A stretch of 34,815 nt of DNA, taken from a virus. Position 1 is the first letter of the stretch. Every line of letters starts with the position of its first letter. The DNA lies in the IMG/VR virus record IMGVR_UViG_3300030098_001332, positions 1-34,815 of that record. One strand, 5' to 3'. The notes under the pieces are model-generated. The model worked only from the letters and a program-made list of their open reading frames with translations, did not search any database and was not told the DNA's origin. The position numbers and the translations under genes were made by a program. Shown piece after piece: positions 1 through 34,815 of this stretch.

Positions 1-38
1 CTACTTGATATATTTTTTCTCTAATAGAACTTACCAAT

Positions 39-2468
39 TTAGTTTCTCCTATTGTTGTTAGCATTAGCAATATCTCTTTGAGCTTGGATACGCTCTTCTG
101 CAATACGTGTTTTATCATTCAATGCCTCTTCTGAAATGTCAATTCTTTGTTGATCAACTAATCGTTGATTTCTTTCTTTTTCTTTTTCAAGTTCTTGTTT
201 TTCTTCAAATTCTTGAGCTCTACGTTGAGATTCAGCACCTTTAATTGCCAACTCTTGTTTTCTTATTTCTACCAATGGGTCAGAATTACTTTCTGGTTGG
301 ATAGTCTGTGCATATTTCTCAGTTAATTCACCAATAATAACAGCTGCACGATCTTGTATCTGTGTTTGCATCTCTTGCATCATTTGTTGATTTTGTTGCA
401 TCATCATTTGCTGTTCAGGTGTAATGGTCGCTGTTATTTCGGCTTGTGCCATAGCCTCTGCCATCATACCTATATGTTCTTGTATGTGACCTTGTAGCGT
501 CATAACAATTGTTGCATTAACTTGAGCAACAGGCGTAGACAACATAGCTAAATGAGCTTCAATATGAGCTTCATGGTTTTGCTGTGGAAATGCCTGTAAC
601 CTAGAGCCTCTCATTGCTTCTTGGTTTTCCTTCGCAGGGTTCATTGGTTGTGGCTGTTGAGGTTGTGGTAGTATCTGATCAATATTTGTTACACCTAATG
701 CCTCATACATCTTACGATATGCCTGATACAATCCCTGTTGACCACCGTGAAGTTCTGGATTGCTTTGAACTAACTGTAATTGTGTTTGTGATAACGCTAT
801 TCTTTGTGACATCGAAAAAATGTTCGGGTCACTGACAGGTATGACATCTATACGATCATCAAAGTCAGTCTGCATAATCATCGGAGGAGCACCTGGTACC
901 TGATAAGGATATGGCTTTGGATTTTGGGCGAACACTTGTGCGAGTAATTGAAACTCTTGCTTTTGTGAATAATGAAGTCGCTTATGAATAGCACTCATTA
1001 CTTTTGTGCCACGTTCCATAATAGCCATTGTCGTACCAACAGGTGTTTCGCCACCCATCTCACTGATCTTCATATCTGCCATAGAAGCGAAACGTCTACC
1101 AGAGTCTACTAAAGTACCTAACAATGAATACAACGTATTTGACGGCTCTTTAAACGGCAATGCCATCAATGATTGACGTATATCCATACCTGCTACATCA
1201 ATATCTCTAAACTCACCAGGTGCCAGAGGAGAATCTTCATCTCTTATTCTAGCTCCTCGTGCCTTAAAACCCGCAGGTAAATTACTCAATGTGCCTGCAT
1301 CAATTAATTGTCTTAATATGCTCGTTGATGCTTTAGCTAGACCACCCATCATATGTGTTAAACCAAATCCGTAAAAACCTAGACCGGGTAAAAACTTGTA
1401 ATGCACAAAATATTGTTTTTTACGCATAAGAGGGTCGTTTGGATCGTAGTTTCTTCTAATAGATAGTATTTTGCCTGTTTTTTCTAAAATAGAAACAATG
1501 TAAGGGTATTTTAATCCTGTTTCTTCACCATTCTCATCTTTATCTTCAAAACCAACAAGATCAAGATTTGTATGTACTTCATGTATAGTTAACTCTTCAT
1601 CATAAGATGATGGGTAAGTTCCATCAGCTTTATCAAGCTCTTCTTTAATATCTGTATAGCTTGTAGCACTATGATCGGAATCTGGTAAATCCACATCTTT
1701 GTAAAAACCTGTTAGTTGTAATTTAAGAATATCATTTTTGCTCATAGTTACTACGTGAGTAACACGAGAAGCCGTCAACAAATCTGTAGCAGAATAAGGA
1801 ACAATTATATCTTCTGCGTGGACAAACTTACTAACGGCTCTTTGTAGTAACGGATCAAAATATATTTTTTTAAATGTTGAACCAACAATTGGAAGGTAAA
1901 AAAGCATTTGATCAAGCTCAGGATCAAACTCTTCCATTGTACAAGTAATCTCATAGTTCATATAATTTTTAACACGTTCAGCTTGTGCAACAAGTTCAGG
2001 TGACTCTTGACCCATAACTTGAACTCTAACGGGGCCGCCCGCTGGTAACAATTCACGATAAGCCTGTGCTTGAAACTGTGTAACAGATTCAGATAACAAA
2101 GGATGTATTACACCTGTTGCACCCTCGAATGGCTCTGTTCTATCTTCATATTTGATACCAAGCAACTCTAATCCAGACTTGTACACTTGTTCCCATTCAT
2201 CACGAGATGATATGTCATCTTTTATAGATGAAGATAAATCATCAGAAACTTTACTTAAATCTGCTTCATCAATGAAATCAGCTAAATTAGCATCAAATGG
2301 TATTTGATCAGATGACATAGGCTCTTCTGGCATCTCGCCAATAATTGCAGTTCCATCATCTAACTCGGTAATATTCGGTTGTTCTGGAACCTCTACAATA
2401 TCAAGCTCTTCTGCTTCTTCTATCATATCTGCTTGAGGGCCGCCTGGACCCAATGGTATTTCAGCCAT
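39..2468 (-). CDS. Portal protein (P22-like, marine phage type)
   Basis: This 809-residue protein would form the dodecameric ring at the capsid vertex through which DNA is packaged and ejected, and would dock the terminase and the tail. The N-terminal 60 residues are very acidic. The central region has the look of large marine podovirus portals (for example GSTFKKIYFDP near residue 197 and FVHYKFLPGLGFYGFG near 353). The C-terminal 200 residues are Gln/Met-rich and then a charged coiled coil rich in E, K, Q and R, like the barrel helix of P22-type portals. The start ATG has GGAG about 10 bases upstream and overlaps the preceding gene by 8 bases. Position just after the large terminase and a very large protein supports the call. 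The family assignment is by recall of similar proteins, not by alignment. The 38 bases below its stop hold nothing recognisable. Confidence 0.85.
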   Translation of the reverse strand: MAEIPLGPGGPQADMIEEAEELDIVEVPEQPNITELDDGTAIIGEMPEEPMSSDQIPFDANLADFIDEADLSKVSDDLSSSIKDDISSRDEWEQVYKSGLELLGIKYEDRTEPFEGATGVIHPLLSESVTQFQAQAYRELLPAGGPVRVQVMGQESPELVAQAERVKNYMNYEITCTMEEFDPELDQMLFYLPIVGSTFKKIYFDPLLQRAVSKFVHAEDIIVPYSATDLLTASRVTHVVTMSKNDILKLQLTGFYKDVDLPDSDHSATSYTDIKEELDKADGTYPSSYDEELTIHEVHTNLDLVGFEDKDENGEETGLKYPYIVSILEKTGKILSIRRNYDPNDPLMRKKQYFVHYKFLPGLGFYGFGLTHMMGGLAKASTSILRQLIDAGTLSNLPAGFKARGARIRDEDSPLAPGEFRDIDVAGMDIRQSLMALPFKEPSNTLYSLLGTLVDSGRRFASMADMKISEMGGETPVGTTMAIMERGTKVMSAIHKRLHYSQKQEFQLLAQVFAQNPKPYPYQVPGAPPMIMQTDFDDRIDVIPVSDPNIFSMSQRIALSQTQLQLVQSNPELHGGQQGLYQAYRKMYEALGVTNIDQILPQPQQPQPMNPAKENQEAMRGSRLQAFPQQNHEAHIEAHLAMLSTPVAQVNATIVMTLQGHIQEHIGMMAEAMAQAEITATITPEQQMMMQQNQQMMQEMQTQIQDRAAVIIGELTEKYAQTIQPESNSDPLVEIRKQELAIKGAESQRRAQEFEEKQELEKEKERNQRLVDQQRIDISEEALNDKTRIAEERIQAQRDIANANNNRRN

Positions 2469-5400
2469 TGACTCTTTCTCCTAAATCAAGAACATTTACA
2501 TTTGCTAAAGAACCTACCCGTCCTCCTTCTTTATAACCTCTAACTGATGCTCCTGACAAGTTTTTGTTTACAGGTATTACTAAATGATTGTTATCAGCTA
2601 AATCAGCAAGGTGAGCTTCACCTTGTCCTCCTGATGTCCAACCTTCCCATTCAATTGTATCAACATTTTCACCAATTTCTTTCGCAACAGATTTAAATGT
2701 AGGTATAGTTGTGTTTTTATAGCCTCTTATTAATTCATCACTTCTACCACCAGCATATCGATAAGCTTGTGCGTTTGGCAATACCACACCGTCTAAACCT
2801 CTGTCAGCTGCGGTTCTAATTAAATCTCTCATTAAAACTTTTGTCCATTCACCTTGTTCTGGTAAAGGAGAATATGGAAGATCACTTCTTTGTGCTGATG
2901 TAAGTTTTTCTGTTGCTTCTGAATAATTATCTTTTGCATCAAAATATTTTTCTAAAACATTAAAATCACCATCTAATTTAAAAACTTCTGAAGAGTTTAT
3001 AGGCTGTCTATCACCAAGATGACTTAAATAGTCAATATTTCTTCTAATATCAGAATCTGGCATTGATATATCATCAATAAATTGCTCGACATAATCCATA
3101 AGAACTTCAAATTCTAATTCAATATTATTTAAATCAAATACTTCTTTAAGTTCTAATTCACCTGTCGGGTCAGCATTTTCAAAAAATTTATTTCTTACGT
3201 ATATATCTTTATATTCAACATTTTTAAATTCTGGGTCTTTTTTTAAATCTTGAATTGTTTTCCATGTATTTAAATAAATTGATTTTTTTATTTCTGGTAG
3301 ACCATCAATTGAATCTGTTAAATCTGTTATAGTAGAATGTAAAGAACTAACATTACTAAAACCATAATCATTTGTATTTACAGCTTCTTTCATTGAAAGT
3401 TCTAAATTATTTTCAATGTTATCTAATTCATATTCTGGATCTAAAACTGCTTTTATTCCTTTTTTTTCATTATAATCTTTTATTTTAGATATAACTAAAG
3501 CATTATTTTCTTTTGGTGAAATACCATATTTTTTTTCAAAAATTTTTTCAGCTAAATCTTTTTTTGTTTTCATATATTTTTGATGAGCAGGATTTATTTT
3601 TTTTGATTTAAAATATTCAGTTACAGAATCAACAGGTCTTGATCTGGAAGCAAAATCTGTAAATTCATTAAAATTTTTATTTACACGAGATACAAATCTA
3701 GCAACACCAGTAAGTTCGCTTCTAGTTATATCATTATTAAATTCTTTAAAATCAGGATCAGCTAAAGACTCTACTATGGCATCCTCAAATGAGGATTTAA
3801 GATCAATTAAATCATTAGCATTTTTTCCCATGACTGAGTAATTTGATTCCTGCTTGTTATTTAAATAAAATTCTTCTTCATTAGTGTCATCAAAAACTTT
3901 GTTTTCTAAATTTCTCTTTTCTTGTTCAAAAACAAAAAATTTATTTTCTTGGTCAAGAGTTAATTTTTGTATTTTTTCTTCACTTGCTTTATAACCTATA
4001 CCGGGTCTTGTAGGTGATGTTCCTTTTGCTTTCGTATGTAAATCAGATTGAAACTCTTCTGGAACAAGATATTTCTTGCCATTAGGATGTTCTCTTACAG
4101 AAACTCTTGACCAAGCAATATTACCTTTTGCAATTTCAGGAGGAACATCACTTCTTATATGTGCTTTGAAATCAGATTTTGGATCATTAATTGAAATTAT
4201 TCCATAATCTAAACTTTCTTGTAGTGCTAAATTATTTCCCCCTATTCTTTGGTTGCCTGAAAACATACTTGGATAAGCTTCACCAACATAAATTGGTTCA
4301 CCATCGGTAAAAGGCACTTGATCAAAATCCCTAGCATCGTCTGGTTTACTAGTATAATCACTTCTAAAATTACTTCTTGAAACAATTTCATTTTGTCTTA
4401 AAGAGATATTTGTTTTAGCTGCTTCTCCTAATTTAGGAGATATTAATGTAAGTGTGTCAGGATCAACTTTTTCAAATCTAGTTACATTAACTAAAGTTTG
4501 TTGATCAGGACTTAATTCAAATAAATCATCATTATCTTTTAATTTGTTTAATCCTGTATCTTTTAATTCTTTGTCTCTAACTCCAGCGTAAGAAATTTTT
4601 AATTTACCAGTGTCTACATTAAATTCTTCACCAGCTTTTAACTGAGCATTTTTAATTTGATTATATATTTCTTTACCAGTTAATTTACCATCAGGACTAT
4701 CAATCAGAGCTTGTCTAGCAAGAACAACAGAATTAAAATGAATAGGTCTTTCTCTAACAAATTGATTTCTTTCTTCAAGAGAATAAGGTTGATTGTTATA
4801 ATCTGCTCTTGATTTTGATAAAGCAACTGATTGTAAATACATTCTTGAATCTTCGGGAAAAACATTTTCAGGAGAAACAAAATTTAAATCTTGAGTTTTT
4901 TGTTCTGTCAAAACCTTTTGTTTTGGTGCTAATCTTGATTCAATCATTTTTTTAATACGATCTTCAGGATTATTACCTTTGACCATAGCCTGTGCTGACT
5001 TATATATATCAGGGTTGGTATCCTCTAAACCCTCTATCTGTTTTGTAAGTTCATCAGAGTATTGACCAGTACCAGATGCCTTACCACTCATCTCAAGAAC
5101 AGAAGAATCTTTTCTAATAGGCATTGCAAAACCTTCAGGTGTCATAGCAACCTCATCTGGTTTTAAGGCTTTTAGTGCAACTTCTCCAAGTCCTTTGCTA
5201 ATATCTGTTCCAGCTTTTACTGCTAAACCAGCACCTGGTAAACCTATGCCTCTACCTATAAATTCTGTGTAAGTTCCTTCTTTAGGCTCAATACCCATTT
5301 GTTTCAGTGCAGGGAGTGCTAATTTTTCTTTAAGAGCTTCAGAGCCTATGACCTCTTCAAGTCGCGGCCCTATTACACTTGCTAAATTCGGAACACCCAT

Positions 5401-5607
5401 ACTTTTTCGTAGCTGACCATACAAACTGTACATATCAGCAGGAAAACCAGCTATGTCAGTTGTGGCACCAATACCCATGTAGGGAAGTAAGTCAGCTTTG
5501 TTTTCTTTGACATCGGCTATGACATCACTAGCAAACTTTTTTACAGGATTAAAAACATTCTGTAAGTCAAAAATGTTTGCATCACCAATGCCAAAACCTT
5601 TTTCCAC
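2461..5607 (-). CDS. Very large polyvalent-type protein, probably virion-associated
   Basis: The product is 1048 residues and starts at GTG. The N-terminus (about 1-150) has Gly/Ala-rich helical stretches. The middle (250-870) is Lys/Glu/Asn-rich and mostly helical. The C-terminal part (about 915-1010) carries a segment of the type W-T-K-x-L-x-R-x-L-I-R-x-A-A-x-x-G-x-D followed by an A-Y-R-Y motif, which recalls domains in large polyvalent proteins of phages and mobile elements that travel into the cell with DNA. It ends with an RGYKEGGRVG motif related to the MGG motifs in other virion genes here. It sits between large terminase and portal, overlapping the portal by 8 bases, so it is expressed with structural genes. 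Its enzymatic activity, if any, is unknown. AT content is visibly higher in the middle than in its neighbours. Confidence 0.6.
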   Translation of the reverse strand: MEKGFGIGDANIFDLQNVFNPVKKFASDVIADVKENKADLLPYMGIGATTDIAGFPADMYSLYGQLRKSMGVPNLASVIGPRLEEVIGSEALKEKLALPALKQMGIEPKEGTYTEFIGRGIGLPGAGLAVKAGTDISKGLGEVALKALKPDEVAMTPEGFAMPIRKDSSVLEMSGKASGTGQYSDELTKQIEGLEDTNPDIYKSAQAMVKGNNPEDRIKKMIESRLAPKQKVLTEQKTQDLNFVSPENVFPEDSRMYLQSVALSKSRADYNNQPYSLEERNQFVRERPIHFNSVVLARQALIDSPDGKLTGKEIYNQIKNAQLKAGEEFNVDTGKLKISYAGVRDKELKDTGLNKLKDNDDLFELSPDQQTLVNVTRFEKVDPDTLTLISPKLGEAAKTNISLRQNEIVSRSNFRSDYTSKPDDARDFDQVPFTDGEPIYVGEAYPSMFSGNQRIGGNNLALQESLDYGIISINDPKSDFKAHIRSDVPPEIAKGNIAWSRVSVREHPNGKKYLVPEEFQSDLHTKAKGTSPTRPGIGYKASEEKIQKLTLDQENKFFVFEQEKRNLENKVFDDTNEEEFYLNNKQESNYSVMGKNANDLIDLKSSFEDAIVESLADPDFKEFNNDITRSELTGVARFVSRVNKNFNEFTDFASRSRPVDSVTEYFKSKKINPAHQKYMKTKKDLAEKIFEKKYGISPKENNALVISKIKDYNEKKGIKAVLDPEYELDNIENNLELSMKEAVNTNDYGFSNVSSLHSTITDLTDSIDGLPEIKKSIYLNTWKTIQDLKKDPEFKNVEYKDIYVRNKFFENADPTGELELKEVFDLNNIELEFEVLMDYVEQFIDDISMPDSDIRRNIDYLSHLGDRQPINSSEVFKLDGDFNVLEKYFDAKDNYSEATEKLTSAQRSDLPYSPLPEQGEWTKVLMRDLIRTAADRGLDGVVLPNAQAYRYAGGRSDELIRGYKNTTIPTFKSVAKEIGENVDTIEWEGWTSGGQGEAHLADLADNNHLVIPVNKNLSGASVRGYKEGGRVGSLANVNVLDLGERVNG

Positions 5608-5610
5608 AGC

Positions 5611-7089
5611 TTAATAATACTCCCTTTTCTCTCGGTAATATTCATCATCTTCGTAGTCGTTTGGAGTGATGATAAACCCTCCTTGACGAAAACGCAAGAT
5701 GGCTTGTGTCATACTATCAGCTAAATCGTCATGTTCACCATTTGGAAACGATGCACATTCCTCTACAACTTCGTCTGCAAACCTTGTGTCAGGTCGCCAA
5801 ACCATACCACTTTCAAAGACAGGAGCACAAGAATTCATACGTGTAAATTTATCTGCACCACGACTTGGTGTGAAAGGTGTCACAGGAATACCCATACGTC
5901 TTAGCTCATGTGTCAACGGCATACCTGTCGCTTTTTGTTCTATCAATATCATATCAGGATCGTATTCGTTATATAATTGATGTGCAACTTCTTTTAATTC
6001 TGGAAAATCCCAACGCCCTCTTTGTGCGTCAAGTAGAATAATAGCCTCACTTTCACCGTCTACAGGTGTGAATATACCCCAAGTAGTTATAGCTGAAAAG
6101 TCAGCCCTTTCAGATTTACTGTATGCAGTATCGTAAGATTGTATGATATAACTTACATGTGGTGGTTCATCGTTCTCCCAGATGTTCCACCACTCCCTTT
6201 TGATAATCGCACCTTCTTCAGCAGTGGGATTCTGCAAATACTGTGCGTTCCACTTACCAACGGGAATAGATGATTTAACTGCTTCTAGCTCTTCTCTCTT
6301 CCAGTATTCCGGCCAAAGTACATTGTCTGTGTCGGGGAATATAGCTGGAAATTCAACAACCTCCCACTGATCTGCACCACCCTCAGCCTGTTTCTTTAAT
6401 ACCTTAGCTGTAAGATCACGGACACTCCATCTTGTCATAACAACAATAATCGACCCACCAGGCTGAAGTCTCTGTCGCGGCCCAGAAGTATACCACTCAT
6501 AGATATTGTCTAAAGCAGAAGGACTCAACGCATCCTGTTCAGAAACAGGATCATCAATGATAAGCAAATCAGCACCACGACCCGCCAATGCACCACCGAC
6601 ACCAACAGCATAGTATTCACCACCCTTATTTGTAGACCAACGACCAGATGCTTTAGCATCAGATGCTAACGATACATCAGGGAATATGTCAGAGAACTCT
6701 GGTGAATCAATCAAGTTCTTAACCTTACGACCAAAACCTACAGCCAACTCAGAGGTGTGTGTCGCTTGTATAATCTTACTTGTCGGCTTACGACCCATCA
6801 GCCAAGAGGGGAACAGATAACTCGCAAACTCTGACTTGGTGTGTCGTGGTGGCATATTGACAATCAAACGTGTTGACTTACCATCTGCGACATTCTGTAA
6901 CTTCTCTGCATATATCTTGTGATGCTTACCCTCAATAAATGCCGGCCATACGTGTTTAACAAAATCTATGAATTTTGTCTGATACGTATCTCTTTTGTTT
7001 AAATCATCTAAACGATTAACAATCTCACCGAGTTTAGCCATTTCATCATCGGTGAGATATTCAGTTGGTATGTTAAAGTTATTCGTCAT
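5611..7089 (-). CDS. terL: Terminase large subunit (ATPase/nuclease)
   Basis: This is the packaging motor ATPase and headful or cos nuclease. Numbered from the chosen ATG (492 residues), the Walker-A-like loop is PPRHTKSE at 80-87. Walker B is LLIIDDP at 176-182, with VVMTRW at 217-222 as the coupling region. The RNase H-like nuclease domain follows with acidic residues in QSYDTAYS (D321), LIEQKATG (E385) and GEHDDLADS (D455/D456). Length is normal for the family. An in-frame TTG lies five codons upstream at 7104, but the ATG at 7089 is preferred and leaves an 11-base overlap with the preceding gene. Its partner TerS is separated from it by about 5.6 kb of accessory genes, which is unusual. 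Confidence 0.95.
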   Translation of the reverse strand: MTNNFNIPTEYLTDDEMAKLGEIVNRLDDLNKRDTYQTKFIDFVKHVWPAFIEGKHHKIYAEKLQNVADGKSTRLIVNMPPRHTKSEFASYLFPSWLMGRKPTSKIIQATHTSELAVGFGRKVKNLIDSPEFSDIFPDVSLASDAKASGRWSTNKGGEYYAVGVGGALAGRGADLLIIDDPVSEQDALSPSALDNIYEWYTSGPRQRLQPGGSIIVVMTRWSVRDLTAKVLKKQAEGGADQWEVVEFPAIFPDTDNVLWPEYWKREELEAVKSSIPVGKWNAQYLQNPTAEEGAIIKREWWNIWENDEPPHVSYIIQSYDTAYSKSERADFSAITTWGIFTPVDGESEAIILLDAQRGRWDFPELKEVAHQLYNEYDPDMILIEQKATGMPLTHELRRMGIPVTPFTPSRGADKFTRMNSCAPVFESGMVWRPDTRFADEVVEECASFPNGEHDDLADSMTQAILRFRQGGFIITPNDYEDDEYYREKREYY

Positions 7090-7753
7090 TATACAAGTTA
7101 TCAAAAATCCTGTTTACATCTAATGTGTAGTCTAAATCAGACTTTGAATAATGTATATGCTGAGAAGGTCTAAAATCTGGTGCACCCTCGCCTGTTTGAA
7201 ACCAAGCGGGGTGCGTAACTCTAACTCTGTTGTTCGGTAATGCTACAACATTACCTGTCCATTCACCTGCATCTAGCAAATACATAACATGACTTTGCTT
7301 GTGTTGTGCAGGGTCGTCTGCTATCTCACTATCTGTATAATCAACAGTAAACAGATACTTAGCTGGATACATCTCACTACCTATCTTTGCCAACCAAGGG
7401 CAAGGTGTAGCTCTATCTAAAGTGTAAACAGCGTGGGTATGAGATGAACAATCCCAAGGCTGGGCATCATGTGTGTCCATCGGCTCCGGCCACTCCTCAA
7501 CAGGTATGTCTGCCATCAAGCCAGTGATAGGCATCCTCGCCCACATAGCCCCACCATGAACATTCGGACTTTTTGTTCCATCGGTTTCCGAACCAGTAAA
7601 AATTACTTGAAAACTCAAACATCTGTTCGGCATAGTCGTTACGGCTATTGCCATTGCGTGTAAGAATTCTCCGTGATATTTGTCGTGATTACAGGTGTAC
7701 TCCCGCCTCACCCAACACTTGAAGTGAGGTATATTACTCTGTAAATACGGCAT
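7079..7753 (-). CDS. Conserved marine-phage protein of unknown function next to terL
   Basis: This 224-residue protein is rich in Trp, His, Cys and aromatic residues. It has many H/C residues in the first half (for example CNHDKYHGEF near 21-30, HGGAMWARMP near 66-75, DCSSHTHAVYTLD near 100-112), which could bind metal. I recognise the general look of a protein often seen beside terL in marine phages, but I cannot name a domain. The start ATG overlaps the previous stop (TAATG), and the end overlaps terL by 11 bases, so it is translationally coupled in the packaging operon. A packaging or virion role is inferred only from position. Confidence 0.65.
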   Translation of the reverse strand: MPYLQSNIPHFKCWVRREYTCNHDKYHGEFLHAMAIAVTTMPNRCLSFQVIFTGSETDGTKSPNVHGGAMWARMPITGLMADIPVEEWPEPMDTHDAQPWDCSSHTHAVYTLDRATPCPWLAKIGSEMYPAKYLFTVDYTDSEIADDPAQHKQSHVMYLLDAGEWTGNVVALPNNRVRVTHPAWFQTGEGAPDFRPSQHIHYSKSDLDYTLDVNRIFDNLYNDE

Positions 7754-8007
7754 TAGTTTTTAACTAGTTTATATCCCTTGCTTTTAGCAGCTGATCTGAT
7801 CTTGGCTAATGTCATTCCACCAACAGCACCACCTTTTTTCATGCCTTTGGTCTTAACCTTACCACCCATTTTCATGCCTTTAGCCATCATCTTTCTAGGT
7901 GAAATCTTACCACCCATCTTCATGCCTTTGGCTTTGACCTTGCCACCTTTTTTCATTCCTTTGGATTTTACTTTACCACCCATTTTATAACCCTTTTTCT
8001 TCATCAT
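7753..8007 (-). CDS. Small Lys/Gly/Met-repeat basic protein
   Basis: The 84-residue product is almost entirely a repeat. Five imperfect units of the form K-G-(Y/M)-K-(M/K)-G-G-(K/A)-(V/I) are separated by short basic linkers, and the tail is a short non-repetitive sequence. It is extremely basic, so binding to DNA or to an acidic protein is likely, for example as a packaged condensing or internal protein; this is inference. A GTG at 8061 would give 102 residues and overlap the previous stop, but the ATG at 8007 has an AGGAG about 9 bases upstream and is preferred. The same GG-V signature occurs in neighbouring virion genes (see findings). The underlying DNA is a tandem repeat of roughly 33-48 bases. 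Confidence 0.6.
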   Translation of the reverse strand: MMKKKGYKMGGKVKSKGMKKGGKVKAKGMKMGGKISPRKMMAKGMKMGGKVKTKGMKKGGAVGGMTLAKIRSAAKSKGYKLVKN

Positions 8008-8057
8008 TTTATTTGCTCCTTTACTGACTTGTTGAGGGATTTTTGATCTCGATATTG

Positions 8058-9290
8058 TCACTGTCTAACAGCACTGAGAAAATTGTCAACTGCTGTATCA
8101 AGTTTGTTAACAGAACCACCTTGATTCATTTGTGTTGCAGGAACACCCTGTAACTTAAATAAGTTTCTTAACAATTCTGGTGATATACCTGGTGGCAACA
8201 ATGGTGATGTTGCAGGTAAACTTGGCAACGCAGGTATAGTAAAATCTGGAACTCTTGTTGATTCTACAACAGGGCTAGTCGGCTCTGTAGGTGTAATTAC
8301 ATCAGCTATCGGTGCTGTTGTCTCTGTAGGATCAACTGTCTCTACAGCTGGTGGCAACATACTTTGTATCATAGCTCTCATGCGTTGCTCTTCAGCTAGT
8401 TTTCTTTCTGCTCTTTCTTGGTCTTTCAACCTGTCTCTTGCAATGCTTGATTGTGTACTTTCGTCATCTAATGTTGCTTGTGTTGCTTTGTATAACTCAT
8501 ATGGATCGCTATAACCCATAATACCCATACCTATTTTATTAACAAAAGGTGCAAACATACTCTTTTGCGATTTCATAAAACCTTCATCAAAATATTCTTC
8601 TGGTGGTGCAGGATCATCTGCTGATCTATAGTAACCAGATACGTCTTTTGATATGGGATTAACATCTCCAGACATGAAATCAGAAAAATTAGCTGAATCA
8701 GGATTAAAAGTGGCATATGGACTTTGAACAGAACCTAAATTATCCTGTGGATCCATTTGATAATTTAAATCAGTTGTTTGACCCATTGTTCTGTCTCTTT
8801 GAATTATATTATCAAACGGAACATAAGTAGATTCTTCCATAGGGATAGTTATATCACCTCTACGCTCAGGCATCATACCAACATTTACAGGTGCTGATCT
8901 CTCATCTAATATATCTATGACTTTATCTATTGAATCTTTACGATTCCTGTCACCTTTTAAATCCTTGTTTGTAAAATTACTACCAACTGTAACACCACCA
9001 TTTCTCATGTACTGTGGCTCAAAGACATCGACAGCACCACCCATGTTCATCATCATAGGCTGTTGCATCGGTTGTTGCATAGGCATCTGAGGTGTTGATA
9101 TGTTCGGTAGAAGCTGATCCATAGTTTTCTTCTGGATCGCATCTTTATATCCCTCAAGATAGTTTTTTAACGCATTTCTTTTCTCAGGAGATACATTCAT
9201 GTTCATAGATGGGGATGATTGCCCCTGTGGAGATGGTTTAGGTTGTGGTTGAGGCTGTCCACCCATACCTGTAGCCATGTAATTTGTCAT
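8058..9290 (-). CDS. Pro/Gln/Met-rich virion-associated protein with MGG motifs
   Basis: This protein of 410 residues has a low-complexity N-terminus (GQPQPQPKPSPQGQSS near 10-25). A short helical segment with KNYLEGYKDAIQKK follows, then Met/Gln-rich repeats and two GG motifs (MNMGGAVDVFEP and YMRNGGVTVG near 80-105). The middle is disordered-looking and acidic, with a Thr/Pro-rich linker (near 315-375). The extreme C-terminus repeats the motif as MNQGGSVNKLD before a final helix. No enzyme motif is seen. AAGAGGG lies about 8 bases before the ATG. It is the first gene of the packaging-portal operon after a start-proximal hairpin. A scaffold, chaperone or internal virion protein role is possible but not shown. 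Confidence 0.55.
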   Translation of the reverse strand: MTNYMATGMGGQPQPQPKPSPQGQSSPSMNMNVSPEKRNALKNYLEGYKDAIQKKTMDQLLPNISTPQMPMQQPMQQPMMMNMGGAVDVFEPQYMRNGGVTVGSNFTNKDLKGDRNRKDSIDKVIDILDERSAPVNVGMMPERRGDITIPMEESTYVPFDNIIQRDRTMGQTTDLNYQMDPQDNLGSVQSPYATFNPDSANFSDFMSGDVNPISKDVSGYYRSADDPAPPEEYFDEGFMKSQKSMFAPFVNKIGMGIMGYSDPYELYKATQATLDDESTQSSIARDRLKDQERAERKLAEEQRMRAMIQSMLPPAVETVDPTETTAPIADVITPTEPTSPVVESTRVPDFTIPALPSLPATSPLLPPGISPELLRNLFKLQGVPATQMNQGGSVNKLDTAVDNFLSAVRQ

Positions 9291-9291
9291 T

Positions 9292-9329
9292 CGTAGTGCC
9301 CTCTTAATAGCTATTACAAGAACACTACG
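9292..9329 (-). promoter_or_regulatory. Long hairpin over the ribosome-binding site of the 9290 gene
   Basis: CGTAGTG (9292-9298) pairs with CACTACG (9323-9329), and an inner TAATAGCTATTA palindrome (9305-9316) extends the stem. On the minus transcript the Shine-Dalgarno AAGAGGG lies inside this hairpin and the ATG lies just outside. It could hold back translation or act with the flanking T-tract as a terminator for plus-strand reading. Confidence 0.5.
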
Positions 9330-9338
9330 ATATTTTTT

Positions 9339-9704
9339 TTATTTTGACAATATGTTATCGAATTCTTTTACTGCCTGACGACACATTCTAAAAATTTGGC
9401 TAAATTGTGGGTCATTATCACCCTTGTCTAACTCTTTCACTATGCCATCACGCAATCTTTCCATACGTTCACGTTCAAAAGGCGTTAATTTAGCAAATTC
9501 TTCCTTGCCTAACTCCTTTTCAATTAAATATTTCATCGCATACTCCATAACTAACGATACTTTTGTGCTTCCAGACTCATAGAACCTAAACATACGAGGC
9601 GAGATACCTATTTTCTCTCCCATTTTTGCCTGTGTCAAGCCAAGTTTCTTGCGAATTCCACGTAAATCTGTAGGTTTCCACTTGCTGTGTTTAACTCTCT
9701 CCAT
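9339..9704 (-). CDS. XRE/Cro-type helix-turn-helix regulator
   Basis: The product is 121 residues. The segment from about residue 13 to 50 is a clear Cro/C1-type helix-turn-helix: RKKLGLTQAKMGEKIG is helix 1-2 and ISPRMFRFYESGSTKVS is the recognition helix region. The C-terminal half is a charged helical part (ELGKEEFAKLTPFERERMERL and on) suited to dimerisation or contact with the partner protein. It overlaps the upstream 79-residue gene by 14 bases, so the two are co-translated from the promoter at about 9960-9991. That promoter carries a dyad, so autoregulation is plausible. It is the best repressor candidate in this half of the window. It could also be the regulatory half of a toxin-antitoxin-like pair. 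Confidence 0.8.
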   Translation of the reverse strand: MERVKHSKWKPTDLRGIRKKLGLTQAKMGEKIGISPRMFRFYESGSTKVSLVMEYAMKYLIEKELGKEEFAKLTPFERERMERLRDGIVKELDKGDNDPQFSQIFRMCRQAVKEFDNILSK

Positions 9705-9930
9705 CTTGTACCTCTACTAACAGTCCTGATGACAGTAAATCCTCAACAAGAGCCTCTTTTGAGTTGTATCTGAAGCTTTTACCTGACCACATGTTTGCAT
9801 ATTTAGCTGTTTTTCTTAAAAATTCTTTATCGTTCTGTGTCTCAGACCAAGAATCCTTACGCATAAAGTCAATCACACCCATTGCATCCTCAGCTTCAAA
9901 CACTTTTTCTTCTAGTTTGAACTTTTTCAT
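9691..9930 (-). CDS. Small partner gene of the XRE regulator, unknown function
   Basis: This 79-residue protein is acidic and helical, with a Trp-containing centre (MRKDSWSETQNDKEF near 24-38, KYANMWSGKSFRYNS near 44-58). I recognise no family. The start is supported by GAAAGTGAGG about 7 bases upstream, a leader shared by many genes here. It is first in a two-gene unit with the XRE regulator. It could be an anti-repressor, co-repressor or toxin, and nothing in the sequence decides which. Confidence 0.6.
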   Translation of the reverse strand: MKKFKLEEKVFEAEDAMGVIDFMRKDSWSETQNDKEFLRKTAKYANMWSGKSFRYNSKEALVEDLLSSGLLVEVQDGES

Positions 9931-9959
9931 AGTTTACCTCACTTTCTTTTTGTTTCTAT

Positions 9960-9991
9960 ATTATATATAGGTAATTTTTGCCTAAAATCAA
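9960..9991 (-). promoter_or_regulatory. Promoter with spacer operator for the 9930-9339 unit
   Basis: Read on the minus strand, a TTGATT -35 box (9991-9986) is followed by TATATA/TATAAT -10 choices at 9969-9960. The spacer is filled by the dyad AGGCAAAAATTACCT (9983-9969). The same arrangement occurs at 11.5, 12.35 and 16.05 kb. Confidence 0.6.
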
Positions 9992-10017
9992 TGTAAAATT
10001 TTTTTAAAAAATTTTTC

Positions 10018-10188
10018 TGGGCGTTTGTCTAAAACTTGCCTCGCGAGGCTTGCCCGAGCGAGGTGCCCCCGAAGGGGGCTCTACCGGCGAGCGTAGCGAG
10101 CCGATCCGACCGATGATACAGTAGGGTACCTGTCCGATTGAAGCCCGTCAGTTGGGTCAAAATCCCGATCCCGTCCGCAGGACGGAAT
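10018..10188. ncRNA. GC-rich hairpin cluster, candidate structured RNA
   Basis: This 170-base stretch is far richer in G+C than the rest of the window and has no open reading frame of note. It holds a series of short stems: GCCT-CGCG-AGGC at 10039-10050, GCCCCCGAAGGGGGC at 10065-10079 (a C-UUCG-G tetraloop if read on the minus strand), the imperfect CGGC...GCCG at 10084-10102, a small GGGTCAAAATCCC stem near 10154-10166, and CCGTCCGCAGGACGG at 10171-10185. On the plus strand it would end in the perfect terminator at 10189-10219. On the minus strand that same terminator would cut it off from the amidoligase transcript. Strand and function are undecided. Confidence 0.45.
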
Positions 10189-10219
10189 AAAAAAAGCCCT
10201 CCGTAGGAGGGCTTTTTTT
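10189..10219. terminator. Bidirectional intrinsic terminator
   Basis: A perfect 8-bp stem, AGCCCTCC-gta-GGAGGGCT (10195-10213), is flanked by an A-run on the left and a T-run on the right, so it can stop transcription from either side. It follows the amidoligase gene on the minus strand and follows the GC-rich hairpin cluster on the plus strand. Confidence 0.85.
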
Positions 10220-10223
10220 CTCT

Positions 10224-10250
10224 AACTAGCCCACGAAGTGGGCTAGTTTT
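10224..10250. terminator. Second terminator hairpin after the amidoligase
   Basis: A perfect 11-bp stem, AACTAGCCCAC-gaa-GTGGGCTAGTT, is followed by more T on the plus side. It lies just beyond the amidoligase stop and makes a tandem terminator with the 10189-10219 hairpin. Confidence 0.7.
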
Positions 10251-10265
10251 AAAGAGGCTGAGAGG

Positions 10266-11432
10266 CTATTGAAATCTCTCTGCTCTGCTGTGAAAGTAAT
10301 CGTATAAATCATCGTCAATACCGTACCAAATAGACGGGTTGCCTGCTCTATTGTCAGGTATTATAGCAACAGTATTAGAACCAGTTCTAAAAGTTTTTAA
10401 AATCTTATAACTTGCGAACTCATCGCCGCTACCATAGGACCTGCCGTTAGCTTGTTGTGTACTTGTGACAATTGAACCGTCACCAAATCTAGACCTCATC
10501 TCAGAGATACGTCCTGCAATATTTGATCTTGTTGTACCTGTTGCCAACATCAAATCTTGAACTGTTGCACCATTCTCTGATCTGCATAAACTCCAAATCT
10601 CTGCAAGCCTTGTTCCAATTCTATAAGGCTGGTCTGGTGTCGTGCTCTCTGTAATGTCATTTTGATATTGTAAAAAATGCCTGTCTGTAGTTCTGTAAAG
10701 ATTGGTAATTAATTTAACCCAATTTAAAATCTTTACTGCTTCAATTGAACCAGAGTTCTGTCTGAATTCAATTGTCTTTTTGCCATTCCAAGAATTTTCA
10801 TAATTAACTGCATTAAACTTGCCGCCAATAACTCTGTTTAATTGTTCAAGTGTATTTGCGTGGTTCCATTCACTTGAATTAACTTTACTGTCTATTGGTC
10901 TACAGTAAGTATTATTGGTTCTGCTATTAGGTAAAATCTTGTTAAAGATTTGTTGGTTTAAACCATAACGATAACCAACAGCCTTAGCTAATTGAAATGG
11001 CATCACGTCTGTTTTGTTATCAGAGTAAAAACGATTGCTAACACGTATAGCATTAATCTGCATTTGATTAAAATCATTAACACTCTGTTTTGTAGTGTCT
11101 AGCCATTCCATACCAAAATGAACGTGCCCGCCACATTTAACTGTGATCTTTGCATTGATACTTTCAAGTGCACTTTGAATTGTTTGTAAGTAATGCGATA
11201 AATTGCAATTGCCTAAATCATCGTATGCCATTGGCGGCAGTATTACCTCAAATACTGTTTCGGCACTAGTCGTGCCATCACGTTTTACAGTGCACCAATC
11301 AATTGAATTGTTGATATCCCAATTTTCAAGTGCATCTTTGATCTTGCGTATACCTTCGCTTTCACTGTTGCAATTCCTAAGTGTGGTTTCAATTTCAATT
11401 CCTATTATAGGACTAGAATTTTGTGTAAACAT
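10266..11432 (-). CDS. Amidoligase (GS-like COOH-NH2 ligase) with C-terminal winged-helix-like region
   Basis: This 388-residue protein is predicted to form amide or isopeptide bonds between an amine and a carboxylate using ATP. The glutamine-synthetase-like amidoligase fold is shown by GIEIE at 11-15, EVILPP at 62-67, CGGHVHFG at 100-107 (metal-binding histidines) and KKTIEFRQNSGS at 218-229 (the conserved Glu and Arg near the end of the domain). Residues about 276-325 (IWSLCRSENGATVQDLM..TTRSNIAGRISEMR) look like a winged helix-turn-helix appended to the enzyme. It is a single-gene transcription unit with its own promoter at 11477-11505 and tandem terminators. The neighbouring unit encodes a gamma-glutamylcyclotransferase-like protein, a known genomic partner of this family. 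The substrate is unknown: peptide, virion protein or cell-wall peptide are options. Confidence 0.85.
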   Translation of the reverse strand: MFTQNSSPIIGIEIETTLRNCNSESEGIRKIKDALENWDINNSIDWCTVKRDGTTSAETVFEVILPPMAYDDLGNCNLSHYLQTIQSALESINAKITVKCGGHVHFGMEWLDTTKQSVNDFNQMQINAIRVSNRFYSDNKTDVMPFQLAKAVGYRYGLNQQIFNKILPNSRTNNTYCRPIDSKVNSSEWNHANTLEQLNRVIGGKFNAVNYENSWNGKKTIEFRQNSGSIEAVKILNWVKLITNLYRTTDRHFLQYQNDITESTTPDQPYRIGTRLAEIWSLCRSENGATVQDLMLATGTTRSNIAGRISEMRSRFGDGSIVTSTQQANGRSYGSGDEFASYKILKTFRTGSNTVAIIPDNRAGNPSIWYGIDDDLYDYFHSRAERFQ

Positions 11433-11476
11433 TTTTGCCTCGCTTTCGTGTTTGTTGTTTAAAATGTTATATATAA

Positions 11477-11505
11477 TATATAGTCATTTATTACCTATAT
11501 TTCAA
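11477..11505 (-). promoter_or_regulatory. Promoter for the amidoligase gene
   Basis: On the minus strand TTGAAA (11505-11500), a 17-base spacer and TATATA (11482-11477) form a near-consensus promoter. The spacer carries a degraded form of the AGGNAA-N3-TTNCCT dyad (AGGTAATAAATGACT, 11496-11482), with one good half. Confidence 0.7.
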
Positions 11506-11539
11506 GTAAAACATTGATTTTTTTAAAGTTTTTTTAATA

Positions 11540-11568
11540 AAAATTGCTGTCTTTCAGACAGCAATTTT
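11540..11568. terminator. Intrinsic terminator, perfect 13-bp stem
   Basis: AAAATTGCTGTCT-ttc-AGACAGCAATTTT is a perfect stem with A and T tracts on its two sides, so it can act in both directions. It lies upstream of the amidoligase promoter and insulates it from the cyclotransferase unit. Confidence 0.75.
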
Positions 11569-11586
11569 CACGAACAATTGTTCGTG
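11569..11586. promoter_or_regulatory. 18-bp perfect palindrome with GAAC-N4-GTTC core
   Basis: CACGAACAATTGTTCGTG is fully self-complementary and lies in non-coding DNA. Its core CGAACAATTGTTCG recurs exactly at 12443-12456 and with one change (CGAACATTTGTTCG) at 29906-29919, and its half site is the dispersed CCGAACAA motif of this genome. It is a candidate binding site for a phage or host regulator; the core has the geometry of a Gram-positive-type LexA box. Confidence 0.55.
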
Positions 11587-11639
11587 TTTTAAAAAATTTA
11601 AAAATTTTTTAAATTTTTTTTTATATATATATAAAAAAA

Positions 11640-11660
11640 AAGGGTGGCGAAGCCACCCTT
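11640..11660 (-). terminator. Terminator of the cyclotransferase unit
   Basis: On the minus strand AAGGGTGGC-ttc-GCCACCCTT runs straight into a long T-tract (11639 downward), a textbook intrinsic terminator. A second hairpin, GGGGAAAATCCT/AAGGATTTTTCCC at 11663-11690, lies just before it. The 11591-11640 stretch is almost pure A/T. Confidence 0.85.
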
Positions 11661-11708
11661 CAGGGGAAAATCCTGACAAGGATTTTTCCCGATGAACTTA
11701 TTTCCCGA

Positions 11709-12182
11709 TCAAATTTTTACCCGATGAAAAGATCTGACCGAATTGTTTCTAGTCACATTATCAAATTGATTAGACTTGTAGTGCGACCAACCCAAAGCTT
11801 CATACAGATGATTCGTTTTAAGACCAAAGTCTTTGTACCCATCCAAGATGCTATTGAAGTAATGTGTGCTAGGGGAAGATACATCTTTCTGATTCATAGT
11901 GTATGTCATCATACCATTGACAGTGATCTTTCTGTACAGATGTGGAAAGCCTTCATAGATGTCTAATCTATCTTCACAATCTTTAGTAATCTCCCAAATA
12001 CCAACGGGTAGGAATACATCGTTACTCCTCGTTGGTTCAATGTCTGCCACACCTCTGAATACCAACCTCCAATTGGGAATATACTGTGCACCCAACTGTC
12101 TAGCATTTGGACATCTTTGTGCCATTTGGGTCAAATTAAGATTTGACCCATAAGCAAAATATAGTTTAGTTTTTTGTTTCAT
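11709..12182 (-). CDS. Gamma-glutamylcyclotransferase-like protein (GGCT/AIG2 fold)
   Basis: This 157-residue protein has the family signature FAYGSNLN at 9-16 (substrate-carboxylate loop) and DIYEGFPHLYRK at 74-85, where Glu77 matches the usual catalytic acid. GGCT enzymes release 5-oxoproline from gamma-glutamyl amines or peptides. Phage and bacterial members often sit beside GS-like amidoligases, as here (amidoligase at 11432-10266), suggesting that one makes and the other trims or recycles an isopeptide. The length is close to a single GGCT domain, and the last 30 residues are basic and Asn/Ser-rich. It overlaps the upstream 46-residue gene by 17 bases. AAAGTGAGG lies about 10 bases before the ATG. 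Confidence 0.85.
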   Translation of the reverse strand: MKQKTKLYFAYGSNLNLTQMAQRCPNARQLGAQYIPNWRLVFRGVADIEPTRSNDVFLPVGIWEITKDCEDRLDIYEGFPHLYRKITVNGMMTYTMNQKDVSSPSTHYFNSILDGYKDFGLKTNHLYEALGWSHYKSNQFDNVTRNNSVRSFHRVKI

Positions 12183-12306
12183 TTAGTTTCTTCCTCACTT
12201 TCTTTAATTTGTTATAATCAGTTTTAGCTAACATATCTAACGCAACTCTGTTTTTGAATTTGCTGATTGCGTTTCTATGCTTACGATTAATTGCTTTTAC
12301 ATACAT
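12166..12306 (-). CDS. Small basic protein (46 aa) ahead of the cyclotransferase
   Basis: A 46-codon frame begins at an ATG with a very good GGAGG seven bases upstream. The product is strongly basic and helical (AINRKHRNAISKFKNRVAL, then KLKKVRKKLNETKN at the end). It overlaps the start of the cyclotransferase gene, whose Shine-Dalgarno lies inside it, so translation is coupled. The family is unknown. Position right after a promoter with a spacer operator supports a real gene. Confidence 0.65.
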   Translation of the reverse strand: MYVKAINRKHRNAISKFKNRVALDMLAKTDYNKLKKVRKKLNETKN

Positions 12307-12337
12307 TGTATTACCTCCGTGTTTATTATGTATAATA

Positions 12338-12367
12338 TATATATAGGTAATTATTTCCTATTTTCAA
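12338..12367 (-). promoter_or_regulatory. Promoter with perfect spacer dyad for the 12306-11709 unit
   Basis: Minus-strand TTGAAA (12367-12362) and TATATA (12343-12338) are separated by 18 bases that contain AGGAAATAATTACCT (12359-12345), a clean copy of the AGGNAA-N3-TTNCCT dyad. The arrangement is the same as at 9960-9991 and 16039-16067. Confidence 0.7.
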
Positions 12368-12395
12368 GTAATGTGCAAGTTTTTTTTTATTTTTT

Positions 12396-12551
12396 TTACA
12401 ACTGCAAATCCAGTCGTAAGATCCTGACAGCTGGGCGTATTACGAACAATTGTTCGGGTTCAGGATCTGGAAGGTTGACAGCCAGATCCTTCAGGTATAT
12501 ATCTAAATCATTCTCATTGTTTCCTCCGAGAATAATATAAATTTTCCTCAC
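12396..12551 (-). CDS. Possible small gene without an ATG start (up to 51 aa)
   Basis: An open frame from a GTG at 12551 to TAA gives a product with normal protein-like composition: YIILGGNNENDLDIYLKDL, then PDPEPEQLFVIRP, ending LRLDLQL. The frame has no ATG. A strong GGAGG-AAACA-ATG sits inside it, but in another frame that stops after four codons (M-R-M-I), so the start may be non-standard (GTG or ATT), or there may be a frameshift or sequence error. AAGTGAGGAA, resembling the shared leader, overlaps the GTG. The perfect palindrome CGAACAATTGTTCG (12443-12456) is inside it, read as PEQLFV. Confidence 0.4.
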   Translation of the reverse strand: MRKIYIILGGNNENDLDIYLKDLAVNLPDPEPEQLFVIRPAVRILRLDLQL

Positions 12552-12553
12552 TT

Positions 12554-12582
12554 AGCCCGATCTCAGGATCGGGCTTCTTTTT
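12554..12582. terminator. Hairpin, terminator-like on the plus strand
   Basis: AGCCCGATC-tcag-GATCGGGCT is a perfect 9-bp stem followed on the plus side by TTCTTTTTT. On the minus strand, where the genes are read, there is no T-run, so it may serve there as a leader or processing hairpin between terS and the small gene at 12551. The 12583-12673 stretch after it has further short dyads (CCGAA/TTCGG at 12585-12600, TCACGG/CCGTGA around 12608-12667) and no gene. Confidence 0.5.
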
Positions 12583-12673
12583 TCCCGAACAATTATTCGG
12601 ATGTCTTCACGGAAACTGGTGCCCGATCTGGGAATCTCCCGATCAGGGTGAGCGTTTACCCCCCGTGACGGTG

Positions 12674-13210
12674 TTATTTCCCAGAATCTCCCACTTGTTC
12701 GCTATTTTCGACTATCTGAACCCGAACATCTTTATCTGGCGTTACGTTACGCATCCTTCCAACGGCTATATTTTTAAATTCTTCCAGTTTTTCAATGATT
12801 TGCTCTCTGCTGAGAGAGTTCATATCTTCGTGCATCACGTGTTGTTTGTTAACCAGTAGTCCTGTCGCCTTTAATCTGAGCTCCTCTGCACGTATTGCCT
12901 CCCCGATCTTGCCATTATCCCAAGCTTCGTTACGCATCTTTAATAAATCCCGAACAGATTTCTCAACAGTCACCCCGAACTTGGCGTTAGCCTCCATACG
13001 CATCTCCTGATACCGTTCCTGTACTACAGGGTTACGTAAAAGCCGAACAGCATCAACCGTTGGGTTACTGTATCCAGCTTCTCGTGCTGAAGCAGTTTGT
13101 GTCATATCCCGATACATAAAGTTATCTAAAAACTTCTGTTGTTTTGCAGTAAGTCTTTTCCAACCTGCCTTGCTTTGTTCTTTCGTTAATGTTTCGCCTA
13201 CCTTACTCAT
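12674..13210 (-). CDS. terS: Terminase small subunit
   Basis: This 178-residue protein opens with the typical small-terminase DNA-recognition module: LTAKQQKFLDNFMYRDMTQ at 20-38, then TASAREAGYSNPTVDAVRLL and NPVVQERYQE, matching Terminase_2-type proteins (helix-turn-helix, Ala/Gly-rich turn, RxxxNPxVxxR). The middle (EKSVRDLLKMRNEAWDNGKI and on) is the helical oligomerisation part. The start overlaps the previous stop (TAATG). It would bind the packaging start site; a strongly palindromic region lies just upstream (13406-13634). It is unusual in being about 5.6 kb away from terL, with the accessory block in between. Confidence 0.9.
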   Translation of the reverse strand: MSKVGETLTKEQSKAGWKRLTAKQQKFLDNFMYRDMTQTASAREAGYSNPTVDAVRLLRNPVVQERYQEMRMEANAKFGVTVEKSVRDLLKMRNEAWDNGKIGEAIRAEELRLKATGLLVNKQHVMHEDMNSLSREQIIEKLEEFKNIAVGRMRNVTPDKDVRVQIVENSEQVGDSGK

Positions 13211-13338
13211 TATCTTTCCTTTGCTAATTGCTTGTTAAACCTTCTATCTCTTGCCTTCGATTGTTTCTTCTGCTCCTTCTCCCAACCTCTTGACGTTGAA
13301 TGTGTCTTATCTCTTTTAACTTTATATGTGCTACTCAT
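13210..13338 (-). CDS. Small highly basic protein (42 aa)
   Basis: The frame encodes a Lys/Arg-rich peptide (KVKRDKTHSTSRGWEKEQKK, then QSKARDRRFNKQLAKER). Its stop overlaps the terS start (TAATG), and it begins inside the end of the preceding frame, so it tiles into the operon. GGGAGGAACATTTACACT lies before the ATG but at long spacing. The family is unknown; nucleic-acid binding is only suggested by charge. Confidence 0.55.
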   Translation of the reverse strand: MSSTYKVKRDKTHSTSRGWEKEQKKQSKARDRRFNKQLAKER

Positions 13339-13654
13339 AGTGTAAATGTTCCTCCCTCGTAATCATCAACTCCGAACAATTTATCGTGTTGGACGCTAAA
13401 AAAAATATAGGGGGAGGTGGTGGGTTACTTACCACCCCCCTATACCCCCTATAGGGGGTAAGTCTCGGTAAGTTGGTAAGTAGCAATAAAATCAATGACT
13501 TAGCATCCATAATTAACTTACCATAATAGCCTGTAACCACCGTAACCACTTCCCGATTAATCCAATAAAAACAAATACTTAACAAGTTACCGACCAATTT
13601 ACTTACCACCGTAACTTCGTAACCCGTAACCTGTTGTTCACGTTTCGTGCTCAT
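13331..13654 (-). CDS. Uncertain 107-codon frame running through a palindromic region
   Basis: From an ATG at 13654 the frame stays open for 107 codons and fits the tight tiling of the operon (overlap of 17 bases with the gene before, 8 with the gene after). However, the product looks repeat-driven (VTVVS, VTVVTGYY, TPYRGYRGVV, five prolines in a row) because it follows short DNA repeats and a G/C palindrome. It may be a real but divergent gene, or the frame may be open by chance over a cis-acting region. Confidence 0.3.
   Translation of the reverse strand: MSTKREQQVTGYEVTVVSKLVGNLLSICFYWINREVVTVVTGYYGKLIMDAKSLILLLLTNLPRLTPYRGYRGVVSNPPPPPIFFLASNTINCSELMITREEHLHYE
13406..13634. repeat. Palindromes and GTAAC repeats upstream of terS, candidate packaging or origin site
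   Basis: Bases 13406-13444 form a hairpin with TATA/GGGG/GGTGG arms pairing to CCACC/CCCC/TATA around an 11-base loop. TACCCCCTATAGGGGGTA (13443-13460) is a perfect 18-bp palindrome. From about 13535 to 13634 the heptamer-like CCGTAAC/GTAACC recurs at least six times with TTACCACC variants. This combination just ahead of terS is what a pac or cos region or an iteron origin could look like; which of these is undecided. Confidence 0.5.
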
Positions 13655-13829
13655 TTTCACCCATTTCATAACTACAATCAACGCATAAATATGTCTTATC
13701 TTTATACGTGATAAACCAATCATCCTCTTTTAATTTATTACACTCTGGACAACGCAGTTTTTGTGCAAACAAAAGCTCTTTTTGTAGCTTCTTGTTCTTC
13801 CCGATAGGGAATAATATTACTTCACCCAT
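13638..13829 (-). CDS. Four-cysteine zinc-ribbon-like small protein (63 aa)
   Basis: The product has CPEC at 27-30 and CVDC at 49-52, a typical zinc-knuckle pair, with a Lys-rich helix before it and an acidic tail. The chosen ATG lies 1 base after the stop of the SleB-type gene (TAGTATG) with GGGAG about 7 bases upstream. A longer frame upstream of this ATG only shadows the SleB-type gene in another frame. The function is unknown; DNA, RNA or protein binding is possible. Confidence 0.6.
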   Translation of the reverse strand: MGEVILFPIGKNKKLQKELLFAQKLRCPECNKLKEDDWFITYKDKTYLCVDCSYEMGENEHET

Positions 13830-13830
13830 A

Positions 13831-14265
13831 CTAGTGCTCCCATCTATAAAAACAATGTGTATCAATACACACTGTTTGTGTAAAAGCATTAGCCCAATAA
13901 GGGCTAACATAGTCAGCATGATAATGTGTCGAACCATCGGTAACGTCAATACTAATTTGTTCATTTAGAACAACCCAAGCTATTGCCTCAGCCCAATCAT
14001 AAGCTTTGACATCATCAATTACTTCTGGTTTGCCATCACAATAAAAACTAAACGCACACTTATCCCGAACAATTTTTCGACTATCCCAAGAATATCGTAA
14101 GCCGTCAGTAACAACTTCGCACACTGTATTCGGAAATCTTTGATCATTAACCCGGTTATTTATAACTTGAGCCACTGCCAGCTGTGCCACTATAGGCTCA
14201 GACCTAGCCTCAAAGTATATAGCATAGCTCATGCAAACCAAAGCTGTTGCTGTCTCCAACATCAT
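13831..14265 (-). CDS. Cell-wall hydrolase, SleB type (Hydrolase_2)
   Basis: This 144-residue protein matches the SleB/CwlJ hydrolase domain, which cuts peptidoglycan. It has YFEARSEPIVAQLAVAQVIN at 17-36 (catalytic Glu in the FEAR block), NRV, FPNTVCEVV near 44-52, AFSFYCDGKP near 71-80, and GSTHYHADYVSPYWA near 111-125. The N-terminus (METATALVCMSYAIY) is hydrophobic but belongs to the domain rather than to a clear signal peptide. It overlaps the preceding gene by 4 bases (ATGA). The genome also has a T4-type lysozyme 12 kb away, so this one may serve in virion entry or as a second lysis factor. Confidence 0.8.
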   Translation of the reverse strand: MMLETATALVCMSYAIYFEARSEPIVAQLAVAQVINNRVNDQRFPNTVCEVVTDGLRYSWDSRKIVRDKCAFSFYCDGKPEVIDDVKAYDWAEAIAWVVLNEQISIDVTDGSTHYHADYVSPYWANAFTQTVCIDTHCFYRWEH

Positions 14266-14462
14266 TGTTTCTTCACATAAATAATTCTTCTTGCTTGTGA
14301 TTCGGTAATTTTAAAATGTTCTGCCAAGTCCTGTAACCCGAACTTTTTATCGACATTTATTTTTTTGTGAACTCCCGATTCTTCGGTATGTTTAAATTTT
14401 CCTTTGTTATCTTCCCAATAACTTTTAACTTGTTTTATAAATTCATCGCTAAACTTTGTCAT
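14262..14462 (-). CDS. Small helix-turn-helix-like protein (66 aa)
   Basis: The product is basic and ends in a segment that reads like a compact HTH (KKFGLQDLAEHFKITESQAR, then RIIYVKKQ), preceded by a Lys-rich helix. The start has GGAGTAG nine bases before ATG. It heads the operon leading to SleB, terS and beyond, and lies beside one of the two duplicated small-RNA elements (14492-14553). A regulator role is inferred. Confidence 0.6.
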   Translation of the reverse strand: MTKFSDEFIKQVKSYWEDNKGKFKHTEESGVHKKINVDKKFGLQDLAEHFKITESQARRIIYVKKQ

Positions 14463-14484
14463 CTATTTCTACTCCGATTATTAA
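14456..14484 (+). promoter_or_regulatory. Plus-strand promoter of small RNA copy 1
   Basis: TTGTCA (14456-14461), a 17-base spacer and TATTAA (14479-14484) lie 7 bases before the first G of the conserved element at 14492. Confidence 0.5.
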
Positions 14485-14491
14485 AAATATA

Positions 14492-14553
14492 GGGTACAAA
14501 CATACACGGACATATATTTATACCCCTTTGACGGCTCTTAAAACGAGCCTTTT
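14492..14553 (+). ncRNA. Candidate phage small RNA, copy 1
   Basis: The element begins GGGTACAAACATACACGGA, has GGGTA near its 5' end that can pair with TACCC at 14521-14525, then CCCC, then TTGACGGCTC, and ends in the hairpin GGCTC-ttaaaac-GAGCC followed by TTTT (14533-14553). A promoter-like sequence precedes it. The same layout and most of the same bases recur at 22125-22189. No reading frame of note is inside it. The 14554-14711 stretch downstream shows no gene. Confidence 0.55.
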
Positions 14554-14711
14554 GTGTAGGCATCCTATAGATTTTATTACATACTTTTACGTTGTCCGTA
14601 ATATTTTGCACAAAGGTAAAATCGTATAAATCAATTTTGGGGGCAACTTTACCTTGTGATCTATAGTTATGACGTGCCTACTCGCCATCACGAAAGCTTG
14701 AACAACACCCC

Positions 14712-14885
14712 CTAACTCTTTAACATCTTCAATGTTTTTTCTATTTCTTTCTTAAGATACTCTATATGATCTTTTTCCTTTTCGGGTGGGATAATAAATA
14801 TATCTCGCTTTGCAGCTCTGCATAAGTAATCTAATGCAAACTCCAAATTAGAAATCTTTTGTTTATTGCCCTCTATCCAATTCAA
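14712..14885 (-). CDS. Small protein (57 aa), unknown
   Basis: This is an open frame from a TTG with GGAG eight bases upstream; no ATG is available near the start. The product is helical and charged (NWIEGNKQKISNLEFALDYL and, later, EKEKDHIEYLKKEIEKTLKM). It overlaps the stop of the gene before it by 4 bases, as other genes in this packed operon do. The family is unknown. Confidence 0.5.
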   Translation of the reverse strand: MNWIEGNKQKISNLEFALDYLCRAAKRDIFIIPPEKEKDHIEYLKKEIEKTLKMLKS

Positions 14886-15031
14886 ACTTCTGTCTCCTCT
14901 TCTCCCATAAAATAAATTTCTGTTTCATATTCGTTACCGTCCTCATCAACAAATTTAATATACTTCGGTAACTTCACATCTTTATCAACTAGAATATCTT
15001 CCAATCCATATCTAATTTTAGTCTCTTTCAT
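14882..15031 (-). CDS. Small acidic protein (49 aa), unknown
   Basis: The frame starts at ATG with AGAGGTG five bases upstream. The product is MKETKIRYGLEDILV, then KYIKFVDEDGNEYETEIYFM and an acidic end. It overlaps both neighbours by a few bases. The family is unknown. Confidence 0.55.
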   Translation of the reverse strand: MKETKIRYGLEDILVDKDVKLPKYIKFVDEDGNEYETEIYFMGEEETEV

Positions 15032-15140
15032 TTTCACCTCTACTTTCACAATCTACACAAATTAAATTACCATTCTCATCTTCGTGAGAAACCCAATCGG
15101 GTTTAACTTCTTGTTCACACTCTACACATTGATAACCCAT
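15018..15140 (-). CDS. Four-cysteine microprotein (40 aa)
   Basis: The product has CVEC at 5-8 and CVDC at 33-36, a zinc-ribbon pattern in only 40 residues, with WVSHEDENGNL between. The start overlaps the preceding stop (TAATG) and has GAGGTG five bases upstream. It resembles the 63-residue zinc protein at 13829 in its second knuckle (CVDC). The function is unknown. Confidence 0.6.
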   Translation of the reverse strand: MGYQCVECEQEVKPDWVSHEDENGNLICVDCESRGENERD

Positions 15141-15349
15141 TACTGCACCTCATCAATATTAAATGTCCAATAAATTTCTGAGTCTGTACCAAACTTTCTT
15201 GGACGTGGTTTCGCTTTTGAGTATGGTTCTTCCACTAAGAAAGAAGAACCAACTTCATATTCATCCCATTCTTTGTCAACGATTGATCCATACCAATCGT
15301 CAACAATTTCATTTCTAACATTAGGAACTTTTCTAGCTTTAACTGACAT
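15140..15349 (-). CDS. Hypothetical protein (69 aa)
   Basis: The product begins MSVKARKVPNVRNEIVDDWY and has a Trp-rich, acidic and Lys-rich body with no motif I recognise. A TTG at 15358 could extend it by three residues; the ATG at 15349 is preferred. It overlaps the metalloprotease gene by 11 bases. Confidence 0.5.
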   Translation of the reverse strand: MSVKARKVPNVRNEIVDDWYGSIVDKEWDEYEVGSSFLVEEPYSKAKPRPRKFGTDSEIYWTFNIDEVQ

Positions 15350-15773
15350 TTGCAACACCCACAGTTAAACTTCTATAGTTCTCAGCATAAGCACGACACT
15401 CGTTAAAGACTTCATCCCAATGACCTTGTGGCATACCGTATGACATCAATGCACGTTTCATTACGTTACTAGCAGTATCTGTCCATACAATCGCAACAGA
15501 CATAGCATACTTCCAAGCACCAATCTCTTTCTCCATAAGATCATTTTCTCTGCCTTGTGCAGGTCCAATCAAATGACCAATCTCGTGTAATGCCGAAACA
15601 TAAAAACCCGTGTTCTTTGTTGGTCTAATGCAAATCAACTTGTGTCTCGGGTTTGCATAATAACGTGGGTCTGTATCATTCAATGATTGATACTTAACAG
15701 TGATGTCATGCTCTGCACATAACTCTTGTACGTGCAAAGCCATATCAATTCTTTTAACTAATGGTCTAGTCAT
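15339..15773 (-). CDS. HEIGH zinc metalloprotease-like protein (M78/IrrE-like)
   Basis: This 144-residue protein has SALHEIGHLIG at 60-70, the HExxH zinc-protease signature. It is followed by an acidic helix (RENDLMEKEIGAWKYAMSV near 75-93) where the third zinc ligand of ImmA/IrrE-like (M78) peptidases usually lies. In that family, phage and plasmid members cleave repressors to switch gene programs. It lies in the small-gene operon, overlapping the next gene. No repressor gene is directly adjacent; the RHH and XRE genes are each several kb away. The substrate is unknown. Confidence 0.7.
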   Translation of the reverse strand: MTRPLVKRIDMALHVQELCAEHDITVKYQSLNDTDPRYYANPRHKLICIRPTKNTGFYVSALHEIGHLIGPAQGRENDLMEKEIGAWKYAMSVAIVWTDTASNVMKRALMSYGMPQGHWDEVFNECRAYAENYRSLTVGVANVS

Positions 15774-16003
15774 TAGGCAACCCTCTTAACTACAATTTTG
15801 TTATCGTAACTTGTGACATAAACTTTTTTGCCAACATCAAGATTACTCACGTTAACTAAATCTTTATTATACAAACCATACACTTGTGTATGTAGTACAT
15901 CTCCTGACACATTATTTTCAAACTTACCTTTGTCATTCATTGTCTTGTCTACATAATGTAAGAAAAATTTTCTGTCTGATGGGATATTAATATTTTTATA
16001 CAT
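15773..16003 (-). CDS. Hypothetical protein (76 aa), first gene of the small-gene operon
   Basis: The product has a beta-rich look (HTQVYGLYNKDLVNVSNLDV, then KKVYVTSYDNKIVVKRV) like a small SH3-like or OB-like barrel, but no family is recognised. It is preceded by the shared leader GAAAGCGAGGTG and the promoter with spacer operator at 16039-16067. Confidence 0.55.
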   Translation of the reverse strand: MYKNINIPSDRKFFLHYVDKTMNDKGKFENNVSGDVLHTQVYGLYNKDLVNVSNLDVGKKVYVTSYDNKIVVKRVA

Positions 16004-16038
16004 TTAGCACCTCGCTTTCGTTTGTTAGTGTATGATAG

Positions 16039-16067
16039 TAATATAAGGAACTTTTTTCCTATTACAA
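16039..16067 (-). promoter_or_regulatory. Promoter with spacer dyad for the 16003 operon
   Basis: On the minus strand TTGTAA (16067-16062) and TATATT (16045-16040) flank AGGAAAAAAGTTCCT (16060-16046), an almost perfect dyad of the AGGNAA-N3-TTNCCT type. Confidence 0.65.
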
Positions 16068-16086
16068 GAGTTTTTTTTATTTTTTT

Positions 16087-16752
16087 TTAAATTAATATCA
16101 TTTGTGTTGAAACTTTGTTGTCTATCCTATAGTTCAGCGTTTCTGTTTTTGGGTAAGAATGTATAGGATAATTTAAATTTTGATTAAATATTCTCTTTTG
16201 TCTTTTGTCTCCTAAGAAATATATATACCTATGTTTTCTTGGTCTATCGACTACCTCAAACTTATCTTTGTCATTCATTCTTTCCTGTAAAGTATACTTC
16301 TCACATATTGTCTTTGAGTGCATATTAGAATTTTTTATTCGCCACTCTGTTCTTTTGTCTGACAATCCTGTGTATATAAAATTAGTAGCTTGATAAATAT
16401 ATCCTGTATGGTTCATACTTGTATCTGCGTAAGATACAACTATCTGGGGCTTGGGTAATAACTTTAAACTATTACCAACAAGATAGGACGCATTGTTTTT
16501 ATCATTATCAATTAAACATAATCTATTGAGCTCGATAACTTTATCTCTAAATTGTTCGCCACAAACTCCAATACAAAGAGATGAGCTCGGTGGTGAGCCA
16601 TAAGTTATTATACCAATTAATTCTTTATGTAAGTATAACCCGAACGAATAAGATATTGACGGTATTCTCTTGGCATAATGTAATCTTTTTAGCCACTCGT
16701 ATGTTTCCTCTTTTTTTATTTCCAAAACTTTTTTATTTTTAAAGTCATTCAT
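16087..16752 (-). CDS. Mom-like DNA-modification protein (GNAT fold)
   Basis: This 221-residue protein resembles the phage Mu Mom family, which adds a carbamoylmethyl group to adenine in DNA and protects it from restriction. Seen here: HYAKRIPSISYSFGLY (about 26-41), GIITYGSPPSS (47-57), VIELNRLCLI (72-81), NASYLVGNSLKLLP (87-100), VVSYADTSMNHTGYIYQATN (104-123) and FIYTGLSDKR. This succession (YGxPPS, ELNRL, SYADxxxNHxGxIYQAxNF) is the usual Mom signature. It overlaps by 8 bases the small four-cysteine gene just upstream, the same order as com-mom in Mu. The bases before its ATG are nearly all A with no good Shine-Dalgarno, so it may depend on coupling or an activator. Confidence 0.85.
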   Translation of the reverse strand: MNDFKNKKVLEIKKEETYEWLKRLHYAKRIPSISYSFGLYLHKELIGIITYGSPPSSSLCIGVCGEQFRDKVIELNRLCLIDNDKNNASYLVGNSLKLLPKPQIVVSYADTSMNHTGYIYQATNFIYTGLSDKRTEWRIKNSNMHSKTICEKYTLQERMNDKDKFEVVDRPRKHRYIYFLGDKRQKRIFNQNLNYPIHSYPKTETLNYRIDNKVSTQMILI

Positions 16753-16924
16753 TTTTATTTCTTTTTTTTATTATTGCTATTTCTCTTTTTGTTAACTCCT
16801 TCAGCTGCCTGTTACAGGATCCACAACTGACATCTGTTCGGGTTTTGTAGATCCGACCTCTGGTTTGTCTGCCACACCAATCACAATCAATATGAGTTTC
16901 ATAGTATCTTATGTATTCCATCAT
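16745..16924 (-). CDS. Com-like four-cysteine regulatory protein (59 aa)
   Basis: The product is short and basic, with CDWC at 14-17 and CGSC at 34-37. The 16 residues between the two knuckles equal the spacing I recall for Mu Com (Cys 6, 9, 26, 29), the zinc protein that opens the mom ribosome-binding site. It starts within the stop of the primase-helicase gene (ATGA overlap) and ends 8 bases inside the Mom-like gene. It could also be a generic zinc ribbon with an unrelated role, but size, spacing and position agree with Com. No sequence search has been made. Confidence 0.65.
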   Translation of the reverse strand: MMEYIRYYETHIDCDWCGRQTRGRIYKTRTDVSCGSCNRQLKELTKREIAIIKKRNKNE

Positions 16925-19083
16925 ACATTATCCGTTGCTGTTGTTGCTTCATATTCGCCTCGACTCATCAGACCGTTGACAGTGCCAAGCCATTTACGAC
17001 CACCCGCCGTGCTAAAACTAAACTTATCGATTCTACCTTCAGTAATTAATTCCCGAACAATTCCGTCCAGTACACGTTGAGACAGATTTGCCAGTGCATC
17101 TGGTGCATCGGCATCAGTCATACGATTAGACAACGAATCAGCACCCCCCTGTTGACACAGGGCTCTACCTTCACGTTCACAACGATTAATCCATTCGTAC
17201 AATGCACTCTTTCTTAAATCTCGATTAGTTCCAGAGTTAAGTTGAACCATATCCTCAGTCCGATCTACCAACAGTCCAGTATTTAAATCCCGAACAAATT
17301 TGCGTATCTGGCGTTTGGCTGGTCCGTTCGACTTTACAACTGCTCCGTCAAAACACCTGTTTCTCTGGTATTCTATGTTAAGTTCCTTACACTGGCGTTT
17401 TGCTGTATTCTCATCCAACTGCCACAATGCAAACGCACAACGCACACCATCAACAATCGCTGACGTACCCCTGATAAGATTTCTAGCTTGTTCTGGTGTT
17501 GATATAACTGTGTCGTCCTTAACCTTTGTCATATGATGACACATCATAACCGAAGCTCCTGTTTCCGAACAAATCTTAGACATCAGTCCTGTCAGGGCTG
17601 CACCAGCTGATGGATCAGAATTCACATCTGCGTGAACAAACGAAGCTAACGGATCGAAGATAATAAGCTTCAGGTTATTAATCTGTAATATTTGTTCGTA
17701 TATACGCTCGAACTCTGCCGAAGTTGTTAGCTCACCGTGTACGCTTTGTAGTACAGGAAACACGCCACCGACATTAGGTAATGATACAACCCGAAGCTCA
17801 TTTTCATACTCGAATCTTTCATTGTTCGGGTCTAAACGCTCTATACGTCTGTGCATTTCTGCTTCATCGTCCTCTGCTGTGAAGATAACCACGTTACCAA
17901 ACTCGGTTACATTACCACCGAACGAATTACGCATCGGGAAGGCACCAGTAACTTTCATAGCTAAATCCAGTGTAAGCATACCCTTACCTGCGTCACCCGC
18001 AGCTGATAATATAATTGGTACCCCCAAAGGAAACGTGCCGTCTACCAGAAACTTTTGTTCGGGTGCAGGACCAACGAATCTCGATACCAATAAGCTGTCG
18101 TCCAGAAGATTTATGTTCTGACGTGTAAAGTTGCTCGTAGTATTTAAGAACTCATTTATATCGAAGCCTTCACTTATTGCATCTGCGACATCCCATCTCT
18201 CTGGTTTACCTCTTGGTAGAGTAAGCATCTTGACTGACTTAACATTAGCGTTCAGGGCTAACTCCTGAACTAGCTCAGCTAATTTCTTACCAGCGTTGTC
18301 ATTATCAGCCCATAAAATAAGCTCTTTGCCTTGCAATGGAGAAAAATCATACTGTGACGCTGACTTCTTGGTAAGCATACCTGCACCACCCATTGTACAG
18401 GTTGCTGTGTAGCCCAAGTTGTTTAAGGCATCTGCACATTTCTCACCTTCTACCCAGATAACTGTATCCGAAGCCAATATGTTCGGAATATTATACAGGG
18501 GTCTGACATCAGGCATACGTGGATACGGGTGTTCTCCAGTAAATTGCCTAAACTCTTTCTTTGGTTTACCGTGTGTGTCCAACATCGGAGCACCTGATCC
18601 ATCCCGAACAAGATACTTACGAACCGAACAAATCACCTGACCATCGGAATTTTTGTATAAATACTCAGAATCGTATGGTGTTTGCCAGTTAATCTGGACT
18701 TTTACTGGATTCTCGGCAGGCTGTTCCCGAACAAATTTTCGGGTTTCACCTACGTACTCAGAGAACATCTCTTTAATCTCAGGTAATCTAAGACCTCTAC
18801 CTTCCATTAAGATCTTAACTATGCCACCGATTCCAACGCCGCCGTTGAAGTCTTGACCCTTCATAAAGTATGGGCTTCTAGGATTAATATCTATCTTCAG
18901 GGATTTACCAGACTCACCTGAAGTAGACCCGATTGTAAACAGATCACCAGTAACCCTACCCTGTGGAAATGTTTCTCTTAATACATCTATTTGTACCTGT
19001 CTAGGTACCTTCTTGCTAATCTCTTCGACTAACTCACTCGCTGACATACTAGATTTAGTATTGTCAAATGGTAAAACACGCAT
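16921..19083 (-). CDS. TOPRIM primase fused to RepA/DnaB-like helicase ATPase
   Basis: The product is 720 residues and combines priming and unwinding. The N-terminal 200 residues are primase-associated without a visible zinc finger. The TOPRIM domain shows VIWVEGEKCADAL (Glu at 212 and 214) and LILWADNDNAGKK (DND at 260-262). The ATPase begins at 340 with Walker A AAGDAGKGM at 361-369, an acidic EDDEAEMHRRI element near 404-414, Walker B LKLIIFDPLASF (Asp477), and a polar MMCHHMTKVKDD loop near 517. A C-terminal 150-residue tail is charged and may hold a winged helix. It is last in the replication block before com-mom. Several CCCGAAC motif copies lie inside it. Confidence 0.9.
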   Translation of the reverse strand: MRVLPFDNTKSSMSASELVEEISKKVPRQVQIDVLRETFPQGRVTGDLFTIGSTSGESGKSLKIDINPRSPYFMKGQDFNGGVGIGGIVKILMEGRGLRLPEIKEMFSEYVGETRKFVREQPAENPVKVQINWQTPYDSEYLYKNSDGQVICSVRKYLVRDGSGAPMLDTHGKPKKEFRQFTGEHPYPRMPDVRPLYNIPNILASDTVIWVEGEKCADALNNLGYTATCTMGGAGMLTKKSASQYDFSPLQGKELILWADNDNAGKKLAELVQELALNANVKSVKMLTLPRGKPERWDVADAISEGFDINEFLNTTSNFTRQNINLLDDSLLVSRFVGPAPEQKFLVDGTFPLGVPIILSAAGDAGKGMLTLDLAMKVTGAFPMRNSFGGNVTEFGNVVIFTAEDDEAEMHRRIERLDPNNERFEYENELRVVSLPNVGGVFPVLQSVHGELTTSAEFERIYEQILQINNLKLIIFDPLASFVHADVNSDPSAGAALTGLMSKICSETGASVMMCHHMTKVKDDTVISTPEQARNLIRGTSAIVDGVRCAFALWQLDENTAKRQCKELNIEYQRNRCFDGAVVKSNGPAKRQIRKFVRDLNTGLLVDRTEDMVQLNSGTNRDLRKSALYEWINRCEREGRALCQQGGADSLSNRMTDADAPDALANLSQRVLDGIVRELITEGRIDKFSFSTAGGRKWLGTVNGLMSRGEYEATTATDNV

Positions 19084-19122
19084 TATATTGACTCCTATAC
19101 ACTCTATTTCTCCCGGACAAGC

Positions 19123-19929
19123 TCAAACTTGTTCGGGTTTTTTCCAACAACTACTTCTAAATTCACACCTTTTACATAAAAAGTAATCAGAGTTAGCAGC
19201 AACTCTTGGTAATATTTCATTATGTTTAACTGCTGTTAAAATTTCAACAGCTTTATCACTTGTCTTTTGAGCTAAAACTTTATCAAAATCAACAAGCTCA
19301 TAATATATTTCACAATTATTTTTATTAACTACCGTAAACAAAGCTGGGTTCTCTGTCAAATTCATGTATGCTTGGTACAATGCAATCTGTGAAGCATACG
19401 TTAAATTAACATTTTTAACACCCTTCCGAACAAACTCATTAAAACTCTTATCATTAGCTGACTTACACTCCCATAACATAGGATATTTTAACTTATCAGG
19501 TCCTGCACATATGACACCATCTATATGACCCTTGACCTGATCATCAGCAATTGAAAAACCAAATTGTTCGCCATTTTTGTCTGTGCTTCTCAAATCAAAA
19601 CCTGCCTTAACTAACCAACCGTGTGCCATATCTTCAATTGTATGACCGAATTGAAATATACGCAGAAGCTTAGCACTGAACTCACTTTCTTTATCAGGTT
19701 CCTGACCAATAAATCTATATTGTATTCTACGAGAACAGGGCTCCCCCAAAGACGAGGCACCAAGATATGTTCGTCTTTTCTGACTTTTGTTCGCCTCTTT
19801 AATAGATTCATCAACTGTTTCTTGAATCTTTTGACACATTTCGTCCGAATGGGAACTCTGCCTCTTTATCGCTGATGTTGAATTTGAGCCAGATTGCTGC
19901 CAGATAAGTTTCGACAAGTTCGTTTGCAT
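19123..19929 (-). CDS. Cas4-like PD-(D/E)XK nuclease with four-cysteine cluster
   Basis: This 268-residue protein is a RecB/Cas4-family nuclease. Motifs in order: GASSLGEPCSRR (57-68, Cys65), His97 in FQFGHTIEDM, Asp137 in GHIDGVI, Glu154 and Lys156 in LWECKSAN, the QxxxY motif (Gln181, Tyr185) and a C-terminal CKRC-x5-C (Cys252, 255, 261). Cys65 plus the three terminal cysteines are the usual iron-sulfur ligands of Cas4 and AddB-type enzymes. The likely role is 5' or 3' end processing in phage recombination and replication. The start at 19929 has GGAG 10 bases upstream and gives a 119-base overlap with the previous gene; Met31 (19839) is an alternative start. Confidence 0.85.
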   Translation of the reverse strand: MQTNLSKLIWQQSGSNSTSAIKRQSSHSDEMCQKIQETVDESIKEANKSQKRRTYLGASSLGEPCSRRIQYRFIGQEPDKESEFSAKLLRIFQFGHTIEDMAHGWLVKAGFDLRSTDKNGEQFGFSIADDQVKGHIDGVICAGPDKLKYPMLWECKSANDKSFNEFVRKGVKNVNLTYASQIALYQAYMNLTENPALFTVVNKNNCEIYYELVDFDKVLAQKTSDKAVEILTAVKHNEILPRVAANSDYFLCKRCEFRSSCWKKPEQV

Positions 19930-20086
19930 CTTCTAATTTCTCCATTTTTTGTATAGACATAACCAAATATAGCACATCTTGCTCATCAAGTTCTGTGAAT
20001 TTTTTATTCCAACCTATCTGACCGAACAATTTTCCTATCTTTTTTAGTGTAGTGTCTGGTTCGACATCTCTTTCATTTCGCTCCAT
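19811..20086 (-). CDS. Small phage protein (91 aa) overlapping the Cas4-like gene
   Basis: The product reads MERNERDVEP at its start, then KKIGKLFGQIGWNKKFTELD and VLYLVMSIQKMEKLEDANEL, an all-helical acidic protein. I recognise no named domain. The start is supported by GGGGAG eight bases upstream. It overlaps the gene before by 43 bases and the nuclease after by 119 bases, the deepest overlap in the window. Confidence 0.55.
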   Translation of the reverse strand: MERNERDVEPDTTLKKIGKLFGQIGWNKKFTELDEQDVLYLVMSIQKMEKLEDANELVETYLAAIWLKFNISDKEAEFPFGRNVSKDSRNS

Positions 20087-20334
20087 TTTTTAAGCTCCCC
20101 TTCATCAGTTTTCATAAATGATAATGTAAATAGTTCCTCACTTTCGTAAAAAGCAATTCCATAACCGTTCTCTACTTCACAACTATTTTCATATAACTTC
20201 TTCTCCATAATAGAACTAATCTTATCCATTATTTCATCTTCAGAAAAAAAGATACCCTCAACAGAAGTAAAGAAGTTTAAGTTCATTTGTCCGTTCTTTG
20301 TATTTAAAACCATTTTAATTTCTACTTGAGTCAT
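20044..20334 (-). CDS. Hypothetical protein (96 aa) after the SF2 helicase
   Basis: The chosen ATG overlaps the helicase stop (TAATG). The product reads MTQVEIKMVLNTKNGQMNLN, then a helical acidic section and a mixed end. No motif is recognised. A longer frame upstream to 20412 would lie within the helicase gene and is not believed. Confidence 0.5.
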   Translation of the reverse strand: MTQVEIKMVLNTKNGQMNLNFFTSVEGIFFSEDEIMDKISSIMEKKLYENSCEVENGYGIAFYESEELFTLSFMKTDEGELKKWSEMKEMSNQTLH

Positions 20335-22010
20335 TATGCTACATCCTTTTTTATTACATTGTTTATCATAGAATCTATTCTGCTTTTGTTCCATAAATAA
20401 TTTAAATAACAAGCAGCTCTATACTTAGTCCATGAAAAATCAAATCCAGATACAACAACACCTGACCTTCCTAACATATCTTTTTGCTTATCACTAATTC
20501 GTTCGTTCAACCACCTTCTGCCCTTTTGAGCACTATTATTATCTTCAATCTCTCTTAGAAAGTCATCAGCAGAGGCTATAGCCTGTTGCTTTGTTCCTAT
20601 ACTGACCATTCTTAACTTGCCACCAGAACGCTTTACAATGCCACAGGATAGATCGCCAAGATCAGCAACGAGTGCAAAACCATTAAACCCTGTAGCTGAT
20701 AAACATTTTCCTGTACCGAACAAATCCATCCATCTAAAAGGAGATCGATCAATCAGATCAATCTCTGTCATATTAAACTCTTCTAAATCTGTATCTTGAC
20801 CTTTACCAAACTCGTATCCACACATAGGACATTCTCTGACACTCAAAGGAACAACCGAGTCACATTCTGGACAAACTTTCTCTGGTGCCTGACCTTGAAT
20901 ATTTGACTCCGATCCTTCAAGATTGACATCATCTTCCAATGATCCATGCGTAAGAACAGAAGTTCCGAAATCCAAGACAATACAATCTGTTTTAATTATG
21001 TTCGGGTTTTCATTTTGATCTATAGTTCGTAAGCCCCGACCAATCATCTGAACCATTGTAGCTTTATAAGAACACGGACGAGTTAGTATGATACAGGATA
21101 CAGGTGGTGCATCAAAGCCCTCTGTTAATACAGCCACATTTACTACAACCTGTAAATCACCATTGGCTAAATCATTCAGGATATTAGCCCGAACATTTTT
21201 ATCAGTATCTCCTGTGACAGTCTCAGCTTTGACACCCTGTTCTACAAACTCCTCACATAAATCTTCTGCGTGTGCAACTGTTGAGCAGAACACTACAGTC
21301 TTTCTGTCACTTGCTTTATTCTTCCATTCATCAACAACTCGTTTGTTGATAGCTCGTTTATTCATAATACGAGCTACTTGATCCATATCGAAATCAACCA
21401 CTGTTTTCCGAACATTTTGAAGCTCAGAGCGTACACCTACATCAATGACGTAGGTTTTTGGAACAACAAGAAAACCTTCACGAATGAGTGTTGATATTTC
21501 AATCTGATGAGAACAATTGGAGAATACTTCACGTAAACCTTTTTTATCCCCACGATTAGGCGTAGCAGTAAACCCAACAATCTCAACCTTATCATTAATC
21601 TCTTTTGCATGATTTATAATCCGAGTATAGGTATCAGCCACGACATGGTGGCTTTCATCAACGACCACCATATCCATAGCTTTCATATTATCTAAATTGT
21701 TCGGTCTGGATAATGTCTGCACCATTGAGAATACAGCATCTCCGTTCCAATCTTTTTGTTCAGCATTAACAACACTAGTAGATATGTTCGGATTGATTCG
21801 TTTAAACTTGCTTATGTTCTGGTTGACTAGCTCATCTCTGTGTTGAAGAACCAGAACATTTTTTCGTGAACCATGACGCTTACCAATAAGAGATGATAAC
21901 ATAATTGTTTTACCAGCTCCTGTAGGTGCAACTACAACAGTGTTGCCATGCTTGTCTAAAGCTTCCGATGCAGAATTAACTGCAACTTCTTGATATGGTC
22001 TTAATAACAT
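20334..22010 (-). CDS. SF2 DEAD/DEAH-family helicase with zinc ribbon
   Basis: This 558-residue ATP-dependent nucleic-acid helicase shows, from the chosen ATG: RPYQ Q-motif-like start, Walker A APTGAGKT at 28-35, DESH at 118-121, GFTATPNR near 146-153, VTGDTD near 265-270, LTEGFDAPPV near 295-304 and motif VI QMIGRGLR at 321-328. After the motor, CPEC and CPMC (380-397) form a zinc ribbon. A 150-residue C-terminal domain follows. A frame extension to 22082 exists, but ATG 22010 has the shared leader GAAAGTGAGGTG five bases upstream and MLLRPYQE is the normal start of this family. It likely acts in replication or recombination, perhaps on branched DNA. Confidence 0.9.
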   Translation of the reverse strand: MLLRPYQEVAVNSASEALDKHGNTVVVAPTGAGKTIMLSSLIGKRHGSRKNVLVLQHRDELVNQNISKFKRINPNISTSVVNAEQKDWNGDAVFSMVQTLSRPNNLDNMKAMDMVVVDESHHVVADTYTRIINHAKEINDKVEIVGFTATPNRGDKKGLREVFSNCSHQIEISTLIREGFLVVPKTYVIDVGVRSELQNVRKTVVDFDMDQVARIMNKRAINKRVVDEWKNKASDRKTVVFCSTVAHAEDLCEEFVEQGVKAETVTGDTDKNVRANILNDLANGDLQVVVNVAVLTEGFDAPPVSCIILTRPCSYKATMVQMIGRGLRTIDQNENPNIIKTDCIVLDFGTSVLTHGSLEDDVNLEGSESNIQGQAPEKVCPECDSVVPLSVRECPMCGYEFGKGQDTDLEEFNMTEIDLIDRSPFRWMDLFGTGKCLSATGFNGFALVADLGDLSCGIVKRSGGKLRMVSIGTKQQAIASADDFLREIEDNNSAQKGRRWLNERISDKQKDMLGRSGVVVSGFDFSWTKYRAACYLNYLWNKSRIDSMINNVIKKDVA

Positions 22011-22089
22011 TTGCACCTCACTTTCAATAATGTGGGAAGTTTTGCGTCCTACGTACTTCCCAAACGTAGTCCTAACGCACATCGAGGTG

Positions 22090-22120
22090 TTGACGCTAGA
22101 AACTCAAAAAACCTTATATT
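22090..22120 (+). promoter_or_regulatory. Plus-strand promoter of small RNA copy 2
   Basis: TTGACG (22090-22095) and TTATAT (22114-22119; spacer 18) or TATATT one base later lie 4-5 bases before the GGG that starts the conserved element. Confidence 0.5.
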
Positions 22121-22124
22121 TACA

Positions 22125-22189
22125 GGGTATAAACATACACGGATATGTCAATAGACCCCGCTGACGGCTCTTATATGAAGCCGTTTTTT
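22125..22189 (+). ncRNA. Candidate phage small RNA, copy 2
   Basis: It begins GGGTATAAACATACACGGA, with ACATA-cacgga-TATGT able to form an inner stem, GGGT...ACCC an outer one, then CTGACGGCTC and the terminator CGGCT-N9-AGCCG followed by six T. Layout and sequence match the element at 14492-14553. On the opposite strand this DNA is the leader upstream of the SF2 helicase gene, which also has a GGGAAGT/ACTTCCC hairpin at about 22035-22062. Confidence 0.55.
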
Positions 22190-22620
22190 GCCAGAACAGC
22201 CTTAACATAACCTAACTTAACGGAACTTATCGCACACCAACATAACATATCGCATCTCACCCCAACTGCCGTAACGCACCCAACTCGAACTAACAAGACC
22301 ACAACTGCCGAAACGCAACTGAACTGAACGCAACTCTCCTCGCCATATCCACAACTGCCTCAACTGATACTAACTGAACCAAGCAAACCCAACCCCAACT
22401 GAACTGCCTTAACAAAACACACCCCACCTCAAATCACCAGAACTCACCACAGCCAACCGTAGCTGGTGCTACCTAAAATTAACGCAACTGCCAAAACTCA
22501 ACAGACCCCAACGTAAAATACCTCGCCCAAACATAACGAAACCCATCTGAACTGCCTTAACATAACCCAACGCTACATATGCCTAACTGACCTGACCCCA
22601 CCTCGACACAGGACAAAAGT
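22190..22620. repeat. Strand-asymmetric non-coding region with AACTGCC repeats
   Basis: For 430 bases the plus strand is mainly A and C, poor in G and T (minus strand G/T-rich). There is no believable gene. AACTGCC recurs at least six times (near 22265, 22305, 22352, 22402, 22490 and 22554), often followed by YTAAC or AAC, with many CAACTGAACTG and CCCCAAC variants between. It lies between the recombination genes and the helicase, a usual place for a phage origin or recombination-initiation site. Confidence 0.5.
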
Positions 22621-23154
22621 TTAACTAGCTTCGCTAGAAACACTTTCTGATTCTAATGAGTCAGCAACCTCTGACAATCTATCAATGTCAATATTTTTTA
22701 GAGTACAAATACCTTCATGTCTTTTTATCCAAGCATTTAATTCTCTTGATGCTTGACGACATAATTCTTTAACAGTATCAGGATTGTCCAAATCAAACTT
22801 TTGATAACCACCACCTTGAGCTCGATTGTCAATGGGTGAAATAAATGTTGGAAACCGAACAACTTTTGTATCTTCTACCGTAATAGAATCAGTTACATCT
22901 ACTGTTTCTGTTGGTAAATCCCTGTATTGAACTGTAATTTTACAACCTGTAGCAAATTGTCTAGCTATCTGAATACGATATTTTAAAGCCATCTTTTCAT
23001 CATCTCCAAAACCGAACAATTTATAAACAGGATGCTCTGGTTGACTTTGAATCCAATCGACAAACTCAGCAGGAACATAACTGTTCCTGCCTGTCTGGTT
23101 AAGGTAGTCGTTAATTATCTTTTCACGATCCTTCTTACCAAATCTTCTTGCCAT
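22621..23154 (-). CDS. Conserved phage protein of the recombination block (177 aa)
   Basis: The product begins MARRFGKKDREKIINDYLNQ and continues TGRNSYVPAEFVDWIQSQPE, then KYRIQIARQF and an acidic Ser-rich tail. I recall similar proteins in alphaproteobacterial phages, without a known function. The ATG at 23154 follows the previous stop by one base; a TTG three codons earlier is less likely. The N-terminal helix-turn-like part could bind DNA. It is the last gene before the asymmetric region at 22190-22620. Confidence 0.55.
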   Translation of the reverse strand: MARRFGKKDREKIINDYLNQTGRNSYVPAEFVDWIQSQPEHPVYKLFGFGDDEKMALKYRIQIARQFATGCKITVQYRDLPTETVDVTDSITVEDTKVVRFPTFISPIDNRAQGGGYQKFDLDNPDTVKELCRQASRELNAWIKRHEGICTLKNIDIDRLSEVADSLESESVSSEAS

Positions 23155-23155
23155 A

Positions 23156-23944
23156 CTATGCAACTTCTTTCAAAAGAGAAGCTCTTTTAAGTCTCTCTTC
23201 TTGCATTGCTTCGTATAATTGATGACTTGTATTGTCATGTGACTCAATCTCTGGACTTTCCAAAGCAAGTTTCTGACAAGTAGCACCCTCTTCTTTGGTC
23301 AACTCATCCCAAAGTTTTTGGTCTGAAGAAGTATTTCGAGTATCCAAGATTTTATAACCACCCATAGGGCCGCCTTTCTCAATTCTCCAATCACCAAGTC
23401 CACATAAAGTTCCTGCATTAGTTAATAGAGAAGTAATATTCAATTGACTAAATGTAGGATTAATATATCGAATAGTGACTTCAGAACACCATCTAGGTAA
23501 CTTCGCACGAGTACGAATATCTGGGGTTCTGTTTATATCAGAAGAACGAACAACAGACATATTCATATATGGTTTACCCCAAATATTAATATGCTCACCC
23601 ACAACGTAGATACCACGATTAATACCTGCTTTAGTTACACCCTCAGTTTCAAGAGCAGAAGTTGCCATACCTCTCTTGATACCTGTAGATGGAAAACTAA
23701 GATAAGCACCATCTTGACCGTTGACGTAACAACTATCCACAAATTCTTCTTCGGGATTATGTTTGATGTCTTTCTTTTGAGCTGCCGTTTTTTTAGCAGC
23801 TCCCATAAACAATGTGCTCATGGCTTTAAGTGACATCGAATTGTAAATCAGCGGCCCCGTGCCTACAATCTTTAATGTAATTTCAGATTGTTTTAATTGT
23901 TCAACAGTTAACCCTGTTGATTTAGTTGCTATTTTATTTGGCAT
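23156..23944 (-). CDS. Unknown protein with a glycine-rich loop, in the recombination block
   Basis: The product is 262 residues. After a beta-strand start (EITLKIVGTGPLIYNSMSLK) come a basic Ala-rich segment, a conserved-looking LSFPSTGIKRGMATSALETE near 94-113, and near the end CGLGDWRIEKGGPMGGYKI, a glycine-rich loop with Trp-Arg. This topology loosely recalls RAMP-like or nucleic-acid-binding folds, but I cannot assign a family. The shared leader GAAAGCGAGGTG precedes the start. It sits between SSB-like and unknown genes, so a role with recombination DNA or RNA is inferred. Confidence 0.5.
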   Translation of the reverse strand: MPNKIATKSTGLTVEQLKQSEITLKIVGTGPLIYNSMSLKAMSTLFMGAAKKTAAQKKDIKHNPEEEFVDSCYVNGQDGAYLSFPSTGIKRGMATSALETEGVTKAGINRGIYVVGEHINIWGKPYMNMSVVRSSDINRTPDIRTRAKLPRWCSEVTIRYINPTFSQLNITSLLTNAGTLCGLGDWRIEKGGPMGGYKILDTRNTSSDQKLWDELTKEEGATCQKLALESPEIESHDNTSHQLYEAMQEERLKRASLLKEVA

Positions 23945-23972
23945 ATAACACCTCGCTTTCTTTTAGTTAAAG

Positions 23973-24575
23973 TTATTTCGCCCAACTTGGAACATTGTTG
24001 TCAGATTGATTGACGGTAGGTTGTGTTGCAGTGTTGGACGGTGCCGCATTAGGATTAGCACTTCCTGCAAGATAACCTGCTTGATTAGGAGTAAGAGGAG
24101 CGACCATTCGATTGCGATCTGCATATCCGTTAGTACCTTCCTCAATACCAATCTTAATACATAGCTCCATACCATTTAACTGCTCAATACTGTTAAGCTG
24201 TCTAGCTTGTTGAGCTTGTGATGAGCTATCACTAGGATCAATACCCCTTGCACTTTCGATGATTGCCCTCATTGTCCTCAAGCCAATCTCTTTAGCAATC
24301 GGAACATTACGTTCACTCATCTTGTCTCCATCAACAAAAAGTCTGTGCCAAACTTTTCGTCCGTTATGACCACCACCTACGATAGTGAATTCTAGTGGTA
24401 GCCACTTAGCTCTTTTACCCGTTGAACTAGACTTAAAAAAGTTGCCTTGTCCAAACTCTGGTATTTGTGTATCGCCACCTTGTAGAGTTAACACGACACG
24501 AGCTATTGTATTATTAGGAATTAATTCAAACTCTCCCGAACTTGAATCTGGTTGTACATCGTTAAAATTAAGCAT
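23973..24575 (-). CDS. SSB-like protein partner of the Sak4-type ATPase
   Basis: This 200-residue protein has a beta-rich front half: FELIPNNTIARVVLTLQGGD near 16-35, then KRAKWLPLEFTIVGGGHNGR and KVWHRLFVDGDKM. This resembles DUF669/SSB-like phage proteins that coat single-stranded DNA. A Ser/Gln-rich helix and a disordered Asn/Pro/Thr tail end in VPSWAK, where SSB tails usually recruit partners. It overlaps the Sak4-type gene by 8 bases, the usual pairing for such annealing modules. The leader GAAAGTGAGGTG lies 9 bases upstream. Confidence 0.6.
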   Translation of the reverse strand: MLNFNDVQPDSSSGEFELIPNNTIARVVLTLQGGDTQIPEFGQGNFFKSSSTGKRAKWLPLEFTIVGGGHNGRKVWHRLFVDGDKMSERNVPIAKEIGLRTMRAIIESARGIDPSDSSSQAQQARQLNSIEQLNGMELCIKIGIEEGTNGYADRNRMVAPLTPNQAGYLAGSANPNAAPSNTATQPTVNQSDNNVPSWAK

Positions 24576-25431
24576 TAGGTTTCACCTCACTTTCTTTGTT
24601 AGCTAAATCAAAATTTAATGGACGTTCACTTATTGGTTTGTTGCCAGACATCTTCTGCAATAATTTACCAAGATGAGGCTCTTCGATTAAATCTAATCTG
24701 CCCGATCTATCTTTTGCAGGGTAATTCCACTCATTTAATGTGTGACAAACAAAAGCCCTATATGGTGGATTATTTTCATCACCAGGCATCACTGCCATAG
24801 TAATAACTTCATCAACAATACCAGGTAGTTCACGTCCTGTTTTAGAACCTTCAATCTGAAGGTCATGGACAGCACGACCAAAGTCATCTGTCCTACTATC
24901 AAGGATACCAACAAACACAACATTCTTTTCACGTATATGTTGTAGATGAGTTAGCCATCCCATCATCTCTCTGCCTTGCATACCATAGGCAGCTCTAGTA
25001 TCTAATCGACCATTTGAAGTCTTACAATCTGGTTGATTTTGACACCATTGAAAACACAACCGACCTGCGACAGTTATACTGTCAATAAATATCGTATCGT
25101 ATTTATCTAATAATTGTTTTGGATTACCATATGTTTGACATACAGCATCATAATGTGCCTCTGAGTATATCTGCTCCTCATTAATTGCAGGGTTAGCCCC
25201 ACCAAGAAAACAAGCAAAATCACGACACTCAGCCCATGTTCTAGGACGTATAACATCTAGCGGCCATCCCTCTATAGCTGCATCACCCGCCTCTAAGTCC
25301 ATGAACAAAGTCCTGTCAGAGTCGAGAGTTCGGACAAGAGTGGTCTTGCCTACACCACTCATGCCCGCAATAACTATTTTGTGACCACGTTTTTCTTTTA
25401 AACGATCTTCTGCTGATATAATATTTAACAT
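24568..25431 (-). CDS. Sak4-like RecA-fold ATPase (recombination)
   Basis: This 287-residue P-loop protein has Walker A GMSGVGKTT at 23-31 and Walker B DTIFIDSIT at 111-119. Between them comes LFMDLEAGDAAIEGW, typical of the AAA_24/Sak4 group. A NVVFVGILDSRTDDFGR strand follows, then a C-terminal Asp/Glu-rich end. Sak4 proteins help single-strand annealing in phage recombination together with an SSB. GGAG lies 9 bases before the start, and the gene begins at the last base of the gene before it. Confidence 0.8.
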   Translation of the reverse strand: MLNIISAEDRLKEKRGHKIVIAGMSGVGKTTLVRTLDSDRTLFMDLEAGDAAIEGWPLDVIRPRTWAECRDFACFLGGANPAINEEQIYSEAHYDAVCQTYGNPKQLLDKYDTIFIDSITVAGRLCFQWCQNQPDCKTSNGRLDTRAAYGMQGREMMGWLTHLQHIREKNVVFVGILDSRTDDFGRAVHDLQIEGSKTGRELPGIVDEVITMAVMPGDENNPPYRAFVCHTLNEWNYPAKDRSGRLDLIEEPHLGKLLQKMSGNKPISERPLNFDLANKESEVKPNA

Positions 25432-25853
25432 TATTCTTGCTCCTCAAAAGTTACCTTTACACCTTGCAGAGATACTGTACGAAACTCTTGAAGTTTCTCT
25501 TGCATAGTAGGTAGTGCATTAGCAAACTTTGCCTCTGGAACACTGATTGAAAATTTAGCTAAATGATTAGCTTCTTCGGGAGTAAGACCGTTTAAAAACT
25601 TTGTAAGGCTTTCTTGATCCCACTCAACCTTTTTACGTAACTCAATCTTAACTTTTTGATTGCCATCAAAGATATTTGCAGTACCAAAGTCTTTACCCTC
25701 CTCATTAAGCTTTTCCTTAGCTTTCTCAAGGTAACGATCTTCTAAGAATTTATTGAAGTCATGCACATCTTTTTGAGCTTGTTTAAGCTTCTCTGCAAGA
25801 GTAGCTTGTGTCAAAGCTAAATTGAAATTATCTACATACTGTACTTTTGTCAT
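25431..25853 (-). CDS. Hypothetical protein (140 aa), first gene of the recombination operon
   Basis: The product is charged and mostly helical (TLAEKLKQAQKDVHDFNKFL, then YLEKAKEKLNEEGKDFG), with a mixed C-terminus ending GVKVTFEEQE. It may form a coiled coil near 15-60. No family is recognised. It is headed by the promoter-operator at 25889-25918 and the leader GAAAGCGAGGTG, and overlaps the Sak4-type start by one base. Confidence 0.55.
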   Translation of the reverse strand: MTKVQYVDNFNLALTQATLAEKLKQAQKDVHDFNKFLEDRYLEKAKEKLNEEGKDFGTANIFDGNQKVKIELRKKVEWDQESLTKFLNGLTPEEANHLAKFSISVPEAKFANALPTMQEKLQEFRTVSLQGVKVTFEEQE

Positions 25854-25888
25854 AGAGCACCTCGCTTTCTTTTTTTGGTTAGGAATCT

Positions 25889-25918
25889 CTAATATGGGAA
25901 TTTCCCATAATAAGTCAA
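25889..25918 (-). promoter_or_regulatory. Promoter with TATGGGAA/TTCCCATA operator
   Basis: On the minus strand TTGACT (25918-25913) and TATTAG (25894-25889) are 18 bases apart. Between them lies a 17-base dyad with perfect 8-bp arms, TATGGGAA and TTCCCATA, around one central base (25893-25909). It controls the recombination and replication operon, and its TGGGA half sites recur at 26250-26266 near the RHH gene. Confidence 0.65.
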
Positions 25919-26289
25919 GAGCTTTTTTTAGAAATTTTTATTTTTATGTTAAAGACAGCTTCCATTAATTTTTTTTTTAATTTAAAATCAGAGGTTTGCA
26001 CCCCTTTTGCATCTTCAACAATTTTTTCTTTTTTCCCATCTTCATGTATTAATGTGTAAACAAAATCAGCAATATATTTACATATCTTTTGTTCATTTAC
26101 TATAATATCATACTTAACTTGTCTTCTCAAATCTTCTACAACCCCTGCCATTTGCATAGAAGCAAGTTGACCATAACGCTCTGCTTCCCATTTGGAATCA
26201 AATTTAAATCCCATAAAGTCAGTTTTTTTAGCGTTATACTTATTATACTTCCCATATCGTGTGGGATAGTGTATATTTTTTTTAAACAT
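25915..26289 (-). CDS. DUF1064-type nuclease-like protein
   Basis: This 124-residue protein matches the DUF1064 pattern: KYNAKKTDFMGFKFDSKWEA near 18-37 with Glu at the end of SKWE, AERYGQLASMQMAGVVEDL, then YIADFVYTLIHEDGKKEKIV and EDAKGVQTSDFKLKKKLM. The order E, D (in ADF), E-x-K (in VEDAKG) and K fits a PD-(D/E)XK nuclease fold, suspected to act as a Holliday-junction or branched-DNA nuclease. It diverges from the RHH gene across a 21-base gap, so both starts share a control region. Its stop lies at the promoter of the next operon. Confidence 0.75.
   Translation of the reverse strand: MFKKNIHYPTRYGKYNKYNAKKTDFMGFKFDSKWEAERYGQLASMQMAGVVEDLRRQVKYDIIVNEQKICKYIADFVYTLIHEDGKKEKIVEDAKGVQTSDFKLKKKLMEAVFNIKIKISKKSS
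26250..26266. promoter_or_regulatory. TCCCA-N7-TGGGA inverted repeat near the divergent starts
   Basis: TCCCATATCGTGTGGGA has perfect 5-bp arms. It lies within the first codons of the DUF1064 gene and about 45 bases before the RHH ATG on the plus side. Its half sites match those of the operator at 25893-25909, in opposite arrangement, so one regulator may bind both. Confidence 0.45.
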
Positions 26290-26310
26290 ATCTTAGAAAG
26301 GTTACATCAT

Positions 26311-26499
26311 ATGGCATCAAATGAAAAGTGGAAAAGTGTAAGTGTAGATATTAGAACTTATAAACAACTTGTGAAAATAGCTGAAGAAGAAGATAGAAAA
26401 GTCGGACAACAAATAGCTAATTTAGTTAAAAAAGAGTTTGGAGCTAGATATGGTAATCAAATAAAAGATATGGGTATTGGCTCTGCTAAACAAATATGA
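26311..26499 (+). CDS. Ribbon-helix-helix repressor (Arc/CopG-like, 62 aa)
   Basis: The product fits an RHH domain: the strand WKSVSVDIRTYKQLVKIAEE, then the helix ending in DRKVGQQIANLVKKEF, followed by a short basic, glycine-rich tail. These dimers bind short inverted repeats with the beta ribbon. AGAAAGG lies 10 bases upstream of the ATG; an in-frame extension to 26089 lies across the DUF1064 gene and is not credible. It is one of only two plus-strand genes and faces the replication operon, so it is a candidate switch between early and late genes. It may bind the TGGGA/TCCCA sites nearby. Confidence 0.75.
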   Translation: MASNEKWKSVSVDIRTYKQLVKIAEEEDRKVGQQIANLVKKEFGARYGNQIKDMGIGSAKQI

Positions 26500-26681
26500 T
26501 GGAAAAAAAAGTATATATATATGCAACACAGGAAGCAGAAAACACTCCTATATTAATTAATATTTTAGAACGTGACAAACAAGAGAAACATAAATTTCAA
26601 CAATATGAAATAACATCACATCAAGCTATGAGATTAGTTGCAGAAATATTTTTAATGTTAAAAAGTAAAATTAAAGATTAA
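26496..26681 (+). CDS. Small partner of the RHH gene (61 aa or 60 aa)
   Basis: The frame overlaps the RHH stop in an ATGATG context, so translation is coupled; the start is either ATG. The product reads KKVYIYATQEAENTPILINI, then a charged middle and YEITSHQAMRLVAEIFLMLK. No family is recognised. It converges with and overlaps the lysozyme gene by 11 bases on the opposite strand. A co-repressor, antitoxin or toxin role cannot be told apart. Confidence 0.55.
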   Translation: MMEKKVYIYATQEAENTPILINILERDKQEKHKFQQYEITSHQAMRLVAEIFLMLKSKIKD

Positions 26682-27117
26682 CTTCTTCCATACGTTTACA
26701 TAAACGCTCTGCTCTGTTTGGAACCTGCTTGTGCCACCTTGAGTCACGCATCTGATTTGCACTTTCCTGCCAGTTGCCATCCATAACAGCTTGTATATGT
26801 TTGCGAAACTTACTGTATCTTGGTCTACCTAAATTAAACATCATGTTTGCTATGATTTGTTTTACTTCTTCTGGTAGTTTATCCCAATCATCATAAATCT
26901 TTTTACAGTCTTGTATAACAGTTTGTATATCCTGTTCAAAAAGTTCTGTTACTCTTTCTTCAGATATTTTTGTGCCTAAAGGTAAATCATATTCTGGATC
27001 ATCTTCTCTGCACAAATGACCTATGCCGCAGGTCTTTAGCGAAAGGTGATCGAGGTATGTTTCATATTTGACCCCCTCATCAATGATAAGTTGTTCTTTT
27101 AATTTTTCTAAATCCAC
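26671..27117 (-). CDS. Phage lysozyme, T4-type (GH24 endolysin)
   Basis: This 148-residue enzyme cleaves the glycan strands of peptidoglycan. The catalytic triad spacing equals that of T4 lysozyme (Glu11, Asp20, Thr26): here Glu14 in IIDEG, Asp23 in YLDHL and Thr29 in LKTCGIGHL. ANMMFNLGRPRYSKF near 91-105 and the C-terminal WHKQVPNRAERLCKRM are also family marks. The start is GTG with GGGAG about 8 bases upstream. It is the last gene of the virion module. No signal peptide or holin is evident next to it. Confidence 0.9.
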   Translation of the reverse strand: MDLEKLKEQLIIDEGVKYETYLDHLSLKTCGIGHLCREDDPEYDLPLGTKISEERVTELFEQDIQTVIQDCKKIYDDWDKLPEEVKQIIANMMFNLGRPRYSKFRKHIQAVMDGNWQESANQMRDSRWHKQVPNRAERLCKRMEEVNL

Positions 27118-30074
27118 TATTGACTCCCAAATGTTGCTCTTGTTACTGGATTAGGTACAAGAATTGGTTCTATACCACCAGTTCTTGTAGTTGGTTGTGT
27201 CACGTTTATCTGACCTAAACCCGAAGAAATGTTCGGGTTTGGTATGTTTTGTTGAATGTTAGATATTTGATCTGTGATGCCAGTGTTATCCATAAGTGCT
27301 GTGGCTTGTTTTGCTGTTTCTTGAACGCCAGTTTGTATTGCTTGTGCTGGTGCTTGTCTCGCTGTAGGTATAGCAGCTCTTAATGCTGCACCAAATGCTC
27401 TAGCAAAAGCATTTCTTCTATCTACATTTTTACCAACTTGTTTTCCATATTTGTCCAAAACTTCTTTGTAAAAATTTCTATCACCTAATATTCTGTTTAA
27501 AACAGCATAACGAGCAATTTTACCTAAATTTTGTAACGGACTAGCCGCAATGTTAGCAGCCACTAGATCACCACCTTGTACAGTTCTTGACACAAAATCC
27601 ATCTCTTTACCAAATGCAAACATATCTTTGGCTAAATCTTTACCAAAAAATTCTTTTAATTTACCAGAATTGTTACTATCTATTAATCTTTTTGCAAAAG
27701 AACCTAAGCTTTTAGCATCAGTCAAAGGAGTGGATCCAAAGTCTCCTATCAAAGATTTTAAATAAAATCCTTTTACCTTCTCTCTTTGTGGCTCAGTTAA
27801 ATTTTTAAGTATTTGAGAAACCTCAGATGCTTGTATTGTGTCCTGAGCTAATGAATCAGCAGCTTGTAATGCGTTGAATCTACCTTCACTAATTTGTCTA
27901 AGAAAGTTAAACTTTTTAAGATTTGCTTCATCCTTTGTTGCTTTAAGTACGCCTTGTAAAGCATCTATAGTGTTAGGGCTACCCTCCCATATTTCTCCAA
28001 TTGTCTCTTTTGTCAAATTGTTAAAATCTGTTTTTGCTATTTTTGTTGCTAGTTCACGAATCTTTCCAGTTTCGTTCCCGAACAATTCTTTAGCCGTGTT
28101 GCCTAACTGGTCTATGTCTTTTAAGAACATTTGTCCGTTAAATTTATCAGGAGTCAAAGAATCAATGTTTGATTTAATCATAGAGTTTCTTAACCATTGA
28201 CCTGCCATAAGTTTTCTAAAAGCTTTTTTATTTCCTATACCTGCTATGTCACCAGTTCCAATAGCATCAAAAGCTTTTCTTAATGTTTCTGGTTGATTAT
28301 TTTTAATTAATGATCCCATCATGTCTTTAACATCAATGTCTTCACCTGTTTGAACAGCGTTTCTAAGATTTTTTATACCACTGGCTGTTTCTACATCTGA
28401 AAATACTTTCATTGTAGAATTGTATAAATCACGATGTTCTTTAATTAAAGCATCTGCTCTATCAAGAACAGTTCTTCCAGCACTGTCTTTGATGAAACTA
28501 CTTTGACCTCTTAATAAATCTTCTACACTTTGAGGAGTCATAAATTTATCTAGCTCTTTTATAACATCATTCATCTGGTCTAAACCTTTTTGTGTTATAG
28601 CTGATTTTACTCCTCTAGCTGATTCAATATTAAAGTTTTTACCTTTTAAAGTCTCTATGGCTTCTCTTAATTGATACATTTGAGAAAAAGATAAACTTGG
28701 TCTATCTCCACGAGTTCCTTTAATTTTTGTAAATTCTTCTATTTTTTTAGACAAAGCTATTAAATCTTTTTGTGATGAATCAAGAACTGTATCGTCTATA
28801 CCTTTTTTAATACTCCTTAAATAAGGTATTCCTATGCCACTTTCTTTAAATATACCTTGTTGAAAGATAGAATTTTCCAATATAGAGTCTACTTGTTTTG
28901 CACTATCAGCTATATTTTTATTAGCTTGTGTAAAAGCTGTTGTTAGGTAATCTAAAGCTTCTCCATCTAAATTAGAATTTTTAGTTGTAGCAGCTCCCAT
29001 ATGTTGCACTAAATCATCTAATTGACTCAACACAACTTTTTGTGATTTAACCTGTGATCCTTGTACATTTTTGTACATTTCCTCACTAGATTGTAACAAT
29101 ATGTTACCTATTTCTTCAGGAGTGGCATCTTTACCAACTTTTGCTCTATAATCATCTAATATCTTTTGAATATTATCATTGTTATTTTTTAATCTAGTTG
29201 ACGTACCAAATATTTTTTCACCAATTGCTTGTGCTCTTGCCAACAAAGATGGAGCACCAACAGAGCCCAACGCAGGAGTTACAGGAACATTTACTTTTTT
29301 GCCATCAATAATTACTTCTCTATTAAGAGCACCACCAGCGGCTTCTATTTCTGCTTTTGATAATTCTTTACCAGCACCGAAAGCTCTATATACTTTGCTC
29401 AACATCCAAAATGGAAGACCAACACCTAGTTCTACAGCACCCGCTAATGCAGCTTCACTTTTCACATCACCCATCACTTCACTAAAACTTTGACCTTGTA
29501 TGCCTGCGGCTGTTTCTCCCAATTCTTCTACTGCCTGACCACCACCTGCACCAGCTGCTGCACCTACAGCACCTGCTCCTACCATTGCTAGCGGCCCGAA
29601 TGGTGCAGCTAAAGCAGCACCTTTTACAGCACCTGCAACACCACCTGCTAGTTCAGGAACTATACCAGTAAGATCAAGAAAGTCATATTTACTAAATCCA
29701 GACTCATCAATAAGTGTAGGCATTTTTATATCTAAATTTAATTTTTTACCACCTGAAGGTGTAATAGCAAGTCTACCTCTTTTGTCACGAGTGTAATCAC
29801 CTTCGACTAATCCATAGCTTTTAAGAGCTTCTATTTGATCTTCATTAGTTTCAGAAAGACCTAATGTTGCACGTAAACCAGCTAAGCGTACACCAGATTT
29901 AGTATCGAACATTTGTTCGGGTTTAGTTTCTTTTTTAACAGAAGGTTGTTTTGTTAACTTTTTTCTTTCTTTTATGAATTTATTAATTTTTAATTGTTCT
30001 TCAACAGTTGGTGTGTCACCTGCAATAGTAACAATCACAGACTCGTTAGGTAAATTTATTCTTATTTTTCCCAT
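27117..30074 (-). CDS. Large internal virion or ejection protein with Gly/Ala membrane-like segment
   Basis: The product is 985 residues. After a charged N-terminus, residues about 140-185 form a Gly/Ala-rich hydrophobic stretch (AGGVAGAVKGAALAAPFGPL, then MVGAGAVGAAAGAGGGQ), suited to crossing a membrane. The rest is long, helical and Lys/Asp/Leu-rich, like T7 gp16-class or other ejected core proteins that build the DNA conduit. The end is Gln/Asn/Thr-rich. It follows two other helical virion proteins and precedes the lysozyme, the usual place for ejection proteins in short-tailed phages. No lytic motif was seen in it. Confidence 0.6.
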   Translation of the reverse strand: MGKIRINLPNESVIVTIAGDTPTVEEQLKINKFIKERKKLTKQPSVKKETKPEQMFDTKSGVRLAGLRATLGLSETNEDQIEALKSYGLVEGDYTRDKRGRLAITPSGGKKLNLDIKMPTLIDESGFSKYDFLDLTGIVPELAGGVAGAVKGAALAAPFGPLAMVGAGAVGAAAGAGGGQAVEELGETAAGIQGQSFSEVMGDVKSEAALAGAVELGVGLPFWMLSKVYRAFGAGKELSKAEIEAAGGALNREVIIDGKKVNVPVTPALGSVGAPSLLARAQAIGEKIFGTSTRLKNNNDNIQKILDDYRAKVGKDATPEEIGNILLQSSEEMYKNVQGSQVKSQKVVLSQLDDLVQHMGAATTKNSNLDGEALDYLTTAFTQANKNIADSAKQVDSILENSIFQQGIFKESGIGIPYLRSIKKGIDDTVLDSSQKDLIALSKKIEEFTKIKGTRGDRPSLSFSQMYQLREAIETLKGKNFNIESARGVKSAITQKGLDQMNDVIKELDKFMTPQSVEDLLRGQSSFIKDSAGRTVLDRADALIKEHRDLYNSTMKVFSDVETASGIKNLRNAVQTGEDIDVKDMMGSLIKNNQPETLRKAFDAIGTGDIAGIGNKKAFRKLMAGQWLRNSMIKSNIDSLTPDKFNGQMFLKDIDQLGNTAKELFGNETGKIRELATKIAKTDFNNLTKETIGEIWEGSPNTIDALQGVLKATKDEANLKKFNFLRQISEGRFNALQAADSLAQDTIQASEVSQILKNLTEPQREKVKGFYLKSLIGDFGSTPLTDAKSLGSFAKRLIDSNNSGKLKEFFGKDLAKDMFAFGKEMDFVSRTVQGGDLVAANIAASPLQNLGKIARYAVLNRILGDRNFYKEVLDKYGKQVGKNVDRRNAFARAFGAALRAAIPTARQAPAQAIQTGVQETAKQATALMDNTGITDQISNIQQNIPNPNISSGLGQINVTQPTTRTGGIEPILVPNPVTRATFGSQ

Positions 30075-30082
30075 AAAATACC

Positions 30083-31930
30083 TTACTTGGTAGCATCAAA
30101 CTGTAATAATCCGTCTTCACCTATTATAGGATCTTTAAAATTTATGGTGCTTTGATAAACGGAAGAGTCTGTTAATATAGACATTACATCATTGTAAACA
30201 TTTTTATTGCTATACATATTTTCATCACCTAATGTTTTCAAACCATTTTCTATTTCTGCATTTCTTCCGTCAAATATGCCTCTTAACTGATTTAATCTTT
30301 CTTTTTTCTCTGCTGCACTTAATATTGCAGATGTTATATCGCCAACAAGTTTTTGTAATCTTTGATAATCTCCTTCAGATATACCATTTCCTGTTTCTTT
30401 ACTTAAAAATCTTTTACTTTCTGCTAAAATTCTATCTGTTAAAGCAGATGCTTTTGAAGTATTTGTTAAACCATCGTACTTGTTGCCTTGATCATCAGTG
30501 AAACTTTGACCTAAATCTATATCTAAACCTATATTTTTAAGTTGATTTTGAGTTTTTGAAAGTATAGCTCCAACAGCATTAGATCCCATAAAACCACCTT
30601 CTGAGTCTGACATATCGTTAACAATACTTTCTAAAGTATCAATCAAACCCATAGTTTGTTGAACATTTCCATGAGCTACAGCATAATTTCTAGCGGCTGT
30701 TTTACCATTCATAACGTATTGTCTACTTGTTTTAGCATCAACGGCTGTTTGAATATACAAGGTTTTTTCCATACCTTGTACACCCATTTTATCAAAACCT
30801 TTTAAATCAAGTCCTTCATTAGCAGCTTTTATAAGTTCTTTATCAATCTCGTTTTTATATTCTAAGGCTTTTTCTTTTCTAGTTAAATCTGCTTTTAGAA
30901 TTTCTAATTGTTGTTGTTGTGCAAAATCAAGGTTCTTTGTGTTAATAGCGTTAATTGCATCTCTTCGTTCTTTTAATAATGCAGATTCTTGTGCTTTATC
31001 TTTAGCAATTTGTTCGAGAGCATATTTGCCACTGGCTAATTGACCTGCTTTAGCTTCTTTTCTAGCCTCTTCTGCTAGAGGTAAAGCTTTCTCTCCTGCT
31101 TCACCAACAGAAGTTAATATTTTACCTACATTAAATCCTTTTCCAGCTTTATTTTGCATTAAAGCTAAACCAAAAGCTGTCATGGCACCTCTCATATCTG
31201 GTTTTCCAGATGGATCAATGCCTGTTGCTTCATAAAATTCTTTTTTGTATTTCTCTATATCTTGTTCTTTAGTTTTACCATCTGAATCTTGTGCTAATAA
31301 ATTAGCATACATATCTCTTGTTTCATTTACTAAATCTTCAGTGTATTTATCTAAAGGTGATTTAGTTGTATCAGCTTTAGTATCACCTAATCCAAAAGTC
31401 TCATCATCATCCATTGTAAGTTTTGTGTCTGTAGATTTATCTGTGCTTGTATCTGTATCTGTGTCTATTGTCGCTTTACCAGTTTTTTTACCTAAATTAT
31501 TTTGTAACTGATTAAGTTGCTCTTGAATATCTCCTGACATAGCTTCATATTCATAATAATCATCTGAGTAAGGATTAAATTGTTGTAACAGACCAAAAGG
31601 ACGCATTAATTTTAATTCTTCTTGTTTTTTTTGTTCTTCTATTGCAGATTTTTGTTTTTCTATTGCAGATGCACTTGGACTAGCTAAATATTTTGCAGTT
31701 CCAACAACAACATCTTTAACATCTGGTGCTTTACGAATTTGACCCATCGCATAATTACCAGTATTATAAATATCTCTTATTATATCTATACCCTCACCAG
31801 CACCACTTAAAACAGCATTGGCTATGCCTTGCAAAAGAGCACCACCTTTAGTATCAGCACCACTAAAGTAATCAGCACCAACTTGACTTAATCCTCTTCC
31901 ATGACCACTATATCTTCCTATTTCTACCAT
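30083..31930 (-). CDS. Helical internal virion protein
   Basis: This 615-residue protein has a Gly-rich start (RYSGHGRGLSQVGADYFSG), then long charged helices (QKSAIEEQKKQEELKLM near 94-110) and an Asp/Thr/Lys-rich linker (TDTDTSTDKSTDTKLTMDDD near 157-176). Extended helices with coiled-coil character (NLDFAQQQQLEILKADLTRK near 335-354) and a mixed C-terminal part follow. It is 8 bases from the next gene and belongs with the ejection or core proteins. No catalytic motif was seen. Confidence 0.55.
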   Translation of the reverse strand: MVEIGRYSGHGRGLSQVGADYFSGADTKGGALLQGIANAVLSGAGEGIDIIRDIYNTGNYAMGQIRKAPDVKDVVVGTAKYLASPSASAIEKQKSAIEEQKKQEELKLMRPFGLLQQFNPYSDDYYEYEAMSGDIQEQLNQLQNNLGKKTGKATIDTDTDTSTDKSTDTKLTMDDDETFGLGDTKADTTKSPLDKYTEDLVNETRDMYANLLAQDSDGKTKEQDIEKYKKEFYEATGIDPSGKPDMRGAMTAFGLALMQNKAGKGFNVGKILTSVGEAGEKALPLAEEARKEAKAGQLASGKYALEQIAKDKAQESALLKERRDAINAINTKNLDFAQQQQLEILKADLTRKEKALEYKNEIDKELIKAANEGLDLKGFDKMGVQGMEKTLYIQTAVDAKTSRQYVMNGKTAARNYAVAHGNVQQTMGLIDTLESIVNDMSDSEGGFMGSNAVGAILSKTQNQLKNIGLDIDLGQSFTDDQGNKYDGLTNTSKASALTDRILAESKRFLSKETGNGISEGDYQRLQKLVGDITSAILSAAEKKERLNQLRGIFDGRNAEIENGLKTLGDENMYSNKNVYNDVMSILTDSSVYQSTINFKDPIIGEDGLLQFDATK

Positions 31931-31932
31931 AT

Positions 31933-32913
31933 TTATGCACTCGTGTCTCTAGGTTTAACACCTTGTAAAGCTGTGTAAGCACCAACACCTGATAAGAAAG
32001 GATTAGGATCAGGTGTAGTAACTGATTTAAATGTACTGGCTATACCAGAGCTTGGCATACCAGTAAGAAAGTTAGAACCTAATTGTAATCTTGTAAAAGG
32101 TTCCATAATACCTTGCATTAAGTTTTGACGATTTGCATCAAGCACTTGCTGTTGAAAACCTCTACCAAACTGACCTAAGTTCATTAATGTTCCTAAATCA
32201 GAACGACCAAGCTCAGATGTTAATCTACCTAAATCTCCAGTAGTTCCAGCAAACTGATTATACATACCACCAACTTGACCTAACGCACCACCTAAACCAC
32301 CGAGCAATTGTGAGCTTTTTAACATATTACTCATTGCATCTCTAAATCCACCAGATCGTAACCCACTTAAAGTCCTTGCTTTTTGATCTGCTGTGTTTCT
32401 AGCTAACTCTGCCTCTAATACAGCACTACGACCACTTCTTTGACCTGAGCCAATTCCTTGACCTTGACCTTGTAAACCACTTAACATTTTTTGACTTTGT
32501 AAAGCAGCGTTTCTATCAATGTCTGCTTCTGTAGCTTTAACAACATCTTCAAGATACGGATCCATATATTTTTTATAACTAGTGCTCGGATCAGCTAACT
32601 GACCCAAACCTGCACCTATCCCAGTAGAAGCAGCACCAAGAGTTCCTAATCCAGAACCTATTTGACTTTGTGCCCCTTGCATATATGGTTGGAAAGACCC
32701 GAACATTTGTGGAGCATATGATAAAGCCATCTGTTGTAGTGGATCCATGCCTGCAATTTGAAAATCAGGTAATGTAATAGGTTTATCTATTAAACCGGGT
32801 GTTTTTTGATTTTCTCCATCAAAAGTTCCAAAAACGCTTTGTAAAAGACGTTTTTGCAAACCTTCCATATAGGGAGGAAGTCTTTGAATTTGTTCTACAG
32901 TTTGAACTGCCAT
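31933..32913 (-). CDS. Gly/Gln-rich virion protein
   Basis: This 326-residue protein has a short Pro-rich start, a Gly/Leu/Ala-rich repeat-like centre and a marked segment YKKYMDPYLEDVVKATEADI near 113-132, which I recall from several uncultured marine phage genomes beside internal virion genes. A second Gly-rich run lies at LGGLGGALGQVGGMYNQFAG. It overlaps the previous gene by one base, and GGAGAGAG lies before its ATG. A role in the DNA ejection complex or tail interior is inferred from neighbours. Confidence 0.55.
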   Translation of the reverse strand: MAVQTVEQIQRLPPYMEGLQKRLLQSVFGTFDGENQKTPGLIDKPITLPDFQIAGMDPLQQMALSYAPQMFGSFQPYMQGAQSQIGSGLGTLGAASTGIGAGLGQLADPSTSYKKYMDPYLEDVVKATEADIDRNAALQSQKMLSGLQGQGQGIGSGQRSGRSAVLEAELARNTADQKARTLSGLRSGGFRDAMSNMLKSSQLLGGLGGALGQVGGMYNQFAGTTGDLGRLTSELGRSDLGTLMNLGQFGRGFQQQVLDANRQNLMQGIMEPFTRLQLGSNFLTGMPSSGIASTFKSVTTPDPNPFLSGVGAYTALQGVKPRDTSA

Positions 32914-33701
32914 TATGCTCTCTCCTCTAAATCACCCATCATGTCATAAGCTCTTTGTATACCCAGTCTTTGATTGCCATTACCTAAACCTTTGACAGCA
33001 TCTTTTGTCAACACAAATTCTCCTGCTGTTAGCATAGCTGGTACATCATCTTTTGTACCAGAACCTTCTGATGGATCAATACCACCATCACGTCTAGGAA
33101 AGTTCATTTCACCACCCATAGCAGCATATGTTATAGGTAAACCACCTATTTGACCACCAGGACCACCAAATCCAAATGGTCTACGTTCAAATGCTGTTCT
33201 TTCATCCTCTTCTTCTTCAGTCAAATTTGCTAATAATTGTGCTATTAAACCTGCACCTATACCCTCTCCTATTGGATTATTTAAAATTTTAAATAAAGTG
33301 TTGTCGCCTTTCATACCTAATCCTTGCAACAATTCAGCAGACATTGTTTTTGGCTCAACAATATTTTTTACAGCTTCAACATTAGAAGCACCACTAGTTT
33401 TATTAGCTAATTGTGATGTCAAAGAGGTGGTGGCATCAGGAGAAACATTACTCGCTCGGGGGAACTTTTCTTGTAATGTTGTTCCTCCAATGCCACCTAT
33501 TAAAGCAGACCTCAAAGCATCCTTTGGCTTTTCACCCATTGCTAGGCTACCAAGCCCACTAGCTAAAGCATTTGTGATAAAAGGGCTAGAAGCTGCTTTT
33601 GTCATTCCTAAAGCCGATAAACCTTTTCCTGCTAGCGGCCCCAGAAAATAACTACCTGCTACTGGTAAAACAACTTTTTTTAATATATCGCTTAAACCCA
33701 T
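32913..33701 (-). CDS. Gly/Ala-rich virion protein with MGG and VPAMLTAGEFV motifs
   Basis: The product is 262 residues. The N-terminus is hydrophobic and Gly/Ala-rich (VVLPVAGSYFLGPLAGKGLS near 10-29), membrane-active in look. The C-terminal part has AAMGGEMNFPRRDGGIDPSE, then DDVPAMLTAGEFVLTKDAVK, a block I recall as common near the C-terminus of phage structural and tape-like proteins, followed by the helix GIQRAYDMMGDLEERA. It is part of the one-base-overlap virion operon. Confidence 0.6.
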   Translation of the reverse strand: MGLSDILKKVVLPVAGSYFLGPLAGKGLSALGMTKAASSPFITNALASGLGSLAMGEKPKDALRSALIGGIGGTTLQEKFPRASNVSPDATTSLTSQLANKTSGASNVEAVKNIVEPKTMSAELLQGLGMKGDNTLFKILNNPIGEGIGAGLIAQLLANLTEEEEDERTAFERRPFGFGGPGGQIGGLPITYAAMGGEMNFPRRDGGIDPSEGSGTKDDVPAMLTAGEFVLTKDAVKGLGNGNQRLGIQRAYDMMGDLEERA

Positions 33702-33710
33702 AACTTTATC

Positions 33711-34034
33711 CTAACTTATTTCTAAATAACTTACAACCAAATGTAAACGATTAGCTGTGGCTGCTGTTGCTTTTAATATTTCAGAGTCTTGTAAAACCAA
33801 TGGTTGAGTTAATAACTCAACTGTTGTATTCGCACCAACAGCTTTTACTTTAAATAAACTAAACACTGCACTATCTGTATCTGTAATAGTTAATGTAATT
33901 GTATCTGCATTTCCACTGTCTTCTGATGCTAAAATAGATTTTATTATATTTGTAGAGCCAACAGGTGTTGTTAACACAGTTGTTGCACCTGTTGTAGTTA
34001 AATCTACTTTTGCATTTTTGTATGTATTAGCCAT
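33711..34034 (-). CDS. Small virion protein, beta-rich (107 aa)
   Basis: The product begins MANTYKNAKVDLTTTGATTV and is almost all beta strand with Thr/Val/Ala alternation (TPVGSTNIIKSILASEDSGN, then TVELLTQPLVLQDSEILKAT), as in small tail or head decoration proteins of marine phages. The ATG overlaps the previous stop (TAATG). A TTG at 34049 would add five residues, but family members begin at MANTYKN as I recall them. The function is inferred from place and fold type. Confidence 0.6.
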   Translation of the reverse strand: MANTYKNAKVDLTTTGATTVLTTPVGSTNIIKSILASEDSGNADTITLTITDTDSAVFSLFKVKAVGANTTVELLTQPLVLQDSEILKATAATANRLHLVVSYLEIS

Positions 34035-34192
34035 TATCCTGTAAACCAACCAAATGCTTGTGCGTCTTCCTCAACGGTACTTGTTGTTTGTTGAGAAATA
34101 AACAATTCTAACGCTCTTATCAAATCTTCTACATACTGTCTATCAATTTGTTCGGGTGGTTCAGGTAATCTTGGAGGTATAACAACTGACAT
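34034..34192 (-). CDS. Small virion-operon protein (52 aa)
   Basis: The frame begins at ATG overlapping the previous stop and ends overlapping the next start by one base, so it tiles exactly between two virion genes. The product has a Pro-rich start (MSVVIPPRLPEPPEQIDRQY), a helix (VEDLIRALELFISQQ) and an acidic, aromatic end. It is likely a small structural or assembly protein and contains one CCCGAAC motif copy (PPEQI). Confidence 0.6.
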   Translation of the reverse strand: MSVVIPPRLPEPPEQIDRQYVEDLIRALELFISQQTTSTVEEDAQAFGWFTG

Positions 34193-34815
34193 TATCTTCT
34201 CCCATCTGGTCTAATATTAACTCTAGGAGTACCTAGCTTCCATTTCATACCTGTTGCACTTGAATCAACACGCAAAGCAAATGAACGACCTCTAGCTCTT
34301 AAATCTATTTGATTGGTAAACAACTCAACGGGTGATGTAGCCGTCCTTGTTGCTGTACCACTAGATGTGTTTCCGTAGTCCTCACCGGGCTCATTTCTTG
34401 CTTTGATTGTAAAGTTAGCTGCAGGTGTACTTTGATTAACAGAACCCTCAAATGTCAAATCAGGTATAACTTTTTGTATAAGCGTAAACTTATCACCATC
34501 ACCTATATCCATTGGTGCTGACTCAATAAATGATGTCATAGCAGAGCCATCATCATCATAACCTGTTTCGTGATTAAATAAATTAGGACTTCCAGCAGCT
34601 ATTGGAAATGTTCGGATACCTCTATCTAGCCAAGCAGTTCTTGCTAACGTACCAAAATACCATATCTTTTGACCATAGTTATATACAACATACTTATCTA
34701 TATCACCCGTGCCACCATTGTTTAACGAGTTTGATTCAGAAGGATAAAACCATATAACTTCTGTATACTCAGAATTAACGCCTGCAATAACTTTGTCTGC
34801 TTGTTGACTATTAAA
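34192..34815 (-). CDS. Virion stabilisation or tail-hub-like protein, N-terminus beyond the window
   Basis: The frame is open from the right edge; the last 207 residues are inside. The partial start reads FNSQQADKVIAGVNSEYTEV, then IWFYPSESNS, YVVYNYGQKIWYFGTLARTA and WLDRGIRTFPIAA, followed by NLFNHETGYDDDG. This pattern (W-Y-P, YVVYNY, WYFG, HE-G-D-D) recalls beta-propeller-like head-tail stabilisation proteins of P22-type and marine phages. An internal ATG at 34539 is not the true start, because the frame continues upstream. A name such as gp10-like is a guess from memory. Confidence 0.5.
   Translation of the reverse strand, partial: FNSQQADKVIAGVNSEYTEVIWFYPSESNSLNNGGTGDIDKYVVYNYGQKIWYFGTLARTAWLDRGIRTFPIAAGSPNLFNHETGYDDDGSAMTSFIESAPMDIGDGDKFTLIQKVIPDLTFEGSVNQSTPAANFTIKARNEPGEDYGNTSSGTATRTATSPVELFTNQIDLRARGRSFALRVDSSATGMKWKLGTPRVNIRPDGRR

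Follow-up and report, generated by a model that had tools for sequence, protein, structure and literature searches.

A phage amidoligase with a predicted C-terminal winged helix, its gamma-glutamylcyclotransferase partner and two palindromes in an uncultured phage group

The window analysed here is a 34,815-base IMG/VR virus record, taken at its full length. Between its two terminase genes lie the genes for an Amidoligase_2 enzyme with a C-terminal winged helix and for a gamma-glutamyl cyclotransferase (GGCT), both where the initial annotation had placed them (Table 1). The terL product is closest to those of Pelagibacter phages HTVC027P and HTVC023P, phage 023Pt_psg01 and DSL-LC04, at 56-62% identity. 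No amidoligase is annotated near the terminase genes in three of these named relatives, and none of them was among the matches listed in a tblastn search with the amidoligase. The window phage is therefore assigned to an uncultured, apparently marine group.

Table 1. Genes, domains and DNA elements of the window.
Feature	Position	Strand	Remarks
terL, terminase large subunit	5611-7104		
Protein of 102 aa with repeated units	7753-8061	-	conserved
hth, Xre-type HTH regulator	9339..9704	-	PF01381; overlaps p79; palindrome in own operon promoter
p79, small conserved protein	9691..9930	-	downstream of amidoligase; 90/144 non-redundant loci
Palindrome TAGGTAATTTTTGCCTA	9968..9984	.	p79-hth promoter, -35/-10 spacer; exact match
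Intrinsic terminator after amidoligase	10186..10222	-	hairpin -20.5 kcal/mol with U-run
Amidoligase_2 (GS-like carboxylate-amine ligase) with C-terminal winged helix	10266..11432	-	388 aa
Winged helix-turn-helix of amidoligase	10389..10625	-	residues about 270-348; AF2 models, structural matches
GS-like catalytic domain of amidoligase	10647..11432	-	residues 1-262; motifs invariant in 19 homologues
Degenerate copy of promoter palindrome	11481..11497	.	amidoligase promoter spacer; 2 mismatches
Palindrome ACGAACAATTGTTCGT	11570..11585	.	between GGCT terminator and amidoligase promoter
Intrinsic terminator of GGCT unit	11639..11661	-	strong hairpin and U-run
GGCT/AIG2-like gamma-glutamyl cyclotransferase	11709..12182	-	157 aa; PF06094, phrog_2520
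p46, very basic 46-aa peptide	12166..12306	-	overlaps GGCT start by 17 bp
Operator-like palindrome TAGGTAATTATTTCCTA	12344..12360	.	p46-GGCT promoter, -35/-10 spacer; exact match
Second copy of CCGAACAATTGTTCGG palindrome, ACGAACAATTGTTCGG	12442..12457	.	between terS and p46-GGCT
Third copy of CCGAACAATTGTTCGG palindrome, CCGAACAATTATTCGG	12585..12600	.	one mismatch
terS, terminase small subunit	12674..13210	-	PF03592, phrog_51
SleB-type cell-wall hydrolase	13831-14265	-	PF07486
Small zincin-like protein	15339-15773	-	no Pfam match
Mom-type DNA-modification protein	16087-16752	-	PF25680, E 3e-40

The family identities of both enzymes are secure. The amidoligase matches PF12224 (51.4 bits, cut-off 22, E 1.7e-13) and phrog_2443, and its AlphaFold2 model is confident (mean pLDDT 87). 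When VIA-align was run on the Foldseek candidates for this model, glutamine synthetases (GS) and gamma-glutamylmethylamide synthetase (GmaS) aligned at Z about 12 across some 210-220 residues, reaching Z 12.7 over 214 residues; Foldseek itself returned weak matches to YbdK, Dop and PafA. The catalytic motifs are GIEIE (residues 11-15), E62, HVH (103-105), SR (170-171), K205, TIEFR (220-224) and K234. Across 19 homologues, down to 22% identity, G11, E13, E15, E62, H103, H105, S170, R171, K205, T220, E222, R224 and K234 are all unchanged. In GS, the GxExE, HxH and ExR (TxExR) motifs supply the metal and phosphate ligands; the loss of such ligands, set beforehand as grounds against the assignment, therefore did not occur, and the catalytic glutamate of the GGCT (E77) is likewise kept. 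Family, fold and motifs thus uphold the GS-like amidoligase of the initial annotation, and dN/dS values of 0.08-0.11 against close relatives point to purifying selection. Among bacteria, the only homologues are distant Bacteroidales amidoligases that match the catalytic part alone, at 21-31% identity. We infer the chemistry of the enzyme and a gamma-glutamyl specificity.

A winged-helix-like C-terminus had been suspected from the sequence, and AlphaFold2 modelling together with structural matches supports a winged helix-turn-helix (wHTH). The best VIA-align match of the tail is the wHTH domain of Staphylococcus aureus biotin protein ligase (Z 7.5, rmsd 2.2, 61 residues), and further matches include NiaR, MarR-type proteins and the wHTH domains of E. 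coli BirA. Z values of ~7 are modest, yet nearly all of the rows listed are wHTH proteins. A sequence search of the tail against the PDB gave only weak matches; at relaxed thresholds, Pfam found DUF3489 in 24 of 32 amidoligase tails and HTH_24 in 8 of 32. The tail is predicted to bind DNA and to serve in regulation.

The fusion was initially called unusual, a description that does not hold for the window phage in particular. It is no oddity, because 92 distinct amidoligases among the first 183 loci carry the winged helix, and its conservation extends through an entire group of uncultured marine phages. Twelve distinct amidoligases lack the tail: contig ends truncate six of them, and the other six form a distant class with another C-terminus (L014-L017, L177 and L182). 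Across 50,697 deposited phage genome records there was no full-length match to the tailed amidoligase, and the literature searched yielded no earlier description of an amidoligase joined to a winged helix in a phage. Compared with L010, the catalytic domain is 58% identical and the tail 73%, so the catalytic part diverges faster. Some loci also encode a separate tail-like winged-helix ORF just upstream of the amidoligase (L124:5475-5759, L127:5244-5525, L210:3298-3603, L231:1364-1669 and L236:6801-7235).

The GGCT scores 23.4 bits against PF06094 (cut-off 22.8) and matches phrog_2520 with E 2.8e-28; it carries a YGSN motif (residues 11-14). A profile built from 22 relatives picks up human GGCT (E 1.4e-16), and E77, invariant in all 22, aligns with the catalytic glutamate of the human LD..EG motif. 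The GGCT-fold partner proposed at the outset is thus confirmed. The same cannot be said of p46 as a substrate. Its ORF is real and conserved in close relatives, and of the 136 non-redundant GGCT loci covered by a survey of gene neighbourhoods only 10 have it ahead of GGCT; in another clade a 101-aa gene unrelated to p46 is coupled to GGCT in its place. A general or universal substrate role is therefore unlikely. Relatives of p46 precede relocated GGCT genes in L035, L039 and L042, and p46 thus travels with GGCT; it may be a local regulatory or accessory peptide. The ~101-aa protein, conserved and acidic, is coupled to the GGCT start in L129, L154, L156, L158, L160 and similar loci.

Co-occurrence of the two enzyme genes was strong. 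GGCT was found in 27 of 27 amidoligase-centred non-redundant loci with at least 5 kb upstream, and an amidoligase in 14 of 15 GGCT-centred non-redundant loci flanked on either side by at least 5 kb, counts that are inflated by shared ancestry, the cases not all being independent. A real exception is L021, a 140-kb contig with GGCT but no amidoligase match. A lack of co-occurrence in related phages, which had been named as evidence against a link, did not arise. The placement of GGCT varies: it lies between terS and the amidoligase or before terS, in both cases on either strand, and in the distant class it directly follows the amidoligase, head to tail, overlapping or nearly so. That the genes are rearranged yet not lost speaks for a functional link between the enzymes.

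GGCT and the amidoligase form separate transcription units, as first annotated, each with its own hairpin and U-run terminator and a probable promoter of its own. A bare sigma-70 promoter scan was not above chance. In both the p46-GGCT and the p79-hth promoters, the spacer that separates the putative -35 and -10 elements is occupied exactly by a palindrome of 17 bp, TAGGNAANNNTTNCCTA, with two exact copies in the window against none in 100 shuffles. The p46-GGCT copy is conserved in L001, L002 and L006, and L006 has a copy of the TAGGNAANNNTTNCCTA type in its amidoligase promoter with one mismatch. Another word is common to the p46-GGCT and p79-hth promoters of L031 and of L042; the L031 case is weak, its score being no higher than the best among 60 shuffles. 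In most relatives p79 and the Xre-type HTH gene follow the amidoligase; p79, for which there was no convincing family match, may act as partner to either protein. The Xre-type protein is the most likely candidate for reading the promoter palindrome and acting as common regulator. As the palindrome is shared by the GGCT and p79-hth promoters, with a degenerate copy at the amidoligase, the enzymes probably form one regulon under this protein.

A different palindrome, CCGAACAATTGTTCGG, emerged from the comparison of relatives, and no earlier description of it was found in the literature. Its density in the gap that separates terS from the amidoligase is 52 times that found elsewhere (306 copies in 276 kb, compared with 19 in 902 kb) in 128 non-redundant loci that include some recruited by the palindrome itself; without these loci, its density at up to one mismatch is 1.57 per kb in the gap and 0.08 elsewhere. 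Copies are mostly non-coding, with 33 of 325 inside long open frames, where 54% of random positions would fall, and 98 of the 128 loci have one near the amidoligase start. The CGAACAATTGTTCG copy in the window lies ~70 bp upstream of the putative amidoligase -35, not over the promoter. Nearly complete contigs hold a few copies outside the gap as well. When the 16-mer alone was scanned over 2.9 million viral contigs, it retrieved 68 stretches: 57 carry an amidoligase, in seven more the group is represented by just terS, GGCT or terL, and four are apparently unrelated. Loci of the amidoligase class without the winged helix lack CCGAACAATTGTTCGG, as do three Pelagibacter-type relatives; L133, L158, L161 and L174 encode a wHTH amidoligase and have no exact copy. 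The palindrome stays in the terS-amidoligase gap when GGCT is elsewhere. That it follows GGCT was mostly rejected: relocated GGCT genes have 4 copies upstream against 1.3 expected (p 0.04).

Either the amidoligase tail or TerS may read CCGAACAATTGTTCGG. Both candidates fit, TerS equally well, and 119 of 144 amidoligase loci have TerS of the window's family. L054 and L056 carry several copies of a variant repeat, CCGAAACTTTGTTCGG, upstream of the amidoligase (about 7380-7800), where others have CCGAACAATTGTTCGG. Despite the variant repeat, their TerS helix and the recognition helix of the L056 tail are close to those of the window. The L056 tail does differ in the wing, at positions that hardly vary elsewhere (TQQ to TQA and YG to FG), a correspondence with CCGAAACTTTGTTCGG that is suggestive only. 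There is a substantial chance, somewhat short of even, that the array is a TerS packaging site of the pac or cosB kind, unrelated to the amidoligase, and that the wHTH has its role elsewhere. The array abuts terS, is non-coding and multi-copy (three copies 51 bp apart in L035), and in nearly all palindrome-recruited loci it is accompanied by terS of the window's family. A packaging site fits less well with phages of the L019 type, where one intergenic gap after another holds a single copy along 3.8 kb, including the gap directly ahead of the amidoligase, or with L054 and L056, whose TerS HTH is close to that of the window although the repeat differs.

The architecture of the amidoligase recalls BirA. 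Both combine an ATP-dependent amide-forming ligase and a wHTH in one chain, both have inverted repeats near their own gene, and BirA-type wHTH domains are among the best matches of the tail. The wHTH of BirA is N-terminal, whereas the window tail is C-terminal, and the window protein, whose catalytic domain matches GS and Amidoligase_2, has no biotin protein ligase domain; its DNA binding and repression are predictions. The Pup ligase and deamidase, PafA and Dop, share the GS-like fold and isopeptide chemistry and match the window amidoligase weakly in Foldseek. The Pup substrate ends in GGE or GGQ, whereas p46, the only candidate tested, ends in ETKN and is absent from most loci. The eraser of the Pup system is itself a GS-fold enzyme; the candidate eraser here is the GGCT. 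The pair is classed neither as a Pup system nor as BirA, and its enzymes are members of the Amidoligase_2 and GGCT families. By analogy, it may work like BirA in architecture and like the ligase and cyclotransferase part of phage peptidoglycan cassettes in chemistry.

Our preferred reading, with a probability of roughly 45%, is a two-enzyme module that makes and breaks an amide and whose ligase controls itself through BirA-like DNA binding. The amidoligase would use ATP to activate a carboxylate as an acyl phosphate, most likely the gamma-carboxyl of glutamate or of a glutamate-containing peptide, and would join the activated group to an amine. From such an amide GGCT would set free the gamma-glutamyl group in the form of 5-oxoproline, and in this way trim, reverse or recycle the product. 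The module would be akin to the RIO-1/LUZ24 peptidoglycan-modification cassette, with neither its second ligase nor its amidotransferase found. The winged helix would bind inverted-repeat DNA near its own gene, tying synthesis of the amidoligase, or its action, to DNA occupancy, and the GGCT, p79-hth and amidoligase units would probably respond together to the phage Xre protein. Given the BirA-like architecture and the palindromes upstream of the amidoligase, we favour a regulatory or DNA-site role for the tail. The most likely single guess for the target would be the host cell wall, as proposed for related cassettes. Amidoligase-GGCT pairs have been known in phages for years, and we found no demonstrated substrate in the literature. 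The pair itself is therefore not new; the clade-wide winged-helix fusion and the two palindromes appear to be. The window group represents a minimal, two-enzyme version, with two candidate DNA sites and a ligase that has a predicted DNA-binding domain. Should the tail prove to bind DNA, the principle known from BirA, of a ligase that is its own DNA-binding regulator, would have a second, unrelated example.

Both enzyme families occur together in phage peptidoglycan-modification cassettes (RIO-1, PSA-HP1, LUZ24 and phiEco32; PMC5498523, PMC3890496, PMC11945000), which PMC5498523 and PMC6256558, with phiM6 as a further case, trace to Iyer 2009 and Hardies 2013. phrog_2443 and phrog_2520 also lie close together in Clostridium clostridioforme prophages, for which a winged-helix tail or palindrome array is not reported (PMC11318856). 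The window pair might be a stripped-down cassette, a reading that we find rather unlikely: the amidoligase would add or change a residue of the murein peptide, GGCT would remove residues, and the altered surface would block superinfection. LUZ24 carries both enzymes plus partners. The cassettes lie among replication genes, whereas the window pair forms separate units between terS and terL. COOH-NH2_lig (PF14395), whose model matches LUZ24, is absent from the window and 8 related contigs, several of them incomplete, and GATase_6 (class II glutamine amidotransferase, PF13522), whose model matches the controls, is absent from 11 contigs, five of them >50 kb. Since neither was found, the pair is not classed as a full peptidoglycan cassette. 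An ATP-grasp enzyme was matched neither by a RimK HMM, which misses LUZ24 too, nor by phmmer with LUZ24 gp21. The LUZ24 GGCT is beyond the reach of the group's GGCT profile and the LUZ24 amidoligase has no such tail; a DNA-binding tail would be unexpected on a purely cell-wall enzyme.

Less likely again is an auxiliary metabolic pair that works on free gamma-glutamyl compounds (glutathione, polyamines or nitrogen storage) and has no macromolecular target. GGCT families act on small gamma-glutamyl compounds, and the fold matches include GmaS, which synthesizes a gamma-glutamyl amide. Such a role has been proposed for phage ZRK32 (PMC10945688). It would leave the DNA-binding tail unexplained, and a casual look at nearby genes noticed no glutathione synthase or other pathway gene.

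The initial annotation hinted at tagging of a DNA-bound protein. Here the winged helix would guide the amidoligase to the palindrome array by terS, where a DNA-bound protein or the packaging machinery would be modified by attachment of an amino acid or peptide, with GGCT as dedicated eraser. The array is mostly confined to the terS-amidoligase gap and keeps its place when GGCT relocates, and the tail has diverged less than the catalytic domain, all of which suits this idea. Binding by the tail is, however, a prediction, and TerS may be the sole reader. BirA-type ligase-repressors regulate transcription; they are no precedent for catalysis guided to DNA, and we regard such tagging as improbable. 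Two unrelated accessory genes sharing a cargo region by chance would suit the separate terminators and probable promoters and the movement of GGCT relative to terS, but the near-complete co-occurrence, the common promoter palindrome and the head-to-tail arrangement in the second, distant class make this very improbable.

Further genes of the region are shared with relatives to differing degrees. The SleB-type cell-wall hydrolase gene near terS is also found in many relatives, and the small zincin-like protein, which has a HEIGHL motif, is conserved in 38 loci. Only some relatives have the Mom-type DNA-modification protein. A link to DNA hypermodification through this neighbour was considered and rejected, Mom being present in only 12 loci (first set, short flanks) and thus an inconsistent partner. 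Upstream of the terL gene, the conserved protein of 102 aa is made up of repeated KGMKxGGKVK units.

Follow-up and report, generated by a model that had tools for sequence, protein, structure and literature searches.

A small zinc-ribbon gene paired with exchangeable DNA-modification genes behind the primase-helicase in a group of marine phages

Genes at the locus

The window (the whole stretch of viral DNA analysed here, 34,815 nucleotides, record IMGVR_UViG_3300030098_001332) encodes a terminase closest to those of the Pelagibacter phages HTVC027P, HTVC023P and related marine phages (56-62%); the record is 34.8 kb long, and the relatives L040 and L043, which share the slot described below, measure 35.5 kb. 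The locus includes, on the minus strand: the gene of a primase-helicase (16921..19083 (-), Toprim and AAA_25, 720 aa), used as the anchor of the locus; a small zinc-ribbon gene (16745..16924 (-), 59 aa), overlapping the primase-helicase gene by 4 bp; a gene for a Mom-family DNA-modification enzyme (16087..16752 (-), 221 aa); a small gene, variable among the relatives (15773..16003 (-)); and a peptidase-like gene (15339..15773 (-), MTRPLVKRIDMALHVQEL), where the relatives converge again past the variable slot. Elsewhere in the window, about 470 bp of non-coding, C-poor and G/T-rich DNA (22150-22620 (-)), in which the words GTTgGG and GGCAGTT recur loosely, may be a replication origin or serve regulation in another way, and 7753-8061 (-) encodes a low-complexity protein rich in lysine, glycine and methionine, with repeats of about 33 bp.

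The zinc-ribbon gene encodes MMEYIRYYETHIDCDWCGRQTRGRIYKTRTDVSCGSCNRQLKELTKREIAIIKKRNKNE, in which C14, C17, C34 and C37 form the C-x2-C-x16-C-x2-C arrangement exactly as an earlier note on this DNA had described it, followed by a basic C-terminal helix (residues 46-57). It is a real, conserved protein gene, because all four cysteines are invariant in an alignment of 49 relatives and dN/dS is low (0.07-0.17 between most relatives, 0.30 in the closest pair). The residues invariant in the 49 members are C14, D15, C17, G18, G23, C34 and C37, and the family signature (C-D-x-C-G-x2-T-R-G-R ... C-G-x-C) is present in the protein of the window. The full motif is beyond chance (one occurrence in the six frames of the window, mean of 0.000 in shuffles); the broader class of paired CxxC motifs is common there, with two further small proteins of this kind encoded at 15018-15140 (-) (spacing x19) and 13638-13964 (-) (spacing x18), and small zinc ribbons abound in this phage group.

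The structure prediction proposed in the earlier note gave a small zinc ribbon with the basic C-terminal helix (pLDDT 87), and searches of this model against PDB and BFVD returned no significant match, the weak ones being only ribosomal zinc-ribbon proteins and MqsA. Profile searches of Pfam, PHROGs and NCBIfam placed the protein in no curated family; the best match of the family, phrog_8736 (annotated as unknown function), was weak and partial (9 of the 49 members, best E=3e-4). The protein belongs to a new zinc-ribbon family of its own, with no curated model. Its relatives were not found among isolated phages; the genome collection contained one Rhodospirillales MAG contig with the gene, placed between TerS-like and TerL-like genes.

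The 221-aa enzyme, called Mom-like in the earlier note, matched the Pfam Mom family PF25680 (E=3e-40, 138.5 bits against a cut-off of 27.1, profile positions 4-202 of 202), phrog_1384 (Mom-like, E=1.9e-61) and, by sequence, PDB 8bv8 (Mu Mom, 5.9e-11); the best PDB match of its AlphaFold (AF2) model (pLDDT 82), a GNAT-like fold, was again 8bv8 (E=1e-11, TM 0.65-0.70). PDB 8bv8 is the inactive S124A mutant of Mu Mom; the matching serine of the window's enzyme is S89, and S89, R77, D110, Y120 and other residues are invariant in an alignment of 17 Moms, the serine mutated in the inactive Mu crystal thus being conserved. By homology, the gene can be assigned to the Mom family as a genuine member, and the phage very likely modifies adenine; the product expected for the family would be carbamoylmethylated adenine in the virion DNA. 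Stand-alone phage Moms (Listeria A511, Bacillus Riggi, ICP1) belong to the same enzyme family (34-46% identical to the window's Mom), and 13 sampled isolate phages with Mom, unlike the window, showed no paired-CxxC zinc gene upstream.

The start region of mom

The zinc gene ends 8 bp inside mom (16745..16752 (-), ATGAATGA). The earlier note had read this overlap as being like that in Mu; the length is correct and the likeness is not, the Mu com/mom overlap measuring 80 bp if counted to the annotated ATG, and 50 bp if counted to the GUG within the stem of the translation-inhibition structure (TIS). Of the 39 pairs of neighbouring genes in the window, 4 have overlaps of 8 bp, the zinc/mom pair included, and the junction is ordinary for this genome, in which short overlaps are the norm.

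The A-rich stretch ahead of the mom start (16753..16800 (-)) contains neither a Shine-Dalgarno sequence nor a stable hairpin. The best duplex reached -0.9 kcal/mol, which agrees with the absence of a clear Shine-Dalgarno sequence noticed earlier and places this start among the 8 weakest of the 40 called in the window, several of the other weak ones being possibly mis-called. Mu-type translational control, by contrast, did not emerge from the folding of the minus-strand RNA: the region -70..+35 around the start gave -5.9 kcal/mol (z=+0.39) with the start codon unpaired, and hairpins of 16-60 nt pairing the start codon were found neither in the window nor in the near copy L030 nor in L040, the same calculation having recovered the Mu TIS as positive control. 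The Com motif CC(N)2-3GAG is absent from -150..+60 around the start; a comparison of 16 zinc genes showed no conservation of RNA structure (18 pairs, 0 compensatory), and no synonymous-site constraint was evident at the 3' end of the zinc gene.

The methyltransferase (MTase) partners of the zinc gene in related phages need no activator, since they mostly have ordinary Shine-Dalgarno sequences. In genomes such as L043, L033, L034 and L037, the last codons of the zinc gene hold the Shine-Dalgarno sequence of the enzyme, and the two could be exchangeable as a single unit.

The slot behind the primase-helicase in related phages

In near relatives, the zinc gene lies between the same primase-helicase and one of four kinds of DNA-modification enzyme: Mom-A (the window, L040); the distantly related Mom-B (L041; PF25680, 1.2e-16); C5-MTase (L031, L044; PF00145, about 1e-49); or N6/N4-MTase (L033, L036; PF01555). 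Most zinc-enzyme junctions overlap by a few nucleotides. In L041 (2621-4009), the Mom-B reading frame runs on beyond the enzyme and encodes a further domain at the C-terminus, about 200 aa long (AHPPCRLWGNLSH...GGILEHPSKSKLF).

A primase-anchored survey (80 contigs, the window and four distant ones) found a modification enzyme directly behind the zinc gene in 26 of 26 contigs that carry it (13 MTase, 8 Mom, 5 C5-MTase). Among contigs without the zinc gene, 45 had no enzyme in the slot (an unrelated gene filled it in 11 zinc-less contigs whose primase is 90% identical over the query fragment), 5 had Mom-B and 3 an MTase directly behind the primase, and a few had a C5-methyltransferase near it; the complete records of the large relatives L284, L288 and L308 contained neither Mom nor a C5- or N6/N4-MTase. 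Close relatives that lack the zinc gene thus usually lack the enzyme too, and the converse fails, as a Mom or MTase gene can fill the slot alone. The pairing of the zinc gene with a DNA-modification gene is not random in this phage group.

Several further arrangements were observed around the primase. The Mom-B genes of L324, L331, L337, L339 and L340 overlap the stop of the primase-helicase gene by 1-4 bp and have no zinc gene ahead of them. A PAPS-reductase-like gene lies between primase and C5-methyltransferase in L310-L314, and similar genes adjoin the zinc gene in L064 and a methyltransferase in L244. A gamma-glutamylcyclotransferase-like gene (AYGSNLN), located at 11709-12182 (-) in the window, is placed directly behind the primase in the zinc-less L280-L290.

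The similarity among the zinc proteins did not follow the partner. The zinc protein of L043, whose partner is a C5-MTase, is 83-86% identical to those of the N6/N4-MTase genomes L033, L034 and L037, 75% identical to that of L040 (Mom partner) and 60-69% identical to those of other C5-MTase partners. These identities indicate that the zinc gene is not tied to the enzyme type; taken with the enzyme relatives outside the clade described below, they show it following the phage rather than the enzyme.

Readings of the slot and comparison with Com

The reading towards which we lean, tentatively and at somewhat less than even confidence, is that the zinc gene is a resident accessory of a DNA-modification slot, serving whichever enzyme is present; it would be Com-like in position and role, and not in descent. 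The locus would then be a modification slot ending the replication operon, in which the resident zinc-ribbon gene is followed, through overlapping stop and start codons, by an interchangeable modification enzyme (Mom in the phage of the window), both genes being presumably co-translated by coupling. The zinc ribbon with its basic C-terminal helix is a probable nucleic-acid binder, and may act as a generic accessory of the slot, most likely tuning expression of the enzyme present, by a mechanism other than the hairpin melting of Mu; regulation by the zinc protein would be plausible. In favour of this reading, the zinc gene was never found in this group without an enzyme directly behind it, while the type of enzyme changes, and true Com swaps its partners in a similar way. 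Against it count the few events in which the zinc gene was gained or lost along the primase tree (about 3, with 2 supported independent pairs), the fact that adjoining genes can vanish in one recombination without any functional link, the enzymes that work without the zinc gene, in the slot and outside the clade, the ordinary Shine-Dalgarno sequences of most MTase partners, and the distant zinc relatives, which mostly occur in records without such enzymes. A bolder version, which we consider rather unlikely, is that a zinc family unrelated to Com independently became a portable, enzyme-agnostic control cassette: the small gene would carry the translation start region of the enzyme, so that Mom, cytosine and adenine methyltransferases could be exchanged against host defences with expression control unchanged.

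Nearly as likely as the accessory or regulator reading is that the zinc ribbon is an ordinary replication or packaging accessory with no role in modification, the slot being a tolerant insertion point and the joint gain and loss arising from adjacency only. The wider zinc family is consistent with this: among 30 records with distant zinc relatives, a Mom gene was found in 1, an N6/N4-MTase in 2 and a C5-MTase in 0, many of the records being fragments in which absences are soft, and many distant members lie between TerS and TerL, others before tail or helicase genes. Because the distant members are mostly in records without modification enzymes, a biochemical role of the family specific to modification is unlikely; a specialised role within the clade of the window is possible. 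In one contig (L080, record G019), Mom is encoded about 2.7 kb away from a distant member of the zinc family, not next to it. The enzymes also occur alone, both in the same slot and outside the clade, where 36 C5-MTase, 63 N6/N4-MTase and 75 Mom-B relatives had no zinc-family gene upstream, nor had the Mom-A of L008 (78% identical to the Mom of the window) and other Mom-A relatives. Travel of the zinc gene together with the enzyme was ruled out on these outside-clade relatives and on the independence of zinc similarity from enzyme type.

The phylogenetic independence of the pairing is thin, with 2-3 contrasts: on the primase tree, 3 changes of the zinc gene and 11 of the enzyme are required, and in the supported independent pairs zinc gene and enzyme go the same way in about 1.8 of 2 (sign test not significant). 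The prevalence of short overlaps in the genome also fits a bystander. However, the slot of every zinc-carrying contig holds a modification enzyme and nothing else, of four types, whereas that of the zinc-less sisters is mostly empty or holds other genes; and in L040, where an additional gene is inserted after the primase, the zinc gene remains beside mom though parted from the primase.

An improbable further alternative is that the zinc protein serves the modified state itself, helping the enzyme to reach phage DNA or blocking a modification-dependent (type IV) restriction enzyme provoked by the modification. It would account for a zinc protein that stays while the partner chemistry changes (Mom, m5C, m6A/m4C) and is not matched to one enzyme type, and small basic zinc ribbons such as the one modelled are plausible binders of nucleic acid or protein; but the protein has no structural or sequence match to known anti-restriction or adaptor proteins, and its relatives are mostly in phages without such enzymes.

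Least probable of all, and largely refuted, is a true Mu-type Com that binds a hairpin near the mom start, melts an inhibitory structure and switches on mom translation, since the same Cys spacing, similar length, mom overlap and weak Shine-Dalgarno sequence are set against the missing in-register homology, the RNA results described above and the absence of mom beside most zinc homologues.

Com-Mom is a near-singular model for the restraint of toxic DNA modification by a phage. The constant position of the zinc gene ahead of some modification gene in sister phages suggests that a helper or controller of phage DNA protection has evolved separately. If another zinc protein, unrelated to Com, does play a similar role for four kinds of enzyme, in marine phages with a terminase resembling that of pelagiphages, the guarding of a swappable modification slot would be a recurring phage strategy, and the enzyme swap among relatives makes control by the zinc protein directly testable. 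Should the zinc protein have no part in modification, the locus would remain a record of a slot at which modification genes are actively exchanged, and would add a new zinc-ribbon family of small phage proteins.

The earlier note had proposed a com-mom type control pair. The genuine Mom and the non-random pairing of a small zinc gene with a modification gene bear this out in part, while homology with Com and control of the Mu type are not supported. Of the two grounds for rejection that the note had named, the first largely applies, as the small protein falls into another zinc-ribbon family and Moms occur without it in the same slot and in L008; the second, a Mom-like protein lacking the catalytic residues, does not apply. 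Com homology of the zinc protein was found neither by Pfam, PHROGs and NCBIfam nor by hhalign. Against a profile of the Com proteins of Mu, B3, JD024, Chuche, Mcat3 and UMP151, hhalign aligned 15 columns of the zinc family only, the second knuckle falling on the first of Com, out of register (probability 68), and the hmmscan match to PHROG Com (phrog_6417, E=0.017) was likewise out of register. Since homology and RNA target were both sought and not found, the zinc protein stands outside the Com family, and the locus is best described as an arrangement that is Com-like in the order of its genes.

The hairpin bound by Com in Mu adjoins the TIS that holds the mom GUG (PMC6483171). The window resembles Com-Mom of Mu (NC_000929, Mup54/Mup55) in that the gene of a small zinc protein (CCCC, spacing x16) lies directly upstream of a Mom-family gene and overlaps it, and in the homology of its Mom with conserved catalytic serine; the x16 spacing of the CCCC module is a generic feature, common to other zinc ribbons too. 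It differs in the lack of profile homology in the zinc module, in having no start-hiding TIS hairpin and no CC(N)2-3GAG Com target, in a zinc gene that directly follows and overlaps the primase-helicase gene, which Mu com does not, and in a zinc family that mostly occurs without mom. True Com also swaps partners, namely Mom in Mu and JD024 and an adenine or other DNA methyltransferase in B3, Chuche, Moraxella Mcat3 and UMP151. A search of a limited paper collection found nothing relevant on pairing of a zinc gene with a modification enzyme outside Mu-like phages. The zinc proteins of B3, UMP151, Chuche and Mcat3 are true Com (C-x2-C..CPRC), unlike that of the window, these phages are of another type with the pair at another genome position, and Com partners are Mom or adenine-type methyltransferases, whereas the zinc gene of the window's group is found with C5-cytosine methyltransferases as well; the Com-methyltransferase pairs and the present locus have in common that one small zinc gene overlaps a DNA-modification gene of exchangeable kind.
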